Source: Thiorhodovibrio litoralis (GTDB lineage: Bacteria; Pseudomonadota; Gammaproteobacteria; Chromatiales; Chromatiaceae). Taken from it: DNA of 64,000 nt. The stretch spans positions 558,001 to 622,000 of the forward strand of contig NZ_CP121473.1 of assembly GCF_033954455.1 (NCBI RefSeq), read 5' to 3'. Under the pieces are notes generated by a model. It saw only the letters and a program-made list of their open reading frames with translations. It was not told the DNA's origin and did not search any database. This document shows positions 1 through 64,000 of this stretch, one piece after another (the stretch's first letter is position 1; the number at the start of each line of letters is the position of its first letter). The translations under genes were made by a program, and so were the position numbers.

Positions 1-2
1 CC

Positions 3-656
3 CGCATGCATGTGCTGCATCTCACCACGGCGCGCGAACTCGGGTTATTCGAGCCCGGCTCGCACCGCGATAAGCGCATCACCGTCGAGGCCTGCGTGCA
101 TCACCTGTATTTTGACGCGCACGACTATGCCGAGAAAGGCAGCCTGATCAAATGCAACCCCGCCATCAAACAGCCAGAAGACCGCGCCGCGCTGCTTGCC
201 GCAGTCACCGAGGGCCGCATCGACGTGATCGCCACCGACCACGCCCCCCATCTGCTCAGCGAAAAAGACGCGCCCTACTTCGCCGCCCCAGCCGGCCTGC
301 CGCTGGTGCAACACGCCCTACCCAGTTTGTTTGAACATGTGCGCACCGGCGCCCTGACGCTGGAAACCCTGGTCGAGAAAACCAGCCACGCGGTGGCCGA
401 TTGTTTCAACATTCAAGGTCGCGGCTACATCCGCGAAGGCTACTGGGCCGACCTGGTGCTGATCGACCCCAACAGCCCGCACGCCATCACCCGCAGCGAG
501 GTCTTGAGCAAATGCGGCTGGTCGCCCTTCGAGGGGCGGACATTCAGCGCGCGCGTGCTCGCAACTCTGGTCAATGGTGATGTCATCTGGCAGAACGGCG
601 CGCTCAATCCGCAAGCGACCGCCGGCATGCGCCTGGAGTTTGGCGCTACGCGCTGA
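3..656 (+). CDS. pyrC: Dihydroorotase, class I type (5' end outside window)
   Basis: This is the C-terminal half of a dihydroorotase, the zinc amidohydrolase that cyclises N-carbamoyl-aspartate to dihydroorotate in pyrimidine synthesis. The open frame runs in from the left edge, so the N-terminal metal-binding HxH part is missing. The visible part has the family motif DVIATDHAPH, with the catalytic aspartate, about 75 residues in, and the usual end where the amidohydrolase fold returns to the small beta domain (YWADLVLIDPNSP, later LVNGDVIWQNG). About 217 residues are seen of a usual 430-450. The DHAPH motif and late-domain spacing fit the long class I enzymes better than the short E. coli PyrC type. 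It could in principle be an allantoinase-like relative, but pyrC is much more likely. Confidence 0.9.
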   Translation, partial: RMHVLHLTTARELGLFEPGSHRDKRITVEACVHHLYFDAHDYAEKGSLIKCNPAIKQPEDRAALLAAVTEGRIDVIATDHAPHLLSEKDAPYFAAPAGLPLVQHALPSLFEHVRTGALTLETLVEKTSHAVADCFNIQGRGYIREGYWADLVLIDPNSPHAITRSEVLSKCGWSPFEGRTFSARVLATLVNGDVIWQNGALNPQATAGMRLEFGATR

Positions 657-864
657 CCCGAGCCGACTCGAAGCGTCCTTCGCGCAGCAACTCGAACGAG
701 CAGTCTTCCAGGCAGTCGATGCCGGCGTCGGTCAGCATGCGCTGCAGCTCGGGGGATTCCTGGCCCGGGTTGAAGATGACCCGTCCCGGCCAGATCACGA
801 GGATGGTCTCTGCCGTGGCCAGCGCACGGGCGGGGCTAATCCTCGCAGGACAGCCCGTGCGCGA
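646..864 (-). pseudogene. Remnant of a CoA-binding (YccU-like) protein, C-terminal part
   Basis: Reading the minus strand from about 864 to the TAG at 646-648 gives a frame without a convincing start codon. It encodes WPGRVIFNPGQESPELQRML followed by DAGIDCLEDCSFELLREGRF. This resembles the C-terminal end of CoA_binding_2 (YccU-like) proteins, where a FNPGxExPEL segment and an 'EACTLVML'-like end are typical. Those proteins are about 140 residues long and begin with a Rossmann GxSxxP segment, which is not found upstream; the DUF3775 gene lies there instead. I read it as a 5'-truncated remnant, in a different frame from DUF3775 and just downstream of its stop. The family call comes from memory of the motif and is moderate. 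Confidence 0.4.
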
Positions 865-1225
865 TCAGGCCTTCTTCTAGGTGATCGGAGATCATCGGGT
901 GGGCCAGGATGTACTCGCAGGCGCGAATACTGAAATCGCCCAGGGCTTCATCGACGCATTCTTCCCATTCGTCAATGCTGTAGTCGCCCCGTCCGACCCA
1001 CATTAATGCCACCAGTTCGGCGCGTTGGCGCTCGCCCATGTCGGCGATGGTCTGACGCATCTGGTTTAAGCTGTAGTCCTCGCTGTGGTCGGCGAGAATT
1101 TGCAGTGCCCAGTCCTCGGTGGGGGCGGCTGGTGAATCCGGAATGACGACTTCTTCCTTGGCCTGGAACTCCCGCGCCAGCGCGATGATGCAGCATAGTG
1201 TTTCAAGCCGGATATGCAGGTGCAT
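836..1225 (-). CDS. DUF3775 domain protein
   Basis: A 129-residue soluble, acidic protein with no signal peptide or membrane segment. The middle part (Q-R-A-E-L-V-A-L-M-W-V-G-R-G-D-Y, about residues 70-85, then EWEECVDEAL) matches what I recall of DUF3775, a small proteobacterial family of unknown function with a conserved 'LVALMWLGRGD' helix. The C-terminal half (ILAHPMISDHLEEGLIAHG) is also typical of the family. The ATG at 1225 is the only plausible start. The gene stands alone, convergent with pyrC. No function can be assigned. Confidence 0.7.
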   Translation of the reverse strand: MHLHIRLETLCCIIALAREFQAKEEVVIPDSPAAPTEDWALQILADHSEDYSLNQMRQTIADMGERQRAELVALMWVGRGDYSIDEWEECVDEALGDFSIRACEYILAHPMISDHLEEGLIAHGLSCED

Positions 1226-1560
1226 GAGGTCTCCCCAGGTGTGGTGTCGGCCCTTGGTACCTGAGCCTGCGCTGGTGCTGTTCTAGCGCGGGGCGCGGCG
1301 CTCTGTTGGGCATGATTTTCTCTCTGTCGGTGGGCAGTTTACTACGGCTTTTGCTATCGCATGGCTGACAGGGCGCAAAGGATGCTGTGATTCGAGTCGC
1401 CAGTGACCTGAGCGGCTTTTCGTGTTTGACTTGTTTGGGGGCGAAATATGAACGTCAGTCCGCCTACGTATCCGTAAGGGCTTTTATGTTGATGGCTTCG
1501 TGCATGAGGCTGTTGTGTCTTGATCGTCCCGTGGATTGACCCTCTGCTATACTCAGTCGG
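1226..1560. other. Intergenic region upstream of bcsA
   Basis: This 335 bp stretch separates the divergently transcribed DUF3775 gene and the bcs operon, so both promoters should be here. A TATACT hexamer at 1548-1553 lies only a few bases before the bcsA ATG at 1561, and a TTGACC at 1536-1541 is too close to it to pair. If TATACT is the -10 box, the bcsA message would be almost leaderless or translation would start further downstream. No Shine-Dalgarno is visible before 1561. No ORF, tRNA or clear terminator was recognised. Confidence 0.35.
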
Positions 1561-3969
1561 ATGTCCAAATCCAAGCCTTCATTGTCGCCGGATGACTCGC
1601 TGACACTTCAGCCGGGCGCGATTACGGGCTTTGCCTGGGCCATGTTGACGGCGTTTGTCGTGCTGTCGCTCCTGGTGCTAGCGGCCATGCCACAGTCGAT
1701 CTGGGAGCAGTTACTGCTGGCGGCTGCCCTGGTGCTAACCATGATTGCGCTGCGCCCGGTGGCGCTGCGCCACCTTTATGTCAGCAATCTTGGGCTGATC
1801 CTGCGTTTTGTGCTACTGACGCTAGGGCTCTTCGTCAGCACCCGCTATTTGCTGTGGCGTGCCTTCTATACCCTGCCAACTGAGGGTGTGGTGGATTTCG
1901 CCCTCGGGCTGCTGCTCTATGCTGGGGAAGTCTTCGCTTTCGTCATTTTGATCTTGGGCATGTTCGTCTCTCTGCGCCCGATCACCCGCCCGGTGGCGCC
2001 GCTGCCGGCGGATAGATCTCAGTGGCCGAGCGTAGATGTGCTCATCCCTAGCTACAACGAGAGCACCGAGTTGCTCGAGACCACCCTGCTTGGCGCGCGC
2101 GACATCGACTACCCGGCCGACAAGCTCAAGGTCTATCTGCTCGATGACGGCGGCACAATCGAAAAGCGCAGCCAGGCGGACCCGGAACGCCGTCAGACAG
2201 CCGAGGCACGCCACCAAGAGCTGAATGCCCTGTGCGAGCAGCTCGGTGTGCAGTATTTGACCCGCGAGCGCAATCATTCAGCCAAGGCCGGCAATCTCAA
2301 CGATGCGCTGCCCAAGGTGCATGGCGAACTGGTGCTGATACTGGACGCTGACCATGTGCCAACACGGGACTTTTTGCGCAACACCGTCGGCTGGTTTCTG
2401 CGCAATCCCAAGCTGTTTCTGGTGCAGACGCCGCATTTCTTTCTGAGCCCGGACCCGATCGAGAAAAACCTCGCGATCTTTCAGCGCATGCCGAGCGAGC
2501 AGGAGATGTTCTATACCAACATCCAGCGCGGGCTCGACTTCTGGAATGCATCCTTCTTTTGTGGCTCAGCCGCTGTGCTGCGGCGCAGCTGTCTGGATGA
2601 GGTCGGCGGTCTGGCGGGCGAGACCATCACTGAGGATGCCGAAACCGCGCTGGAGCTGCATCGCCGCGGCTATGACAGCGCCTACATCTGGCGGCCGATG
2701 ATCGCCGGCTTGCAGCCCGAGACCTTCAGCTCTCTGGTGACCCAGCGGGCGCGCTGGGCGCAGGGCATGATGCAGTTGTTTTTACTCAAAAATCCACTGC
2801 GATCAGGCGGGCGAGTGCATTGGTGGCAGCAGCTTGGCTACTTAAATAGCATGATGTTCTGGTGGTTTCCCTTCGCCCGACTGATCTTCCTCTTCGCACC
2901 CTTGGCCTACCTTTTCTTCGGGCTTGGCATTTTTAACGCGAATTTTAACGAGTTGCTGGCCTATATGATCCCGCACCTGATCGGGGTGCTGATCGTTATC
3001 GACTACCTCTATGGCAACGCGCGCTGGAGCTTTGTCTCGGAATTCTACGAGACGGCGCTGAGCTTTTTTCTCATCAAGCCCCTGATCACCGTCATCCGTC
3101 AGCCGCGCGCGCCGCACTTTGCCGTCACCGCCAAGGGCGAGGTGTCGGGTCAGGACTTCATCTCCCCGCTGGCGCGACCCATCTACTGGCTGATCGGGCT
3201 GTCGCTCGCCGGCATGCTGGCCGGTTTGATCCGGGTCGCGCTAGTGCCCGGCAGCCTGGTGACCGACCTGGTCACCCTGTTCTGGAATTCCCTGAACCTG
3301 CTGTTGCTGATCGGTGCCCTGGGCGCCCTGCTCGAGCGACAGCAGCGCCGCGCGGCGCCGCGCTTCGACATCGACGCTGAAGCGCACATCAAATGCGGGG
3401 ACGACTGGCTGCCCTGTCGCACCTGGGACCTTTCGGCCACCGGAATTGGGCTGGTGGTCGATGCCCAAGTGGGCGAGCGCATCGCGGAGCTTTCGCGGGT
3501 GCGCGTGCTGGTGCAGCGCGCGGCGGCCGATTTCGTCGAGGTGCATGTGGATATCCGCGACCGTCAGCCCTTCGGTGACGACCTGCGGCTTGGCTGCTTG
3601 TTCGTCGGCAAGGACGGCGCCTTGAGCACTGCGGAGAAGGCGACCATCGTGCGCCTGGTCTTTGGCGACAGCGAGCGCTGGCGCACCATCTTGCAGGCGC
3701 GCGACCAGCGTGTCGGCATTCTTCCCGCGAGCCGCATCATGTTGCAGCTGGTGGTGCAATATGGCCTCGCGCATCTGCGATTTTTGGGGCGCAACCTGGC
3801 GCGCCAATGGCAAGATCGGTGGCAAAATCACCGGCATGGCGAACGATATGCCCCGGGACAGTCCGAGCAGCATCTCCGCTCAGGCTCCGCAGCGTCTCCC
3901 GACGCTCACAAGCCGCCGCCCTCGCAACCTCCAGTCACCGCCGCCCTGTCCCTTGCCCAGTCGGAATAA
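1561..3969 (+). CDS. bcsA: Cellulose synthase catalytic subunit BcsA (PilZ-containing)
   Basis: Inner-membrane GT2 enzyme that polymerises UDP-glucose into beta-1,4-glucan and pushes the chain through its own channel. It is 802 residues long. N-terminal membrane helices lie within about residues 25-140. The glycosyltransferase domain follows with DDGG (D195-D196), DAD (262-264), the TED catalytic base motif (357-359) and QRARW (395-399), the QxxRW acceptor site. More transmembrane helices span about 425-595. A C-terminal PilZ domain begins with an RxxxR pair (R597, R601) and has DLSATGIG near 622-629, the two c-di-GMP contact motifs, so activity should depend on c-di-GMP. All key residues are present. 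First gene of a tight bcsABZC operon; bcsB starts about 10 nt after the stop. The start is uncertain because no ribosome site is visible. Confidence 0.97.
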   Translation: MSKSKPSLSPDDSLTLQPGAITGFAWAMLTAFVVLSLLVLAAMPQSIWEQLLLAAALVLTMIALRPVALRHLYVSNLGLILRFVLLTLGLFVSTRYLLWRAFYTLPTEGVVDFALGLLLYAGEVFAFVILILGMFVSLRPITRPVAPLPADRSQWPSVDVLIPSYNESTELLETTLLGARDIDYPADKLKVYLLDDGGTIEKRSQADPERRQTAEARHQELNALCEQLGVQYLTRERNHSAKAGNLNDALPKVHGELVLILDADHVPTRDFLRNTVGWFLRNPKLFLVQTPHFFLSPDPIEKNLAIFQRMPSEQEMFYTNIQRGLDFWNASFFCGSAAVLRRSCLDEVGGLAGETITEDAETALELHRRGYDSAYIWRPMIAGLQPETFSSLVTQRARWAQGMMQLFLLKNPLRSGGRVHWWQQLGYLNSMMFWWFPFARLIFLFAPLAYLFFGLGIFNANFNELLAYMIPHLIGVLIVIDYLYGNARWSFVSEFYETALSFFLIKPLITVIRQPRAPHFAVTAKGEVSGQDFISPLARPIYWLIGLSLAGMLAGLIRVALVPGSLVTDLVTLFWNSLNLLLLIGALGALLERQQRRAAPRFDIDAEAHIKCGDDWLPCRTWDLSATGIGLVVDAQVGERIAELSRVRVLVQRAAADFVEVHVDIRDRQPFGDDLRLGCLFVGKDGALSTAEKATIVRLVFGDSERWRTILQARDQRVGILPASRIMLQLVVQYGLAHLRFLGRNLARQWQDRWQNHRHGERYAPGQSEQHLRSGSAASPDAHKPPPSQPPVTAALSLAQSE

Positions 3970-3981
3970 CTTTATCGTTTG

Positions 3982-6570
3982 ATGAGGAAAATGATCGTGC
4001 ACCATGGACTCTGTTTTGGTCCCTCTCGAGGGTTGCCGGGATCGGCGCTCCTGCTGATGACCACTATCGCGCTGTCGCCGATGGTGATCGCCCAGGATGC
4101 CGCGCCGCAAGCAGCGGATGCCGCCGCGCCCGCCGCCGTGCAACCGGCAAATCCGCCAGCCGATCAGCCAGCCGGTCAGCCAACTGATCAAGCAACCGAC
4201 CAGTCGCCTAACCCGTCAAAAAGTCCGTCAATGGGCCAGGCAATAGGTCAATCCACCAAGCAGCCGGACAATGGCGCAGCACCCCTGCGCGCGGAGCAGG
4301 ACCTGGCCAGCTTCCTGTACGGAAAGACCAGCATCATGCTGCAGGGCGCTCAGGCTCGGGCGAGTGTCACCCTGCCGCTGCCGGCAGCCTGGGATGTCCA
4401 GGCCTTCACGCTCAGGCTCAAATACCGCAACTCCGGCAGCCTGGTGCGCGACCGCTCGCAATTACGCGTGGCGCTGAATGGCCTGATCATCGGGCAATTC
4501 GCGCTCGACCCGGAACGCCCCGAAGGTGAGGCACGCATTCCTCTGCCGCGCGATCTGCTTGAGGTCGGTTCCAATTATCTCGAGTTCTCGGTCGCGCAGC
4601 ACACCAATCGGCCGAGTTGCGAGGACCCGAGGGCACCCGAGCTTTGGACGCAGATTGATGCCAAGGCTTCGACTCTGACGCTTGAGTATCAGCGTCTGTT
4701 TCCGACTCTTAAACTCTCCGGCATCAATAACTTTGTCAAACGCCATCGCTGGGGGCAAGGCCGTTTGCGCATCCTGATGCCGCTCACGGACGGCAAGGCC
4801 GATGCCGATCAGCTGCGCTGGGGCGCGCTGGTGGCACAAGCAGCGGCGATTGGCCTGCTCTTCAATCCGCTCGAGTCTCGGCTCGAACCGCTGCACCCCT
4901 TTGCCAAGCAGGTCAACGCGCACTATGGCGACATCGTGCTGGTTGGAACCCGCGACCAGCTAAAAGGTGCGCTGGGAGCGGACTGGGCCGACACCGTCAC
5001 CGATGCCTATCTGGGTATCCGTAGCAGCCGGGACCTTGCCGGCACGGCGGGCGAAGCCGCAGAACCCTGGGTGGCCCTGGTGGTTTCAGGCCGAGATGAA
5101 GCGGAGGTCACACGCGCGGCCACCGCCTTGGGTGTGATGCGCGAGCCACTGCCGGCTATGCCATCAGCCCTGATCAAAACACTGGAGCTGCCTGATATTC
5201 CCGACAACACCGGCCCGCGCGCGCTGATTGACGGCGCCGTCGCCAGCTTTGCCGACCTGGGTGCGTCGACCACCACGCTGACCAGCCCCTTGTTGCCGGC
5301 AACACTCTTCTCCGGCGAGGGCGGCGATGTGCTGGCTGACTTGCCGACCTCGCTCGGGCTCAATTTCTGGGTGCCGGCGGGCTTCTTCCCGGGCCGGCCG
5401 CTCGAAGGCGTGGTGACGCTGAATTTCTCCTATGGCGCGCGCCTGCGCGGCGACTCGGTGCTAAATCTGAGCTTGAATGGCGTTTTTGTGCGCGCCATTC
5501 CGCTCGATCAGCCAGCCGGCAGTGTCGAACGCGGTTATCAGATCCGCTTCCCGCTCAGTCTGCTGCGGCCAGGAAGCAATCAGCTCGATCTTGCGCCGAT
5601 GCTGGTGCCTTCCTACACCGGTGAATGTGATATGCGCCAGGGCGAGAACCTGCTGCTGACGATTGACGCCGAATCCAGCCTGCAACTGCCGCCGGTGCAG
5701 CGCCTCGCCACCCTGCCAGACCTGGAATTGCTCGCGCGTGCAGGCTACCCGTGGTTGCGTGATCCCACCGGCAGCGATCTTGCCGTGGAGTTGGGTGATG
5801 CCACGCCCGCCACCGCCTCCGCCGCCTGGACCCTGCTTGGCCGCATGGCGCAGATCACCGGGGTGCCGCTGTTTCGGGCCAGCATTGGTTCCAATATCAA
5901 CGAGCAACAGCCCAACGAGGACCGCGATCTGCTGATGATCGGGGCCGTGCCGGTGCTGAAATCCAAGCTCTGCGCCGCCGGGCCCATCAGTTGCCGTGAT
6001 GGTCAGGTCCGGATCGACTATCCGGTGCTGGAGGCAGTCATGCCCGCTAAACCGGATAAACAATGGGCCGAGCGGGGGCTCGCCCGCATCGAGCGCTGGT
6101 TCGATCCGCCCGAGGGCCGACTGGGCCGCTTTGACGCCCGATTCGGACTGACGGAACCCGGAAGCTCCACCCGGCCCTCAGGCGACCTGCTTGGCGAGCG
6201 CGGCGCACTCTTCAGTTTCGAGTCGCCCAATACACCTGGACGCGCCGTGCTGATGCTGACCGCGCGCACCCCAGAGCTCCTGCAAGAGCGCACCGCGCGC
6301 CTGGTGCAACCGGACTTCTGGTACAACCTCAAAGGCGGAATGGTGCTCTGGGAGCAGACCGAACAAAGCCTGTTGAGCCGCTTGCCGCAACGCACCTTCA
6401 CCGTCGGCGAGGTCAGTACCGGCACCTGGCTGAATTATCTGCTCAGTGCCTATCCTGCCGCGCTCATCAGTGTGACATTGTTGCTGGCGGTACTGCTCGC
6501 CTCGCTGCTGTTCGTGGTTACCGGGCGTTTCCGCCGCCGCCGTCATCCGCAGGTACCTGAAGATGCTTGA
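3982..6570 (+). CDS. bcsB: Cellulose synthase periplasmic subunit BcsB
   Basis: Periplasmic partner of BcsA, anchored by a single C-terminal transmembrane helix that is needed for catalysis; its carbohydrate-binding domains guide the emerging glucan. The protein is about 862 residues. An N-terminal signal segment is followed by a low-complexity linker rich in Pro, Gln, Ala and Asp (about residues 35-95). The BcsB core has typical segments such as RLRYRNS-like strands, SGINNFVKR and LNFWVPAGFFPGRPLEG. The terminal helix (LLSAYPAALISVTLLLAVLL) precedes an Arg-rich cytoplasmic tail. I chose ATG 3982; TTG 3979 and ATG 3991 are alternatives. The 3' end overlaps bcsZ by 8 nt. The linker is long but otherwise nothing is odd. 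Confidence 0.95.
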   Translation: MRKMIVHHGLCFGPSRGLPGSALLLMTTIALSPMVIAQDAAPQAADAAAPAAVQPANPPADQPAGQPTDQATDQSPNPSKSPSMGQAIGQSTKQPDNGAAPLRAEQDLASFLYGKTSIMLQGAQARASVTLPLPAAWDVQAFTLRLKYRNSGSLVRDRSQLRVALNGLIIGQFALDPERPEGEARIPLPRDLLEVGSNYLEFSVAQHTNRPSCEDPRAPELWTQIDAKASTLTLEYQRLFPTLKLSGINNFVKRHRWGQGRLRILMPLTDGKADADQLRWGALVAQAAAIGLLFNPLESRLEPLHPFAKQVNAHYGDIVLVGTRDQLKGALGADWADTVTDAYLGIRSSRDLAGTAGEAAEPWVALVVSGRDEAEVTRAATALGVMREPLPAMPSALIKTLELPDIPDNTGPRALIDGAVASFADLGASTTTLTSPLLPATLFSGEGGDVLADLPTSLGLNFWVPAGFFPGRPLEGVVTLNFSYGARLRGDSVLNLSLNGVFVRAIPLDQPAGSVERGYQIRFPLSLLRPGSNQLDLAPMLVPSYTGECDMRQGENLLLTIDAESSLQLPPVQRLATLPDLELLARAGYPWLRDPTGSDLAVELGDATPATASAAWTLLGRMAQITGVPLFRASIGSNINEQQPNEDRDLLMIGAVPVLKSKLCAAGPISCRDGQVRIDYPVLEAVMPAKPDKQWAERGLARIERWFDPPEGRLGRFDARFGLTEPGSSTRPSGDLLGERGALFSFESPNTPGRAVLMLTARTPELLQERTARLVQPDFWYNLKGGMVLWEQTEQSLLSRLPQRTFTVGEVSTGTWLNYLLSAYPAALISVTLLLAVLLASLLFVVTGRFRRRRHPQVPEDA

Positions 6571-7819
6571 TGTCTTTCGTCGCTTCCACCGCATTCCCCG
6601 CACCCAAACTGGCGTTAATGATGGGCTCTATGCTGATGCACATGCTCGTCCCGCCGGGACTTTGGTGCCTCGCGCTTGGCGATCAATGCTGGCGCTGATA
6701 GTGGTGCCGATACTGGTGTTGACCCAGCCGGCGGGCGCCGCAACCGAGCCATCAGCAGACTGTCCAACCGCCGCCGACCCAGCCAACTGGCAGCGCTATG
6801 CCGCCCTGGTGCTGGACCAGGACGGGCGGGTGCGCGACACCGGCAATGGTGGCATCTCGCATTCCGAGGGGCAGGGCTTCGGTATGCGGCTTGCTTTCCA
6901 TTACAACCAGCGCGAGGATTTCGCGCGCATCTGGCAATGGACGCAGAAAAATCTCTATGTGCGCGGCGATCATCTCGCCGCCTGGCGCTGGCGCCCAGAT
7001 GCTGACCCCCACGTCGACGACAAAAACAATGCCACCGACGGGGATCTCTTCATCGCCTGGTCCCTGGCGCTGGCCGGGCGCTGCTGGGACAAGCCTGAAT
7101 ATCTCAGCGCTGCGGGCAAAATCGCCGATGACATTCGCGCCAAGCTGGTCCGTCAGACCAAAGCCGGCGCACTGCTGCTGCCAGGCACCGAGGGGTTTGA
7201 GCACGATGAGACCCTGACGCTCAATCTGTCCTATTGGGTTTTTCCGGCCTTTGACGAGCTAGCCCAACTGCAACCGAAGGCCAAGGAATGGGCTGCGCTG
7301 ATTGAATCCGGCGCCGACCTGATCGGCAAGCTGCGCTTCGGGCGCTGGCAACTGCCACCAGACTGGGTGGCCTGGTCAGAAGCGGACGGCTTCAACCTGC
7401 CGGATCAGTTCCCGCCGCGTTTCAGCTATGACGCGGTGCGGGTGCCGCTGTATTGGATCTGGCACGGGCAGGCTGGCGAGCCCATCGCGCGCATTGGCGC
7501 CTACTGGCAGGGGCAGCAGGGCTGGGCCTGGCAGCCAGACTGGGTGGACCTGAAAACCGACGCCATCAGCAGCAACGCGGCACCCCTGGGCATTGCCTCC
7601 ATTGCTGGACTGACGCGCTTTGTTGCGACTAGTGGCGATGAGAATCATGGCGTCGCGCTGCTGCGCCTGTCCGCCTTGCCAGATGGCGAGGATTCCGGGC
7701 TCGACTACTACTCGGCCTCTTTGCGCCTGTTCACTGCCATGGCCGGCGAGGGCTGGTGCCGGCACTCAGGCAAAGATGGCCAAAGCCCCTGTCTCGGAAC
7801 TTTCGGCGATGGGCAGTGA
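6563..7819 (+). CDS. bcsZ: Endo-beta-1,4-glucanase BcsZ (GH8)
   Basis: Periplasmic GH8 cellulase that trims cellulose during secretion. It is 418 residues, with an N-terminal extension of about 40 residues before a hydrophobic signal segment (MLALIVVPILVLTQPAGA). The proton donor Glu is E102 in GISHSEGQGFGMRLA; the general base Asp is D290 in FSYDAVRVPLY. The 188-residue spacing between them equals that of E55/D243 in E. coli BcsZ. The second conserved acidic segment (NNATDGDLFIAWSLALAG) is also present. The start overlaps the end of bcsB (ATGCTTGATG), indicating translational coupling. A shorter start at the Met of SMLALIV would give a more usual signal peptide. Confidence 0.95.
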   Translation: MLDVFRRFHRIPRTQTGVNDGLYADAHARPAGTLVPRAWRSMLALIVVPILVLTQPAGAATEPSADCPTAADPANWQRYAALVLDQDGRVRDTGNGGISHSEGQGFGMRLAFHYNQREDFARIWQWTQKNLYVRGDHLAAWRWRPDADPHVDDKNNATDGDLFIAWSLALAGRCWDKPEYLSAAGKIADDIRAKLVRQTKAGALLLPGTEGFEHDETLTLNLSYWVFPAFDELAQLQPKAKEWAALIESGADLIGKLRFGRWQLPPDWVAWSEADGFNLPDQFPPRFSYDAVRVPLYWIWHGQAGEPIARIGAYWQGQQGWAWQPDWVDLKTDAISSNAAPLGIASIAGLTRFVATSGDENHGVALLRLSALPDGEDSGLDYYSASLRLFTAMAGEGWCRHSGKDGQSPCLGTFGDGQ

Positions 7820-10340
7820 TCCCGCCCGTGCGCTCCTGTCTGATCGGGCGGCTTTGCTCGCCCTGATTCTTTGGACTGGCCTTCTCGGCTGCGGCCAAGG
7901 TGCGAATGCTCAGTCTACTGGCGCCCAAAACAACGGATCTCAGAACACGGGCACCCAGACCGATCAGAACAATCTGACCGGACAACAAGCCAGTCCGCAG
8001 CAGGGTGCGACGGATGTGGTCCCCCCCGCCCCAGGTGTCGAAGTCTCGACCGATGCACAGACCGTCGAATTATCAAGCGAGGCAGCGGACGTCAAAGTTC
8101 GCGAGCAGAGGTCGGGGGTGGAAGTGCGCAATGCCCCGGACACCGAGGTGCGCTACACCCCACAACCGGGGCAGGACCTGCCGGAACTACCAGCCGGGGC
8201 AGTGCGGGCAGCCCAACCCATCTACTCCGCCGGCCGCCGCGCCGAGCCAGCACTCTGGGCACTGTTAAATGCGGGGCGTTACGACGAATTGCAGCGTGAC
8301 ATCGCCCGGCTGCGCAATGAGGACCCCAACTGGCAGCCCCCGACCGAGTTGCTATTCTGGCTGGACCATCACCTGGCCGAGCAGGCGAAACCCTCCGCCC
8401 CAGCCGTAGCTGGCGAGCCCGCCGCGCCGGCACGGCCCGATCCTTACGCCGAGGCACTGACCCGCGCCGGTCGCCAGCAAAGCCGCGGCCAGCCGGGAGC
8501 GGCACTCAACACCCTGAAGCCCTGGCTCAAGACGATGCAAGCGCGACGCGATGCCTCGGCCATGGCCCAGGTTGGCTGGGCGCGGCTCGCACTGGATCAG
8601 CCACAGCAGGCACTGGCCGCCTTCCAGCAAGCCTTGCGCTGGCGCGGAAGCAGCGAGGCGGCCAAAGGCGAACTGCTGGCGCTCTCCGCCCTAGGCGAGC
8701 CCGATCCGCTTTTGGCCCAGGCTGAGACCAGCACGCAACGCTGGCCCGCGCTGCGCAAGTCGGCAGCTGGCGCCCTGCGCGCGCTGGCGGTGCGAGAACA
8801 TCAGCAAGGCGATTATCAAGCGGCGGGACGCCTGTTGAGCGCGGCCCAAGAACTCTCGCCCGCAGATCGCGACACCCAGATGCTCACCGGCTGGAACGAC
8901 TTCAAGCTCGGCGACTATCGGCGAGCGACCGACACCTTCCAGGCGCTCTACCAAGCCGAGCCGGACAAGCCAAGTGCCGAGGGTCTGCTACAGAGCCTCG
9001 AGAAGCTTGGCGACCGAGGCGAACTGCGCGCGCTGGCACAAGCCCCTGGCCCACTGCGGGATCTGTGGCGTCGTGAACAGGCCCAAACCCGCTTTGACCA
9101 GAGCCAGTTCCTGCGCGCCTACCGGCTCGACCCGAGCCTGAATCCGGCGCTTGAGAACATCGAAAGCCCGGCACTGGCGCTCGGACTCGGCTGGCGCAGC
9201 CGCAGCGGCGATCCGGGCCTGAGCCGCCTGGATGAGCGCACCGAGCCACTGCTGCTGGCCAGCGGCTGGCTAGGTGAAGTCGGCCTGTCCTTGGCTGTCG
9301 AGCGCATCTCGCTGGATGCCGGCAAGCCGGATGCCGACGCGCTGCTCGGCTCCTGGCCATCGCGCAGCGCGCAGCAACAATCCTTGGGCCAGTTTTCAGA
9401 GTGGCAAGCCGCGCGCCGCGACAACCAGGTCGAGGGCGGCCTGAGCTGGATGCTGAGCCTGAACGATCAGCGCCTGCAACTGGGGGACTGGCAACTCGTT
9501 GCCGCCATCGGCCAGACACCGACCGAAGGGGCACTACCGGCGGGCTGGCAGGGTCTGCTCGGCGTCGAGCGGCGCCAGTCGAACTTCGCCTGGACGGCCA
9601 CCTTCGAGCATCTCCCGCTGCGCGAATCCCTACTGTCCTACACCGGCATGGTTGATCCTGTCACCGGCAATGCCTGGGGGCGGGTGTCGCGCACCGGTGT
9701 CTCTCTCGACGGCTGGATGTTGCTCAATCCCGATTGGACCCTGAGCGGTCTGCTGCGGGCGCATGCCTATCGTGGCACCGACGTGGAGGACAATTTCGGC
9801 ATTGAGGCTGGCCTGTCACTCGGGCGCAACCTGAATCACCCGGACTTCGCCTACTTGACCCTGGGGCCGGCCCTGGAATACCGGCACTTCGAGCGCAACC
9901 TCAACCACTTCACCTGGGGCCACGGCGGCTACTACAGCCCCGACCTCGACCTCGGCGTGATGCTGGCGCTCGATTTTCAGACCCGCGAGGCCGCGCACTG
10001 GTTGGTACGCGGCTCCGCCCGCGCCGGCTGGCGCATGCAGAATGAAGCCGAAAGTCCCTGGTATCCACTCGGCCTGCCACAAAATGGACTCTCAGCAGGC
10101 TTGCTCGACCCAGGCATCAATGGAACCTATGCCGATTCGCGCAAACAGGGGTTGGGCGGCTCACTGCGCCTAGAGGGCGTAATGCGCCTCAGCTCATACT
10201 GGCAGCTCGGCGGAACCCTGTCAGCCGACTACAGCCCCCAGTTCGATGAATTCAGCGGCATGCTCTTCGTCCGCCGCCTTTTCAGTCCCAGACCGGCCGT
10301 CTTCAGCAGCGATCTGCTGTCCGAGAGCATTTCACCCTGA
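7809..10340 (+). CDS. bcsC: Cellulose export outer-membrane protein BcsC
   Basis: Outer-membrane exporter for cellulose: a periplasmic TPR superhelix followed by a beta-barrel. From ATG 7809 it is 843 residues; ATG 7776 in the same frame is an alternative, both inside the end of bcsZ. An N-terminal hydrophobic signal (LLALILWTGLLGCGQGANAQ) is followed by a Gln/Asn/Thr-rich low-complexity region, TPR-like helices over about residues 130-430 and the BCSC_C barrel from about 470 to the end. E. coli BcsC is about 1,150 residues, so this version is short, with fewer TPRs. The final strand is FSGMLFVRRLF. No bcsD, bcsQ, bcsE, bcsF or bcsG homologue is next to it. Confidence 0.93.
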   Translation: MGSDPARALLSDRAALLALILWTGLLGCGQGANAQSTGAQNNGSQNTGTQTDQNNLTGQQASPQQGATDVVPPAPGVEVSTDAQTVELSSEAADVKVREQRSGVEVRNAPDTEVRYTPQPGQDLPELPAGAVRAAQPIYSAGRRAEPALWALLNAGRYDELQRDIARLRNEDPNWQPPTELLFWLDHHLAEQAKPSAPAVAGEPAAPARPDPYAEALTRAGRQQSRGQPGAALNTLKPWLKTMQARRDASAMAQVGWARLALDQPQQALAAFQQALRWRGSSEAAKGELLALSALGEPDPLLAQAETSTQRWPALRKSAAGALRALAVREHQQGDYQAAGRLLSAAQELSPADRDTQMLTGWNDFKLGDYRRATDTFQALYQAEPDKPSAEGLLQSLEKLGDRGELRALAQAPGPLRDLWRREQAQTRFDQSQFLRAYRLDPSLNPALENIESPALALGLGWRSRSGDPGLSRLDERTEPLLLASGWLGEVGLSLAVERISLDAGKPDADALLGSWPSRSAQQQSLGQFSEWQAARRDNQVEGGLSWMLSLNDQRLQLGDWQLVAAIGQTPTEGALPAGWQGLLGVERRQSNFAWTATFEHLPLRESLLSYTGMVDPVTGNAWGRVSRTGVSLDGWMLLNPDWTLSGLLRAHAYRGTDVEDNFGIEAGLSLGRNLNHPDFAYLTLGPALEYRHFERNLNHFTWGHGGYYSPDLDLGVMLALDFQTREAAHWLVRGSARAGWRMQNEAESPWYPLGLPQNGLSAGLLDPGINGTYADSRKQGLGGSLRLEGVMRLSSYWQLGGTLSADYSPQFDEFSGMLFVRRLFSPRPAVFSSDLLSESISP

Positions 10341-10470
10341 TTCGGGTTTTGTCTAGCTAACGCTCATGGTCCCGGCCAGCCCGGAGAATGAATCCATGAC
10401 ATACACGGTGAAGGGAGCGAAGAGACCGCGTTTCGCGAATCATCTTCGCTGAGCCTGATTCGCCTGAAGT

Positions 10471-10507
10471 ACACCACCCTGCCGGCTTTGCACCGGCAAG
10501 ATGGTGT
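10471..10507. terminator. Imperfect stem-loop between bcsC and the small-peptide gene
   Basis: Arms at 10471-10485 and 10493-10507 can pair over 15 positions with two mismatches around a 7-nt loop. It lies 3' of the minus-strand peptide gene that stops at 10526, and about 130 nt after bcsC. No T-run follows on either strand, so it is terminator-like or an mRNA 3'-end stabiliser at best. Confidence 0.4.
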
Positions 10508-10525
10508 TGAACTCGATCAGACAGC

Positions 10526-10690
10526 TCAGGCGACGGCTTTGGCAGGGATGCTCACAGCGGCGGATTTATCGCCGTCCTTTTTGCCGCCACAGCTTTTGCC
10601 GTCGCCAGCCGTAGCGGTTCCCAGAGCGCCAAAGGCAAGGATCAGGCCGAATGCCAGGGTGCCGAGCAGGTTCATGTTGCGCGTCTTCAT
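10526..10690 (-). CDS. Small exported peptide, 54 residues, function unknown
   Basis: A short ORF with a strong ribosome site (GGAGGA, 6 nt before the ATG at 10690). It encodes MKTRNMNLLG, a hydrophobic segment LAFGLILAFGALG and a signal-peptidase-like TATAG end. The predicted mature peptide is only about 25-30 residues, rich in Lys, Asp and Gly with a single Cys (GDGKSCGGKKDGDKS). This looks like an exported small peptide. The composition is reminiscent of the Cys/Gly/Lys-rich mature part of bufferin or HvfA-type precursors, but there is one Cys instead of repeats and no DUF692/DUF2063 maturation genes nearby, so I do not assign it to them. A longer start at 10738 has no ribosome site. Confidence 0.6.
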   Translation of the reverse strand: MKTRNMNLLGTLAFGLILAFGALGTATAGDGKSCGGKKDGDKSAAVSIPAKAVA

Positions 10691-10751
10691 CAGTGATTCC
10701 TCCGTCCGAAGCAGGATAAGCCAAAGGCTGTATTTCAAGAGTCTCTAAAGA

Positions 10752-10768
10752 GCGGATTGCGAATCCGC
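10752..10768. promoter_or_regulatory. Perfect palindrome upstream of the small-peptide gene
   Basis: GCGGATT-GCG-AATCCGC is a perfect 7-bp inverted repeat with a 3-bp spacer, 62-78 bp upstream of the peptide start on the minus strand. The position would suit a repressor or activator site for that gene. No regulator can be named. Confidence 0.35.
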
Positions 10769-10839
10769 AACCGCCTCGAAACTATAGCTATGGCCTGCGG
10801 CGAGATTTCCAAGACCTTCGTCCACCAAGACAGCGGCGT

Positions 10840-10862
10840 TATACTTTGGCAAAACTTGCCAA
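10840..10862 (+). promoter_or_regulatory. parDE promoter -10 box and operator palindrome
   Basis: A TATACT -10 box at 10840-10845 directly abuts a perfect inverted repeat, TTGGCAA-AAC-TTGCCAA (10846-10862), 16 bp before the antitoxin ATG. Ribbon-helix-helix antitoxins commonly repress their own operon from such a site, so this is very probably the ParD operator. The -35 element is weak. Confidence 0.65.
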
Positions 10863-10878
10863 TCGGGAGCGGGCAACC

Positions 10879-11121
10879 ATGGCGACAATCAACATTTCCC
10901 TTTCGGATGATCTGCGCGACTTTGTCAACGAGCAGGTCGTGGCGTCAAGCTATACCAGCACCAGTGAATACCTCCGCCAGCTGATCCGTGAGCACCGCGA
11001 AGTGGTGAGATTTCGCACCCTGATCGACGATGGTGCCAGCTCGCCGATAGAAGGCCAGTTTGACAAGGGGTATTTCGACGATCTGCGGAGCCGTGCCAAG
11101 CACCGAACGACTGCTACCTGA
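10879..11121 (+). CDS. parD: ParD-like ribbon-helix-helix antitoxin
   Basis: An 80-residue antitoxin. The N-terminal part (MATINISLSDDLRDFVNEQV) is the RHH strand and first helix that binds DNA as a dimer; the segment SYTSTSEYLRQLIREH is the conserved second helix. The C-terminal half should wrap the toxin. I chose ATG 10879 because GGGAG lies 9 nt upstream and the protein then starts exactly like other ParD proteins; a start at 10846 would lie inside the operator palindrome. The toxin gene begins 12 nt after the stop. Confidence 0.88.
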   Translation: MATINISLSDDLRDFVNEQVVASSYTSTSEYLRQLIREHREVVRFRTLIDDGASSPIEGQFDKGYFDDLRSRAKHRTTAT

Positions 11122-11133
11122 TCGGCAGGCCTG

Positions 11134-11469
11134 ATGGCTAAGCCCGTTATCCGCCGCGAGCGCTCAAGCAAAGATCTGGAGGAAGCGGCTGATTTTCATT
11201 TTGCCCAGGGCGGCGAGGCTCTGGAGTTGAGGTTTATCGATGCCATCGAGCGAACTCTGCAACTGATTGCCGAACGGCCCGCGATCGGCTCCCTCCGATA
11301 CGCCCACCCGCTGCAACGCAGCGGTCTGCGATGCTTCCAAGTCAGGCGATTCCCGTACGTAGTCTTCTATGTCGATCTACCGGATCGGGTCGATGTGTTA
11401 CGTGTCCTCCACCGCCGTCGCGATATTCCGGCGATCTTGCAGAGTGATCGTGGAGATGGCGCCCCTTGA
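11134..11469 (+). CDS. parE: ParE/RelE-family toxin
   Basis: A 111-residue ParE-like toxin, predicted from the family to poison DNA gyrase or otherwise block growth, neutralised by the upstream ParD. Family features: N-terminal helices with FHFAQGGEALELRFIDAIERT, then AERPAIGSLRYAH, and the C-terminal strands RCFQVRRFPYVVFYVD and VDVLRVLHRRRDIP. The conserved RRFPYxxFY and LHxRRD segments are intact, so the module looks functional. The 12-nt gap to parD suggests a single transcript. The target cannot be told from sequence. Confidence 0.88.
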   Translation: MAKPVIRRERSSKDLEEAADFHFAQGGEALELRFIDAIERTLQLIAERPAIGSLRYAHPLQRSGLRCFQVRRFPYVVFYVDLPDRVDVLRVLHRRRDIPAILQSDRGDGAP

Positions 11470-11489
11470 GGAAAAATAGAACGGGAAGC

Positions 11490-12407
11490 TTACGATTTCC
11501 GATCTGGTTGCTCGAGGGCATAGCGATTGCGCCCCTGCGATTTGGCCAGGTAAAGCTGTTTGTCGGCGGCGGCGGTGAGTTGCTCGGGTTGCAGACTCTG
11601 GGTGCAGTAGCAGCTGACCAGGCCGAGGCTGACGGTGACATGGGGGGCGGTGGGCGAGGTCTCGTGCGGGATTTTGAGTGCGATGACGTTGGTGCGGATG
11701 CGCTCGGCGATGGCTTTGACATCTTCGAGCGCGCCGGTGTCGGGCAGGATGCAGGCAAACTCCTCGCCACCGTAGCGGGCGGCCAGATCGGTGGCGCGCA
11801 ACAAGGAGCCATGTATGGAGCAGGCGATGGCGCGCAGGCAGTCGTCGCCGCGTAGATGGCCGTAGGTGTCGTTGTAGAGCTTGAAGTGGTCGATGTCGAG
11901 CATGATGACCGTAAGCGGCTCGTGGCTGCGCAGGTGGCGCTGCACTTCACGCTCCAGCACTTCGTCGAAGCGCCGGCGGTTGGCCAGGCCGGTCAGGCCG
12001 TCGGTGGTGGCGAGCTCCGTCAGGCGGTCGCGCGCGCGCTTGAGCTCGATGTGATTGCCGACCCGCATGCGCACGATCTGGGGGTTAATCGGCTTGGTGA
12101 TGTAGTCCACAGCACCCAGCGCCAGGCCGCGCGTCTCGGTCTCGATATCGTCGCGCCCGGTGATGAAGATGACTGGAATATCGGCGGTGTGAGGCTCGGT
12201 TTTCAGGCGCGCGCAGATCTCGAAGCCGTCCATGCCGGGCAGCATAATATCGAGCAAGATCAGGTCGGGGTTGGTGCTGGCGGCCAACTCCAGTGCTTTG
12301 GCGCCGTCGGTGGCGAAGAGCACTTCATGGTCGTCCATGAATATCTTGGCAATCAGCTCGATGTTGATGGTCTCATCATCGACGATCAGAATCCGTGGCT
12401 GGTTCAT
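11490..12407 (-). CDS. Response regulator diguanylate cyclase (REC-GGDEF)
   Basis: A 305-residue cytoplasmic response regulator with cyclase output. Residues 1-120 form a receiver domain with acidic pair D10-D11, phospho-acceptor D53 in LLDIMLPGMDG and the conserved Lys in TKP (K106). A short linker leads to a GGDEF domain starting at TDGLTGLANRR. The active site is GGEEF (213-217), a functional variant, and an RxxD inhibitory site (R204-D207) sits five residues before it, so it should make c-di-GMP with product feedback. It is the last gene of a minus-strand group with two hybrid kinases, 99 nt downstream of the nearer one. The likely partner is that phosphorelay and the likely effector is the PilZ domain of the nearby BcsA; both links are inference. 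Confidence 0.95.
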   Translation of the reverse strand: MNQPRILIVDDETINIELIAKIFMDDHEVLFATDGAKALELAASTNPDLILLDIMLPGMDGFEICARLKTEPHTADIPVIFITGRDDIETETRGLALGAVDYITKPINPQIVRMRVGNHIELKRARDRLTELATTDGLTGLANRRRFDEVLEREVQRHLRSHEPLTVIMLDIDHFKLYNDTYGHLRGDDCLRAIACSIHGSLLRATDLAARYGGEEFACILPDTGALEDVKAIAERIRTNVIALKIPHETSPTAPHVTVSLGLVSCYCTQSLQPEQLTAAADKQLYLAKSQGRNRYALEQPDRKS

Positions 12408-12506
12408 GCGCGTGTGGTCGGGTGATTGGAGGGCGATTGGGTGGCGATGACCACAGTCTAAATCGAAGCCTAAGTAGAAACCGGAGGAGATGACTGGCCC
12501 TAACCC

Positions 12507-15500
12507 TCAATTAGGAGCAGGAGCGGGAACCTGAGCAGACACAGAAGCAGAAGCCGTCCTCAACTGTTCCACGATAGCACCGAGGTGCTTGCTCGCATTA
12601 GGGAAGTCCAGTCTGGCGAGCGCGGCGGCCAGCGCCTCAATGTCCGGGGAGCTGATGCGCGCTTCCAGGGATTGTCGCAGGTTCTGAAAGTCTAGGCGCG
12701 CATCAACAGCATTTATGTCTAGCTTGTCACGCAAATGTTGCAGGGCTTCGTCGAGGTCTGTTTGAGACAGCTTCGCGACATCGCTCGCCGGATCGGGCGC
12801 GGCGGCGGGAATGCGGACCTCCCCGAGCAGTTGGCGGGCAGCGCTCAGCGCGGCGGGCAGCAGGGTTTCCAGGTGCGCAAGAGCGCTGGCGAGTGACGCG
12901 GGTAAATTGGACGCAAGCGGCTGGGCATTCGAGCTCTCCGGGAGCGATTGGGCCGTGGCTTCGATGGCGGCTTCCAGCTCGCGCGCCGCGCGGGCGAGTG
13001 ACTCCAAGGCCAGGGTCGCGGCGGAACCTTTGAGCGAATGCGCCCGCAGCCGCGCCTGCGCCCAGTGCCCGTCTTGCAGGTGTGCGCGCAGCTCTGGAAC
13101 CAAGTCCGCAAACTCGGCAACGAAGGTATCGATCAGCTTGACCAGCAGGGCGAGGTCGTCGTTGCAGCGGTGCAGCGCGGCGGCGATCTCAAAGGGCGGA
13201 CAGTCACGCAGCGGCGGAGGGCCGGCTGAGTTATCCGCGCTTGCATGCCCGGCTTCGCGGGTCATCGGCCAACCCGTCGGCTGTCCGGTCGCCCGCTCCA
13301 CCGGCCAATCCGTCGCCCCGGCGCTGGCCAACTCCGCGCGCAGCCAGCGTGCCAGGGTGGCAACCAGCTTGTCCAGGTCAATCGGCTTGGTGAGATGCGC
13401 GTCCATCCCGGCGGCCAGGCTCTTGGCCTCATCACCGCGCAGCGCATGCGCTGTCATCGCGATGATGGGGAGATGCGACTGGTCGGCTTGGCGCTCTTCC
13501 CAGGCGCGAATGCGTCGGGTGGCGGTGAGGCCATCCATGCCCGGCATCTGGATGTCCATCAGCACCAGGTCGAAGGGCTCTGCGGTGACGCGGGCGACCG
13601 CGGCTTCTCCGCTGTCGGCGGTCGCGATGCTCGCCCCGAAGGGTCGCAGCAACTCCTCAATCAGCACCCGATTCACCCGGTTGTCATCGGCCACCAGCAG
13701 CCGGCGACCCTGCAGGTCGAGCGTTGGCGCTTCGGCGGGGACTGGCTCGTGATCGGTTGCGGAATCCGCGACCCGTTCGAACGCTAGAGCGAAGCCGAAG
13801 GTGCTGCCTTGCCCCAACTCGCTCCTGACCCAGAGTGTGCCGCCCATCCGTTCGACCAGCTCCCGGCTGATGGCCAGCCCGAGTCCGGTGCCGCCATAAC
13901 GGCGGGTGATTGAACTGTCGCCTTGGGCGAAAGGTTCGAACAGCCGCGCCATCTGCTCCTCGCTCATGCCGACGCCGGTATCTCTCACCTCGAAGTCCAG
14001 CGTGATTGTGTCAGGCTGCTCCGGGGGGGGCTCGTCCTCTTTTGGCGCAGCGGCAGGCGCGACACGCAGTACCACCTGACCCTGCGTGGTGAATTTAATC
14101 GCGTTGTTGATCAGGTTGATCAGCACCTGCCCGAGGCGCAAGCGGTCGCCCTGGAGTTGGTTGGGCAGGTCGGGAGCTAGCTCCAAGCGCAGGGCGACGC
14201 CCTTCTCCTGTGCCTTGACGCCCAGGAGACGTTCAATCTGGGTGAGTGCCGGGCGCAGGTGGAAGGGCGCGTGTTCGAGCACCAGCTTGTTCGCTTCAAT
14301 TTTCGAGAAGTCCAGAATATCGTCGATGATCAGCAGCAGGCTTTGGGCGGCTGTCTGGATTTCGTTTAGGTAGTTGCGCTGATGGTCGGTCAGCTCGGTA
14401 CGCAGTGTCAGGTGTGTCATACCAAGGACGGCATTCATCGGCGTGCGGATTTCGTGGCTCATGTTGGCGAGGAACTGGCTCTTGGCGCGATTGGCCGCCT
14501 CGGCACGCTCGGCCATGGTCATCGCCTCCTGACTGGATGCGCGCAGGGCACGGTTGGCCCGCTCCAGCTCCTGGCGGGAGGCTTCGATCACGGCTTCCGC
14601 GCGCTTGCGCTCGCCGACATCCTCAAACACCGCGATGCCACCTGAGATGCGACCAGCGTCGTCGTATAGCGGCGCCACGCGCCCCGATAGCCACACCTCG
14701 GCCTCGCTGGTGGTGGCGCGATACAGCCCCTCGAACAGACCCTCCTCGCCGTTGAGTACGGCCTGCAATGCGGGAATCAGGCTCCGATCACGCAGCTTGC
14801 CGAGATCGAGACCGATCAGCCGCTCGCGCGTTGACTGGAGGATGGTGGCCAGGCGCTGGTTGCAGTCGAGCAGTTGCAGATCCTGATCGAACAGAAACAC
14901 GCCGGCCGGGGAGCGCTCGAACAGCAGCCGGTAGCGACGCTCGCTGGCGCGCAGAGCCAGCTCAGCCGCCCGGCGCGCGGAGATGTCGCGGGTGACACCG
15001 TAGTAGCCGCTGATCTGGCCCTGGTCATTGCGCATGGGCGCGACATTGATCTCAGTCCAGAGCCAGCCACCGTTCTTGCATTTCTGCTCCAGCTCATAGC
15101 ATTGGGTGCTGGTGGACTTGGCCTGGGATTCGCGCTCCAGACGCTGGGCGTTGGCCTGCTGGATCTGCTCAATGCCCTCGGGCTTGAGCAGGCTCCAGAC
15201 GGTCTGGCCAAGCACCTCCTCGCGCGGGAAGCCGCGCAGGCGCTCATCGGCCAGGCTGATGTAGGTGAAGCGCAGATCACTGTCGAGATGCCAGATGATG
15301 TCGCTTGAGTGCTCGGTGAGATGGCGGAATTTCTCCTCGCTTTGGCTCAGCTCGTGGCGAATTCGCGCACTCTCTGCCAGGCTCGCGCGCAGGCGGCGAT
15401 TGATGCGCCGGAACTGCCAGGTAATCGCGAAGCTGAGCAGGATGAGCACCAGCGCGCCGCCCATGGAAAGCCGCAGCCAGGCGGGCAGTGCGCCGCGTTC

Positions 15501-16466
15501 GGGCGCGCCATAGAGCATGTCCGCGACCGGAAAGTCGCGTTCCAGCATGCCAAGATCGGCATAGACGGCGGCGATGTGCTGCCAGCGACCGGGGTTCATA
15601 TAGCCGATCTCGACCAGATCGGCGCGAATCAGCTTGGCGGTCTGCTCGGCCTCGAAGGTCAGGAAGGCCCGGCTCGGTGGCGGGTCGCTGATGTCGCGCG
15701 CCAGAATGTCGTCTATGACCTCTTGGGGGTGAGCGAGCGCATAGGCCCAGCCGCGCAGACTGGCGTCGAGAAAGGCGGCGACCCGACTCGGATGCCGGTC
15801 CAGTTCCGCCTCGCTGGTGAAGAGATTGTCGCCGTAGAAGTCGATCCCGGCCGAGCGCGGCGAGTAGATGGAAAACGGCAGCTCGGCCTGTTGCAGAAAG
15901 AAAACTTCGTTGGTTGAGTAGGCAGAAATGGCCTGGGCGCGCCCGTCGATCAGATCGCGGAAGTCAAATTGGTGCTCGATGATATCGATGGTGTCGAGCG
16001 GCACGTCCTCGGCCGCCAGATAGGCGAGCAACTCCTCGGCCTGGCGCTCGATCATCACCGGTTTTCCGGCCAGATCATGGATGCTTTGCAGGTCGTTATC
16101 GCGCCGCGCGAGCAGCACCAACGGCGAGTGCTGAAAAATGGTCGCCAGCGCCACCACCGGCTGCCCGGCGGCGCGCGCAAGCAGCAGGCTGCTGGTGCCG
16201 ATGCCGAATTGCGCCCGACCGCTGACCACCTCGGCCACCACGTCGGTGTCGGGGCGGGCTTCGATCAACTCGACCTCCAGCCCGGCGTCACGATAGTAGC
16301 CCTGGGTCTGGGCGGCGTAGTAGCCGGCGAACTGGAAGGCGTGGGTCCATTTGAGCTGCACCCGCACCGGCTCGAGCGCGATGCCGGGGGCGGCGTCCAG
16401 CAGCAGGGCGGCGAGCAAGCCAACCAGCAGCCCGTGTTGGCGCATGCGGCGGCTGGTGATCTTCAT
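12507..16466 (-). CDS. Hybrid histidine kinase: NMT1/THI5-like sensor-PAS-PAS-HisKA-HATPase-REC-HPt
   Basis: A 1,319-residue membrane kinase. After a signal segment (1-30) comes a periplasmic domain like NMT1/THI5 or SsuA binding proteins (about 33-320: VRVQLKWTHAFQFAGYYAAQ, later GIGTSSLLLARAAG), a fold used for small-molecule binding. A transmembrane helix lies near 337-357, then two PAS domains with PAC ends (about 375-625), HisKA with phospho-His H671 in [11 protein letters not shown], an HATPase domain (GDRLRLGQVLINLINNAIKF; DTGVGM; GGTGLGLAIS), a REC domain with D971 and an HPt domain with H1143 in HSLKGSAATL. The domains for a full His-Asp-His relay are in one chain, which could end on the REC-GGDEF protein 99 nt downstream. 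Its ATG overlaps the stop of the preceding kinase gene by 4 nt. The ligand is unknown. Confidence 0.93.
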   Translation of the reverse strand: MKITSRRMRQHGLLVGLLAALLLDAAPGIALEPVRVQLKWTHAFQFAGYYAAQTQGYYRDAGLEVELIEARPDTDVVAEVVSGRAQFGIGTSSLLLARAAGQPVVALATIFQHSPLVLLARRDNDLQSIHDLAGKPVMIERQAEELLAYLAAEDVPLDTIDIIEHQFDFRDLIDGRAQAISAYSTNEVFFLQQAELPFSIYSPRSAGIDFYGDNLFTSEAELDRHPSRVAAFLDASLRGWAYALAHPQEVIDDILARDISDPPPSRAFLTFEAEQTAKLIRADLVEIGYMNPGRWQHIAAVYADLGMLERDFPVADMLYGAPERGALPAWLRLSMGGALVLILLSFAITWQFRRINRRLRASLAESARIRHELSQSEEKFRHLTEHSSDIIWHLDSDLRFTYISLADERLRGFPREEVLGQTVWSLLKPEGIEQIQQANAQRLERESQAKSTSTQCYELEQKCKNGGWLWTEINVAPMRNDQGQISGYYGVTRDISARRAAELALRASERRYRLLFERSPAGVFLFDQDLQLLDCNQRLATILQSTRERLIGLDLGKLRDRSLIPALQAVLNGEEGLFEGLYRATTSEAEVWLSGRVAPLYDDAGRISGGIAVFEDVGERKRAEAVIEASRQELERANRALRASSQEAMTMAERAEAANRAKSQFLANMSHEIRTPMNAVLGMTHLTLRTELTDHQRNYLNEIQTAAQSLLLIIDDILDFSKIEANKLVLEHAPFHLRPALTQIERLLGVKAQEKGVALRLELAPDLPNQLQGDRLRLGQVLINLINNAIKFTTQGQVVLRVAPAAAPKEDEPPPEQPDTITLDFEVRDTGVGMSEEQMARLFEPFAQGDSSITRRYGGTGLGLAISRELVERMGGTLWVRSELGQGSTFGFALAFERVADSATDHEPVPAEAPTLDLQGRRLLVADDNRVNRVLIEELLRPFGASIATADSGEAAVARVTAEPFDLVLMDIQMPGMDGLTATRRIRAWEERQADQSHLPIIAMTAHALRGDEAKSLAAGMDAHLTKPIDLDKLVATLARWLRAELASAGATDWPVERATGQPTGWPMTREAGHASADNSAGPPPLRDCPPFEIAAALHRCNDDLALLVKLIDTFVAEFADLVPELRAHLQDGHWAQARLRAHSLKGSAATLALESLARAARELEAAIEATAQSLPESSNAQPLASNLPASLASALAHLETLLPAALSAARQLLGEVRIPAAAPDPASDVAKLSQTDLDEALQHLRDKLDINAVDARLDFQNLRQSLEARISSPDIEALAAALARLDFPNASKHLGAIVEQLRTASASVSAQVPAPAPN

Positions 16467-19400
16467 GCCTCAGTGCTCGCGGCCTTGCCGCCATGGAGGC
16501 GATCGAGCAGCTGACCTGCGGCGGCAAAATCGAGCCGCTCGATCGCCGCAGCCAGATCATCCAGGGCCAGTGGGTCGCTTGCCTGCGCCAGCAGCGGGCG
16601 CAGCTCGGCAAAGGTGCGCCGCGCGCTGATCCGATTGGCGGCAAGCTGCTCGCGCAGCTCCGCCAGACGCGGGCCGATGAGGACGATGGAAGCCGGGGAC
16701 GGGGCCTGATCGATTGCCTGGGTTGCTTGCCGGTTCGTTGCTGGGCTCGCTTCTGGGCCTGCTTCTGGGCTGGCGTCTGGGGCCTGTTCGGGTTCATGCG
16801 CCGGCGCCCTGTCGCACAGCGCTTGTGCGGCCGCGAGCGCGGCGGCGAGTTGCTCGCTCAAGCGTTCGAGTGCTGCGTCCCTGTGCGCGGCAGTGCGTGA
16901 CAGCGCGGCATCTTCCTTCTGCGCCGACAGTGCTTTTTCAAGCGCGGCGGCGGTGCTGGCGAGCTCGCCGAGTCCCAGGGTGGCAGCGTTGCTCTTAAGC
17001 GCATGGAGTTGCTCGCTCGCGGCCCGTGCATTACCGGCCGCAAGCGCGTCACGGATCTGCGCATCGGCCTGCTCAAAGCCCTCGACAAAGCGCGCGATCA
17101 GCCGCAGCAGCAGGCGCTGATTGCCGCTGCAACGGGCGCTCGCCGCGCGCAAATCAAACGGCGGCCAGTCCTCAGGCAGCAAACCCCCGGTATCCGGCGC
17201 TCGGTCGGGTTGCTGGAGCTCAGAGTCGCGCGGCTTGTCGTCGGCCAGAGCGAGCACGGTTTCCGGATGCGCTGGGGCCGGATGTGCGGTGTCCGGATGC
17301 GCTGGGCCTGGCGGCAGCCAGCGCTTGAGCATGGTGGACAGGCTGACAGGGTCGACGGGCTTGGTCAGGTGATCGTTCATGCCCGCGGTCAGGCTCTTGG
17401 CGCGATCTGCGGTGAGTGCATGGGCGGTCAGCGCGATGATGGGAACGCCCGGCGCCTGCTCCCCTTCGGCGCGACGGATGCGGCGGGTCGCCTCGAGTCC
17501 GTCCAGCTCCGGCATCTGAATGTCCATAAAAATCAGGTCGAAGCGCTGCGCCAGCGCGAGCTCGACGCCGGTTAGCCCGTCGGTTGCGGTGGTGACCCGG
17601 ACGCCCAGCTCGGCGAGCAGCGCCTTGGCCAGTTCGAGGTTGAGTCGGTTGTCCTCCACCACCAGCACATGGCGACCGCGCAGGCGCGCCCGGTCCAGGG
17701 CGGACAGCTCAGGCGCGCCTGGGGGCGCGGAGGCTGCCTCGGCGCGCGAGTGCGGCGGCATCCGCGCCGGTTCGCGGTCGACACGCAGGCGCACGGTGAA
17801 GCGGAAGCAGCTGCCCTGCCCGGGTGTGCTCTCGACCTCGATGCGACCGCCCATGCGCTCGATCAAGCTCTTGCTGATGGCGAGCCCGAGGCCAGCGCCC
17901 CCATAGCGGCGGGTGGTGGAGCTGTCTCCCTGGGAGAAGACCGTGAACAGACGCGGAAGCTCCTGCTTGTCGATGCCGATACCGGTGTCCCAGACCTCGA
18001 ATTGAAGCACCTGCTCCTCGGCGTCAGGCGCGGCTGGCAAGGCCGCGACGCGCACGCCAACCGCTCCCTGCTCGGTGAACTTCACCGCGTTGCTGGCGAG
18101 GTTGGTCAGCACCTGGCCCAGCCGCAGCGAGTCGCCGATAAACTGTGTCGGTGTGCCGGGCGCGACCTCCAGGTGCAGCGCGAGCCCCTTGCGCTCGGCC
18201 GGCTCGCGGATCATGGCCCTCAGGGTGTCGAGCAGAGAGTCCAGCACGAAGGGCCGCTGTTCGAACTCCAGGCGCTCGGCCTCGATCTTGGAGAAGTCGA
18301 GGATGTCGTTCAGCAGCGCCAGCAGTTGCTGGGCCGCCGTCATGGTCATGTCGAGGTGCTCGCGTTGCTCCGGGTCGACGGCCTTGCGCTGTGCGAGGTA
18401 GGTCATGCCAATGACCGCATTCATGGGCGTGCGAATCTCGTGGCTCATGTTGGCCAGGAAGCGGCTCTTGGCTTGGTTGGCCGCATCGGCCTCCGCCGCC
18501 ATGGCGTTGGCGTGCTGGATCGACTGATTGAGCGCCTGGTTCAGCCGCTCCTGTGCCTCGCGCGCCTGGCGCTCGCCGAGATACTGCTGGTAGCGACCGA
18601 GGGTGGCGGCAAAGTTATCGGCCGCGAGTTGCAGCAGCGCGCGCTCAGTCGGGCTGAAGGAGCGCTCGCGCTCGGTATCGTCGAAACCGACAAAGCCAAT
18701 CAGATCGCCATCGACGCGCATCGGCTGCATCACACAGGCATTGATGGATTGGGCTTGCAGTAGCTCGCGCGCATCGGCCATCGGTGGCGGCAGCGCGTCG
18801 AAGGAGCTGAGGTAGAGTGGCTCGCCGACCAGGAATTGGTCGATCAGACCGGGGAAGGTTTCGAAGGGTACGTTCTGTAGTTCGTCGATCTTGCACTGGA
18901 CACCCTCGCGACACCATTCGTGCGTGTTTGACCAGGTTCTGGCATTAAGGTCGTTGCTGAAGATGTAGGCGCGACCCGCGTTCAGATGGGTGCCGAGGAT
19001 TTCCAGACAGCGCGTCAGTCCCTCGTCGATGGTGTCGATCCGTAGGCTGGCATTGGCGAGCGCGAGGCGCGAGGCGATGGCGTGGAAGTCGGTAATTTCT
19101 TGCAGGCGCGACTCCGCCTGTTTGCGCTCGGTGATGTTCACGATGATGCCGTCGAGCCACTCGAGCCGCCCGTCTTCGACATAACAGCCGCGTCCGGTTT
19201 CCTGCACCCAGAGGCTGCCCCCGTCGCGATGAATGATCCGATAGCTGAGCTCGAAGGGCTCGCGCGCGCTCACGGCCCAGTGCACTTGTTCAGTGACACT
19301 GTCGCGATCCTCGGGGTGGATCAGGTCCTCATAGCGGCGCGGCTCCTCGGCCAGAAAGTCCGCTGCCGGGTAGCCACTCAGGACCTCGATGCCGTCGCTG

Positions 19401-20461
19401 ATGTAGTCCATGGGCCAGCCCGGCTCGTTCAGGCAACGGTAGACCACGCCAGGGACACTCTGGACAAGCGAGCGGAATTTGTACTCGCTTTCGCGCAGTG
19501 CGCGCTCTTTGGCCCGCGTCAGATTCAGATTGGCCGACAGCGCTGCGGCCGCCTGGGCCTGACGGCGCAGCAGATGCAGCAAGGTCGCAAGCAGTCCGCT
19601 CAGCACCAAGGCCGCGAGGGTCCAGCTCAGCATCTGCTGCTGGCGGTGATCGGCAATGGCAGCCATCACAGGCGCGATGTCCTCGCTGATCATCACCGCC
19701 AGCGGCCAGTCCTCCATGGTGCGCACCGAGACCATGCGCGGTGTCTCTGCGGTGGACTCGATGATGCGCGATGCCATGCTGCTGGGAGATGCCATGCTGC
19801 TGGGAGTGGCGTTCAGTGTGGCGATTTCTGGCACGACGCGACCGACCATGCGCGGCTGCTGCTGCGGTTGCTGCGCGATGATTTCTCCCGCGCGGGTCGT
19901 AATGGTCACCGATGTTTCGGGCAGTTGGTCGGTGAAGGCCAGAGCCTCGGCGAGCCACTCCACGCCCATGATGGCAACCACGGCGCCGGCGAATTGATCC
20001 TGCGCGTCGAGTACCGGTCGGCTCAGCGCGAGGAAATGATGAGCGGGGTAGATGCGCGAGCCCATTAACTCAGACAGCAGCGGCGTGTCGCGCGGGTCAT
20101 CGCGATGGCGGACAAAATAGCTGCGATCGGCCACTTCGGGCGGTTCGCCCGGCGACGCCCAGGCGATGATGCTCCCGTCACGGTCAAGCAACAGGAAGTC
20201 GAGCACCACCGGCACCTGATCGCCATGCGGGCGCATCACGGCAGCCGCCATAGCGGGGCCGTCGGTTATGGGGCGGATCTGGCGCATTTGCACCAGCGTG
20301 CGGTCAAGCTCGGCTAAGCGCGCGAGAACCAGCGACTCTTCAGTGACTGCCAGGCTCTCGGCGCGGGCTCGCGCACTCTCCAGCAGGTGGTCTGCGAGGT
20401 CGCGCGTGCCGATGAGATACTGGCTGACAAAGAGACCGAGCAGCAGTAGCCAGAGCAGCAC
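16463..20461 (-). CDS. Hybrid histidine kinase: Cache-like sensor-PAS-GAF-HisKA-HATPase-REC-HPt
   Basis: A kinase of at least 1,332 residues. A hydrophobic N-terminal segment is followed by a periplasmic Cache-like domain (about 20-270, with [16 protein letters not shown] and [10 protein letters not shown]), a second transmembrane helix (about 283-303), PAS (about 325-450), GAF (about 465-620), HisKA with H674 in [11 protein letters not shown], HATPase, REC with D980 ([10 protein letters not shown]) and HPt with H1153 ([11 protein letters not shown]). The start is uncertain: GTG 20461 leaves the first helix without its positive flank, while the same frame stays open up to the pgm stop and adds an Arg-rich segment ([13 protein letters not shown]), so a non-ATG start upstream, up to about 20560, is likely. 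A small tandem duplication in the sensor domain encodes [11 protein letters not shown]. It is probably co-transcribed with pgm upstream and the next kinase downstream. Confidence 0.92.
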
Positions 20462-20569
20462 AATTGCAAGCAGTGATTGCCGCTCCCCGCGCGAGCGAGC
20501 GGCTCGCGCGGAAGATTCACCCGCAAGTCGGGGGGCGTCAGGCTGTTGGGAGGGTTCGTTCAGCGGAAT

Positions 20570-22290
<1,721 letters not shown>

Positions 22291-22372
22291 CCTGTGCGAC
22301 AATGGGCGATTGATTTTGGCGTTGGCTGCCGCCAGTGGCCGACTGGAAAAAACATTGAGGTAAAACCGATCC

Positions 22373-24391
22373 ATGACAGACTCTACTCAGCCAGACTCTA
22401 CTCAAAAGGAAACCCTGGAATTTCAGGCCGAGGTCAGCCATGTCCTCGACTTGGTCATTCGCTCGCTCTACTCCAACAAGGAGATCTTCATGCGTGAGCT
22501 GGTCTCCAACGCCTCGGACGCGGCGGAGAAGTTGCGCTTCGAGGCGCTGACCGATGCCAGCTTGTTCGAAGATGACCCCGAGCTGCGGGTGCGGGTCCTG
22601 GTCGATAAGGACGCCGGCACCGTCACCGTCTCGGACAACGGCATTGGTTTGAGCCGCCAGGAGGTGGTCGAGACCATCGGCAGTATCGCCAGCTCCGGCA
22701 CCCGCCGCTTCGTCGAGGCGCTCAAGGACCGCCAGGGCGCGCCTGGGGATGGCGCCAAAGAGGATGACGCCAAAAAAGAGGGCACTAAGGAAGGCGATGC
22801 CGCCACTGACGGCACCCTGATCGGCCAGTTCGGCGTCGGCTTCTACTCCGCCTTTATCGTCGCCGATAAGGTCACACTCGTCTCCCGCCGCGCCGGCCTT
22901 GGCGCCGAGCATGGCGTACGTTGGGAGTCCGACGGCCGTGGCAGCTACACGCTCGAGACCTTAGACAAGCCCGGCCGCGGCACCGATGTCATCCTGCATC
23001 TGAAAGAGGACGAGAAGGAATTTGTCGACGACTGGCGCCTGCGCTCCATCATCAGCAAATTCTCCGACCACATCGCCGTGCCGGTGGAGATGCTCAAGCA
23101 GGACTTCCGCAGCGACGAAGAGAAGGAAAAGGACAAGCAGGAAGGCAAGGAGGATGCACCTGAGTACGAGCGCGTCAACACCGGCCAGGCGCTATGGATG
23201 CGCAACAAGTCGGATATCTCCGATGACGACTACAAGAGCTTCTATAAGCACATCTCGCATGACTTTGAAGAGCCGCTCTCCTGGGCGCACAACCGCGTTG
23301 AGGGCACCAACGAGTACACCACGCTATTGTTCGTCCCCAAGCGCGCGCCCTGGGATATGTGGGACCGCGACCAGAAGCATGGCGTCAAGCTCTACGTGCG
23401 GCGCGTTTTCATCATGGACGAGGCCGACAAGCTGATGCCGCACTATCTGCGGTTTGTGAAGGGCGTGGTGGACTCCAACGACCTGCCGCTCAATGTCTCG
23501 CGCGAGATCCTGCAACATAACCGCAAGATTGACACCATTCGCGGCGCCAACGTCAAGCGGGTACTCGGCCTGCTCGAGACCATGGCCAAGGATGAGCCCG
23601 ACAACTACAAGGCCTTCTGGAAGGAATTCGGCCGGGTAATCAAGGAAGGCCCGGCTGAGGACTTCGCTAACCGTGAGCGCATCGCCGGCCTGCTGCGTTT
23701 CTCCACCACGGTGGGCGAGGGCGATGAGCAGGACACCTCGCTCGATGCCTACATTGAGCGCATGAAGGAAGGCCAGGACAAAATCTACTACATCACCGCC
23801 GACAGCCCTGCCGCTGCGCGCCACAGCCCCCACCTGGAGGTGTTCCGCAAGAAGGAGATTGAAGTCCTGCTGCTCTCCGACCGCGTCGACGAATGGCTAG
23901 TGTCCAACCTAAGCGAATACAAAGGCAAGCACCTGCAGTCCGTCACCAAGGGCGAGCTGGACTTAGGCGAAATCGGCGCCGCGGAGGAAAAGGAAAAGAC
24001 CGAGAAGGCCGAGAAAGAGCACAAGGACCTGTTCAAGCGCCTGAAAGACGCCCTTGGCGACCGGGTCGATTCGGTGCGCCCCTCCAGCCGTCTGGTGGAT
24101 TCTCCGGCCTGCATCGTGGTTGGCGCCCATGACATGAGCGCCAACCTCGCGCGCGTGCTGAAATCCGTCGGCCAGGATGCGCCGGATAGTAAGCCGATCC
24201 TGGAGCTGAACTTGGACCACCCGATGGTGCGCCGGCTGGAATCGGAAAGCGATGACAGCCGCTTCAAGGACCTGGGCCTGATCCTGCTCGACCAGGCCGA
24301 ACTCGCCGAAGGCGGTCAGCTCGATGATCCAGCAGCCTTCGTCGGGCGGCTGAACAAGCTGATGCTCGGGCTGTTTATGACCGGGGGCTGA
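22373..24391 (+). CDS. htpG: Chaperone HtpG (Hsp90)
   Basis: Bacterial Hsp90, a dimeric ATP-driven chaperone. It has 672 residues, against about 625-640 in most HtpG proteins. The GHKL ATPase domain is intact: RELVSNASDAAEKLRF, DNGIGLSRQEV and GQFGVGFYSAFIVADKV. The extra length is mainly an insertion of about 25 residues rich in Asp, Glu, Lys and Gly (about residues 122-143) just before the GQFGVGFYSAF segment, in the ATP-lid region. A second charged stretch (DEEKEKDKQEGKED, about 244-257) lies at the N-to-middle junction, and a third (AAEEKEKTEKAEKEHKD) near 541-557. The middle-domain loop LNVSREILQHNRK and the C-terminal dimer domain (GAHDMSANLARVLK) are normal. It is monocistronic, divergent from pgm, and followed by a strong hairpin. 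Confidence 0.97.
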   Translation: MTDSTQPDSTQKETLEFQAEVSHVLDLVIRSLYSNKEIFMRELVSNASDAAEKLRFEALTDASLFEDDPELRVRVLVDKDAGTVTVSDNGIGLSRQEVVETIGSIASSGTRRFVEALKDRQGAPGDGAKEDDAKKEGTKEGDAATDGTLIGQFGVGFYSAFIVADKVTLVSRRAGLGAEHGVRWESDGRGSYTLETLDKPGRGTDVILHLKEDEKEFVDDWRLRSIISKFSDHIAVPVEMLKQDFRSDEEKEKDKQEGKEDAPEYERVNTGQALWMRNKSDISDDDYKSFYKHISHDFEEPLSWAHNRVEGTNEYTTLLFVPKRAPWDMWDRDQKHGVKLYVRRVFIMDEADKLMPHYLRFVKGVVDSNDLPLNVSREILQHNRKIDTIRGANVKRVLGLLETMAKDEPDNYKAFWKEFGRVIKEGPAEDFANRERIAGLLRFSTTVGEGDEQDTSLDAYIERMKEGQDKIYYITADSPAAARHSPHLEVFRKKEIEVLLLSDRVDEWLVSNLSEYKGKHLQSVTKGELDLGEIGAAEEKEKTEKAEKEHKDLFKRLKDALGDRVDSVRPSSRLVDSPACIVVGAHDMSANLARVLKSVGQDAPDSKPILELNLDHPMVRRLESESDDSRFKDLGLILLDQAELAEGGQLDDPAAFVGRLNKLMLGLFMTGG

Positions 24392-24410
24392 TGCACGGCT
24401 GTTACCTGGT

Positions 24411-24446
24411 GCCGGCTCCGCGTCCCGCTGGGAACGCGGAGCCGGC
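24411..24446 (+). terminator. Strong hairpin after htpG
   Basis: Arms 24411-24426 and 24430-24446 pair almost completely (GCCGGCTCCGCGTCCC against its complement with one bulged A) around a 3-nt loop. The hairpin begins 19 nt after the htpG stop and precedes adk. No T-tract follows, so it may act with Rho or as an mRNA end protector rather than as a classical intrinsic terminator. Confidence 0.55.
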
Positions 24447-24549
24447 TGCTGTTGGTGCTGGAACGGGACCGGGAACGGGAGGGGCAGCCAAAGTTTGCTC
24501 CGCACCCGCCTCTGTGGCAGCCTAGCGCGGCCAACTTAAACTACTATGA

Positions 24550-25215
<666 letters not shown>

Positions 25216-25449
25216 CGCAATGCCGATGCGCGTGGCCCGCGTGACGACCGGGCGCGCGGGGCCTTGCTGTCGGGCTTGATGGCAAGGTGATGACAGCGCA
25301 CCGACGGCGCATCACTGCAGTCTGCGGGCGATTTTTTTCGTGTAATTATATTGCGCTATGAGCTGTGGCGCGGCTCCTGTCGGAGTTGAGCGAATCTGTT
25401 ACACTGGGCAGCGTCTTGTAACCAGATGCTAAACAAACAGGAGTTGGTC

Positions 25450-25824
25450 ATGGCAGTCATCGAATTGACGAGTGAGAATTTCGAGTCCACGATCACACAA
25501 AACCCCTTTGTTCTTGTTGATTATTGGGCGCCCTGGTGCGGCCCCTGTCGTTCGTTCGCGCCTGTCTATGAAAAGGTCTCGAATGATCACGAAGACATCG
25601 TCTTCGCCAAGGTCAACACGGAGCAAGAGCAACAACTGGCGGCGCATTTCCAGATTCGCTCCATTCCCACGCTGATGATCTTCCGCGATCAGGTCATCAT
25701 CTTCTCGCAGGCCGGTGCGCTGCCGGAGGCATCCTTCCGCGATCTGCTGACCCAAGCCAGCGAGCTCGACATGGACAAGGTGCGTGCCGATATGGAGCAA
25801 CAACAGGCCGCGGCCAACAGCTGA
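25450..25824 (+). CDS. Thioredoxin-family protein
   Basis: A small thiol-disulfide oxidoreductase of 124 residues. The redox site is WAPWCGPC (C30, C33), and the cis-proline is in RSIPTLMIF. It has no signal peptide, so it should act in the cytoplasm. The start is ATG 25450, with AGGAG 6 nt upstream; an in-frame ATG at 25426 lies before that ribosome site and is rejected. Compared with E. coli TrxA it has a C-terminal tail of about 15 extra residues (DMDKVRADMEQQQAAANS). This subtype is common in gammaproteobacteria as a second thioredoxin and I do not give it a symbol. The DUF1249 gene follows closely. Confidence 0.93.
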   Translation: MAVIELTSENFESTITQNPFVLVDYWAPWCGPCRSFAPVYEKVSNDHEDIVFAKVNTEQEQQLAAHFQIRSIPTLMIFRDQVIIFSQAGALPEASFRDLLTQASELDMDKVRADMEQQQAAANS

Positions 25825-25883
25825 GGCTTGGCGTTCGCGAATTTCACCCGCCAGAGTCTTCCAGAAAGAGTCTTCCAGAAACT

Positions 25884-26429
25884 GTGCCTGGCATTGCGAC
25901 ACCCTGGCTCCGTGGCCCCACGGTCGGCGCCCTGCTTGAGTTGCTGGAGGAGAACTACCAGCTGCTGTTGTGCCTGGCACCCGACCTGCGCCGGTTGGCG
26001 GGAGGGCATCGGGCGTCCGGGCAGGGCACCGACCTGTACCTTGATGTCATCGACCAGGCGCGTTACACGACAACCCTGCGTCTCACCTATCGCTTCCCGT
26101 CCCAGGATGACTCCCTAAGCCAAAATCATTTGGGGTGCCAAAATGACCCCCTGAATGGTGAGACCGACCAGACGCAAGCCTGGCATGCCGACCCGGACGC
26201 CTACTTGCGCGTCTGTCACGATGCCCGACAGGTCGAGGTGATCTCGCTGCGTCAGACCGTGCTGCCGCTGTTTGGAGAAGACCGGCTGGCAACGCTGCAG
26301 TCAAAGTGGGACGCGAACTGGTTTCTCGCAAAATGGCTGGGGTACTGCGTGCGCGAGGACTACCGGTTCTTCCCGGCCCGCCCGCGCCCGCGCCCTGCCA
26401 AGACGTTGGATTCCGCGCCCGCCTGCTGA
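25884..26429 (+). CDS. DUF1249 (YqiB-like) protein
   Basis: A soluble protein of about 181 residues related to E. coli YqiB. Typical segments are ALLELLEENYQLLLCLAPDL (about 16-35), TDLYLDVIDQARYTTTLRLTYRF and the C-terminal DAYLRVCHDARQVEVI. The last part, RLATLQSKWDANWFLAKWLGYC, is also family-like. The function is unknown; in E. coli yqiB is near cpdA and nudF. The start is GTG 25884, with no obvious ribosome site, so it may begin slightly upstream. An unusual Asn/Gln-rich stretch (about residues 74-95) interrupts the conserved region and is encoded by partly self-complementary DNA at 26114-26157. Confidence 0.8.
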   Translation: MPGIATPWLRGPTVGALLELLEENYQLLLCLAPDLRRLAGGHRASGQGTDLYLDVIDQARYTTTLRLTYRFPSQDDSLSQNHLGCQNDPLNGETDQTQAWHADPDAYLRVCHDARQVEVISLRQTVLPLFGEDRLATLQSKWDANWFLAKWLGYCVREDYRFFPARPRPRPAKTLDSAPAC

Positions 26430-26468
26430 CAGCTCGACATGGTTGAAAAATATTCGCAACCCCGATGC

Positions 26469-26510
26469 TTGACAATTGTTCGCTTAAAACCTAGTTATAG
26501 GGTAGGGTAT
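26469..26510 (+). promoter_or_regulatory. Candidate iscR promoter and IscR-type half-site
   Basis: TTGACA at 26469-26474 is a consensus -35 box; a weak -10 (TAGTTA or TATAGG) follows near 26492-26502. GGTAGGGTAT at 26501-26510 fits one half of the type 1 IscR site (AGTCGGGTAT-like) at 8 of 10 positions, but the other half is poor. Autorepression by IscR from this spot would be the expected logic. Confidence 0.4.
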
Positions 26511-26556
26511 TACAGCCGTCATGCGATGGCGGCGAATGGACTTGGGGTATGCGATC

Positions 26557-27027
26557 ATGAGACTTTCCACCAAAGGCAGGTACGCGGTGACGGCGATGCT
26601 GGATCTGGCGTTGCACGACGGCCAGGGGCCTGTGACACTCTCGGGTATTTCAGAAAATCAGGGGATCTCTCTGTCCTACCTAGAACAGCTTTTCTCCGCC
26701 TTGCGCGCCAAAAGCCTGGTGCGTGGCGTGCGCGGGCCGGGAGGCGGCTATTACCTGGGCAGGGAATCCAGTGAGATTTCCATCGCCGACATTATTTGCG
26801 CTGTCGACGAGTGGGTTGAATTCACACGGTGCGGCGGGCGGGAAAACTGTCGCAACGGGCAGAAGTGCCTGACCCACAGCCTGTGGGACCAGCTCAGTGA
26901 CGAGATCTTCGGCTTTTTGAGTAACATCTCTTTGAAAGACTTGGTCGAGCGCGGCGGCAAGCGTGATCCGCTGTTTTCACCCAATGTGCATCTGGCGGCT
27001 GACCCGCTGAAAAAGCAGGCTGCCTGA
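26557..27027 (+). CDS. iscR: Fe-S cluster regulator IscR (Rrf2 family)
   Basis: A winged-helix regulator that senses Fe-S status by carrying a [2Fe-2S] cluster. From ATG 26557 it has 156 residues and starts [20 protein letters not shown] as IscR proteins do. The cluster ligands are at C92, C98, C104 and H107 ([20 protein letters not shown]), the same numbers as in E. coli IscR, which separates it from NsrR, CymR and other Rrf2 proteins. It lacks the usual downstream iscS-iscU-iscA genes; the next gene, 7 nt away, is prmB. So it is either detached from its operon or one of several copies. Confidence 0.92.
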
Positions 27028-27034
27028 GAGGAAT

Positions 27035-27991
27035 ATGAGTCACTTGCCGGACTTGCTCGCTGATACCCAGGATCTCCTGACTATTGGTGACTTTGTTCGC
27101 TGGGCCACCAGCCGCTTTCAGCAAGCCGGCCTGTTCTTCGGCCATGGCACCGGCAATGCGCTCGATGAGGCCTGCTGGCTGGTCGCGGATGCCTTGCATC
27201 TCGATCTTCCGCTTGGCGGCGATCTTTACCCCTGCCGACTCACTCCAGGTGAGCGTGACGAGGTTGCGGCCCTGCTGCAGCGTCGAGTGCGCGAGCGCAT
27301 CCCGGCGGCCTACCTGACCGGGCATGCCTGGTTTGCTGGGCTTGAGTTTTCAGTCGATCAAAGCGTCATGATCCCGCGCTCGCCCATTGCGGAGCTGGTT
27401 GAAGCCCGGTTCGCGCCCTGGCTCGACGCGGAGCGGATGACAGCGGTGTTAGACCTGTGCGCCGGCAGTGGCTGCATCGGCATTGCTGCGGCTGCGCATC
27501 TGCCGCAGGTGCGGGTCGATCTCGCAGAGCGCTCGCCGGCGGCCCTGCAGGTCGCGGTCAGCAACCTGCAACGCCTGACAGACGCCGCCGGGCTCGAGGA
27601 CCGGGTGCGCGTGATTGAGTCGGACTTGTTCACCGCGCTGTCGGGATTCCAATACGATCTTATCCTCTCCAATCCGCCCTATGTCGGCCAAGCCGAGCTT
27701 GCCACCCTCCCGCCCGAATACGCCCATGAGCCGGTGGCTGCCTTCGCCGCCGGCGAGCAGGGGCTTGATTTGGTTCTGCGCATTCTTCGCGATGCGCCGG
27801 AGTATCTCACCGACCAAGGGGCGCTGATCGTTGAAGTCGGTAACACCGCAGCTGTGCTACAGGAGCGGTTGCCGCAGGTGCCATTCCTGTGGCTAGAGTT
27901 CGAGCGCGGCGGCGAGGGCGTTTTTCTGCTCCATCGCGAGCAGCTGATCGATTATCATGGGAAGTTCGCACAGGCAGCGACAGCGAACTGA
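27035..27991 (+). CDS. prmB: Ribosomal protein L3 N5-glutamine methyltransferase PrmB
   Basis: A SAM-dependent methyltransferase that modifies a glutamine of ribosomal protein L3. It has 318 residues, close to E. coli PrmB (310). The N-terminal helical domain contains AYLTGHAWFAGLEFSVD and the PrmB-specific segment MIPRSPIAELVE. The SAM-binding motif I is VLDLCAGSGCIGIAAA, and the catalytic NPPY is at N213-Y216 (LSNPPYVGQAE). PrmC differs in the PRPxTE segment in place of PRSPIAEL. A ribosome site (GAGAGGA) precedes the ATG. It starts 7 nt after iscR and is probably co-transcribed with it. Confidence 0.93.
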   Translation: MSHLPDLLADTQDLLTIGDFVRWATSRFQQAGLFFGHGTGNALDEACWLVADALHLDLPLGGDLYPCRLTPGERDEVAALLQRRVRERIPAAYLTGHAWFAGLEFSVDQSVMIPRSPIAELVEARFAPWLDAERMTAVLDLCAGSGCIGIAAAAHLPQVRVDLAERSPAALQVAVSNLQRLTDAAGLEDRVRVIESDLFTALSGFQYDLILSNPPYVGQAELATLPPEYAHEPVAAFAAGEQGLDLVLRILRDAPEYLTDQGALIVEVGNTAAVLQERLPQVPFLWLEFERGGEGVFLLHREQLIDYHGKFAQAATAN

Positions 27992-28060
27992 CGCTTGCAA
28001 TAATTCAGCGCCAATGATGTTGTGCCGACCAATTCATGCCAACACTTTCATATTAGACCC

Positions 28061-29482
28061 ATGCTTGACCAAACGCAGACCTCCCAAGCGCAGATGGCCG
28101 ATCAGCGCACCGTTTTCGACCTCGACCTGATCAAGCGCTACGACCAGAGCGGCCCGCGCTATACCTCCTACCCCACCGCGGTCGAATTCCACGATGGCTT
28201 CAACGAGGCCGCCTACCGCGCCACCTGCGAACGCAGCAACTCGAGCAAGCGTCCGCTGTCGCTGTATTTTCACATCCCTTTCTGCGACACCCTGTGCTTC
28301 TACTGCGCCTGCAACAAGGTCGCCACCAAAGATCGCAGCCTCGCCCAGCCTTACCTCGAGCGCATGTACCGCGAGATGGAGATGCAGAGCGCGCTCTTTG
28401 ATGATGACCGCGTGGTCGAGCAACTCCACTGGGGCGGCGGCACCCCGACCTTCATCAGCCAGCAGCAGATGCGTGAGCTGATGGATCAGACGCGCAAGAA
28501 TTTCCGCCTGCTTGATGATGACAGCGGTGAGTATTCCATTGAGATCGACCCGCGCGAGGCCGGAGGCGACACCGTCAAGCTGCTGCGTGAGCTGGGCTTT
28601 AACCGCATGAGCCTCGGCGTGCAGGATTTTGACACCAAGGTGCAGAAAGCCGTCAACCGCATTCAGACCGAGGCTGAAACCATGGCAGTGCTTGAGGCCG
28701 CGCGCAAGGTTGGCTTTGGCTCTATCAGCATCGATCTCATCTACGGCCTGCCCTTCCAGGACCCGGATGAATTCAGCAAGACACTCGATAAGGTCATCGA
28801 TGCCGCGCCCGAGCGGGTGTCGGTATTCAACTACGCCCACCTGCCATCACGCTTCAGCCCGCAGCGACGCATCAAGGATGATGATCTGCCGCCGCCTCAG
28901 GTCAAACTCGACATCTTGCAAATGACCATCGAGCGCCTGACCGACGCCGGTTGGCTCTACATCGGCATGGACCATTTCGCCCGTCCGGACGATGAGCTGG
29001 CGCTGGCGCAGCGCAATGGCACCCTCTATCGCAACTTCCAGGGCTACTCCACCCATGCCGACGCCGACCTGATTGGCCTGGGTGTCACCTCCATCGGCAA
29101 GGTGGCCAACACCTATGGCCAGAACCAGCGCGAGATGGAAGCCTACAACGCCGACATCGACGCCGGCCGCCTAGCCGTCTTCCGCGGCATTGAGCTCAAT
29201 CGCGACGACGAACTGCGCCGCGATGTCATCACCCGCCTCATCTGCAACTTCAAGCTCGACTACGCCGAGGTCGAGCGCGTGTGGGACATTCAGTTTAGCG
29301 ACTACTTCGCTACAGGCCTGAGCAAACTGAAGAACATGGAAGCCGATGGCCTGCTCGAAACTGACGCTGGTGGCATCCGCGTCCTGCCCAAAGGCCGACT
29401 ACTCATCCGCAACATCTGCATGGCCTTCGACGCCTACCTCGAGGCCAAGCAAGGGCCGGTTGGCTTCTCGAAAGTGATCTGA
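28061..29482 (+). CDS. hemN: Oxygen-independent coproporphyrinogen III oxidase
   Basis: A radical SAM enzyme that converts coproporphyrinogen III to protoporphyrinogen IX without oxygen, needed for haem and, where present, bacteriochlorophyll. From ATG 28061 it has 473 residues; GTG 28022 and ATG 28094 are alternatives. The cluster motif is FCDTLCFYCAC with C75, C79 and C82, followed by the extra C84 seen in true HemN. Other family marks are SGPRYTSYPTAVEF near the start, LHWGGGTPTF and the C-terminal HemN domain. The presence of SGPRYTSYPT separates it from HemW. It stands alone, with hairpins after the stop and a convergent gene beyond. No clear FNR box was seen in its short leader. Confidence 0.95.
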   Translation: MLDQTQTSQAQMADQRTVFDLDLIKRYDQSGPRYTSYPTAVEFHDGFNEAAYRATCERSNSSKRPLSLYFHIPFCDTLCFYCACNKVATKDRSLAQPYLERMYREMEMQSALFDDDRVVEQLHWGGGTPTFISQQQMRELMDQTRKNFRLLDDDSGEYSIEIDPREAGGDTVKLLRELGFNRMSLGVQDFDTKVQKAVNRIQTEAETMAVLEAARKVGFGSISIDLIYGLPFQDPDEFSKTLDKVIDAAPERVSVFNYAHLPSRFSPQRRIKDDDLPPPQVKLDILQMTIERLTDAGWLYIGMDHFARPDDELALAQRNGTLYRNFQGYSTHADADLIGLGVTSIGKVANTYGQNQREMEAYNADIDAGRLAVFRGIELNRDDELRRDVITRLICNFKLDYAEVERVWDIQFSDYFATGLSKLKNMEADGLLETDAGGIRVLPKGRLLIRNICMAFDAYLEAKQGPVGFSKVI

Positions 29483-29579
29483 GCGGGGCGCTCAGGTGGA
29501 TACGGCAGGAGAGGGTCGAGGAGGAGGGTAAAGACACGCGACCCAAGCAAAACCTGCTTGAGTCTGTATCTGCGGGATA

Positions 29580-29609
29580 GCAGCGAGTGAGCAATTAGCT
29601 CACCGCTGC
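29580..29609. terminator. Hairpin downstream of hemN
   Basis: The arms GCAGCGAGTGAGC (29580-29592) and GCTCACCGCTGC (29598-29609) pair with one bulged A around the loop AATTA. It sits about 100 nt after hemN, in the gap between convergent genes. Confidence 0.6.
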
Positions 29610-29621
29610 TATTCAGTTAGC

Positions 29622-29646
29622 AATTTCCAGTTGGAAATTATTTCTT
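29622..29646. terminator. Second hairpin between the convergent genes
   Basis: AATTTCC-AGTT-GGAAATT (29622-29639) is a perfect stem-loop followed on the plus strand by ATTTCTT. It overlaps the last two bases of the stop codon of the minus-strand FG-GAP gene, so the pair of hairpins could serve both directions. Confidence 0.55.
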
Positions 29647-31221
29647 GACAGCAGGCCAGATCGTCACATCGGCGGTGAACTCGCCAAAGTCTCTCACAAG
29701 CAGGCTGTCTTTGTGGACAAGGACGGAGCCTACATTGTCGAAGAGTTCAACGCGCGCTTCATTTGCGACACCGCGACTGGCGATGACCTCAACTATGCCG
29801 TCGCCATTCAAATCTTCTGCAGATGGCCGGACAGCACCTGAGCTGCCACCGTATTCTTGACCCGAAAGCTCCGCAAAACCAAAGGGCAGCAAATAGCCAT
29901 CCGGCTCCGAGTGGAAGAGTTCCATGGTGCCGTCAGCACCCTCACCGAGGCCAAGAATGACGTCGTCGCGTCCGTCCTGGTCGAGATCCCCGGTTGCTGG
30001 CCAGGTTTCCCCGTTAACGCCGGCATAATCAAGCCAGCTCAAGGAAAAAAACTGGTCGTCACTGCCTAACAAGGCGCTTGGCTGCCCGGGTTCGGAGGGA
30101 GTCATTCCGGTGATGCCATCTTTAATGACAAAATTCCCGCCACCGTTGCTATTGGCAATGTTCGCAGTCGTGCCAAGGCCGATAATCAATTCTGAAACAC
30201 TGTCGCCGTCGATATCACCGAGCGCTGGCCGTGTTTCGCCGTTCATCTGTGCGTACTCTGGCCAGCCAACTTCCGTCCAGCCGGAACTCACAAGGGTACC
30301 ATTACCCTGGTCGTCCTCCTGGTAGGAGAAGACTTGCATCATACCGCCACCGCCGGCACCGAGCCCGACGATAATCTCGGCGCGGCCATCACCGTCGATG
30401 TCCCCGACCGCAGGAAGGGTCTCACCGTTTTGGCTGTTGTAGTCGACCCAGTCGATTTTTCCCCATGCCAAGGGCGTGAGGTCGTCATCGAAAACCTGAA
30501 AAATACCGCCCGGAACACCGGGAACGCCTTGAACAGGTCCTAGCCCAATGACCAGCTCGTCGCGGCCATCACCGTCGATGTCACCCGTTGCCGGGCGAGT
30601 TTCGCCGCTCAGCGCGTTGTATTCTGGCCAATCCAACAGGACGCGGTTTTCTTCGAGCCAATCAGGACTCAAGACCGATGTCCATCCACCATCTTGCGGG
30701 TAGGGACCGAACCCGGTGAGCAATTTTGGAATCACCGGGGCTTCGGCGGTGGCTGGCGAGAGGTCTGTGCTCGGGTCGCTACCATCGGCGAGGCTGCGTC
30801 CGCTAGCCTTTCTGCTGTTTGCCTGTCTGGAATTACCGACAGCACCGGCAGGGGAGCGAATTTGGTCTGATCTCGTGGGTCGAACCTGAGATTGGGTTTG
30901 AGGTTGGGCCTGGACCTCGTTCGATGCGGGCGACTCATTTCCTTGGCCGTCGTAAGCAGTCACAATAAAGTAGAAGGGCTGGTTGCCAGCGAGGCCACCA
31001 ATACTATGTTGGGTGGTTTTGCCGACGTCGATGACCTCGGTGTAAGTGCCGGAGGCATTTCCGTAGTGGACGCGATACCCTGCCACTCGGCTGTCATCAA
31101 CCGGGTCCCATGCAAGGTTGTATGTGGCTGCAAAAACGATCGAACTCGATAAACAGAACAACCCGCACAAAGCAGTTGTGGTATGCTTTGTGCTAGTATA
31201 TCTTGTGCTAAATGCCGCCAT
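29638..31221 (-). CDS. Exported fibronectin III / FG-GAP repeat protein
   Basis: A 527-residue exported protein. A hydrophobic segment (about residues 16-32) precedes a fibronectin type III domain (AATYNLAWDPVDDSRVAGYRV to FYFIVTAYDGQGNES, about 32-100). After a Gln/Ser/Arg-rich linker come five FG-GAP/VCBS-like repeats with the core NGETRPATGDIDGDGRDEL and LGLG ends, giving calcium-binding D-x-D-x-D-G loops; the repeats would form most of a beta-propeller. A strong AGGAGG site precedes ATG 31221. It lies at the edge of an exopolysaccharide locus, downstream of a Wzz-like/CpsD-like pair on the same strand, and is probably a secreted or surface matrix protein. No catalytic motif is seen and no C-terminal sorting signal. 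Confidence 0.8.
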   Translation of the reverse strand: MAAFSTRYTSTKHTTTALCGLFCLSSSIVFAATYNLAWDPVDDSRVAGYRVHYGNASGTYTEVIDVGKTTQHSIGGLAGNQPFYFIVTAYDGQGNESPASNEVQAQPQTQSQVRPTRSDQIRSPAGAVGNSRQANSRKASGRSLADGSDPSTDLSPATAEAPVIPKLLTGFGPYPQDGGWTSVLSPDWLEENRVLLDWPEYNALSGETRPATGDIDGDGRDELVIGLGPVQGVPGVPGGIFQVFDDDLTPLAWGKIDWVDYNSQNGETLPAVGDIDGDGRAEIIVGLGAGGGGMMQVFSYQEDDQGNGTLVSSGWTEVGWPEYAQMNGETRPALGDIDGDSVSELIIGLGTTANIANSNGGGNFVIKDGITGMTPSEPGQPSALLGSDDQFFSLSWLDYAGVNGETWPATGDLDQDGRDDVILGLGEGADGTMELFHSEPDGYLLPFGFAELSGQEYGGSSGAVRPSAEDLNGDGIVEVIASRGVANEARVELFDNVGSVLVHKDSLLVRDFGEFTADVTIWPAVKK

Positions 31222-31311
31222 CGTCTGGTAACCTCCTGTAGGTTCTGCCCTCGGGGTTCTATCCTAAATAATAGCAGGTTCCCGGAAAAATACGTCCTAA
31301 ATCAGCCGCGT

Positions 31312-32112
31312 TCACTTGGCCGGCGATTGGTTGTTCGTGGATAAGTGGTCTGCGTCGATCACGGTTCCTAGCACTCGTAGCCCGAGGTAACGCGCCATTT
31401 GACGCTCGGACTTGAACGCTGCGTTTAAAAGCTCCTTGATGCCAACGACCAGCAAGAAGGTGATCATCAAGGCTGCAAAAGTGATCAGTGCTGGCGTCAG
31501 TTTTGCCCAGTGGAACGGAGAGCTTGCGCTGCCGGTGACAATGGATTGTTCCGGGTTCAGCACTGCTTGCGCCGGGGGTTGTTGGCCGTCGGCGCTTGAG
31601 CCTTCCGGTGTCGAAGCCGGTGTCGAAGTTTGGCCCGCGCGAGTGCTGCCGCTCTGAGCGCGTCTGATGAGCCGCTGGGAAAAAAATTCGACCAAGGCGA
31701 CCCCAAGGGTTTCGCTCTGACCTTGGTAGCGGATGCGCAACTCCCCGGGCGAGGTGCGCTCGAAGGTCATGGTGTCGTGCACCACGCGGCCTAGGGCAAA
31801 TTCGTTCAGCTGGACGTTATCAGGCAGCATTCCGGTCAGGCTCAATTGCTTACGGAGTTGCATCGTCGCGAACTGTTCGTTGAATAAACCCTCTGGCTCA
31901 GCAAGCAGCTGGGATAGCGGGATGACGTTGACCGGGCTATCGCTTGCTGCGATGGGCGGATCGCCCGCGAACGAAAACGCCTGGTATGCGAATGAAAGGT
32001 CCGGGCGGATGACGGCCCAGCCGCCGACGAGAAGCGAGACCGCAACAATGACCAACAGCCATGCCTTGTGCGCAACAATTGCGTGGCGGTATCGTCGAAA
32101 AAAGAAAAACAT
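31312..32112 (-). CDS. Wzz-like chain-length determinant, short form
   Basis: A 266-residue inner-membrane protein with two membrane segments, one near 18-37 (AWLLVIVAVSLLVGGWAVI) and one near 203-225 (LTPALITFAALMITFLLVV). Between them lies a periplasmic domain of about 165 residues with a Ser/Thr/Pro/Gln-rich stretch before the second helix. This topology is that of Wzz/PCP proteins, but the coiled-coil part is nearly absent and sequence similarity is weak. The C-terminal cytoplasmic tail (LLNAAFKSERQMARYLGLRVLGTVID) is like the end of chain-length proteins that contact CpsD-type ATPases. It follows the CpsD-like gene by 15 nt on the same strand. Function is inferred from topology and neighbourhood. 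Confidence 0.6.
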   Translation of the reverse strand: MFFFFRRYRHAIVAHKAWLLVIVAVSLLVGGWAVIRPDLSFAYQAFSFAGDPPIAASDSPVNVIPLSQLLAEPEGLFNEQFATMQLRKQLSLTGMLPDNVQLNEFALGRVVHDTMTFERTSPGELRIRYQGQSETLGVALVEFFSQRLIRRAQSGSTRAGQTSTPASTPEGSSADGQQPPAQAVLNPEQSIVTGSASSPFHWAKLTPALITFAALMITFLLVVGIKELLNAAFKSERQMARYLGLRVLGTVIDADHLSTNNQSPAK

Positions 32113-32127
32113 GGATTTAGTGCCAAC

Positions 32128-32817
32128 CTAGCGGGTTTTCTGGGGGCGGAGTTGGTTATTCACAACGCCGAGGATATTCACGCCGGCACCCTCCAGTATT
32201 TTTTGGGATCTCCGGACATTTTGCCTTAGGGAAACGCCTGCTTGTACAACGAGAACCACGCCATCGGCGATTGCGCCGAGGATGACCGGGTCCATCATCT
32301 GGCGATTGGTCGGTATGACCGATGACGCATCAATGATGATAAATTGGTAAGACTGCTTGGCCTCCTCGATCAAGCGAGTGGCGATTTTGTACCAACCGCT
32401 GACCGAATGCGGCTCTTGGCGGCCGTGATCGGCAGGCGCTGTGATCATGTCGCAGTTTTCGATGCCGGTGGGGCGTGCAAGTTCCGCCACGCTGGCCGTT
32501 GTGTAGCGGTCAATCGTTTCCCCGATACCGAGTCCGAAGTACCCATGCAGGGCGGGGCGGAACCAGTTGCAATCAACCGCCAGAACAGAGCCTCTCCCCA
32601 GTAGCGCCGCCGACGCAGCAAGGGTGGCGGTCGTCAAGGTTTTCCCCTCATCGCGACATGCGCTCGTGACCAGCAGCGAGGCCGTCGGCTGGCGCCCGAG
32701 GGCATTGTCAACAGCGAGGAAAATTCGCCTTGATTCAGCGGCTTGCTCAAGGACTTTGCGGCGGTCCTCCAGCTCCTTCATGGTTCCGCTCCTGGCGTCA
32801 ACTGCGCGCGGCACCAT
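32128..32817 (-). CDS. CpsD/CapB-like ATPase with altered motifs
   Basis: A 229-residue protein of the CpsD/CapB (BY-kinase-like, MinD-type) family. The P-loop is TSACRDEGKTLTTATLA (about 52-68): GKT is kept but the usual PGEGKS context is not. The second Walker motif is SVLAVDCNWFRPAL, in place of the common 'LIDADLRRP', and the Walker B strand FIIIDASSV lacks the usual Pro-Pro. There is no tyrosine cluster at the C-terminus (QLRPQKTR). This suggests an ATPase partner of the short Wzz-like protein rather than an autophosphorylating tyrosine kinase. An internal ATG at 32781 (MKELEDRRK) is an equally good start. It is transcribed away from the polysaccharide export gene. Confidence 0.7.
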   Translation of the reverse strand: MVPRAVDARSGTMKELEDRRKVLEQAAESRRIFLAVDNALGRQPTASLLVTSACRDEGKTLTTATLAASAALLGRGSVLAVDCNWFRPALHGYFGLGIGETIDRYTTASVAELARPTGIENCDMITAPADHGRQEPHSVSGWYKIATRLIEEAKQSYQFIIIDASSVIPTNRQMMDPVILGAIADGVVLVVQAGVSLRQNVRRSQKILEGAGVNILGVVNNQLRPQKTR

Positions 32818-33185
32818 GCCCGGTTGCTCAAGATGGCAAAGGCGTCGTCAGGGCTCGGAGGCTGAGGTACGTCAGATCTCATGGGGCGGATCTCATGGAG
32901 GGCGGGACTCTATTAACGGTTGGGTTCGATATTGATCAATATCGGACAGAACAGCAAAGGTTACAACCAATCTCGGTTTTCAGCAACGACCGGGGCCAAC
33001 AATTGAGCGGGGCATGGACGCTCATCGCCTTCTCAAAGGCCTGCTTCGGGGTGATAATGCCCGAGAAGGCGCCAAGACTGCAGCTAGACTGCGGCGGGGC
33101 GCTGCGCGAGCAAAACTGGCATGTGTCGGTCGGTGCAGGCCAAGCGCTTGATTTTTTATAGTCTACAGATAGAGGGAGCGACACT
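32818..33185. other. Divergent promoter region in the exopolysaccharide locus
   Basis: This 368 bp gap lies between the minus-strand CpsD-like gene and the plus-strand polysaccharide export gene, so it should hold two promoters. A TATAGT hexamer at 33159-33164, about 22 bp before the export ATG, and the nearby AT-rich stretch are the best candidate -10 region for the plus strand. No ORF longer than noise was convincing and no regulator site could be named. Confidence 0.35.
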
Positions 33186-33821
33186 ATGCAGCGGCAGCAG
33201 TTCTGTTCACGAGGGACATGGGCGACTTGGCTCAAGGTGGGGCTGTGCGGGATGGCCGTCCTCTCGGTTTCCTTGGCCGCGATGGCCAACGATGTGGCCG
33301 AGCCGCAAGGAGCCCCAGAAGCAACGACGGCCGAGTCCGTAGGTTACGGTCTGCAGCCGGGTGACATTATCCTCATCTCAATCTGGGGCGAGGAAGGGCT
33401 GGATCGGCCGGTACTGGTTGGCCCGGATGGGCGGATTTCCTTTCCGCTGGTCGGAAACCTCCAGGCTGGTGGGCGCACTGTCGAGGAGCTCACCGGCATT
33501 ATCGCCAAGCGTGTCTCCCGATATGTGCCAAACCCGTTGGTGACCGTCAGTCTGCAAGACATCCCTGGTAACCGCATTTATATCCTCGGGCGGGTCAATA
33601 AGCCGGGCGATTTCGTCATCGGCCGCGACGTGCAGGTGATGCAGGCGTTGGCGATGGCTGGTGGCTTGACCGCATTTGCTGATCGAAAATCTATTAACGT
33701 GCTGCGCACCGTGGACGGCAAGCAGTTGCAGATTCCGTTCAACTACAAGGAAGTCGAACGCGGCAAGAACCTCCAGCAAAATATTCCACTTCAGGCTGGC
33801 GACGTCATCGTCGTGCCCTAG
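33186..33821 (+). CDS. Polysaccharide export protein (Wza-like, SLBB)
   Basis: A periplasmic or outer-membrane polysaccharide export protein of 211 residues. A signal peptide (to about residue 38, AAMA-ND) has no lipobox Cys. The Poly_export domain follows: GYGLQPGDIILISIWGEE, then VGPDGRISFPLVGNLQAGG and TVEELTGIIAKRVSRYV. One SLBB-like domain follows (RIYILGRVNKPGDFVIG, ALAMAGGLTAFADRKSINVL). At this size it matches the short export proteins of XrtA/PEP-CTERM-type exopolysaccharide loci, shorter than Wza (about 380). GGGAG lies before the ATG. A clear terminator follows, so it may be transcribed apart from the next genes. Confidence 0.88.
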   Translation: MQRQQFCSRGTWATWLKVGLCGMAVLSVSLAAMANDVAEPQGAPEATTAESVGYGLQPGDIILISIWGEEGLDRPVLVGPDGRISFPLVGNLQAGGRTVEELTGIIAKRVSRYVPNPLVTVSLQDIPGNRIYILGRVNKPGDFVIGRDVQVMQALAMAGGLTAFADRKSINVLRTVDGKQLQIPFNYKEVERGKNLQQNIPLQAGDVIVVP

Positions 33822-33874
33822 GCGGGACTGCTTGAACGAGCCTTAGCGACGGGCTTTCGTCTGTTAGTAGAGTT

Positions 33875-33904
33875 AAACCCAACCAAAGCGGTTGGGTTTT
33901 TTTT
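33875..33904 (+). terminator. Intrinsic terminator after the polysaccharide export gene
   Basis: AAACCCAACC and GGTTGGGTTT form a perfect stem around AAAGC (33875-33899), followed by a run of Ts to 33904. It is a textbook Rho-independent terminator 54 nt after the stop. Confidence 0.93.
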
Positions 33905-33989
33905 GAAAAAAAGACTGGCGGAATTCTCTATTTCTCATATCCTTGGAGGTGTAATCTAACATTCAGTCGAGAAAAAGGGGTTGAGGGCG

Positions 33990-35207
33990 TTGCCAAATCA
34001 GACTGCAGTGCGTTTGTGGCTTAGGCCTCGGGATTTGGCTGGCAGCCGGCGGGCATGGTCCCGCTCGTGGCTTCTGGCGCTTGCCACGCTGCTGCCGTTA
34101 TCAGCATCAGCGCAGGATTGGTACCTGCAGCCAAAGGCCAGCCTAGACACCTTCTACGACGACAACGTGCGACTGACAACCGTCGACGCGCAAAGCTCTG
34201 CTGGCGCGATCGCCAGCGCCGAGGCTGAATTCGGCCGCCGCACCGAGGTCAGCGAGGTCGCGATCCGCAGCGAAGTCAGCAATCGCACCTATGACGCGGT
34301 TTCTGAGCTCAACAGGACCGACGGATTGCTCGAGTTGAACTCAGCCTATCAACTCGAACGCAACGGCTTCGGCCTCGACGCCCTTATCGACTACGACTCG
34401 ACCCTCACCAGCGAGGTGGCAACCTCCGGTTTTGTGCAAGTCAACAAACGCCGCACAAGTCTATTTGCTGCCCCGTCTTGGACTTACTCGCTCACCGACC
34501 GCGCCAGTCTTGAGTTCGGTGCCAACTACACAGACGTGACCTACGAGGATGTTGGGGAGATCCCCTTGTATAACTATCGCATGAGCGGCGGCAGCATTGG
34601 CGGCACCTACCTTTGGAGTGAACGCACGCAGCTTTTTTCCCAGCTGACTTTCGACCGCTACGAGGCCGACCAAGTGGGCACCAGCTCTGATACAATTGGC
34701 CTGCTTGTCGGTGGCGCCTATGCGATTTCTGAGCGTTTGTCGTTGACAGCGCTGGTTGGTCCACGATTGGCTACGTCTGAAACGCCAAGTCCACTCGGCG
34801 GCACGGAGACTCAGGACAGCACCGGGGTGCTGGTGGATCTCTCGGTCGAGAAGCGTTTCAACGTCGGCAAACTGGAACTCTCGGGTTCCCAGGCACTCCT
34901 ACCGAGCAGCAACGGCGATCTCGCGAGCACGACATCCGCCGGCTTAGATCTTGACTATCCGATCGGTGCGCGTTGGTCGCTGCTGGTTGGCGCCGATGCC
35001 TACCGCAATCGTAATCCCGACGGTGAGGAAAGCATCAATGACCGTGATTACGTCTCGCTCGAGCCGCGGTTGCGTCATCAGCTCGGGGATTGGTGGCAAC
35101 TGGACCTTGGCTACCGCGTACGTTACCAGAAATACACTGAGCAACAGGAGAGTGCCTTTTCCAACGCCGTCTTTCTCAACCTGGGCTACACCCCAGCGCC
35201 GCGCTGA
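33990..35207 (+). CDS. Outer-membrane beta-barrel protein of the exopolysaccharide locus
   Basis: A protein of about 405 residues with an Arg-rich N-terminus, a hydrophobic signal (WLLALATLLPLSASAQD) and many alternating amphipathic strands ending in aromatic residues (NAVFLNLGYTPAPR). This is an outer-membrane barrel of about 16-18 strands, similar in type to the TIGR03016-like barrels found in PEP-CTERM exopolysaccharide loci. It begins YLQPKASLDTFYDDNVRL, a common opening for that group. There is no ATG: the start must be TTG 33990 (AAGGGG 9 nt upstream) or TTG 33981. It probably lets the polysaccharide cross the outer membrane. The chain-length gene follows 55 nt later. Confidence 0.82.
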   Translation: MPNQTAVRLWLRPRDLAGSRRAWSRSWLLALATLLPLSASAQDWYLQPKASLDTFYDDNVRLTTVDAQSSAGAIASAEAEFGRRTEVSEVAIRSEVSNRTYDAVSELNRTDGLLELNSAYQLERNGFGLDALIDYDSTLTSEVATSGFVQVNKRRTSLFAAPSWTYSLTDRASLEFGANYTDVTYEDVGEIPLYNYRMSGGSIGGTYLWSERTQLFSQLTFDRYEADQVGTSSDTIGLLVGGAYAISERLSLTALVGPRLATSETPSPLGGTETQDSTGVLVDLSVEKRFNVGKLELSGSQALLPSSNGDLASTTSAGLDLDYPIGARWSLLVGADAYRNRNPDGEESINDRDYVSLEPRLRHQLGDWWQLDLGYRVRYQKYTEQQESAFSNAVFLNLGYTPAPR

Positions 35208-35262
35208 GTGGATCGCCCCCTGGGCTTGGCTTTCCTAATGGCCGCATCGGACCCTTGCCTTT

Positions 35263-37143
35263 ATGTTTATGTTTACCGACAGTGAAAGGAATCCTGCAGT
35301 TGCCTCGGCAACCCCCTCTGCGCTTCAGGTGTTAGATTCGCCCGGGTCCTCGGCTCCCCACATGATGGAAGAGCATGCGCTCAGCCTCGACGACTACATT
35401 GCGATCCTCAAGCGCCGCAAGTGGCAGCTCATCATCCCCGTGGTCGTGCTGTCGGTGATCGCCATGATCACTGCGGTTTTGCTGCCGCCGACTTATCGCT
35501 CAACGGCCACCATTCTGATCGAACAGCAAGAGATCCCTGACGAACTGGTTCGCTCGACCGTCACCAGCTTCGCTGACCAACGGGTGCAGACCATCAGCCA
35601 GCGGGTCATGACCACCGAGAATCTCGGGAAGCTCATTGAAAGCTATCATCTTTATCCGGAGTTGATGCAGCGCTACGGTCTGGTTTCTGCCGTCGAGCAG
35701 ATGCGCGAAGATATCAAGCTCGAGATGATCAGCGCCGATGTCATCGATCCCCGTAGTGGTCGCCCAGGTGAAGCGACCATCGCCTTCTCTCTGTCTTTCG
35801 AGAGCGAGTCGCCCGCCATGGCGCAGCGCGTCGCCAACGACATCACCTCGCTCTTTCTCAGCGAGAATTTGAAAGACCGTCAGGAATCGGCCAAACAGAC
35901 CGCAGTCTTCCTGCAAAACGAGGCCAACAAGCTCGCCGATCGGCTTTCCTTGCTCGAGGCGAAGTTGGCGGAGTTCAAAGAAAAGCATGGCGATAGTCTG
36001 CCGGAGCTCAAAGCGCTCAACATGCAACTGATTCAGCGCACTGAGGATCATTTGCGCGACACCGAACAGGCGGTGCGCACCCTGCAGGAGCGAAAAATCT
36101 ATCTGGAAGGGCAACTCGCGCAGATCGATCCCTACAGCGAGCTGTTCTCTTCCGATGGCAGACGCGTGCTCGGGCCGGTGGATCGGCTGAAGGCGCTCGA
36201 GGCGGAGTATGCGGAGGTGGCGGCGCGTTATTCGAGCCAGCATCCTGAGCGCATGCGCCTTGAACGCGAAATCGCCACCCTGCGCCAGCAAGTCGGGAAA
36301 TCCGCGAATGTCACGGCAGGGCTCGAGCGGGCCTTGGATGCGCAGCAGGAGGAACTGGCGGATCTGCGCAAGCGCTACTCGAACGAGCATCCAGACGTCA
36401 AAGCCTTGACCAGTGCCATCGCGATTACCAAACGCCAGCTCGCGACAGCAAGGAAGGCTGGTTCAGCTGATCCAGCAGGCGTGTCCGACGCTGATAATCC
36501 CGCCTACGTTCAACTCCAGGCCCAATTGCACTCGGCAGACGTGGAGCTGCGCTCGCTTCAGGAATCTCGCGAGGAGACCCGCACCAAGCTTGCCGAGCTG
36601 GAGCAGCGCATCACCAAGGGCCCGAGAATCGAGCAAGAGTACCAGGCATTGACGCGCGACCATGAAAATGCCATGGCAACCTATAGCGAGGTCAAGCAGC
36701 GCCTGGTGGCAGCCGAACTCGGCGAGGCGATGGAGACCGAGCGCAAAGGGGAGCGTTTCTCCCTCATCGAGCCACCGCTATTGCCTGAGCAGCCGGCGAA
36801 GCCGAACCGGCTCGCGATCGCCTTCCTTGGGCTGGTGCTTGCGTTTGGCGGAGGCGTCGGCAATCTCGCGTTGCGCGAGGCGTTGGACAGAAGCGTGCAC
36901 GACGTCCGTGACATGGAGATGATCATCATGGCCCCACCCTTGGCTGTGATCCCCTTCATCGAGACCGAAGCCGATATCCGCCGGCGCAACAGGCAGAGGT
37001 TGCAGCTCATACTCGGCAGTATTCTTGCTGTGACATTGGTAACAGGCGCTGTGCATTTATTCGTAATGCCGCTTGACGTCGCCTGGTTCAAGGTTCTCGA
37101 CCGGGCAGGTCTGTTGAATACCGCCCCACCTAGCGCGCGCTGA
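35263..37143 (+). CDS. GumC/Wzz-type polysaccharide chain-length determinant
   Basis: A 626-residue inner-membrane polysaccharide co-polymerase. The Wzz domain begins with SLDDYIAILKRRKWQLIIP and the first membrane helix (about 53-75), followed by LPPTYRSTATILIEQQEIP. Long coiled-coil segments run over about 200-330 and 345-470. The end has the GumC/GNVR-like region GPRIEQEYQALTRDHENAM, a Pro-rich motif (EPPLLPEQPAKPNR), a second helix (about 516-535) and a third near 580-602. The C-terminal tail is short. It should set the chain length of the exopolysaccharide with the CpsD-like ATPase encoded 8 nt downstream. Confidence 0.9.
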   Translation: MFMFTDSERNPAVASATPSALQVLDSPGSSAPHMMEEHALSLDDYIAILKRRKWQLIIPVVVLSVIAMITAVLLPPTYRSTATILIEQQEIPDELVRSTVTSFADQRVQTISQRVMTTENLGKLIESYHLYPELMQRYGLVSAVEQMREDIKLEMISADVIDPRSGRPGEATIAFSLSFESESPAMAQRVANDITSLFLSENLKDRQESAKQTAVFLQNEANKLADRLSLLEAKLAEFKEKHGDSLPELKALNMQLIQRTEDHLRDTEQAVRTLQERKIYLEGQLAQIDPYSELFSSDGRRVLGPVDRLKALEAEYAEVAARYSSQHPERMRLEREIATLRQQVGKSANVTAGLERALDAQQEELADLRKRYSNEHPDVKALTSAIAITKRQLATARKAGSADPAGVSDADNPAYVQLQAQLHSADVELRSLQESREETRTKLAELEQRITKGPRIEQEYQALTRDHENAMATYSEVKQRLVAAELGEAMETERKGERFSLIEPPLLPEQPAKPNRLAIAFLGLVLAFGGGVGNLALREALDRSVHDVRDMEMIIMAPPLAVIPFIETEADIRRRNRQRLQLILGSILAVTLVTGAVHLFVMPLDVAWFKVLDRAGLLNTAPPSAR

Positions 37144-37151
37144 TATCGGCC

Positions 37152-38036
37152 ATGGAGCGCATAAAAGAGGCATTAGAGCGCGCTCGGGCTGAGCGCGCGG
37201 CTGCGCGCCTGGATGACGGCACCGAACTGTCGGCGCTGCAAGCTGACGTGCAAGCCGATCTGCAAGCCGATCTGCAAGCCGATGTCCAAGATGACGAGGT
37301 CGAAGAGGCCGAGGACGACAGCAGCGGTGTGCAGGTTTCCTATACAAAAACGCGAAACCTGAGCGTTAATTACGAACGGCTGCGCGCAAAGCGCGTGTTA
37401 ATCAATGAAGCCCGCAGCCCCATTGTCGATGCCTACAATATTTTGCGCACGCGCATCCTGCAGCGGCTTCGACCCAACGGGTGGAATGCCGTCGCGGTCA
37501 CCAGCCCGCGACCCGGTTGTGGCAAGACGCTCACATGCATCAACCTCGCCATCAGCCTGGCTCGGGAGGTCAATCAGACCGTACTCCTCGTCGATCTCGA
37601 CTTGCGCCGCCCATCTGTGATTCGCTACTTCACCGACGAGGATCTGCCTGGAGTCAGCGACTACCTCCTCGAACAACATGAACTCGCTGAGATCCTGGTA
37701 AATCCGAGTATCGAGCGTCTCGTGATCTTGCCAGGGCATAGCTCCTTCACCAATTCCTCGGAGATGCTCTCCACACCGCGGATGGTGCGTCTCGTCACCG
37801 AACTCAAGACGCGCTATCCTGACCGTATCGTATTGTTTGATATGCCACCCTTGCTGACCGGCGACGATGTTCTGGCCTTCTCCCCCTATATCGACGCCAT
37901 CATGCTCGTGGTCGAGGCTAGCGGAACAACCCGAGATGACCTCAGGCGCGCATGGAATTTACTCGATGGGAAGCGCATCCTTGGCGTGGTGCTGAACAAG
38001 GCTGACGGCGGCTCGGCCGGCGACGGGTACTATTAG
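37152..38036 (+). CDS. CpsD/CapB-family ATPase of the exopolysaccharide operon
   Basis: A 294-residue MinD-like/BY-kinase-type ATPase. The N-terminal part begins with a helix (MERIKEALERARAERAAA) seen in such proteins of exosortase-associated loci, followed by an acidic repeat region. In that region a 12-bp unit (caagccgatctg) recurs at 37253-37286 and gives QAD-L-QAD-L-QAD-V. The nucleotide-binding domain has Walker A SPRPGCGKTLTCIN (about 117-130), second motif LLVDLDLRRPSV and Walker B IVLFDMPPLL. The C-terminus (GSAGDGYY) has only two tyrosines, so autophosphorylation would be limited. It is coupled to the upstream chain-length gene and is the more canonical of the two CpsD-like proteins in the window. 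Confidence 0.88.
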   Translation: MERIKEALERARAERAAARLDDGTELSALQADVQADLQADLQADVQDDEVEEAEDDSSGVQVSYTKTRNLSVNYERLRAKRVLINEARSPIVDAYNILRTRILQRLRPNGWNAVAVTSPRPGCGKTLTCINLAISLAREVNQTVLLVDLDLRRPSVIRYFTDEDLPGVSDYLLEQHELAEILVNPSIERLVILPGHSSFTNSSEMLSTPRMVRLVTELKTRYPDRIVLFDMPPLLTGDDVLAFSPYIDAIMLVVEASGTTRDDLRRAWNLLDGKRILGVVLNKADGGSAGDGYY

Positions 38037-38078
38037 CGAAAAAAACCAAGCAGCGCGCAGTTGACTTAGGCGGCCCAC

Positions 38079-38900
38079 ATGTATGACAAGTTTTACGGAT
38101 TCAAGGAAAGGCCTTTCTCCCTGCTTCCGGATCCGAGCTTTCTGTTCCCAGGTCGTCAGTACCGCATGGCCTATTCGCTGCTAGGGTACGCGGTGGTCAG
38201 CAAGGCGGGGCTTGCCGTCATCACAGGTGATGTCGGGTGCGGTAAAACGACGCTGGTTCGCCAAATGCTCAATCAGTTGACGAATCGTGTCACTGTTGGT
38301 CTGATCACCAACACCGCCAACATGAAGGAAAACCTGCTCAAGCGGGTGCTGCTGGCCTTTCGCCAGGACTACACGGGCAAAGAGTCAGTCGAGCTGCATG
38401 AGGCCTTGGAGAACTTTCTCATCTCCGAGTATGCCCGTGGCCAACGGACAATCCTGATTGTCGACGAAGCGCAGAATCTTCCCATCGAGACACTCGAGGA
38501 ATTGCGCCTGTTTTCCAATATCAATGCAGACAAAGACCAGGTGCTGCAACTCCTGCTGGTCGGGCAGCCCGGGCTCAAGGAAAAACTGGAACGGCCCGAG
38601 TTGCAGCAGCTCGCGCAGCGGGTGGTTGTGAGCTACCACCTCAACCCGCTGACCGAGCAGGAAACGCCGATCTACATCCGCTACCGCCTCAGACACGCGC
38701 GGGGCAATCCGGCGATATTCACCGATGCGGCAATCTCCCTGATTCACCAGCACTCGGGCGGTGTCCCGCGTCTCATCAACGTTCTCTGCGACATGGCGCT
38801 GGTCTACGGCTTCAGGGAGCGCGCGAAAACGATCGAAGCCCCCCTGGTGCAGACCGTCATTCAGGATCGCACCGGGGGAGACCCTGCCGGCCTGGTCTGA
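38079..38900 (+). CDS. XrtA-associated/ExeA-like AAA ATPase
   Basis: A 273-residue AAA ATPase of the group found in PEP-CTERM exopolysaccharide loci (TIGR03015-like), related to ExeA/GspA. The opening MYDKFYGFKERPFSLLPDPSFLF is typical. Walker A is GDVGCGKTTLVRQ (about 51-63), Walker B is ILIVDEAQNLPIETLEELR, and the sensor region LLLVGQPGLKEKL is intact. Unlike longer relatives it lacks a C-terminal peptidoglycan-binding or membrane segment. It ends the compact plus-strand run of export genes; a 213 nt gap follows. Confidence 0.87.
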   Translation: MYDKFYGFKERPFSLLPDPSFLFPGRQYRMAYSLLGYAVVSKAGLAVITGDVGCGKTTLVRQMLNQLTNRVTVGLITNTANMKENLLKRVLLAFRQDYTGKESVELHEALENFLISEYARGQRTILIVDEAQNLPIETLEELRLFSNINADKDQVLQLLLVGQPGLKEKLERPELQQLAQRVVVSYHLNPLTEQETPIYIRYRLRHARGNPAIFTDAAISLIHQHSGGVPRLINVLCDMALVYGFRERAKTIEAPLVQTVIQDRTGGDPAGLV

Positions 38901-39113
38901 CGCAGTCCGTGGCGTTGACCCGAACAAAGCGTCTGCAAATAGTTGATTTATATAGCTTTTATGGACGTTATTTGAAAGCCTTTATCGCACTCTGCACCTC
39001 TGTCATCCGACGAATGGCATTGATAAATGTGACCAGCGTCACTATGATTGTGCATAAGAGTATATTTTTGGGGTGATTGCCGGCAGCGAAAGCGCTAAGT
39101 GCAAAGTCTTGCG

Positions 39114-39839
39114 ATGAAAAAGACCAAACTCCTGCTCATAACGACGGCTGTTTTAGCAGCTGCGAGTGTCGCGGTGGTGCCAAGGCTGGCTCCAATCCTC
39201 CTGACGGACGGGGACGCCGATAACAGTTCTGGCAGCAGCAGCAATAAAACATCGGGTCCTGCTTCGGGCGCTTTGAGCCAAGCCGCTTTTGGCCACGCAG
39301 GGAGCGCGCCGCAGGTCCACTTCGCTTTTCTAGGCGGTATATCGCGCTTTAGTCAGCACTTTGACTTACTGAGCAACAATTTTACGTTCCAGTCCTGCCC
39401 CCTTCCGGACGGCCCAGGTTGGGGGGACGGAACAAACAGCGACGACCAGCAGTCGATCTGGTTTGCGACGGAGCCAAGCGAGAGTCCAGCGCCCGCTGAT
39501 GGTGGCAACAGCAAGCTCGGCCAGAGCAGCAACGTCCAGTATGGCCCTCTTGGAGACGGTGCCCTGTTATGGACTGGGTTATCGAGCAGCAGCAATAATT
39601 CGAGCGCAAGTCAGGCCAGCGCGAGTCATAGCGGAGACCAGCAGACATTTTTGTATCAGAGCGACACAGATCAGGCAATTGCAGCTGAGACCACAGGGGG
39701 TGGAACAGCCGGCGCCGGCAGCCCGCCGAGTCCCGGCCCGACAGCAGTGCCCATTCCAGCTGCATTTGTCCTCTTCGGCTCCGCGTTGGCGCTCCTGCTG
39801 GGGCTTGGGCGGCGGCGCCAAACAAGCGTATTTTCTTAA
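39114..39839 (+). CDS. Exported VPxPA-CTERM-type surface protein 1
   Basis: A 241-residue exported protein. The N-terminus MKKTKLLLITTAVLAAASVAVV is a signal segment; the middle is low-complexity and rich in Ser, Gly, Asn, Gln and Ala. The C-terminus has the tripartite sorting signal of exosortase substrates: VPIPAA, a hydrophobic helix (FVLFGSALALLLGLG) and a basic tail (RRRQTSVFS). ATG 39114 is preferred to GTG 39099. First of three consecutive genes with this signal, but its body is unrelated to the others. It is likely anchored or released at the outer surface with the exopolysaccharide. It has no catalytic motif I can see. Confidence 0.78.
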   Translation: MKKTKLLLITTAVLAAASVAVVPRLAPILLTDGDADNSSGSSSNKTSGPASGALSQAAFGHAGSAPQVHFAFLGGISRFSQHFDLLSNNFTFQSCPLPDGPGWGDGTNSDDQQSIWFATEPSESPAPADGGNSKLGQSSNVQYGPLGDGALLWTGLSSSSNNSSASQASASHSGDQQTFLYQSDTDQAIAAETTGGGTAGAGSPPSPGPTAVPIPAAFVLFGSALALLLGLGRRRQTSVFS

Positions 39840-39935
39840 TATCAAAATGTTAGACTGTTACTCTGGGTAAATCTTGATCATCTAAGCATTTTTATAGACG
39901 AATACAATATCTTAAATTCCACCAGGTGAATGATC

Positions 39936-40589
39936 ATGAAAAACTTAGTCTCTTATAGTATCGGTAGCATGATGCTCGCGGCGTCTATGGCCGCTTCGGC
40001 CGGGTTCGTGATAGAAGGCGGAACGGCGAACACACTGACGTACAGCACAGAGCTGCCGCACAATGGCTTCAACCCAAATGGGTTCGGTGCTGGTAAAGGA
40101 TATGAGGGAGAAGTTGGCGTTGTCGGGGCCAAGGTCAATTGGTATGGGAATGCGTCTGATGTAACTTGGACCTTGGAGTACCTCGGTAAGGAGGCGAGTT
40201 GGAACAATGAGTTCAATTTCTCCGCAGTAGACGGTAACAGTTGGAAGTCTATTTTCACCGTTCAGGGATCAAAAGTTGGGGCCACGGAGAGCATTGAAGG
40301 CGGAAGTTTCGGTTTTCAGTTTCTTGCTGACGCAGGTGACAAAGGGAGTGTATCCAATGCCGAAGGGCGTGATAGCGCGCCGTATTTCTGGGCGCAAACG
40401 TACGACGAGGGCAATACCCTGGTTCTGTGGTTCTCGGATGGCGGTGCCGGCAATGATAAAGACTTTGACGACATGGGTGTGAAAATCAGTGCCAAAGTCT
40501 CTAGCGTTCCAATTCCTGCGGCGCTACCCTTGTTCATGTCCGCCTTGGCCGGCTTAGGCTTCGTCGGCTTCCGTCGCCGCAAAGCCTGA
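39936..40589 (+). CDS. Exported VPxPA-CTERM-type surface protein 2
   Basis: A 217-residue exported protein with a signal peptide (MKNLVSYSIGSMMLAASMAA-SAG), a beta-rich middle (GNASDVTWTLEYLGKEASWN; FGFQFLADAGDKGS; DNDKDFDD-like acidic end) and the C-terminal sorting signal VPIPAALPLFMSALAGLGFVG followed by FRRRKA. The acidic GNDKDFDDMGVKISA segment resembles calcium-binding ends of DUF4114-like domains, but this is tentative. AGGTGA lies 6 nt before ATG 39936, which decides that start over the ATG at 39930. The DNA is clearly less GC-rich than the housekeeping genes. Confidence 0.8.
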   Translation: MKNLVSYSIGSMMLAASMAASAGFVIEGGTANTLTYSTELPHNGFNPNGFGAGKGYEGEVGVVGAKVNWYGNASDVTWTLEYLGKEASWNNEFNFSAVDGNSWKSIFTVQGSKVGATESIEGGSFGFQFLADAGDKGSVSNAEGRDSAPYFWAQTYDEGNTLVLWFSDGGAGNDKDFDDMGVKISAKVSSVPIPAALPLFMSALAGLGFVGFRRRKA

Positions 40590-40719
40590 ACGACAATCTT
40601 TATTATGCACTCAATGAGTGCTTGCGGTGGCAGTGTTTCTCAGTAGGCTTAACAATGGCTCGTTTTAGAGCAATACCAGCTAACACAATAGACTTGACGG
40701 CTGCAAGAGGTGTAGAACG

Positions 40720-41469
40720 ATGAAAAAATCTATCTTTGTAGCGGGCCTAGCGCTCGCAACCTTGACCGGTGCCAATGCGTATGCTGCGGCTATTATCACA
40801 GAAATGCCATATTATGGTGCATACTTCACCGCTATCAAAGCCGCCGGTGGGACCGTTGAGGATTTTGAAAAGGAAAAATATGTTAAAGGGCCATGGAACA
40901 ACAGCTGGGGCAGCCCCGTTGGCGACTTCTACGGGTTGGGCGGTACTGGCAGCGGAACCACCTGCCAAGCCTCTGACAACTGTGAGAAAATTGCTCTAAC
41001 CGACTACTCAATTAACGGTCAATACGGCATTTTCCCTAACGACCAAGGTAAAGCGCTTAATTCAAACGACAAGGGCGGAATACAATGGAACGTCAATAGC
41101 GCAACTGGGTTTGATATGGTCGCATTTGCAATCCGTGACGCGGCTGACCAGTCGGGAACGCAGTTCAAAATCACGGCCATGTCGGCTGACGGTGGTACCA
41201 TTTTCGCCGAGCAGTTGTTTACAGGTGGATGGGATAACGAAGAAGTAAATGTGTTTGAGATTAAGTTTGATACCGTGTTGAATAATGCGATAGTCAAGCT
41301 GGAAAGTCTAAAAGCAGATGGTGCTACTTACAGGTTAAACGATGCTTTTACGCTTGATGCCGTATCAATGGGTAAAACCGCCGTTCCTCTGCCAGCAGCC
41401 GCTTGGCTGTTCCTAAGTGGTTTGGGCGTGCTGGGCGCAATGCGCAAGCGGAAGCAGGTAGTCGCCTGA
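40720..41469 (+). CDS. Exported VPLPA-CTERM surface protein 3
   Basis: A 249-residue exported protein with signal peptide MKKSIFVAGLALATLTGANAYA and a globular, beta-rich body with one likely disulfide (CQASDNC near 87-93). It ends in a canonical VPLPAAAWLFLSGL sorting helix followed by GVLGAMRKRKQVVA. Unlike proteins 1 and 2 the signal is the exact VPLPA-AWLFLSGL type. A ribosome site (AAGAGG) precedes the ATG. A strong terminator follows, ending the three-gene group. Function unknown; probably an exopolysaccharide-associated surface protein. Confidence 0.83.
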   Translation: MKKSIFVAGLALATLTGANAYAAAIITEMPYYGAYFTAIKAAGGTVEDFEKEKYVKGPWNNSWGSPVGDFYGLGGTGSGTTCQASDNCEKIALTDYSINGQYGIFPNDQGKALNSNDKGGIQWNVNSATGFDMVAFAIRDAADQSGTQFKITAMSADGGTIFAEQLFTGGWDNEEVNVFEIKFDTVLNNAIVKLESLKADGATYRLNDAFTLDAVSMGKTAVPLPAAAWLFLSGLGVLGAMRKRKQVVA

Positions 41470-41495
41470 TCTCGAAAGACGATTTTTTTAGCAGC

Positions 41496-41548
41496 GCCTT
41501 TCTAAAGGCCAACATACCCTCGTGCGAAAGCACGGGGGTATTTTTTTT
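41496..41548 (+). terminator. Double hairpin terminator after the CTERM genes
   Basis: A small stem GCCTTT-CT-AAAGGC (41496-41509) is followed by ATACCCTCGTGC and GCACGGGGGTAT around a GAAA tetraloop (41514-41541, one G-T pair), then eight Ts to 41548. The second hairpin is a textbook intrinsic terminator. Confidence 0.92.
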
Positions 41549-41598
41549 CAATAAGATGCGGCAGTTTTCTTGACCCCTTCAGAAGGCTTGACCTAGCT

Positions 41599-42909
41599 GT
41601 GGATTGGAATTTGAAATTGATACCAACCGCCAGCTGCCTCAGCTTTTCGGAAAATGCGCGCGTCCCCCTGCATTTTTTGCTGCTACTTGCACTGACACCC
41701 GGTTCCCGAGCAAGCGGAGACGGTGATCTTTCGATCACTCTTCCGCGTCAGCACCTAAGCCCGGCTGAACTCGGGCTGATCATCAACGATCTCGATCCGC
41801 TCAGCCGCCACATCGGCGCCTACTATGCCGAGCGTCGTCAGATTCCGGAAGCGAATCAAATCCACATCCGCCTAGCGCCCGAACCGGTGATCAAGGCCGA
41901 GGCCTTCGCCGAGGTCTACCGCCAAGTCCAACAACAAACGCCCGAACAGGTCCAAGCCTACGCCCTGACATGGGCCGAACCCTACCGGGTTGACTGCATG
42001 TCGATCACCACCGGCTTCGCGGTGGGCTATGACCCGGCTTTCTGTGCCGATGAGTGCAATCTCACCCGACCAAGCCCCTACTTCGCCACCAACAGTCAGG
42101 CGCCCTACGATGACTACCGCTGGCGACCGACCATGGCTTTGGCGGGGGAAAGCTTCGATGAGGTCAAGGCGCTGATTGATCGCGGTATCGCGGCGGATGA
42201 GACGCGGCCAGCGGGGACGGGCTACCTGGTCAGCACCGATGACGCGGCCCGCAATGTGCGCGCACGACAGTATCAGCGCGTCATCGGCAGCTTTGGTTCC
42301 ATCGTGCGTTTGGAGCAAGTCGAGGCCAATGCCATCCGGTATCGCCCGGACGTGCTGTTTTACTTTACCGGGCTCGTGCGGGTACCGGATATCGACACCA
42401 ATACCTATCTGCCAGGGGCCATTGCCGATCATGTGACCTCAAGCGGCGGCGTGCTGACGGGCTCCCGGCAAATGAGCGCGCTGCGCTGGCTGGAGGCGGG
42501 GGCGACGGCCAGCTATGGCGCCGTGGTGGAACCGTGTAACTTTCCGGCAAAGTTTCCCAGTCCGGCGGTGCTGATCGCCAATTACCTCAATGGCGCGACC
42601 GCGATCGAGGCCTATTGGAAAAGCGTGGCCATGCCTGGGCAAGGCATTTTCATCGGCGAGCCGCTCGCGCGCCCCTACGGCGGCTATGCGCTTGAATACC
42701 AGGCCGGCGAGGATGATGCGGAGGGCGATCACTGGCGCTTGACAACCTATGCCCTCTCCCCAGGTCGCTATCGGCTTGAGAGCGCGCTCGACCCGCTCGG
42801 TCCCTACGAGGGGCGCGGCACCTTTGTGAAAAAAGGGGCCGCGCCGGCGGTGCTGGAGCTGCCGGTGGAAGGCGCGCCCGTCTACCGCATTTTGCCCGCG
42901 TCCCCGTGA
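41599..42909 (+). CDS. TIGR03790-type exported protein
   Basis: A protein of about 436 residues with a hydrophobic segment near 24-34 (LHFLLLLALTPGS), so it is probably exported. The body has segments typical of the TIGR03790 family: LGLIINDLDPLSRHIGAYYAERRQIPEANQI, then ALTWAEPYRVDCMSITTGFAVG and ASTSSGG-like VTSSGGVLTGSRQMSALRWL, followed by GATASYGAVVEPCNFPAKFPSP. Members often lie in or near exosortase and PEP-CTERM loci; their activity is unknown. The start codon is GTG 41599 without a clear ribosome site; starting at the GTG of ARVPLHFLL would give a more usual signal peptide. It is convergent with the TPR lipoprotein gene. Confidence 0.75.
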   Translation: MDWNLKLIPTASCLSFSENARVPLHFLLLLALTPGSRASGDGDLSITLPRQHLSPAELGLIINDLDPLSRHIGAYYAERRQIPEANQIHIRLAPEPVIKAEAFAEVYRQVQQQTPEQVQAYALTWAEPYRVDCMSITTGFAVGYDPAFCADECNLTRPSPYFATNSQAPYDDYRWRPTMALAGESFDEVKALIDRGIAADETRPAGTGYLVSTDDAARNVRARQYQRVIGSFGSIVRLEQVEANAIRYRPDVLFYFTGLVRVPDIDTNTYLPGAIADHVTSSGGVLTGSRQMSALRWLEAGATASYGAVVEPCNFPAKFPSPAVLIANYLNGATAIEAYWKSVAMPGQGIFIGEPLARPYGGYALEYQAGEDDAEGDHWRLTTYALSPGRYRLESALDPLGPYEGRGTFVKKGAAPAVLELPVEGAPVYRILPASP

Positions 42910-42965
42910 GGATGCGGCGGAGCGGCCAAGTGACTCACTAGAGCTGCTCGGCTAGAGTTGCGCGA

Positions 42966-45390
42966 CTAGAGTTCCTCAAGGGTCGCCTGTGCTTCCTCGC
43001 TACCGGGGAAGGGGCTGCCATCGGCCAGCGCGCGCTCAAGTGCCGCGCGGGCCTCGCTGGTGCGACCGAGGGCCTGGTAGGTCATACCGAGGTGGTATTC
43101 CAGCTCCGGGAAGGGGTCATCAAGCTGTGCCGCTTGGGTGAGAGTGGCGAGCGCGGTTGCGTAGTCGCCATTCTTGTAGTAAGCCCAGCCGAGGGTGTCG
43201 AGTAACACTGGCTGCTTGGAGTCATCGAAACGCTTGGCGAGTTCCAACGCACGCGCGGCCTGGGCCTCGTCAAGATCGGGCTGCATCAGCAGCATCATGG
43301 CAAGATTGTTGGCAACCACATCGGCATTCGGCGCTTTGTCGAGCACCTCCTGATAGACCGCAATGGCATCACCGCCGGATTTCTGGATCAGGTTGCCGAG
43401 ATTGTAGAGCAGGAAGGCATTGCGCTCGGTGGCATCCGCGCCCTGCTCGAGTGTGGCGATGGCGGCGTCAAGATCACCACCGCGGTCTTGTACACTGGCA
43501 AGCCCCAGATATCCGGTGGGCGACTGCGGATGCCGCTGGATGATGTCACGGTAGGTCTCAGCAGCCGCCTGGTCCTGCCCGCGCGCGCTCTGGATCTGTG
43601 CCAATAGCTCGGCGGCGGCAATGCTGGTCGGCAAATCGTCGACCAAGGCCTTGGCTGTCGCCTCGGCCGCCTCTGGTTGCTCAAGCGCCATCTGCACGCG
43701 CGCCAGTGCCAGGCGCGGTTCCGGTGCTTTCGGTGCAATGGCCAAGGCCTTTTCCAGCTCGGCCTTGGCACCTTCAAGATCATCCTGCTGCTGCAAGCTG
43801 AGAGCCTTCAGATAGTGCCCAAGTGGATGGTCCGGGCGCTGCTCGAGCAGCAGCGTCGCGGTCTTGCCGAGCTCCTTCCAATCCCGGTTGCTGAGCTGTA
43901 TGCGGGCGAGCGCACTCTGCGCCTCGGCACTGTCTGGCACCTTCGCCAGCAGGTCGTCGAGCGTCATTCTCGCACCCTCGAGGTTGCCACTGTTGGCCTG
44001 GACCTCGGCCAACTGCAAGTAGGCGCGCGGATCATCAGGCGCAGCGGCAATCAGATTGCTCAGCGCCTCTTGCGCCAGCGGCAGCTCGTTCTTGGCTAAA
44101 TGCACCTGCGCTAACAGGCGCATCGCCGGCAGGGATTCCGGGCGGTTGCGCAAAATGGTGCGCACATCGGCCAACGCCTGGTTGGTATTGTCACGATCCA
44201 GCGAGATAGCGCCGCGCACCAGCAAGGCTTGCTCGTCTTGGCTTTCCTCTGCCAGCACTTCATCGGCCAGCGCCAAGGCATCGTCAAGGCGGCCCTCGGA
44301 CACCGCGAGGGTCGCCAGGCGGGAGCGTGCGGTGAGGCCGGCTGCGTTCAATCCGGCGCGCTCGGCGACGTCCTCATAGGCTTTCCGCGCGCCCTCAATG
44401 TCATCTTGCTGCGCACGCAGCTCGGCTAGTGCGAGCCCCAGGTCATATTCCTCCGGGTACTGGGTAATCATCTCGCTCAGTGCCTCGCTCGCCGCTGCCG
44501 GTGAGCGGACTTGAGCCAGATAACGCACCACGGCAATCTTCGGCGCGCTCTCATCCGGCGTCAGCGCGATGGCCTCGCGCAGCACCGCCTCGCCCTTGTC
44601 GATCTGCTCGTGCTGCGCAAGGTAGCCAGCCAGGCGCAACCGATGGGATAGCTCTTCTGGGTCGCTCGCGACAATCTGCTCAAGCACTGCGGTCGCCTTC
44701 TCGACCTCCCCCTGCTTTTCATAGACGCCACCGAGCATGAGCTGGAGCTCCAGGTCATCGGGGTAGGCGGCGAGGGCTCGCTCAAGCAGCGCGGTCGCCG
44801 CGGCAGGATCATCCTGCGCCAGGCGAATTTGCGCCATCAAGGCCAAAGCCTCGCGTTGCTCAGGGTCGATCGCCAGCGCGGCCTCCACATCCTGCACCGC
44901 GGCGCCGAGATCGCCCTGGCGGCGGGCCACGGCCCCGCGCAGCATCAGCCCCCCGGCATTCTCAGCGTCAAGCGCCAGCACCGCCTCCGCCTCAGCCAGG
45001 GCATCCTCGGGTTGATTGCCCGCCAGCAACAGCAGACCCTTGCGCACCCGCGCCTCGATCAGATTCGGATCAATCTCCACTGCGCGCGAGTAGCTGCCGT
45101 AGGACTTACGCCACTCCCCAAGCTCCTCCTGGATGCGGCCAAGCATGTACCAGGACCCCGCATCGCGCCCTTCCACTTGCAAGGCGTTCTTGAATTCCAG
45201 CTGCGCCTTCTCAAAATTACCTTCGTCAAACAGCGCCATGCCGCGCTGGTAATAGCGGGCGCTGGTATCTTCCGCGCTGCAACCGGAGAGCACGACCGCG
45301 ACCAAGAGTACGGACAACACCACAGTCAAGGGGGGGGGGCAGCGTGGCGTATGGAGCCGAGGGACCTTTTTGCATCGTGGCTTTCATCAT
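42966..45390 (-). CDS. PrsT-like TPR lipoprotein, 5' end out of frame at a C10 tract
   Basis: The main frame (TTG 45329 to 42966) encodes 787 residues: a lipoprotein signal with lipobox LSGC (C17), then about 20 TPR helices pairs, like the PEP-CTERM system TPR protein PrsT. The end (LDTLGWAYYKNGDYATALAT) is typical of that family. The start is the oddity. The only good start is ATG 45390, preceded by AAGGA 7 nt away, but it is one base out of frame with the rest because of ten Cs at 45330-45339. With nine Cs the reading would be continuous (MMKATMQKG...LPPPLTVVLS). In the present sequence the frame has only a TTG without a ribosome site. It is either phase variable, or a homopolymer sequencing error. 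Confidence 0.85.
45330..45339. repeat. G10/C10 homopolymer inside the 5' end of the TPR lipoprotein gene
   Basis: Ten consecutive Gs on the plus strand (ten Cs in the gene) lie between the well-placed ATG at 45390 and the lipobox. The distance from 45390 to 45330 is 61 nt, one more than a multiple of three, so the tract length decides whether the gene can be translated from its proper start. Confidence 0.9.
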
Positions 45391-45897
45391 GAGCTATCCT
45401 TAAAGGTGGGTTCAGACGCTAAGAACAGGGTGACAGATCAGGCCATCGTGCCCAAATTGCCACCCGCTCTGCGCCAGGGTGGATTCAGTGCTCAAGAATG
45501 ACGAAAAATCCCTAAACTGTCCAGGATGAGTGGAAACGCGTCTAGGACCTCATTCGGGCTGCGCTCCGCTGATTTCGCTGTTCGCACCTGCAAGCAAGTG
45601 CAAGGTTTCTGATTTTCCCTTTGGTAGGATGATGCGCGTAAGTGGGTGAAAGGCTAGCAGGGCATTGAATCAAGTGCCGGTAGATGCTGAAACGCATTTT
45701 TTTGTGAGGCATTCTTATTTTTGTGCTCTATTTCTCCAAATACCGATGGGGCGTCTCGACTCCCGGCGACCCAAGCTCCTGTGTCGTAGCCTCTGCGCTC
45801 CGGTATGGTCGGCCCCTCATTTCTCCCAAAATGCCTGAAAACCGCTGTGGCGAATGGCGCCAGCGCCAACCGAGTTCACCAGAGATGATCTTCTAGC
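45391..45897. other. Intergenic region between divergent exopolysaccharide genes
   Basis: About 500 bp between the TPR lipoprotein gene (minus) and the sugar-phosphate transferase gene (plus). AAGGA at 45398-45402 is the lipoprotein ribosome site. T-rich stretches occur near 45690-45730. No convincing ORF, promoter pair or repeat was recognised. Confidence 0.3.
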
Positions 45898-47322
45898 ATG
45901 GATGCACAGCTCCCCTCCGCTCGCAAAAGGCCTATTCTGGCTGAATTTCAAGCCGTGTCGTTATTTTTCTGGATCTCCGACGCCGCCATGATCATGGTCG
46001 CGTTGAATGGGCTGACGCGTCGGTTTGATGCGGGATGGGGCATCAATTACTGGATGGCTGCCCTGCTTGGAGCTCTGATTTTCAACATTTATGCGCGACC
46101 AGCCGGGGCCCATCGCAGTTGGCGGGGGCAGCACGCAAGCCGGTTCGTCTGGCCGGTGATCAACGCCTGGGTGGCGACGGTGGCCACTCTCATTGCGGTT
46201 GCCTTTGTTACCAAAACGTCTTACGAATTTGCACGGGCAGTCATGCTGAGCTGGTTCGTATTAGTGCCTGTGATCATCTTAGCGTGGCGGTACCTCGGCA
46301 TCCGAGTGGCTAGAAAAGCATATAACGCAGGCCGGAATATGAAGCACGTAGCGGTTGCTGGCTCTGTCAGCGATTCTACGGAGCTCATCAGTGTGATTCA
46401 GGGCAACCCAAGTCTCGGTCTCCGCCTAGTCGGCCTTTACGATGATCGCAAACTCGACAGAGAGGGAGACGCAAGCACCCATGACGAGCATCGCCGGGGG
46501 GATTTCGATGACCTTGTTACGGCGGCGCGGATGGGTATTGTTGACTTGGTGTACATTACCCTGCCCCTCAAGGCGGAGAACAGAATATCCGAGCTCATTC
46601 GCCACCTGTCGGACACCACGGCCTCTATACATTATGTGCCGAACTTTCTGACATTCGACCTCTTGCACTCGCGCTGGATCTACCTCGGTTCGATCCCGAC
46701 GCTCAGCATCCGCGAGACCCCGTTTTATGGCGCTGATGGCTGGCTCAAGGCCCTTGAGGACCTCTTGCTGACGGTGGTTGCGCTTCTGCTAAGCGCTCTG
46801 CCAATGGCTATCATCGCGATTGCGGTGAAACTGGATTCGCCTGGTCCGGTCATCTTCCGGCAGAAGCGCTATGGCCGCGATGGTCAAGTCATTTCGGTCC
46901 TGAAATTCCGCACCATGCGAGTCTGTGAGGATGGTAAAAAAATCACCCAAGCCACCAAGGATGACCCGCGCGTGACCCGCGTCGGTCGATTCCTCCGCCG
47001 GTATTCTCTCGACGAACTCCCCCAATTCCTGAACGTGTTGCGAGGAGAAATGTCCATCGTCGGCCCACGACCTCACGCTGTCGCGCACAGCGAAGAATAC
47101 CGCAAACTTGTACCTGGCTACATGCTGAGACACAAAGTGAAGCCTGGCATCACCGGATTGCCTCAGGTCAGCGGCCTGCGCGGCGAAGTGGACACCACGG
47201 AAAAAATTCGCAAGCGCGTCGAGTACGACATGCACTATATCCGCGAATGGTCTCTGTGGCTTGACCTGAAGATCATCTTTCTGACGACAATTCGAGTGAT
47301 AACTGACAAGGATGCCTATTAA
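45898..47322 (+). CDS. Undecaprenyl-phosphate sugar phosphotransferase (WcaJ/WbaP family)
   Basis: A membrane enzyme of 474 residues that starts a polysaccharide repeat by moving a sugar-1-phosphate, often glucose-1-phosphate, onto undecaprenyl phosphate. Four N-terminal helices lie within about residues 20-140, a CoA-binding-like domain spans about 150-270 ([16 protein letters not shown]), and a further helix near 285-308 leads to the catalytic part: [48 protein letters not shown] and [12 protein letters not shown]. These are the full Bac_transf motifs. It is probably the initiating enzyme for the exopolysaccharide of this locus. The sugar cannot be told from sequence; WcaJ-like length suggests hexose. 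Confidence 0.92.
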
Positions 47323-47460
47323 GCGCCTCGAACACTGTTTTGCCGGCACCCATCAAAGCGGCTCCGTCTCCTGAAACAAGCGTGAAACGCCATTGAGCGA
47401 GGGCTGTGCCGCGGACATCGTGGCCTCCAGGTTTGACAATATCCCTTTCCCGGCGTTAAT

Positions 47461-48210
47461 TTGCCAACCATCTGGATTGAAAGAGAATTGGAGCCGGAAC
47501 TTAAGCGTCTGACAGCGCAGTTTCCAGCCCTGATATTGGTCGGTCCGCGCCAAGTCGGCAAGACCGCTCTGCTCAGTCGTACCTTTCCCGATCATCGCTA
47601 CGCCACCCTGGACGCGCGCGAACCGCTGGTGAAACACCACGCGGACTGGGCGCAATTCCTCTGGCGTGGCGGTTTTCCCGCTCTTTGGGCCGGAACGCAG
47701 AAACCCTGCCTGATCGCGAGCGCTGGTATCAGGGCTATCTGGCCACTTAATTTCACCGATACGGGGCTAGCCGCCTATCTGCTTGGATTCGCCGCGGCCG
47801 AAACCCTGCTGGCGGGGCGGGAAGCCGGCGCGCTGTGGGAAAACCATGTCGTCACGCAGTGGTTGCGCTCGCGGGACTGGCACCAGCCTTCTGCCAACCT
47901 CTGGTACTGGCGCGACCAAGCGGGCAACGAGGTGGACCTGCTCATTGAACGCAACGGCGCGCTGCACGCCATTGAATGCAAACTCACCGAACAACCCGGC
48001 CCGCGCGAGACCCGAGGACTGGCCAAGCTGCGCGCCTTCTACGGCGACCAGATCGCCACGCGCGCATGGATCGCCTGCACCACGCGACAGCGACATGAAA
48101 TCGCACCAGGAGTGGATGCGACTCCAGGGTGGGAAATCCGCAGGAGCGTCCAACAGGCTCCTAGGGCGTTGCCACCATGGGTTCCAACTTGGGCGGCGGC
48201 TCGTTACTGA
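47461..48210 (+). pseudogene. DUF4143/AAA_14 ATPase with a large internal deletion
   Basis: The frame keeps the N-terminus of a DUF4143-type ATPase (Walker A VGPRQVGKTALLSRTFPD, then YATLDARE) and its C-terminal part (FTDTGLAAYLLGF; GALWENHVVTQWL; NEVDLLIERNGALHAIECK, the PD-(D/E)XK-like end). About 150-170 residues between them are gone, including the Walker B and the winged-helix part; the middle (WRGGFPALWAGTQKP, then an unrelated-looking stretch) is a patch of further fragments. Such proteins are normally 380-420 residues; here about 250. The start would be TTG. I read it as a decayed gene that by chance or selection stays in frame. It overlaps the 3' end of higA. Confidence 0.75.
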
Positions 48211-48445
48211 TTCGCCACAAATCCCATTGAACTTGATTCATAAGCCATGATTCGGCGCTGGTGCCAGTCAGCAGCGACACCCTGAGCGCCATTTCAGCCG
48301 TCATGGCGGCATGGCCGTTTAGCAGACGGGATAACTGCACGCGCGACACGCCAAGCCGTTTGGCGGCGGCGGTTACGCTCATGCCATCAGGCAAGAATTC
48401 ACCCAAGACTTCGCCGGGATGGGCGGGGTTGTGCATCTGTACCAT
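48161..48445 (-). CDS. higA: HigA-type antitoxin without a recognisable HigB
   Basis: A 94-residue XRE-type HTH antitoxin. The opening NPAHPGEVLGEFL and the HTH segment VTAAAKRLGVSRVQLSRLLNG are HigA hallmarks, as are MALRVSLLTGTSAESWLMNQ and the QVQWDLW motif. AGGAGG stands 7 nt before ATG 48445. In HigBA modules the toxin gene lies just upstream, but here that position holds an IS66 transposase remnant, and no HigB-like ORF is found on either side. It is therefore an orphan antitoxin; it may still regulate or cross-neutralise. Confidence 0.85.
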   Translation of the reverse strand: MVQMHNPAHPGEVLGEFLPDGMSVTAAAKRLGVSRVQLSRLLNGHAAMTAEMALRVSLLTGTSAESWLMNQVQWDLWRISNEPPPKLEPMVATP

Positions 48446-48461
48446 GTTGGCCTCCTAGTGG

Positions 48462-48545
48462 TAGCCCGAGGGTTTGCACGATGGAAAACATCGTGGCCGC
48501 CAGCTGCGCGCTCCACAGGCTGGCGGAGCCAAAGTAGTTTTGGGT
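48462..48545 (-). pseudogene. IS66-type transposase C-terminal fragment
   Basis: The minus strand reads QNYFGSASLWSAQLAATM followed by FSIVQTLGL, which matches the late part of IS66 TnpC-like transposases (RKNYxGSxSLWSAQLAATMFSLxQTL). The match begins at about 48545 and ends near 48462; the frame around it does not continue the family. It lies between the intact ATPase gene and higA. Confidence 0.6.
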
Positions 48546-48576
48546 ATCCCGAATTTTGTGTGGGGCTCGGTGACTA

Positions 48577-49728
48577 TCAGTCCGCGCTGGCCTGGCCAGC
48601 GCCCAGGTCGGCCAGCCACTCGGCAGCGGGATCGACCGCCACGGGTCCGCGTTGCTCGCGCTGGCGCAGATGTCGAACCAGCAAGGTCGCTCGGGCATCG
48701 GGAAATCGGGCGGCAGTTGCGGTCAGATAGCTCGGAACGGTGGCGTTCGACCACTTGCATTCAATCAGTTGGGTCGGCTGATAGGAATCGCACATCACAA
48801 AATCAATTTCCCGGCCTTCCTTGTCACGAATGTACCCAAGACTCGCCTCTTTCCCCTCGGCATCGCGCAACCGCTGGACCTCGGCTCGCAGCATGGTGGC
48901 GCAGGCATTCTCGAAGCGGGCGCCCTCATCACCCTTGACGAGACCTGTGTCGTAGAAATACACCTTCGGCTCCTTGAGCAAGGCGCGCGCGATATTTCGG
49001 TGAAAAGGCCGCACGGCGAAGACGATATGCAGGGTTTCAAGGATGTCCAGATAGCGCCCGAGGGTGGTGGGTGAAACCTGAAGGTCGCGGGCCATGGATG
49101 CCAAGGATACTGGTGACCCAACGCGTTCGCGCAGCATCTCCACAAACAGCCGCATGGCCCGCACCTCGCCGATGCGGGAGAACTCAAGGATGTCATCTCG
49201 GATCAGACCTTCGAGATACAACTGGCGCCAGCGCCGCGCATCGGCATCCGCTTCCACCAACAGGGGCTCAGGAAAGCCGCCGCGCTCCAGTAGCCTGTTC
49301 AGGGCGTTTTCAGGGGTGATGTCGGTGGCTGTGACGAGCTCATGCACGGTCACGGGGAGCAGGTGCCAGGAGAAGTAACGACCGGCCAGCGATTCACCGG
49401 CTTGACGGAAGGCGTCCAACCGCGCGCTGCCCGTGACAAGAATCGATTGTCCTTTGGCTCGACCGTCATAAACGCCTTTCAGCCAGGCGCGCCAATCCTT
49501 CATTTTGTGCAGCTCATCGAATACCAGCAAGGACGCAGTGGGTACCCAACTTTGTGCCAGCATCACGCGACGGTCAGGAAGCACATCCCAGTTAAAGAGG
49601 TGCGCATCGGGAAACTGGGACGCAATCATCTGTGCCAGTGTGGTTTTGCCCGCCTGGCGCGGGCCGGTGAGAAAAACCATTTTCCGGGCAAGATCGCGCT
49701 GCACCATCGGCTGGATCAGTCGTTTCAT
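48577..49728 (-). CDS. Intact DUF4143/AAA_14-family ATPase
   Basis: A 383-residue protein with an N-terminal AAA domain and a C-terminal nuclease-like DUF4143 domain. Walker A is TGPRQAGKTT (21-30), Walker B is LLVFDELHKM (D71, E72), and a sensor motif is ILVTGSARLDAF. The middle holds a winged-helix segment (SLASMARDLQVSPTTLGRYLDIL). The C-terminal part has FENACATML, then REIDFVMCD and LIECKW, the Asp and Glu-x-Lys of a PD-(D/E)XK-like fold. The cellular role of this widespread family is unknown; it is often in mobile or toxin-rich regions. It is preceded by a perfect 11-bp inverted repeat and lies among decayed relatives, so it may be the surviving copy. Confidence 0.85.
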   Translation of the reverse strand: MKRLIQPMVQRDLARKMVFLTGPRQAGKTTLAQMIASQFPDAHLFNWDVLPDRRVMLAQSWVPTASLLVFDELHKMKDWRAWLKGVYDGRAKGQSILVTGSARLDAFRQAGESLAGRYFSWHLLPVTVHELVTATDITPENALNRLLERGGFPEPLLVEADADARRWRQLYLEGLIRDDILEFSRIGEVRAMRLFVEMLRERVGSPVSLASMARDLQVSPTTLGRYLDILETLHIVFAVRPFHRNIARALLKEPKVYFYDTGLVKGDEGARFENACATMLRAEVQRLRDAEGKEASLGYIRDKEGREIDFVMCDSYQPTQLIECKWSNATVPSYLTATAARFPDARATLLVRHLRQREQRGPVAVDPAAEWLADLGAGQASAD

Positions 49729-49731
49729 GGT

Positions 49732-49761
49732 GACGATTTTCCCATGAGCTGGAAAATCGTC
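49732..49761. promoter_or_regulatory. Perfect 11-bp inverted repeat before the DUF4143 ATPase gene
   Basis: GACGATTTTCC (49732-49742) and GGAAAATCGTC (49751-49761) flank an 8-nt spacer, ending 3 bp before the ATPase ATG on the minus strand. It could be an operator or an mRNA leader hairpin that hides the ribosome site. No separate Shine-Dalgarno is visible. Confidence 0.6.
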
Positions 49762-49875
49762 AAGACTATTTTGGCTTACTCTGGAAGACGGTCGCCACAG
49801 CTCGCAGAAGAAATTTGATTGCGAAACGGGAAGCCAAGATTTTCCGTGCGCGTCATCGGCCCCGGATGCGCTGGA

Positions 49876-50046
49876 TCAACACCAGATTCCGAAATACCCA
49901 TAGTTCTTGCGCCGGCATACCGGCGTGCGCAGGGTCTCCTCCGCCTTGTTATTGTCCATCGGGACCTGATCAGCACTTGGCGGGTGCGTGAGAAACACTG
50001 TCAGCCCCGACCAATGTGCGAGCAGGCTGGTGAGCACCTTCGCGCC
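49876..50046 (-). pseudogene. IS66-type transposase internal fragment
   Basis: The minus-strand frame ending at TGA 49876-49878 reads AKVLTSLLAHWSGLTVFL, then THPPSADQVPMDNNKAEETL and RTPVCRRKNYGYFGIW. This is the region around the DNNxAE motif of IS66 transposases (HWxGLTVFxxxPxVPMDNNxAER...GRKNY). The frame stops soon after and is preceded by an unrelated DUF4143 remnant. Together with the fragment at 48462-48545 it shows at least one destroyed IS66 element. Confidence 0.7.
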
Positions 50047-50255
50047 AGATACCGCTTCAGGGTTGGGACTGCGAGGTCCAGCGCGCCCGCCAACTTGCTG
50101 TAGTTGAGAACCTGCCCGTTGTAATGGGCGCAGCGAATCAGATCCCGTGAGGCAGAGCTAAGGATCAGGAAACGCCCGGGCCGGCGGTCACGGTCGATTT
50201 CCAGTGCTTCCTCGGCGAGGCGGGGAATATAACCATGCATTTTCACTATGACCAT
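50036..50255 (-). pseudogene. DUF4143 ATPase remnant with internal deletion
   Basis: From ATG 50255 the minus strand reads YIPRLAEEALEIDRDRRPGR, FLILSSASRDLIR, then AHYNGQVLNYSKLAGALDL and AVPTLKRYL. These are three separated pieces of DUF4143 ATPases: the N-terminus, the 'EVDRDRRPGRFLLTGSASRDL' sensor region and the winged-helix part, joined in frame with the Walker A and Walker B regions missing. The frame then runs into the IS66 fragment and stops at 50001. The pattern mirrors the deletion derivative at 47461-48210. Confidence 0.65.
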
Positions 50256-50609
50256 AGTTGATTTGCATGGTTACGCGATGTCGCGCTGAATTCATCATCA
50301 AGGCTCTCCTCACCTGGCTCACCGCCTTGCGCGCCGCCCTGTAGGCGCGGCATCCCTCGTCGCGAACAACGCGCAAGACAACAGGTAGCGCTTAGATCGG
50401 CATACGCCGATCCACAGAATGGCAGCAACAGTTTAGCCATCGGTGCGCCGGCTCTAGCCGGCATCGCGCGCTAGGCGGGCTCGGCAGCCCCTCCGCGCCG
50501 CAGAAGGGAATTTTCAGCAGGGACAGAAAAGCGTGATCTCGACTATACTCTGCTGATGTAGTGTTCAGCCCGGCCACAACCCCGACAAGAGCTCAAAGTT
50601 GACGCCAAA
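50256..50609. other. Intergenic region in the decayed zone
   Basis: About 350 bp without a recognisable gene. Short open frames on the minus strand have no family resemblance and no ribosome site. A TATACT at 50543-50548 could be a -10 box for the fcl fragment starting at 50610. Confidence 0.3.
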
Positions 50610-50840
50610 ATGAAGGTCTTTGTAGCAGGCCACCGTGGCATGGTCGGCTCAGCCATCGCGCGGCGCCTGGCAATGTTAATGGGGTCGATCTCATCACCCG
50701 TTCACGGGCCGAGCTTGATCTAACCGACAGCAGCGCCGTAGAGACCTTCTTCGCCGAGCAACGCCCGCAACAGGTCTACCTCGCCGCGGCCAAGGTCGGG
50801 GGAATCTGGGCCAACGAACATCTGCCAGCCGAGTTCATCC
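50610..50840 (+). pseudogene. fcl: GDP-L-fucose synthase N-terminal fragment, frameshifted
   Basis: ATG 50610 begins MKVFVAGHRGMVGSAIARRL, the NADP-binding start of GDP-L-fucose synthase. The frame then breaks between about 50672 and 50685 and the homology continues in another frame as [39 protein letters not shown] and IWANEHLPAEFI. It stops there, at about residue 85 of some 320, and joins a different gene's end. A second, also incomplete, fcl lies at 52471-53073; the two differ in sequence, so they are not a recent duplication. Confidence 0.85.
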
Positions 50841-51196
50841 AGGTCGATCTGCTGGTGGCCAACGACGACGTGCTCATCGCCGTTGAATGCAAAAGCAAAA
50901 TGACCCACGACTATGTGGACCAGCATGTTGAACGCAAGGGCAAACTCAAACGCATGCTACCCGCTTACCGCCATCACCAAGCCTTCGGCGCGGTGGCGGC
51001 AATGGTTATGCCCACGGATGTCGTTCACTACGCGCAAAACCAAGGTTTTTATGTGCTGGTGCAAAGCGGCGAGACGCTGACCATCTGCAACGATCCTTCT
51101 TTTTCTGCCAGTGCCTGGTATTCAAGGAATCAGAGGCAATCAAAAATCAAAGCGGCTACGCTCGGTTCACCTTTCGAGCGTCCTGCCGGAGCCTGA
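50838..51196 (+). pseudogene. DUF3782-like nuclease-fold protein, C-terminal part fused to the fcl remnant
   Basis: Directly after the fcl homology the same frame continues VDLLVANDDVLIAVECKSKM, HDYVDQHVERKGKLKRMLP, FGAVAAMVMPTDVVHYA and GFYVLVQSGETL. This is the C-terminal PD-(D/E)XK-like domain of DUF3782 proteins (VDxLLxN...VAVExKS, a Glu-x-Lys end), which normally follow a coiled-coil N-terminus that is absent here. Translation could start at GTG 50855, giving 113 residues. The junction in frame with fcl looks like a deletion endpoint. The last 25 residues are probably not native. Confidence 0.6.
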
Positions 51197-51415
51197 GCAG
51201 GTCGGCGGGCGCGAACGCGGGCTGACCGGGTGTGAGAGCGCCGCTGGCGTTATTGAGCCCGAGTTCGGCCAGATCAACCGCAGACAAATTCACCTCCGTG
51301 CATCCGTTTACGGAAGTGTCAACCCGAAGCCGAACGGAGTAGAAAGAATGCCAACCTGGCATTTTTTCTCTCCCATTTTTTACCTTTGAGCTAAATACTG
51401 GATTTGGAGAATCTC

Positions 51416-51778
51416 ATGGGGCTTAGCTATGTCACTGTAGCGCTGACGAATCTTGGCAAAACGAAACCGTCCTATAAAGCCGATTTTTTAGTCGAAACCG
51501 GAGTCGTCGACTGTCTAGCGCCGAGTCGCGCCTTGCGGGATGCTGGGGTGCTTGAGGAAGGAAAAGACGTGTATGAACTGGCTAACGGCGATGTTATTGA
51601 ATACCCCTACGGCTTTGCCCGAGTCACCTTCATGGGCGCAGAAACAGTGACCCAGGTGATTTTTGGTCCGGATGATAGCGAACCAATTTTGGGTGTTGTG
51701 GCTTTGGAGACCACGGGCATCGGGGTCGATCCAGCAACCCGCACGCGGAAGCAGATGTCCGCCAAACCCTTGAAATAG
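51416..51778 (+). CDS. Clan AA retropepsin-like protein with Glu at the catalytic position
   Basis: A 120-residue protein of the small bacterial retropepsin-like (clan AA) family. It begins MGLSYVTVALTNLG; the active-site strand reads ADFLVETGVVDCLAPS where relatives have LVDTGA. Further family segments are YELANGDVIEYPYG and VIFGPDDSEPILGVVALETTG followed by VDPATR. The Asp-to-Glu change at the catalytic DTG would probably reduce or abolish protease activity. GGAG 7 nt before ATG 51416 decides that start over TTG 51404. It is a free-standing gene in the decayed region. Confidence 0.7.
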   Translation: MGLSYVTVALTNLGKTKPSYKADFLVETGVVDCLAPSRALRDAGVLEEGKDVYELANGDVIEYPYGFARVTFMGAETVTQVIFGPDDSEPILGVVALETTGIGVDPATRTRKQMSAKPLK

Positions 51779-52470
51779 CAGTTTGCGTCGACCAAACCCC
51801 CGTTGACCCGCGGGGAAGGATAGCCTTGACGAAGGGCATCGCGTCATTTCCGCAAGCTAAGGACTATCGCGAACTCTAGCGATTCGGGCACCTAGTGCGG
51901 CAGGATACTTATCGGCCAGCGAAAAGATGCGCGCCCAGCAGAACACAATGATTGCGCCTTGAATGCACGTCGTTAATCTATGCTCGCGATGCGGCGAGAT
52001 AACCGGTCAGATATCGCGCTGATCGGGCGAGCCATCTAATCGCGCTGACCAAGAGCTCCGTCAAGTTGGAAGCTTGGGGTCCGCCATTTCAGAGCTTTGG
52101 GCTATACTCTAGAACATAATAAATTTTAGGCTAGTGCCTACCGTTAACCTCGCATGGTGGCACTGCACAGCAGCGATTGGAGTCCAGTGGTTTTGTCGCG
52201 CTGGATCGGTAACGAAGGGAGGGTGAAGGTGCCATCAGAGACGCGATCCGTTAAGCGCAATGATTACTGTGCCTGCTCCGTGAATCACGCGAGCTCTTGA
52301 TCAAGGTGCCTGCGGATCGCTGCCCCGGCGATCTCAGACCCAGCAGTCCGGCGTGACTTCTGAGGGCCGGCTGCAAATTGGTCGCTAATTTGGGGGGGGC
52401 GACCGGCGCCGAGACTACGACCGGTTGTTCTCAGAAGAGAGCCTATCCGCAGACTGCTCAGAGAGGGCTG
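51779..52470. other. Long intergenic stretch before the second fcl remnant
   Basis: About 690 bp without a recognisable gene on either strand. It holds a G8 run at 52388-52395 and the AT-rich patch 52105-52130 with TATACT (52105-52110), a possible -10 box. The longest frame, starting at 52378, only adds residues to fcl without family similarity. Confidence 0.3.
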
Positions 52471-53073
52471 ATGAAGATTTTCGTAGCTGGTGACCGGGGT
52501 ATGGTGGGTTCAGCCCTTCTGCGCCGGCTGCAAGCGGCAGATGGTGGCGGCAACCAGTACATCACCCGCACCCGCACGGAGCTGAATCTGGTCGACTCAG
52601 CCGCTGTTGAGCACTTTTTTGCAGAGCAACAGCCGGACCAAGTTTACCTGGCGGCTGCCAAAGCCGGCGGCATCTGGGCCAATAATCACCTCCCGGCCGA
52701 ATTTATCTATCAGAATTTGATGGTTCAGGCCAACGTGATCCACGCAGCCTGGCGCCATGGTGTGCAACGACTCCTGTTCCTCGGCAGTTCCTGCATTTAT
52801 CCGCGCCTAGCCGACCAACCGATGACGGAAGATGCCCTGCTGACCGGCCCCTTTGAGCCGACGAACGAGCCCTACGCGGTCGCCAAAATTGCCGGAATCA
52901 AGCTCTGCAAGTCCTACAATCGGCAATATGGCAAGGATTTTAGAAGTGTGATGCCGAGCAATCTCTATGGTCCGGGGGATACTTTCCACCCGCGTGCCCG
53001 CATCCCGCTCGGAGACGGGCTCGCCCAGACCGATGCATGGTTTGTCGAGCACCAGAACAGCCTGTGCACCTAA
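52471..53073 (+). pseudogene. fcl: GDP-L-fucose synthase, C-terminally truncated
   Basis: From ATG 52471 (GAGAGGG upstream) the frame reads [20 protein letters not shown] through the catalytic region: [10 protein letters not shown] with the Ser, and [14 protein letters not shown] with the Tyr-x3-Lys pair. The homology ends at [12 protein letters not shown], near residue 174 of some 320; the last 26 residues ([14 protein letters not shown] and on) are unrelated, and the substrate-binding C-terminal domain is missing. It should be inactive. It lies directly before the damaged gmd, the gene for the preceding step of GDP-fucose synthesis. Confidence 0.85.
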
Positions 53074-53111
53074 CACATTACGATATTAAGAAAGCCCGTG
53101 ACAACACGTCC

Positions 53112-53933
53112 ATGAAGACAGCTCTCATCACCGGTATCACCGGCCAAGACGGCGCCTATCTCGCGGAATATCTGCTTGAGAAAGGCTATGTGGTGCACAG
53201 CATCAAACGACGCAGCTCGCTCTTCAACACCGACCGCATCGACCATCTGTATCAGGACCCGCATCAAGCGGACCGGCGCTTCGTCCTGCACCATGGCGAC
53301 ATGACCGACAGCTCGAGTCTGATCCGCATCATGCAGCAGGTGCGACCGGATGAAATCTATAACCTAGCCGCGCAAAGGTCCTGCAACGGCATCCGGTACA
53401 ACCATAAAAGCCCCATCCGCGGCGAGACCTTCGTAACCCGCAAGATCACCCGCGGGCTGGCGCGCATCAAGCTCGGCCTGCAGGAGCGGATTTACCTCGG
53501 CAACATGGATGCCAAACGCGACTGGGGCCATGCCAAGGACTATGTGCGCATGCAATGGATGATGCTGCAGCAGGATCAGCCCGAGGATTTTGTCATCGCC
53601 ACTGGCAAGCAATTCTCGGTGCGCGAATTCGTCGAGATCGCCGCGCGCGAGATCGGCATCGACATCCGCTGGGAAGGCCAGGGCGTCGAGGAGAAAGGCT
53701 ATGACCAGAAAACCGGCGCCTGCCTGGTGGAAGTCGACCCGCGCTACTTCCGCCCGGCCGAGGTCGAGACCTTGCTCGGCGACCCGAGCAAGGCCAAGTA
53801 GAAACTTGGCTGGGAGCCAGAGATCAGATTCGCCAGCCTGGTGGCGGAAATGATGCGTGAGGACTTGAAGGAAGCCGAGCGCGATGCCCTCTGCACCCGA
53901 GAAGGCTATGCTGTCCATCGCTACAATGAATAA
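53112..53933 (+). pseudogene. gmd: GDP-mannose 4,6-dehydratase with core deletion and amber codon
   Basis: The frame from ATG 53112 begins normally: [20 protein letters not shown], then [15 protein letters not shown] and DEIYNLAAQ. At about 53376-53382 it jumps in frame to [20 protein letters not shown]. Roughly 75 residues are lost, including the Thr/Glu and Tyr-x3-Lys catalytic residues. The C-terminal part is normal ([33 protein letters not shown]) until a TAG at 53799-53801 replaces a codon after PSKAK. The frame then continues KLGWEPEIRFASLVAEMMRE to the natural TAA at 53931-53933. Two independent lesions show that it is dead. Confidence 0.9.
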
Positions 53934-54115
53934 CCGAACAACGTCGAATAATATCTTGGTCCTTTACCAACGTGCTGGGCGCTAAATGATCATTGGCCTA
54001 CTAGTGGAAGTTCATTTTTTATTTGCACCAATATTCTTGGTGATAAAGAGACATTGCGTTTTTGGTACCTCTTTTTTGAAAGCCAACGAAGGTGTAACGT
54101 GTGGATTCTGACGAA

Positions 54116-54750
54116 ATGTCTTCTGATAGGTTGATGAAAAAGTTAAACCTAGGTTGTGGCTCTCAGGTTCCGGATGGTTGGATTAATGTCGACTACGCGC
54201 TTGGAGCGAGATTCACAAAAATAATTTTTTTCGTGGCGTTAATAAAAAGATTAGGCTTTTCAACCTGGATTGGCATGAGAAAATATTTGTTCATGATCTA
54301 ACGAAGAGCTTCCCGTGGAAGGGTACAACAGTCGACGTCGTTTATAGCTCTCATACTCTAGAGCATCTCACTAAAGAACAGGGCAGACAATTTCTCTCCG
54401 AGTGTTACAGAGTTCTTCGTCAGAACGGAATTATCAGAATCGTCGTGCCCGATTTAAAACATGAAGTAACAGAGTATCTTGAAGGTCGCATCCGAGCAGA
54501 CGATTTTATTGAAAACCTTGGCGTGCTTTATGAGGTTAAAAGCAACACTCTGAGAAACATGCTACCCCCTTTTTTTTCATTCCCACACAAATGTATGTAT
54601 GATTCACCAAGATTGATCGAAATACTCACCGAATTTGCTTTCCAGGCATCGTCGCAAAGCGCTTTCGAAAGTGAAATCACCGATATAAAAGCCGTCGAAT
54701 TACCAGGCCGCACCAAGAACGCAGTAATCGTAGAAGCGCGGAAACAATAA
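54116..54750 (+). pseudogene. SAM-dependent methyltransferase, frameshifted
   Basis: ATG 54116 starts MSSDRLMKKLNLGCGSQVPD followed by GWINVDYALG, motif I of class I methyltransferases found in glycan loci. The frame is lost near 54230-54260, in or next to an A5 run; homology continues two bases later as NLDWHEKIFVHDLTKSFPW, VDVVYSSHTLEHLTKEQG and CYRVLRQNGIIRIVVPDL, and on to the stop at 54750. Joined, the product would be about 210 residues, the normal size. A single indel separates the halves, so it is either a recent mutation or a sequencing error. An IS630 element lies 23 bp after the stop. Confidence 0.8.
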
Positions 54751-54773
54751 AATTTTCAAGCTTGGGCTCTTTA

Positions 54774-55901
54774 TACCCGTTGGATACAGGTTTTCGGCCC
54801 TCAAATAGATGGCACTATTTCGAAATTATCAGTTAGCAGTGACCTTAAGCCATCTCGATGTTTCTCCAGATTGTTGAAAAATTCACTGCACGCATCTTCG
54901 TATTCTGCGAATGTCTCGTAATAGGTGTTATAGAGAATCTTGCGTTTAAAGAATTTCCAAAATCGTTCTATTAAATTCAAATTGGGTGAATAAGGTGGAA
55001 GAGGAACAAGCTCTATCTTTGAGGTTTTCAGGTAATCACTTACTTTCTTCGCTTTATAGTAACCCGCATTATCGCAGAAGATGGTGATCACGGACGCCTT
55101 GGGATACTGGCGCTCCACGTCGCGAAGCAGGTCAATGGTGGTCTCGGCATTGATGGTGTCTTCAAAGCGAACAGTGGCTTTCAGATCGGCGACATTGAGT
55201 GCGCCATTGATGTTGAGGCGTTGCCGACCGGTATTACTTTTCACATACCCACGCTTGCCGCGTTTGATCCATCCGCCAGCGAGGACGGGGTTGTGGTGTG
55301 GATGGACGGCGTCCATGAAAATAATAACGTCTTGATCTTGAAGATTTTCCTTCAGCGCCTTGTAGTCCTCGACAAAGGCTTTTTGCTTGTCCTCGTCGGG
55401 CTTGCCTGGTACCAGCTTGGGCTTCTTGTAACGATAGCCGAGACGATGCAGCACGGCGGTCATGCCAGAGAGACTGAAGGTGACACCTAAGTGTTCTTTG
55501 ACCCAACTGCGCACGCCTTCAGCAGTTTGATAGATATGATCTTGCAAATGCTTATCGAGTTCCGCCAACTGTGCTTCGTTCAGGAGCGCTTCACTGCCCA
55601 CATAGTTCATGCGCATCAGCTGCTCAAGCCCGCCGCGGCGATAGTTTTTAAAGTATGATCGCGCGGTATCGGGGTCCATCAACAGCGCTTCGGCCACCTC
55701 CGAGGGGCTGAAGCCCTCGGCCAACAGGATCACGGCATTGATGCGATAGGCCTCGCGCACGTTGCTCGCCTTCCTATGCGCGGCACGCAGATCTTGAAGC
55801 TGGTCAGTGGTGAGACGGTAGTCGGTCATGGGGCAAGCCTACCGCATTTTTTCAGTGACTTCCAAGGGTAACCTCAACCGAAAACCTAAGTAAGACTGGT
55901 A
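54774..55901 (-). mobile_element. IS630-family insertion sequence
   Basis: The ends are inverted repeats. The left end reads TACC, ten less similar bases, then AGGTTTTCGG (54788-54797); the right end, read on the other strand, has the same TACC and AGGTTTTCGG at equal spacing. Both ends are flanked by a TA dinucleotide (54772-54773 and 55902-55903), as expected for IS630/Tc1-type elements, which insert at TA and duplicate it. The element is 1,128 bp with one intact transposase gene. It separates the damaged methyltransferase from the flippase gene. Confidence 0.82.
54801..55829 (-). CDS. IS630-family transposase
   Basis: A 342-residue DDE transposase. The N-terminal half has two HTH parts (FSPSEVAEALLMDPDTARSY; GVRSWVKEHLGVTFSLSGM). 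The catalytic triad is D173 (IFMDAVHPHH), D253 (IFCDNAGYY) and E289 (NLNLIERFW) with 35 residues between the second Asp and the Glu, the usual IS630 spacing. No frameshift is needed and all motifs are intact, so the element may be active. It fills nearly the whole of the insertion sequence. Confidence 0.95.
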   Translation of the reverse strand: MTDYRLTTDQLQDLRAAHRKASNVREAYRINAVILLAEGFSPSEVAEALLMDPDTARSYFKNYRRGGLEQLMRMNYVGSEALLNEAQLAELDKHLQDHIYQTAEGVRSWVKEHLGVTFSLSGMTAVLHRLGYRYKKPKLVPGKPDEDKQKAFVEDYKALKENLQDQDVIIFMDAVHPHHNPVLAGGWIKRGKRGYVKSNTGRQRLNINGALNVADLKATVRFEDTINAETTIDLLRDVERQYPKASVITIFCDNAGYYKAKKVSDYLKTSKIELVPLPPYSPNLNLIERFWKFFKRKILYNTYYETFAEYEDACSEFFNNLEKHRDGLRSLLTDNFEIVPSI

Positions 55902-56102
55902 TATCTTTCCGGAGCCTAGCCACGTTAACTGTGAAAGACATCCCCTGCGGTTTGTGTCGATTGTGCGCTGATCCGTTCCTAAATTGTTAATCGCAGAAAA
56001 TTTTTTGAGACTAGATCCCTTTCTCGATCCTTTTCGCAGTTTTCGAGGCACAATAACCGTGAGTTTGACTGTCGATAATATTGCGTCACTACTTTAATTT
56101 CA

Positions 56103-57395
56103 ATGCGCAATAGATTATCGAATTTGAATGCTCGCCTATTTGGCGGGCCGGCTAAAGCGGTTTTTCAAGGAATGGGAACGCTGGCGCTTGGTACTGGGTT
56201 AGCGCGGCTGATTGGGGTTGCCTCGATCCCGGTGTTGACACGCATCTACAGCCCCGAGGACTTCGGCATACTATCGATTTTCACTGCGGTGATCTCTATG
56301 ATCGTGCCGGTGCTGACGCTGCGCTATGTAGTCGCGATCCCGCTCCCTAGACATGATGGGATGGCAATGAACATCATGGCATTGTCCGCAGCCTCGATTT
56401 TTACCATCACGCTGGTGATCAGCGTCGGCTTGTGGTTTTTTGGCCCGCTACTGCTGGGGCTGATGTCGATGGAGGTTCTAGCCCCCTATTGGTGGCTAAT
56501 CGCACTGGGAGCTTTTGGCATCGGAACATATGAGTTGCTGTCGATGTGGGCGACTCGACGCAAAGCTTATAAAGATGTCGCACAGACTCAAGTTTTCCAA
56601 TCGGCAATTGGCTCGCTTATTAAGATTGGCTTGGGTCTGCTGGCGATCAAGCCCCTTGGATTGTTGCTCGGTCATGTTATCGCCCAAAGTGGAGGAATTG
56701 GATCATTTATCCTAAGGTTTTGGCCAGACTTTCGACGCACGAAGAGAATGATCACGCGACAACGCATGAGGTTCGCGGCAGGATACTTCCGTGGCTTTCC
56801 GGTCTTTCGGCTGCCGTCGCAGTTCTTGCTGGTGTTTTCGATGCAGGCCCCGCTTCTGTTTACAGCAGCGGTTTATGGTGCCGATGCGACTGGAGCACTT
56901 GGATTGGCGCTTACGGCATTGGCTTTTCCAATGAGCTTGTTCGGACGGACGATGGGTAAGGCGTATTATGCAGAGGTGGCAAGTCTAGGAAAAAATCGCG
57001 TTAAAGAGGTAAGGTCGCTCACTATTTCAGTCATCAAAAGGCTTTTTCTTTTTTCTTTAATTCCTGCTGTCGCTCTATTTCTTATGGGGCCCTTTTTTTT
57101 TCAAGTGATATTCGGTGAAGAATGGATATTGGCTGGTAATATCGCGTCGGTGCTTTCAATCTATCTTGTTGGTCAGTTTATCTCATCTCCAGTCGTTCAG
57201 CTTCTCGACGTTTTCGGGCGTCAATCTGATTATCTGTTAATAAATGTTTTGAGAGCCATTATTTTAATTATTTTATTTGGTGCTGCACACAAATGGCAGC
57301 TACATATTATGACGACTTTTTTAGTATACTCAGTTGGTATGTTCCTTTTTTACATACTAACAATGCTTCGCGTTATGAGCTTTGTTCGGAATTAA
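56103..57395 (+). CDS. Wzx-type polysaccharide flippase
   Basis: A 430-residue inner-membrane protein of the MOP (PST/MATE-like) superfamily with about 12 hydrophobic helices. It opens with ALGTGLARLIGVASIPVLTR followed by IYSPEDFGILSIFTAVISM, a standard Wzx beginning. It should flip undecaprenyl-linked oligosaccharides across the membrane for the exopolysaccharide or O-antigen of this region. The base composition drifts from GC-rich at the 5' end to AT-rich at the 3' end. ATG 56103 has no good ribosome site; ATG at MGTLALGTGL is an alternative. No Wzy polymerase was recognised in the window. Confidence 0.88.
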   Translation: MRNRLSNLNARLFGGPAKAVFQGMGTLALGTGLARLIGVASIPVLTRIYSPEDFGILSIFTAVISMIVPVLTLRYVVAIPLPRHDGMAMNIMALSAASIFTITLVISVGLWFFGPLLLGLMSMEVLAPYWWLIALGAFGIGTYELLSMWATRRKAYKDVAQTQVFQSAIGSLIKIGLGLLAIKPLGLLLGHVIAQSGGIGSFILRFWPDFRRTKRMITRQRMRFAAGYFRGFPVFRLPSQFLLVFSMQAPLLFTAAVYGADATGALGLALTALAFPMSLFGRTMGKAYYAEVASLGKNRVKEVRSLTISVIKRLFLFSLIPAVALFLMGPFFFQVIFGEEWILAGNIASVLSIYLVGQFISSPVVQLLDVFGRQSDYLLINVLRAIILIILFGAAHKWQLHIMTTFLVYSVGMFLFYILTMLRVMSFVRN

Positions 57396-57798
57396 GAAAA
57401 TGAACAAATGTTCAATTGAGTACCTATCAATAATTAGCTCTTCTAGCTCGAGATATAATCACGCCACTGATTTTACAGTCGCCTATAGGGGAGTGATATC
57501 ATCTTGATTTTGCGATGCTATTTGATCATTAGTCCTTGTATTTCAAAGCTTAAAGAGTGAATAATTTTCTATGAGGTTTGTCAGAAATGATGATTTTAAA
57601 TAAAACATTGGTTATGATTTCTTTGGGTTTGGTGCCACGGTTAATGTGGTATCTTAAATTGATGGGGTTTCTAAAGCAAAACGGCCAAAGTGTATTAGTA
57701 TTAATCGCATTAAATCATATCCTGAAAAAATTCTAATTTTTATATCGCTAAATGCTCACTTAAATAATTCAATAAAACTTTACCATTCTACTGAAATT
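57396..57798. other. AT-rich stretch without a gene
   Basis: About 400 bp of AT-rich DNA following the flippase. The frames are short and broken. It may contain the ruined 5' part of the hexapeptide acyltransferase gene whose 3' end is at 58062, but I see no reliable protein similarity. Confidence 0.35.
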
Positions 57799-58062
57799 GT
57801 GGTTGGAGATGGCGTCCGGTTTGTGAGGATGATACTATTTAACAAACTCTCACAGTTGGAGGAGCAAGAATTGGTGATGCACAAAAAACATTATTACCCA
57901 GAGGTCGGGCGAAACACGGTCATATTCGCGGGCGCAGTGGTTGTCGGAAACATTAGAGTTGGCTGCAACTGTCGGATTGGTGCAAATTCAGTTGTGCTGG
58001 ATGATGTGCCAGATAATTCCACTGCTGTGGGCGCACCCGCGCGCGTGATCACTACCGACTAG
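57799..58062 (+). pseudogene. Hexapeptide-repeat acyltransferase, C-terminal remnant
   Basis: The frame ends with PEVGRNTVIFAGAVVVGN, then IRVGCNCRIGANSVVLDDV and PDNSTAVGAPARVI. This is the last turns of a left-handed beta-helix like that of serine acetyltransferase and sugar O-acetyltransferases, with the closing 'PxxxTAVGxPARVI' segment. The N-terminal helical domain and most of the hexapeptide coils (with the catalytic His) are missing. Upstream in the same frame is a short unrelated stretch. I take it as a 5'-deleted gene. It ends 27 nt before the MurA paralogue. Confidence 0.65.
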
Positions 58063-58089
58063 TTTATTGCGCTTTTGTGAACACTTGGG

Positions 58090-59358
58090 ATGCGGAAAAT
58101 GAACGCCATCAATAGTCTGACCCTTTTGCGCTCCTCGCTTAACGGCGTTGTCTCACTCTCCGGTGCCAAAAACTCCGCCTTGCGTCTGCTTGCCGCTAGC
58201 CTGCTTACCTCGGAAACGGTCACACTCACCAATTACCCCTCTGGTCTTCTGGATGCCCAAGTTCATGTGGATATGCTCACCGCTCTGGGCAAGACGGCTA
58301 ATCTCACATCCAGTAATGAGATCCGCATCAGCGAAACCCGCCCAATACACAGCCGCCTGACCTGGGAGGGCCGCTTGATCCGCAACACGCTGCTGATCCT
58401 TGGCGCACTGACCGCACGGTTTGGCGAGGGTAGCGTGCCGCTGCCCGGTGGCTGTAAGCTGGGTGAGCGCAAGTTCGATCTGCATGTCATGCTGCTTGAG
58501 CGCTTGGGTGCTCGTGTCTGGGAGGAAGGTGACTCCCTCTGCGCATCGGCTCCCGCTGGGCTGATCGGGGCCGAGATCCATCTTCCGCTCCGTTCGACCG
58601 GCGCTACGGAGAACGCCATCCTAGCGGGTACGCTGAGTAAGGGGATCACCCGGATCTGGAACCCTCATATCCGCCCGGAGATTCTGGATTTGATCGCGAT
58701 GCTTCGGCGCATGGGGGCGAAGATCCGAGTCTTTGGCCAAGAGCATATCGAAATCACCGGGGTTGAGGGGTTGCGGGGGGCGGAACATCGGGTGATTGCC
58801 GACAACATGGAAGCGATTACCTGGCTGGCCGCCGCCGTGATTACCGATGGCGATATCGAGATCCGCGATTTTCCCTGTCGTGATCTCGTTGTTGTACTGG
58901 CGCACCTGCGGGCAGCGGGGGCAAAGCTCTATCCGGGTGAAAACTCGTTGATTGTTCGCGGCGGGGCCTGCTATCCGATCGAGATCAGCACCGGCCCTCA
59001 CCCGGGAATCAACTCGGACGTGCAACCGATTCTGGCGGCTTGGGCGGCTAAGGCCCGCGGCGAGTCGCGTATCATCGACCTGCGCTTTCCCGGACGCTAT
59101 GGGTATGCCAACGAGATGGCTCGAATGGGTCTCCGCCACGAGGTGGAAGGTGACATGCTAGTTATCCATGGTCAAGGCGGTGGCCTTCATGGTGCTAAAG
59201 TCCGTGCACTAGATTTACGAGCGGGTGCAGCGCTTGCCCTTTGCGGATTGGCCGCTGAGGGCAAGACCGTGATCACGGATGCGTGGCAGATTTCGCGTGG
59301 CTATGTGAACTTTGCCGAAAAACTTCGGAGTCTGGGAGCCAATGTCCAATCAGACTGA
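58090..59358 (+). CDS. MurA paralogue (UDP-GlcNAc enolpyruvyl transferase) in a polysaccharide locus
   Basis: A 422-residue EPSP-synthase-fold enzyme related to MurA, which moves enolpyruvate from PEP to UDP-GlcNAc. Key residues are kept: K27 in SLSGAKNSAL (K22 of E. coli MurA), the catalytic Cys C122 in LPGGCKLGERKFDLH (C115), Asp in INSDVQP (D305) and Arg in SRGYVNF (R397). So it should be active. It differs from housekeeping MurA in many spots, for example WEGRLIRNTLLILG, and its neighbours are a flippase, a glycosyltransferase and a MurB paralogue. This points to a dedicated role in glycan precursor synthesis. An ATG at 58099 is an alternative start. It overlaps the next gene by 17 nt. 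Confidence 0.88.
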   Translation: MRKMNAINSLTLLRSSLNGVVSLSGAKNSALRLLAASLLTSETVTLTNYPSGLLDAQVHVDMLTALGKTANLTSSNEIRISETRPIHSRLTWEGRLIRNTLLILGALTARFGEGSVPLPGGCKLGERKFDLHVMLLERLGARVWEEGDSLCASAPAGLIGAEIHLPLRSTGATENAILAGTLSKGITRIWNPHIRPEILDLIAMLRRMGAKIRVFGQEHIEITGVEGLRGAEHRVIADNMEAITWLAAAVITDGDIEIRDFPCRDLVVVLAHLRAAGAKLYPGENSLIVRGGACYPIEISTGPHPGINSDVQPILAAWAAKARGESRIIDLRFPGRYGYANEMARMGLRHEVEGDMLVIHGQGGGLHGAKVRALDLRAGAALALCGLAAEGKTVITDAWQISRGYVNFAEKLRSLGANVQSD

Positions 59359-60340
59359 CAGGCGCGATTCGGGAACAACCGTCAGCGCAGCGGCGATTCG
59401 CGACCTGAAGCGGATCTGCCCTGGGGCGGTTGCCCGCGATGTTTCCCTCGCGAGCATCAGCCGCTGGCGTATCGGCGGCACTGCGGACGTGATCGTCCGC
59501 CCCCGAAACATCGACCAATTATCGAGGCTACGGGCCTGGTTACATGCTCAGGGGCTTGCCCAGGTGGTGATCGGCGCGACTACGAATCTGCTGTTTGCCG
59601 ATGAAGGGCTGCGGGCAATTTGCATACAAGTAGGTGAAGCATTTGCGTCACTTAGGGTCGATGGCTCGAAGATTACAGCAGGTGCGGGGGTCTGGGTGCC
59701 ACAACTTGCACGCAGGGCCATGGAAGCAGGCCTCGCAGGTATTGAGCATACCTGCGGCATTCCGGGCACGCTAGGCGGGTTGATCTGCATGAATGGTGGT
59801 AGTCAGCGCAAGGCAATTGCTAGCAATATCCTCTATGTCTTCACAGTCGACGAAAAGGGTCATTCATACACCCATCGACCGGATGATTTAGCTTTTTCTT
59901 ATCGAGCATCGATTTTTCAAGAAAGTACGGAGACTATTGTTCAAGCGGTTCTGGGCCTGGAACGGACAGATGACAAAAGAAAAATCCGGCGTGATATGAT
60001 CGAAACACTAAAGTTACGGCGCGAGAAATTTCCACGAAAAATACCAAATTGTGGTTCAGTGTTTGTCAGCAATCCTGAAATGTATCGAGAGCATGGTCCG
60101 CCAGGTGTTGTGATCGAGCGTTTGGGTCTGAAAGGATATACTCGTGGCGGTGCGCACATTTCAAGTCGGCACGCCAATTTCATTTTAAATCAGGGGGCCG
60201 CAAAAGCTCGGGATGTGCTCGAATTGATCTCGATTGTGCGGGCTCGCGCCAAAAGTGACATGGGAATAAATCTAAATACCGAAGTTCGGTACGTGCATCC
60301 TGCTGGGACGATTCTTTCAGCTCATGTTGCATGCATATAA
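59342..60340 (+). CDS. MurB paralogue (UDP-enolpyruvyl-GlcNAc reductase)
   Basis: A 332-residue FAD enzyme related to MurB, which reduces the enolpyruvyl group to lactyl, giving UDP-MurNAc. Visible motifs: SRWRIGGTADVIV at the FAD site, GATTNLL, GIPGTLGGLICMNGG, FSYRASIF, the catalytic Ser S239 in PNCGSVFVSNP and E314 in LNTEVRYV. The CGS form and the order of segments match type II MurB proteins. GGGAG 5 nt before ATG 59342 fixes the start inside the end of the MurA paralogue, so the two are translationally coupled. The product could be UDP-MurNAc or a related carboxyethyl sugar for a polysaccharide. Confidence 0.87.
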   Translation: MSNQTDRRDSGTTVSAAAIRDLKRICPGAVARDVSLASISRWRIGGTADVIVRPRNIDQLSRLRAWLHAQGLAQVVIGATTNLLFADEGLRAICIQVGEAFASLRVDGSKITAGAGVWVPQLARRAMEAGLAGIEHTCGIPGTLGGLICMNGGSQRKAIASNILYVFTVDEKGHSYTHRPDDLAFSYRASIFQESTETIVQAVLGLERTDDKRKIRRDMIETLKLRREKFPRKIPNCGSVFVSNPEMYREHGPPGVVIERLGLKGYTRGGAHISSRHANFILNQGAAKARDVLELISIVRARAKSDMGINLNTEVRYVHPAGTILSAHVACI

Positions 60341-60416
60341 GCTATATGAAGCTACACACTTCAATTATTGATTGTCGAACCGCGATGGTTAAGTTTATAG
60401 CAATTGATAATATTGT

Positions 60417-61580
60417 ATGAAAGTTCTATATGTGATTAGCGTTTTCAATGAAGGGAGCGGAGGCCATTACCATTCTCTCGACCATATTTCACGAGCAGTA
60501 GCCGAAGTCGAGGACGTATCTATCGTCTCCATCGGAAAAAGAGAAAGCAATACGCTTTCCAGTAGCCCTCATTATCGAGGTAACATCCTTTTTAATGGAT
60601 GCAACTTTATCCGATTATTTAAACAGCTAAATGATTTCCTGACTAAGATCAATCCGGATATTATCCATTTTTTTGATGCATATTCCTATTCTATCGTAAC
60701 GCTGAATCCGTTGTATCGGCGCTGGCCAATGCTTCTAACCAAATGCGGCGGAAAAAATGAGATTCACTATCCAAAAGTAGCCGCTTTAACACTATTTAGT
60801 AAAGAAAACCTAGATTATTTTCTTTGTCAACGAAAGTTCAAAGACGCTTATATCTGCCTCATTCCTCATAGAGTGAGACAACTATCGCCTCCACAAGAAC
60901 TGATGCCAAATGTTTTCACGCACGATTCAAATACGTTTGTTTTTATGAGAATAGCGAGGATCGGACCATCGAAGCATAAGAGTATTTTGGATTCCATTAG
61001 ATTAATAGAGAATCTACGGCGATCATCAGCGGGCGTAAACGTCTGTCTGATTGTTGTTGGTTACCTTGAGGATTCGAACGTTTTTGCCGGATTAATGAAA
61101 GAAGTAGGATCTAAATCACTACCGGTGACATTTATTACAGACGAGAAAACAAGCAAACGCGGATCTGATTGCCTGATTGCAGCGGATGCAGTTATCGGAA
61201 CGGGTAGAGGAGTAATGGAGGCGAGTTCGCTAGGTCTTCCGATTTTATGCCCAACAAATAATAGCAACATACCAATATTAATTAAGAACGAGAAAATGAT
61301 GCATAATTTTTTTGATACTAATTTTTCTGGAAGAGTAACCGTTGATAGCGCGACTCTCAATGGTAATATGCTGGAAATACATAAGATGATATGTGACCTA
61401 GGCCATAGAAAAAAATTAAGCGCTCTATCTAAAATGTTTTTTAGAAATCATTTTGATCTGTCGCTTGCGAAGGATAAATACAGCCATGTTTATAATGACG
61501 TAATTAAAATCAATTTCAATAATTTTGGCGATTTATTTAATAAAGCAAGATATTGCTTGAGGTGTGTTCGACTTATGTAA
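60417..61580 (+). CDS. Glycosyltransferase, GT4-like
   Basis: A 387-residue cytoplasmic protein with two Rossmann-like halves. The N-terminus MKVLYVISVFNEGSGGHYHS has the glycine-rich loop of GT-B enzymes; NPDIIHFFDAYSYSI is the typical 'DxIHxH' strand. In the second half VFMRIARIGPSKHKSILDSI is like the 'xGRLxxxKG' segment, and AVIGTGRGVMEASSLGLPIL has the Glu of the GT4 donor-binding motif (E-A-x2-x-G-x-P). The gene is much more AT-rich than the core genome, as usual for transferred glycan genes. Donor and acceptor are unknown; sugar transfer for the MurA/MurB-containing locus is likely. Confidence 0.82.
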   Translation: MKVLYVISVFNEGSGGHYHSLDHISRAVAEVEDVSIVSIGKRESNTLSSSPHYRGNILFNGCNFIRLFKQLNDFLTKINPDIIHFFDAYSYSIVTLNPLYRRWPMLLTKCGGKNEIHYPKVAALTLFSKENLDYFLCQRKFKDAYICLIPHRVRQLSPPQELMPNVFTHDSNTFVFMRIARIGPSKHKSILDSIRLIENLRRSSAGVNVCLIVVGYLEDSNVFAGLMKEVGSKSLPVTFITDEKTSKRGSDCLIAADAVIGTGRGVMEASSLGLPILCPTNNSNIPILIKNEKMMHNFFDTNFSGRVTVDSATLNGNMLEIHKMICDLGHRKKLSALSKMFFRNHFDLSLAKDKYSHVYNDVIKINFNNFGDLFNKARYCLRCVRLM

Positions 61581-61657
61581 GTTCCTTTTTTGGAACCATC
61601 AGATGCAACCCATGTCGAAGGTAAGATTAACAGCACAAAAAACGGAGAGCACGGCAA

Positions 61658-62935
61658 ATGAAAACTGAGAACAATGCACGCAAAAACATTAATGTTCATT
61701 ACGTAGCGATTTTAATGTTTTTCTCTAACATCTGTCTAGCCAATACTATCACGGTAGACACGGCGGGTAATGATAGCAATCCTGGAACAACTGCGTTGCC
61801 GGTTGCAACATTACAAAAAGCGATAGAGCTTGCAGAGTCCGATGATGTGATAGAGATAAAACCTGGAAGATATGAATCAACCGGCGGAATCAAAATAGAT
61901 CATAAGGAAAATATCACAATAAGTGGAGTAATTGACAATGGCGGCAATATCCCCGAATTCATGCTCATGGGTGGTTACGTTAACGGAGTAGAGTTTGGTG
62001 AAGAAACAAGAAATATTGTTCTCGAAAATATTTCTTTAACATGGATGTCTAATGAAGATGGTAATGTTCTGGCAATAGCGGGATCCGACATTACTGTAAG
62101 AAACAACAAACTATCATTTGATCAAAATTCGTTGGCGACTAAGTATGATGGAATTAAAATACTTGCAACTGCGAAGAACATTTTAATTCAAAGTAATGAG
62201 ATATCAAAAGCGCCACAGCAATGCATTGATGCGGTCGGCGGTATAGGCATTGTCGTCAGAGGTAACAAATTGCAAAATTGCGATTCTGGCATCGTGTTGA
62301 AAGGAGGGACTTCTGGTAACTTAATCGAATTCAATTTTATTCGAAATATGACGCACAGCGGCATCGGTCTCGGTGGGACAACGCTGCCAGAATATAGTCA
62401 AGCCGAATATGAGATTTCTTCAACAACCGCGAGGGAAAATATCATTACTTATGATGATCCAAACAATATCGGCGGCGGTATTTTTTTAAGGGGGGCTGAG
62501 AATTGTACTGTAGAAAACAATTCTATTTATGGTCCTGGTATTTACATTCAGGCCGGTGGAGATCCAGCCAAGTTAAACTATAAAAGCGCCAATAATGTTA
62601 TTAAATCCAATATTGTTTGGAGGACGGGGAACGACGGTATTTTAGTCGTCGACGCGGGAAATGATTTGGGTTTGACATTAGAAAGCAATTGTTACTGGAA
62701 AACCACTGGTTCTGGGGAGTTTAAGATTAACGGCACATGGCTATCTTATGCATCCTATCTCTCTGATATAAAGTTTGATTCGGAATCGGTATTTGAAGAC
62801 CCAGCGTTTTTAAATCCCCAGGATGGTGACTTTATAGTGCCTCCGACAAGTCCATGCTTCACAAAAGGTGCAGACCAAAGCAAGTTTACTAAATTAGATG
62901 CCGCGATACCTGCACCGACCCTCAGAATTGAATGA
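61658..62935 (+). CDS. Exported right-handed parallel beta-helix protein
   Basis: A 425-residue protein with a signal peptide (VHYVAILMFFSNICLAN) and a body of pectate-lyase-like repeats: DTAGNDSNPGTTALPVATLQ (DUF1565-like opening, a fold start common to polysaccharide-acting enzymes), then coils with N-N-x-I and NxI patterns such as ITVRNNKLSF, ILIQSNEISK and CTVENNSIYG. It may be a lyase, epimerase or a polysaccharide-binding surface protein; no catalytic residues can be named with safety. It is AT-rich like the preceding glycosyltransferase gene. It lacks a C-terminal sorting signal. Confidence 0.78.
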   Translation: MKTENNARKNINVHYVAILMFFSNICLANTITVDTAGNDSNPGTTALPVATLQKAIELAESDDVIEIKPGRYESTGGIKIDHKENITISGVIDNGGNIPEFMLMGGYVNGVEFGEETRNIVLENISLTWMSNEDGNVLAIAGSDITVRNNKLSFDQNSLATKYDGIKILATAKNILIQSNEISKAPQQCIDAVGGIGIVVRGNKLQNCDSGIVLKGGTSGNLIEFNFIRNMTHSGIGLGGTTLPEYSQAEYEISSTTARENIITYDDPNNIGGGIFLRGAENCTVENNSIYGPGIYIQAGGDPAKLNYKSANNVIKSNIVWRTGNDGILVVDAGNDLGLTLESNCYWKTTGSGEFKINGTWLSYASYLSDIKFDSESVFEDPAFLNPQDGDFIVPPTSPCFTKGADQSKFTKLDAAIPAPTLRIE

Positions 62936-63068
62936 CAAAAAAGAGTTGCGATCAATTCTTGCGAGATAATGGGTCGCTCTTTGCCTAGACGAAACATCAT
63001 CGTGGCCCCTCCCGGCCGGTTGCCAGAAACGGAAGTTCTGCCTCCGCAGTTTTCGCTAAAACCGCCAT

Positions 63069-63488
63069 TTGGCCGAGGGGATGTTAGAGCCGCATTGTGT
63101 CTATGATCCCGTGCGCAATCTCGCCTTCATGACGCTCGGGACCTCGCGCGAGACCATTGTCTTTGTCTATGACGCCATCGCGCGGGCTTGGCTCGCGCTG
63201 TTTAAGGCCCTCTATCCCCGCGCTACGGAGATCTTGCTGCAGTTCGATTGCGGTGGCGCTAACGCCGTGCGCTCCCTGCGCTTCAAAGAAGACCTGATCG
63301 CTTTGTCCGCGCAGCAAGGCCGGCGCTTGCGCATTGCCCACTATCCGCCCTACACCTTCAAGTGGAATCCTATCGTGCACCGCCTGTTCAGGCAGATCGA
63401 ACGACGCTGGCGCGGCGTAATCCTTGATACCCCGCAGAAGGGGCTCTTGACTGTTGAGCAGACCCGGACAAACACCGGTCTGCAAGCA
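63069..63488 (+). pseudogene. ISAzo13-type transposase fragment
   Basis: The frame reads HCVYDPVRNLAFMTLGTSRE, LYPRATEILLQFDCGGANAV, then RRLRIAHYPPYTFKWNPIVHRLF and RQIERRWRGVILDTPQ. These are the second half of ISAzo13-family transposases (LLITADCGGSNG..., HFPPGTSKWNKIEHRLFSFIS). The N-terminal half is absent and the last residues run into the end of a different, oppositely oriented element. No terminal repeats could be defined. Confidence 0.72.
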
Positions 63489-63499
63489 GGGCAATCGCA

Positions 63500-64000
63500 T
63501 CAAGGTCCACTAATATTCGAGTCGCCTGACATCGTCTTCCGCCGTGGCGGATCGGGCGGCTCAAAAAGCAGTTTTCCCAGGTATTTCTCATTCCACCCAG
63601 CCGTCAATCGCTTGTTGTGAATCCCCAGTTTATGCGTGGAGTCCTTTTTCAGCCGAGTCAGGGCAAGATGTCTCAAGACCGCGAAGTTCTCCCGTGCAAT
63701 CGGCTCGCGCAGGCGCGACTCATCTTCGCGAAAGCCGATATCCAGACACCAGTGAACCGCGTTTTCGATCCCCCAATGGCCGCGCGCGGCTGTAGCAAAG
63801 GTGTCGGCGTTGATGCCACAGCTCCCGATGTAGTAGCGTGTCTCTTGCGTGATTTTGCCGTTGCAGGTGCGCTCACTCTGCACCATGCCGATCATGTTCA
63901 TCCCCTTCCAGCCTTCGCTGTGTGGCACCGCGCTGAGGTCTTCAAGCGTGCGGTAGCGACGGGTTTCGACGCGGCCATGTCCGCTGTCGCGCGTTTCAAC
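63500..64000 (-). mobile_element. ISAs1-family transposase, 3' part, running off the window
   Basis: The minus strand is open from the right edge to 63500. It reads VETRDSGHGRVETRRYRTLE, MVQSERTCNGKITQETRYYI, then ARGHWGIENAVHWCLDIGF and REDESRLREPIARENFAVLR followed by HKLGIHNKRLTAGWNEKYL. This is the C-terminal half of ISAs1-type transposases (RETRYYISSL, HWGIENxLHWVLDVxFxED, NFAxLRxxAL). The last 25 residues after GKLLFE are not family-like, so the natural stop has been lost by abutment to the ISAzo13 remnant. The 5' half lies outside the window. Confidence 0.85.

Follow-up and report, generated by a model that had tools for sequence, protein, structure and literature searches.

A MurA-MurB pair probably dedicated to a surface polysaccharide in Thiorhodovibrio litoralis

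Polysaccharide loci of the Wzx/Wzy type can carry dedicated nucleotide-sugar operons, such as RmlABCD and Gmd-Fcl. For enolpyruvyl transferases, the available part of one paper describes how NikO, a MurA-like enzyme of nikkomycin synthesis, has been recruited to a different acceptor, UMP (PMC6801904). An earlier note on the DNA considered here held that lactyl-ether sugars are known in secreted glycans. Muramic-type examples in the accessible portions of another paper bear this out: such a sugar occurs in the LOS core of Psychrobacter arcticus, and Yersinia ruckeri O1, Proteus penneri and Vibrio vulnificus ATCC 27562 are cited as further cases (PMC4515632). In NMR spectra, lactyl ethers give signals near 1.4 ppm (1H) and at 78–80 ppm (13C) (PMC9912281, PMC4515632). 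Within the accessible open-licence PMC literature we found no published MurA-MurB pair that is private to a glycan locus, an absence that counts for little; the accessible text of PMC11766843 mentions neither MurA nor MurB.

Here we analyze such a pair, murA2-murB2, in a 64-kb stretch of the Thiorhodovibrio litoralis genome (the window). Sequence comparisons suggest that the pair acts as a dedicated nucleotide-sugar module, spread by horizontal transfer, which supplies a lactyl-ether sugar for Wzx-dependent surface polysaccharides, a reading to which we assign a probability of about 0.78. It covers any lactyl-ether sugar, UDP-MurNAc included. Because the same pair is found in similar clusters across unrelated bacteria, its product is probably a special acidic sugar destined for secreted polysaccharides and not for the cell wall.

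The pair and its surroundings

The positions of the pair, of its neighbors and of the housekeeping copies are collected in Table 1. Both open reading frames are intact and overlap by 17 nt (59342-59358), in agreement with the earlier note. MurA2 reaches 369 bits with TIGR01072, the murA equivalog model, which is below the cut-off of 392.7, and passes the broader subfamily model NF006873 (383.2 vs. 297). MurB2 contains the Pfam domains MurB_C (90.9 bits) and FAD_binding_4 (59.9 bits) and passes both TIGR00179 (189.4, cut-off 144.5) and PRK13905 (269.6, cut-off 259). The AlphaFold model of MurA2 (mean pLDDT 91.1) matches its best twelve PDB entries, all of them MurA, with a TM score of 0.91–0.93. 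For the MurB2 model (mean pLDDT 90.3) the top PDB match is the MurB 4pyt.

Table 1. Features of the polysaccharide locus (window positions unless stated otherwise) and housekeeping copies (genome positions)
Feature	Position	Strand	Length	Evidence and remarks
Wzz-like chain-length protein	35263..37143	+		PF02706, 33.5 bits
PEP-CTERM-like protein	40720..41469	+		PF07589, 20.4 bits, just below cut-off 20.7
Initiating undecaprenyl-phosphate sugar transferase	45898..47322	+		PF02397, 224 bits, plus CoA_binding_3
Wzx-type polysaccharide flippase	56103..57395	+		PF13440, 38 bits; upstream of the pair
EpsC-like hexapeptide acyltransferase remnant	~57607..58062	+		tblastn with four intact homologues; in the Wzx-murA2 gap
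murA2, enolpyruvyl transferase, polysaccharide clade A2	58090..59358	+	422 aa	PF00275 (EPSP_synthase), 235.5 bits
murB2, FAD-dependent enolpyruvyl-sugar reductase, polysaccharide clade	59342..60340	+	332 aa	ATG start at 59342
Glycosyltransferase-like gene	60417..61580	+		NCBIfam NF038229, 18.8 bits, far below cut-off 400; directly 3' of the pair
Beta-helix protein	61658-62935			Downstream of the glycosyltransferase-like gene
Exosortase	L089:16413-17978			PF09721, 244.5 bits; about 12 kb past the window end
Housekeeping MurA	4700512-4701714			
Housekeeping MurB	around 5054450-5054734			

The genome (5.47 Mb, one contig) contains three EPSP_synthase-family genes and two MurB genes. One of the three (1725775-1727013) is taken to be AroA. 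The housekeeping MurA precedes hisG-hisD-hisC and the housekeeping MurB lies among ftsW, murG, ftsQ, ftsA and ftsZ, with all neighbors named by eye from the sequence. The second murA and murB that the earlier note proposed to look for are thus present, in surroundings that look ordinary by eye. Hence, murA2 and murB2 are not the only copies in the genome, and this objection to a private pair falls away. The GC content of the pair (0.59 for murA2 and 0.53 for murB2) is below that of the housekeeping murA (0.64) and murB (0.67).

All components of a Wzx/Wzy-type locus are present: an initiating transferase, Wzx, a Wzy-like protein, glycosyltransferases and Wzz. The Wzy-like protein, four group-1 glycosyltransferases and the exosortase lie past the window end. 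Since the pair is surrounded by these genes and by one for a PEP-CTERM-like protein, we place it inside an exosortase-type exopolysaccharide locus. Its immediate neighbors are indeed Wzx on the 5' side and a glycosyltransferase-like gene on the 3' side, as first described, with the latter assigned from a weak NCBIfam match and without a match in a Pfam search. Within the window we saw no further mur or fts gene next to the pair, which agrees with the claim that it is located away from any mur/fts cluster. A role in defence was also considered and rejected, as PADLOC gave no hit for four proteins.

One could argue that the pair is a relic in a decaying locus, without a present function in this genome. 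The locus does show signs of decay: the acyltransferase is a remnant, in which only the C-terminal stretch (57799-58062) still forms an open reading frame with a start, gmd and fcl are remnants too, and transposase genes are found on both sides. Nevertheless, we consider a relic improbable. Both ORFs are full length with their catalytic residues, and compared with the Marinobacter copy 61% of third codon positions differ versus 22.5% of amino acids, a divergence under constraint. Wzx, the glycosyltransferases and the Wzy-like gene are open as well. If the pair is a dedicated module, as we favor, the pathway in T. litoralis may still be incomplete, the locus being partly decayed.

Separate clades, recurrent adjacency and mobility

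A GTDB contig scan with MurB2 yielded 53 loci, and 15 of them fall in the MurB2 clade (L036-L049 and L053); the scan misses members because it used six short peptides. The 15 carriers comprise Pseudomonadota (Thioalkalivibrio, two Marinobacter, Halomonas, Pseudotabrizicola, Maritimibacter, Roseinatronobacter, Qipengyuania and a gammaproteobacterium), Pelagicoccus and two other Verrucomicrobiota, two Bacteroidota and one Balneolia MAG. Environmental species among the carriers include Marinobacter segnicrescens, Qipengyuania aestuarii and Pseudotabrizicola alkalilacus. All 14 carrier genomes searched (L040 was left out) contain two or more MurB genes. Two or more MurA-like genes, AroA-like matches not counted, are present in 13 of the same 14, the exception being the Balneolia MAG.

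The polysaccharide enzymes are set apart from the sampled housekeeping enzymes. The MurAs of polysaccharide loci fall into two sister clades, A2 (to which the MurA2 of the window belongs) and Ab, while MurB2 forms a single clade. By BLAST, full-length A2 proteins are 57.9–77.9% identical to the window's MurA2, and all other MurA rows at most 40.3%; MurB2 proteins are 40.8–53.2% identical to the window's MurB2, and other MurB rows at most 37.4%, the top one being partial. The groups separate in a first MurA tree (13 A2, 7 Ab and 33 housekeeping rows, for which 15 of the relatives' 29 MurA loci were used together with others) and in a larger tree of 25 A2, 14 Ab and 32 housekeeping rows, from which hk_Roizman was dropped. 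We also built a tree extended by E. coli, Bacillota and Actinomycetota, which contains 12 of the 25 A2, 8 of the 14 Ab and 36 housekeeping rows (hk_Roizman, hk_Pelagicoccus, hk_Balneolia and hk_L015 were dropped). Here a single branch cuts off each of A2, Ab and housekeeping MurA from all other rows (support 100/99 to 100/100), and A2 and Ab together are split from the housekeeping rows with 100/100. These separations are to be read with limited housekeeping sampling and long separating branches in mind; for the two larger trees the software issued a warning about long branches meeting. For MurB, 22 MurB2 fall on one side of a branch from 26 hand-picked housekeeping rows (100/100). The trees suggested earlier therefore place the pair in clades of its own, outside the sampled housekeeping enzymes, and the objection that it might cluster with ordinary copies fails.

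The same adjacency recurs in glycan loci, which was the other survey that the earlier note had called for. A MurA lies beside MurB2 in 12 of the 15 MurB2-clade loci (in L053 with an acyltransferase gene in between), compared with any adjacent MurA in 1 of 38 housekeeping-MurB loci of the same scan. MurB2-only surveys of the Halomonas, Marinobacter and Qipengyuania families add 20 fetched loci, 19 with an adjacent MurA: 12 A2, 7 Ab and none of housekeeping type. The remaining one (L207), a short contig with MurB2 and a GT2 only, is probably the same contig as L040, which would leave 19 new loci proper, all 19 with MurA adjacent. MurB2 is without an adjacent MurA in L039, L040/L207 (short contig) and L044 (contig start). 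Marinobacter also contains an orphan MurA2 without MurB2 beside it (L165).

The recurring gene order is Wzx, in some loci an EpsC-like acyltransferase, MurA, MurB2 and a glycosyltransferase; it is reversed, with MurB2 first, in L096, L212 and L213. Homologues of Wzx are found 5' of the pair in L037, L038, L041, L043, L045 and L047, and further in L166, L194, L196, L198-L201 and L205. Homologues of the glycosyltransferase-like gene lie downstream of MurB2 in L038 and L053. In one Ab locus (L197) an acyltransferase is located directly 3' of MurB2. In 37 of 38 contexts (24 A2 and 14 Ab), a hand count from BLAST labels and Pfam places at least one gene for a glycosyltransferase, a flippase, an initiating transferase or a Wzz-like protein no more than about six genes away; L213 contributes weak Wzz- and exosortase-like matches only. 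The exception is the orphan L165 MurA2, which is separated from the closest ORF of this kind by about 7 kb.

At the position of the acyltransferase remnant, several other A2 loci carry intact homologues, whose EpsC-like assignment is based on 113–132 bits in the five tested, below the cut-off of 150. An acyltransferase lies directly beside murA in 9 of 22 A2 contexts versus 0 of 14 Ab contexts (Fisher p 0.006). The nine include the remnant in the window and L053, L036 and L209 were left out for a missing upstream end, and three near-identical Rhizobium loci were treated as one. As a post hoc hand count over related loci, this association is only a lead.

The distribution of the pair across Pseudomonadota, Bacteroidota and Verrucomicrobiota is patchy and extends to plasmids. 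Among 92 genomes searched (its own included), matches outside its own genome do not exceed 41% identity, and the two genomes of the same genus each yielded a single match, at 38%. At E ≤ 1e-105, a level reached by A2 only, the window's own genome is the only one with MurA2 among 321 from the class. MurB2 at E ≤ 1e-55 was found in 10 of 250 genomes in the family of the Halomonas genome, 8 of 163 in that of the Marinobacter genome, 5 of 249 in that of the Qipengyuania genome and 2 of 295 in that of the Roseinatronobacter genome, as well as in 2 of 236 genomes in the class of the Pelagicoccus genome (both among the loci already found). The second Roseinatronobacter-family locus shares its gene block with a Qingshengfaniella plasmid, where acyltransferase, MurA2, MurB2 and GT2 form a compact cassette, alone among unrelated metabolic genes. 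In a plasmid collection, seven of the 30 records listed among 137 with MurA matches carry MurA2 at 57% identity or more, all seven with MurB2 beside it. Patchy spread, plasmid copies and the lower GC of the pair together read as horizontal transfer.

Two further candidates were rejected. Neighboring murA and murB genes on a Paenibacillus plasmid turned out to belong to an ordinary mur/fts cluster. A phage origin of MurA2 is not supported either: none of the 42 matching records of a phage collection reaches 60% identity, and the ten of them that were listed go no higher than 39.5%, like housekeeping MurA.

Active-site residues, partner exchange and the probable product

The catalytic, PEP-binding and UDP-binding residues of MurA2 are kept. 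In E. coli numbering these include Lys22, Asn23, Arg91, Cys115, Arg120, His125, Asp231, Asp305, Arg331, Asp369, Arg371 and Arg397, all kept in 25/25 A2 and 14/14 Ab, except that one Ab row is gapped at 22 and 23, so that Lys22 is present in 13 of 14. The catalytic set of Lys22, Cys115, Asp305 and Arg397 is hence found in both clades. Lys27 and Cys122 of MurA2, which had been noted as conserved, align with Lys22 and Cys115. In MurB2 the catalytic Arg188, Ser239 and Glu314 are invariant across 14 aligned sequences, which confirms the earlier observation on Ser239 and Glu314; Arg188 and Glu314 are conserved both in 22 MurB2 and in the 24 hand-picked housekeeping MurBs of the residue alignment. 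MurB2 also has an MNGGSQRK stretch, with Gly152, Ser154 and Arg156 in 22/22.

These residues bear on the idea that the pair is a spare peptidoglycan-precursor set for dosage, backup or fosfomycin tolerance. The enzyme families are the same as those of peptidoglycan MurA and MurB, and Gram-positive bacteria are known to have second MurA copies that serve the wall. We nevertheless regard a spare set as very unlikely, for the following reasons. First, the fosfomycin target Cys115 is kept in every A2 and Ab sequence, hence target-based resistance is unlikely. Second, the context is wrong: it is recurrently that of a glycan locus, and in the window other mur/fts genes are missing beside the pair. 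Third, a long branch separates the pair from housekeeping enzymes. Second copies, clades of their own and recurrent adjacency in glycan loci lend good support to the proposal that a private pair serves the glycan locus.

Around the conserved core, several positions that we take to line the pocket are fixed differently. Val163, present in 32/32 housekeeping rows, is Thr in 25/25 A2 and Val or Ile in Ab. At Ala186 (32/32), A2 has His and Ab has Tyr, and Glu188 (32/32) is Arg in 25/25 A2 and Thr or Ser in Ab. Arg232 (29/32) is Asn in A2 and still Arg in Ab; Pro303 (29/32) is Asn in 25/25 A2 and Ile in Ab. Position 327, which is Ile, Val or Met in housekeeping enzymes, is Arg in all A2 and Ab. Of the housekeeping trio Val163, Glu188 and Pro303, A2 keeps none and Ab only position 163. 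A first residue alignment had counted 31 of 33 housekeeping rows. The pocket residues were placed with the available parts of two docking papers (PMC11628175, PMC8587927), the former of which lists Arg232, Glu188 and Val163 among the native-ligand contacts, whereas other ligands touch, among further residues, Pro303 and Val327. The fixed changes suggest an altered acceptor, of which divergence alone is no proof.

The two MurA types also appear to change partners. We labelled a tree of 37 MurB2 by MurA partner (23 A2 and 14 Ab), omitting L039, L040, L044 and L207, which have no adjacent MurA, and two of the three Rhizobium loci. The label changes eight times, and branches with good support require at least four of these changes. 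A tree constrained to unite all Ab partners is rejected by the AU test (p 6.5e-47), as it is in the first 20-row set (p 1.7e-63). The label is more clustered than chance in the 37-MurB2 tree (7–11 of 500 shuffles as low) and not in the 20-row set (329–339 of 500). A2 and Ab have been exchanged repeatedly against MurB2, and the labels seem to reflect inheritance as well as exchange.

How could the pair work? MurA2 would transfer enolpyruvate from PEP onto a hydroxyl of a UDP-sugar, and MurB2, using NADPH/FAD, would reduce the resulting enol ether to give a lactyl (1-carboxyethyl) ether. One of the glycosyltransferases in the locus would then add the acidic lactyl sugar to the repeat unit, and Wzx would flip the lipid-linked unit for polymerization. 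Less surely, the acceptor would be one other than plain UDP-GlcNAc and would differ between A2 and Ab. UDP-GlcA may be among the candidates; the genome has two UDP-sugar dehydrogenase matches above the family cut-off.

A special case of the dedicated module is that the pair makes ordinary UDP-MurNAc and raises its supply for a MurNAc-containing polysaccharide. This would fit the kept catalytic and binding residues, as well as the MurNAc or isomuramic acid reported in secreted glycans in the available part of PMC4515632. We think it rather unlikely: A2 and Ab have different residues fixed at several positions that line the pocket, a MurNAc polymer could use the housekeeping pool, and it would be odd for two MurA types to swap against one MurB2 clade if both made the same product. 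The earlier proposal of a dedicated supply of UDP-MurNAc or a similar carboxyethyl sugar is well supported as far as a private glycan supply is concerned, but less so for UDP-MurNAc specifically; a similar carboxyethyl sugar fits at least as well. It is possible, at slightly less than even odds in our view, that MurB2 is a shared reductase, that A2 and Ab act on different acceptors as exchanged specificity cartridges in polysaccharide loci of at least three phyla, and that together they form a new mobile route to UDP-lactyl ethers.

Comparison with known systems

If our reading of a dedicated module is true, it would explain the origin of lactyl-ether (muramic-acid-like) sugars in secreted polysaccharides, and show that peptidoglycan enzymes have been recruited as a transferable module. 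The MNGGSQRK stretch and the fixed A2/Ab residues would then be genome markers that predict such sugars, and a "murA" or "murB" annotation in a glycan locus need not mean cell-wall synthesis.

The closest relatives are the housekeeping enzymes themselves. Compared with E. coli MurA (EC 2.5.1.7, 1UAE), the MurA2 model has the same fold (TM 0.93) and keeps Lys22, Cys115, Asp305, Arg397 and the further binding residues listed above. However, MurA2 is only 36% identical to the genome's own MurA and 39% to that of E. coli, is changed at E. coli positions 163, 186, 188, 232, 302, 303, 327, 329 and 330, and differs in its TIGR01072 score, separate clade and glycan-locus context. MurB2 shares the FAD-binding domain, catalytic residues and fold of housekeeping MurB (closest solved structure 4PYT) and passes the same TIGR00179 and PRK13905 models, but forms a separate clade with the MNGGSQRK stretch and with Phe replaced by His136 and Ala by Pro254.

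NikO resembles MurA2 in fold and is likewise MurA-like, with another acceptor, whereas identity to MurA2 is 25–27% in the structural alignment and the accessible part of the source mentions no MurB partner (PMC6801904). Glycans with muramic acid share the lactyl-ether amino sugars on the surface, in a comparison by glycan description rather than by gene cluster; the available text mentions no private MurA-MurB pair (PMC4515632). The pair finally resembles RmlABCD and Gmd-Fcl in that private precursor genes travel with polysaccharide loci. It differs from them in that murA2-murB2 would have been recruited from peptidoglycan precursor synthesis, with a lactyl ether as the expected product.

Transposases and gene remnants around the pair

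Transposase genes flank the murA2-murB2 pair, three of them in the window and one past its end (see table). Upstream, a truncated Fcl-like gene and an internally shortened Gmd gene are remnants of a GDP-fucose pathway. Downstream, a Beta-helix/NosD-like protein could be a secreted enzyme that acts on the polysaccharide. Its N-terminus, judged by eye, resembles a signal sequence.

Related copies and neighbouring chemistry

Marinobacter segnicrescens carries the protein nearest to the window MurA2 (78%), as an orphan with no MurB2 adjoining. Its genome also has a separate MurA2-MurB2 pair (locus L166) and a MurB2-GT2 pair (L039).

In loci L200 and L201 a gene of 336-346 aa, lying between Wzx and murA2, stands where some other loci have the acyltransferase; in L043, which is an Ab locus, a sulfotransferase does so. 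Possibly, these genes are alternative decorations of the same sugar. In the Rhizobium etli locus, the predicted aminotransferase and deacetylase may hint at amino-sugar chemistry.

Features of the window and of related loci
Feature	Position	Basis
Fcl-like (GDP-fucose synthase), Gmd (GDP-mannose dehydratase)	window 52378-53801	
IS630-like transposase	window 54801-55829	named by eye
Beta-helix/NosD-like protein, directly 3' of glycosyltransferase-like gene	window 61658-62935	domain match
Transposase	window 63069-63620	DDE_Tnp_ISAZ013 match
DDE_Tnp_1 transposase, start at 63500	window 63500-64000	domain match
DUF772/DDE_Tnp_1_6 transposase	L089:13467-15002 (same genome, beyond window)	domain match
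M. segnicrescens orphan MurA2	L165:7830-9203	
R. etli aminotransferase, upstream of MurA2	L157:6327-7499	best model PseC, 230 bits, under its cut-off
R. etli deacetylase, upstream of MurA2	L157:7551-8387	best model BshB1, 68.7 bits, under its cut-off
Sulfotransferase	L043:5906-6739	PF13469
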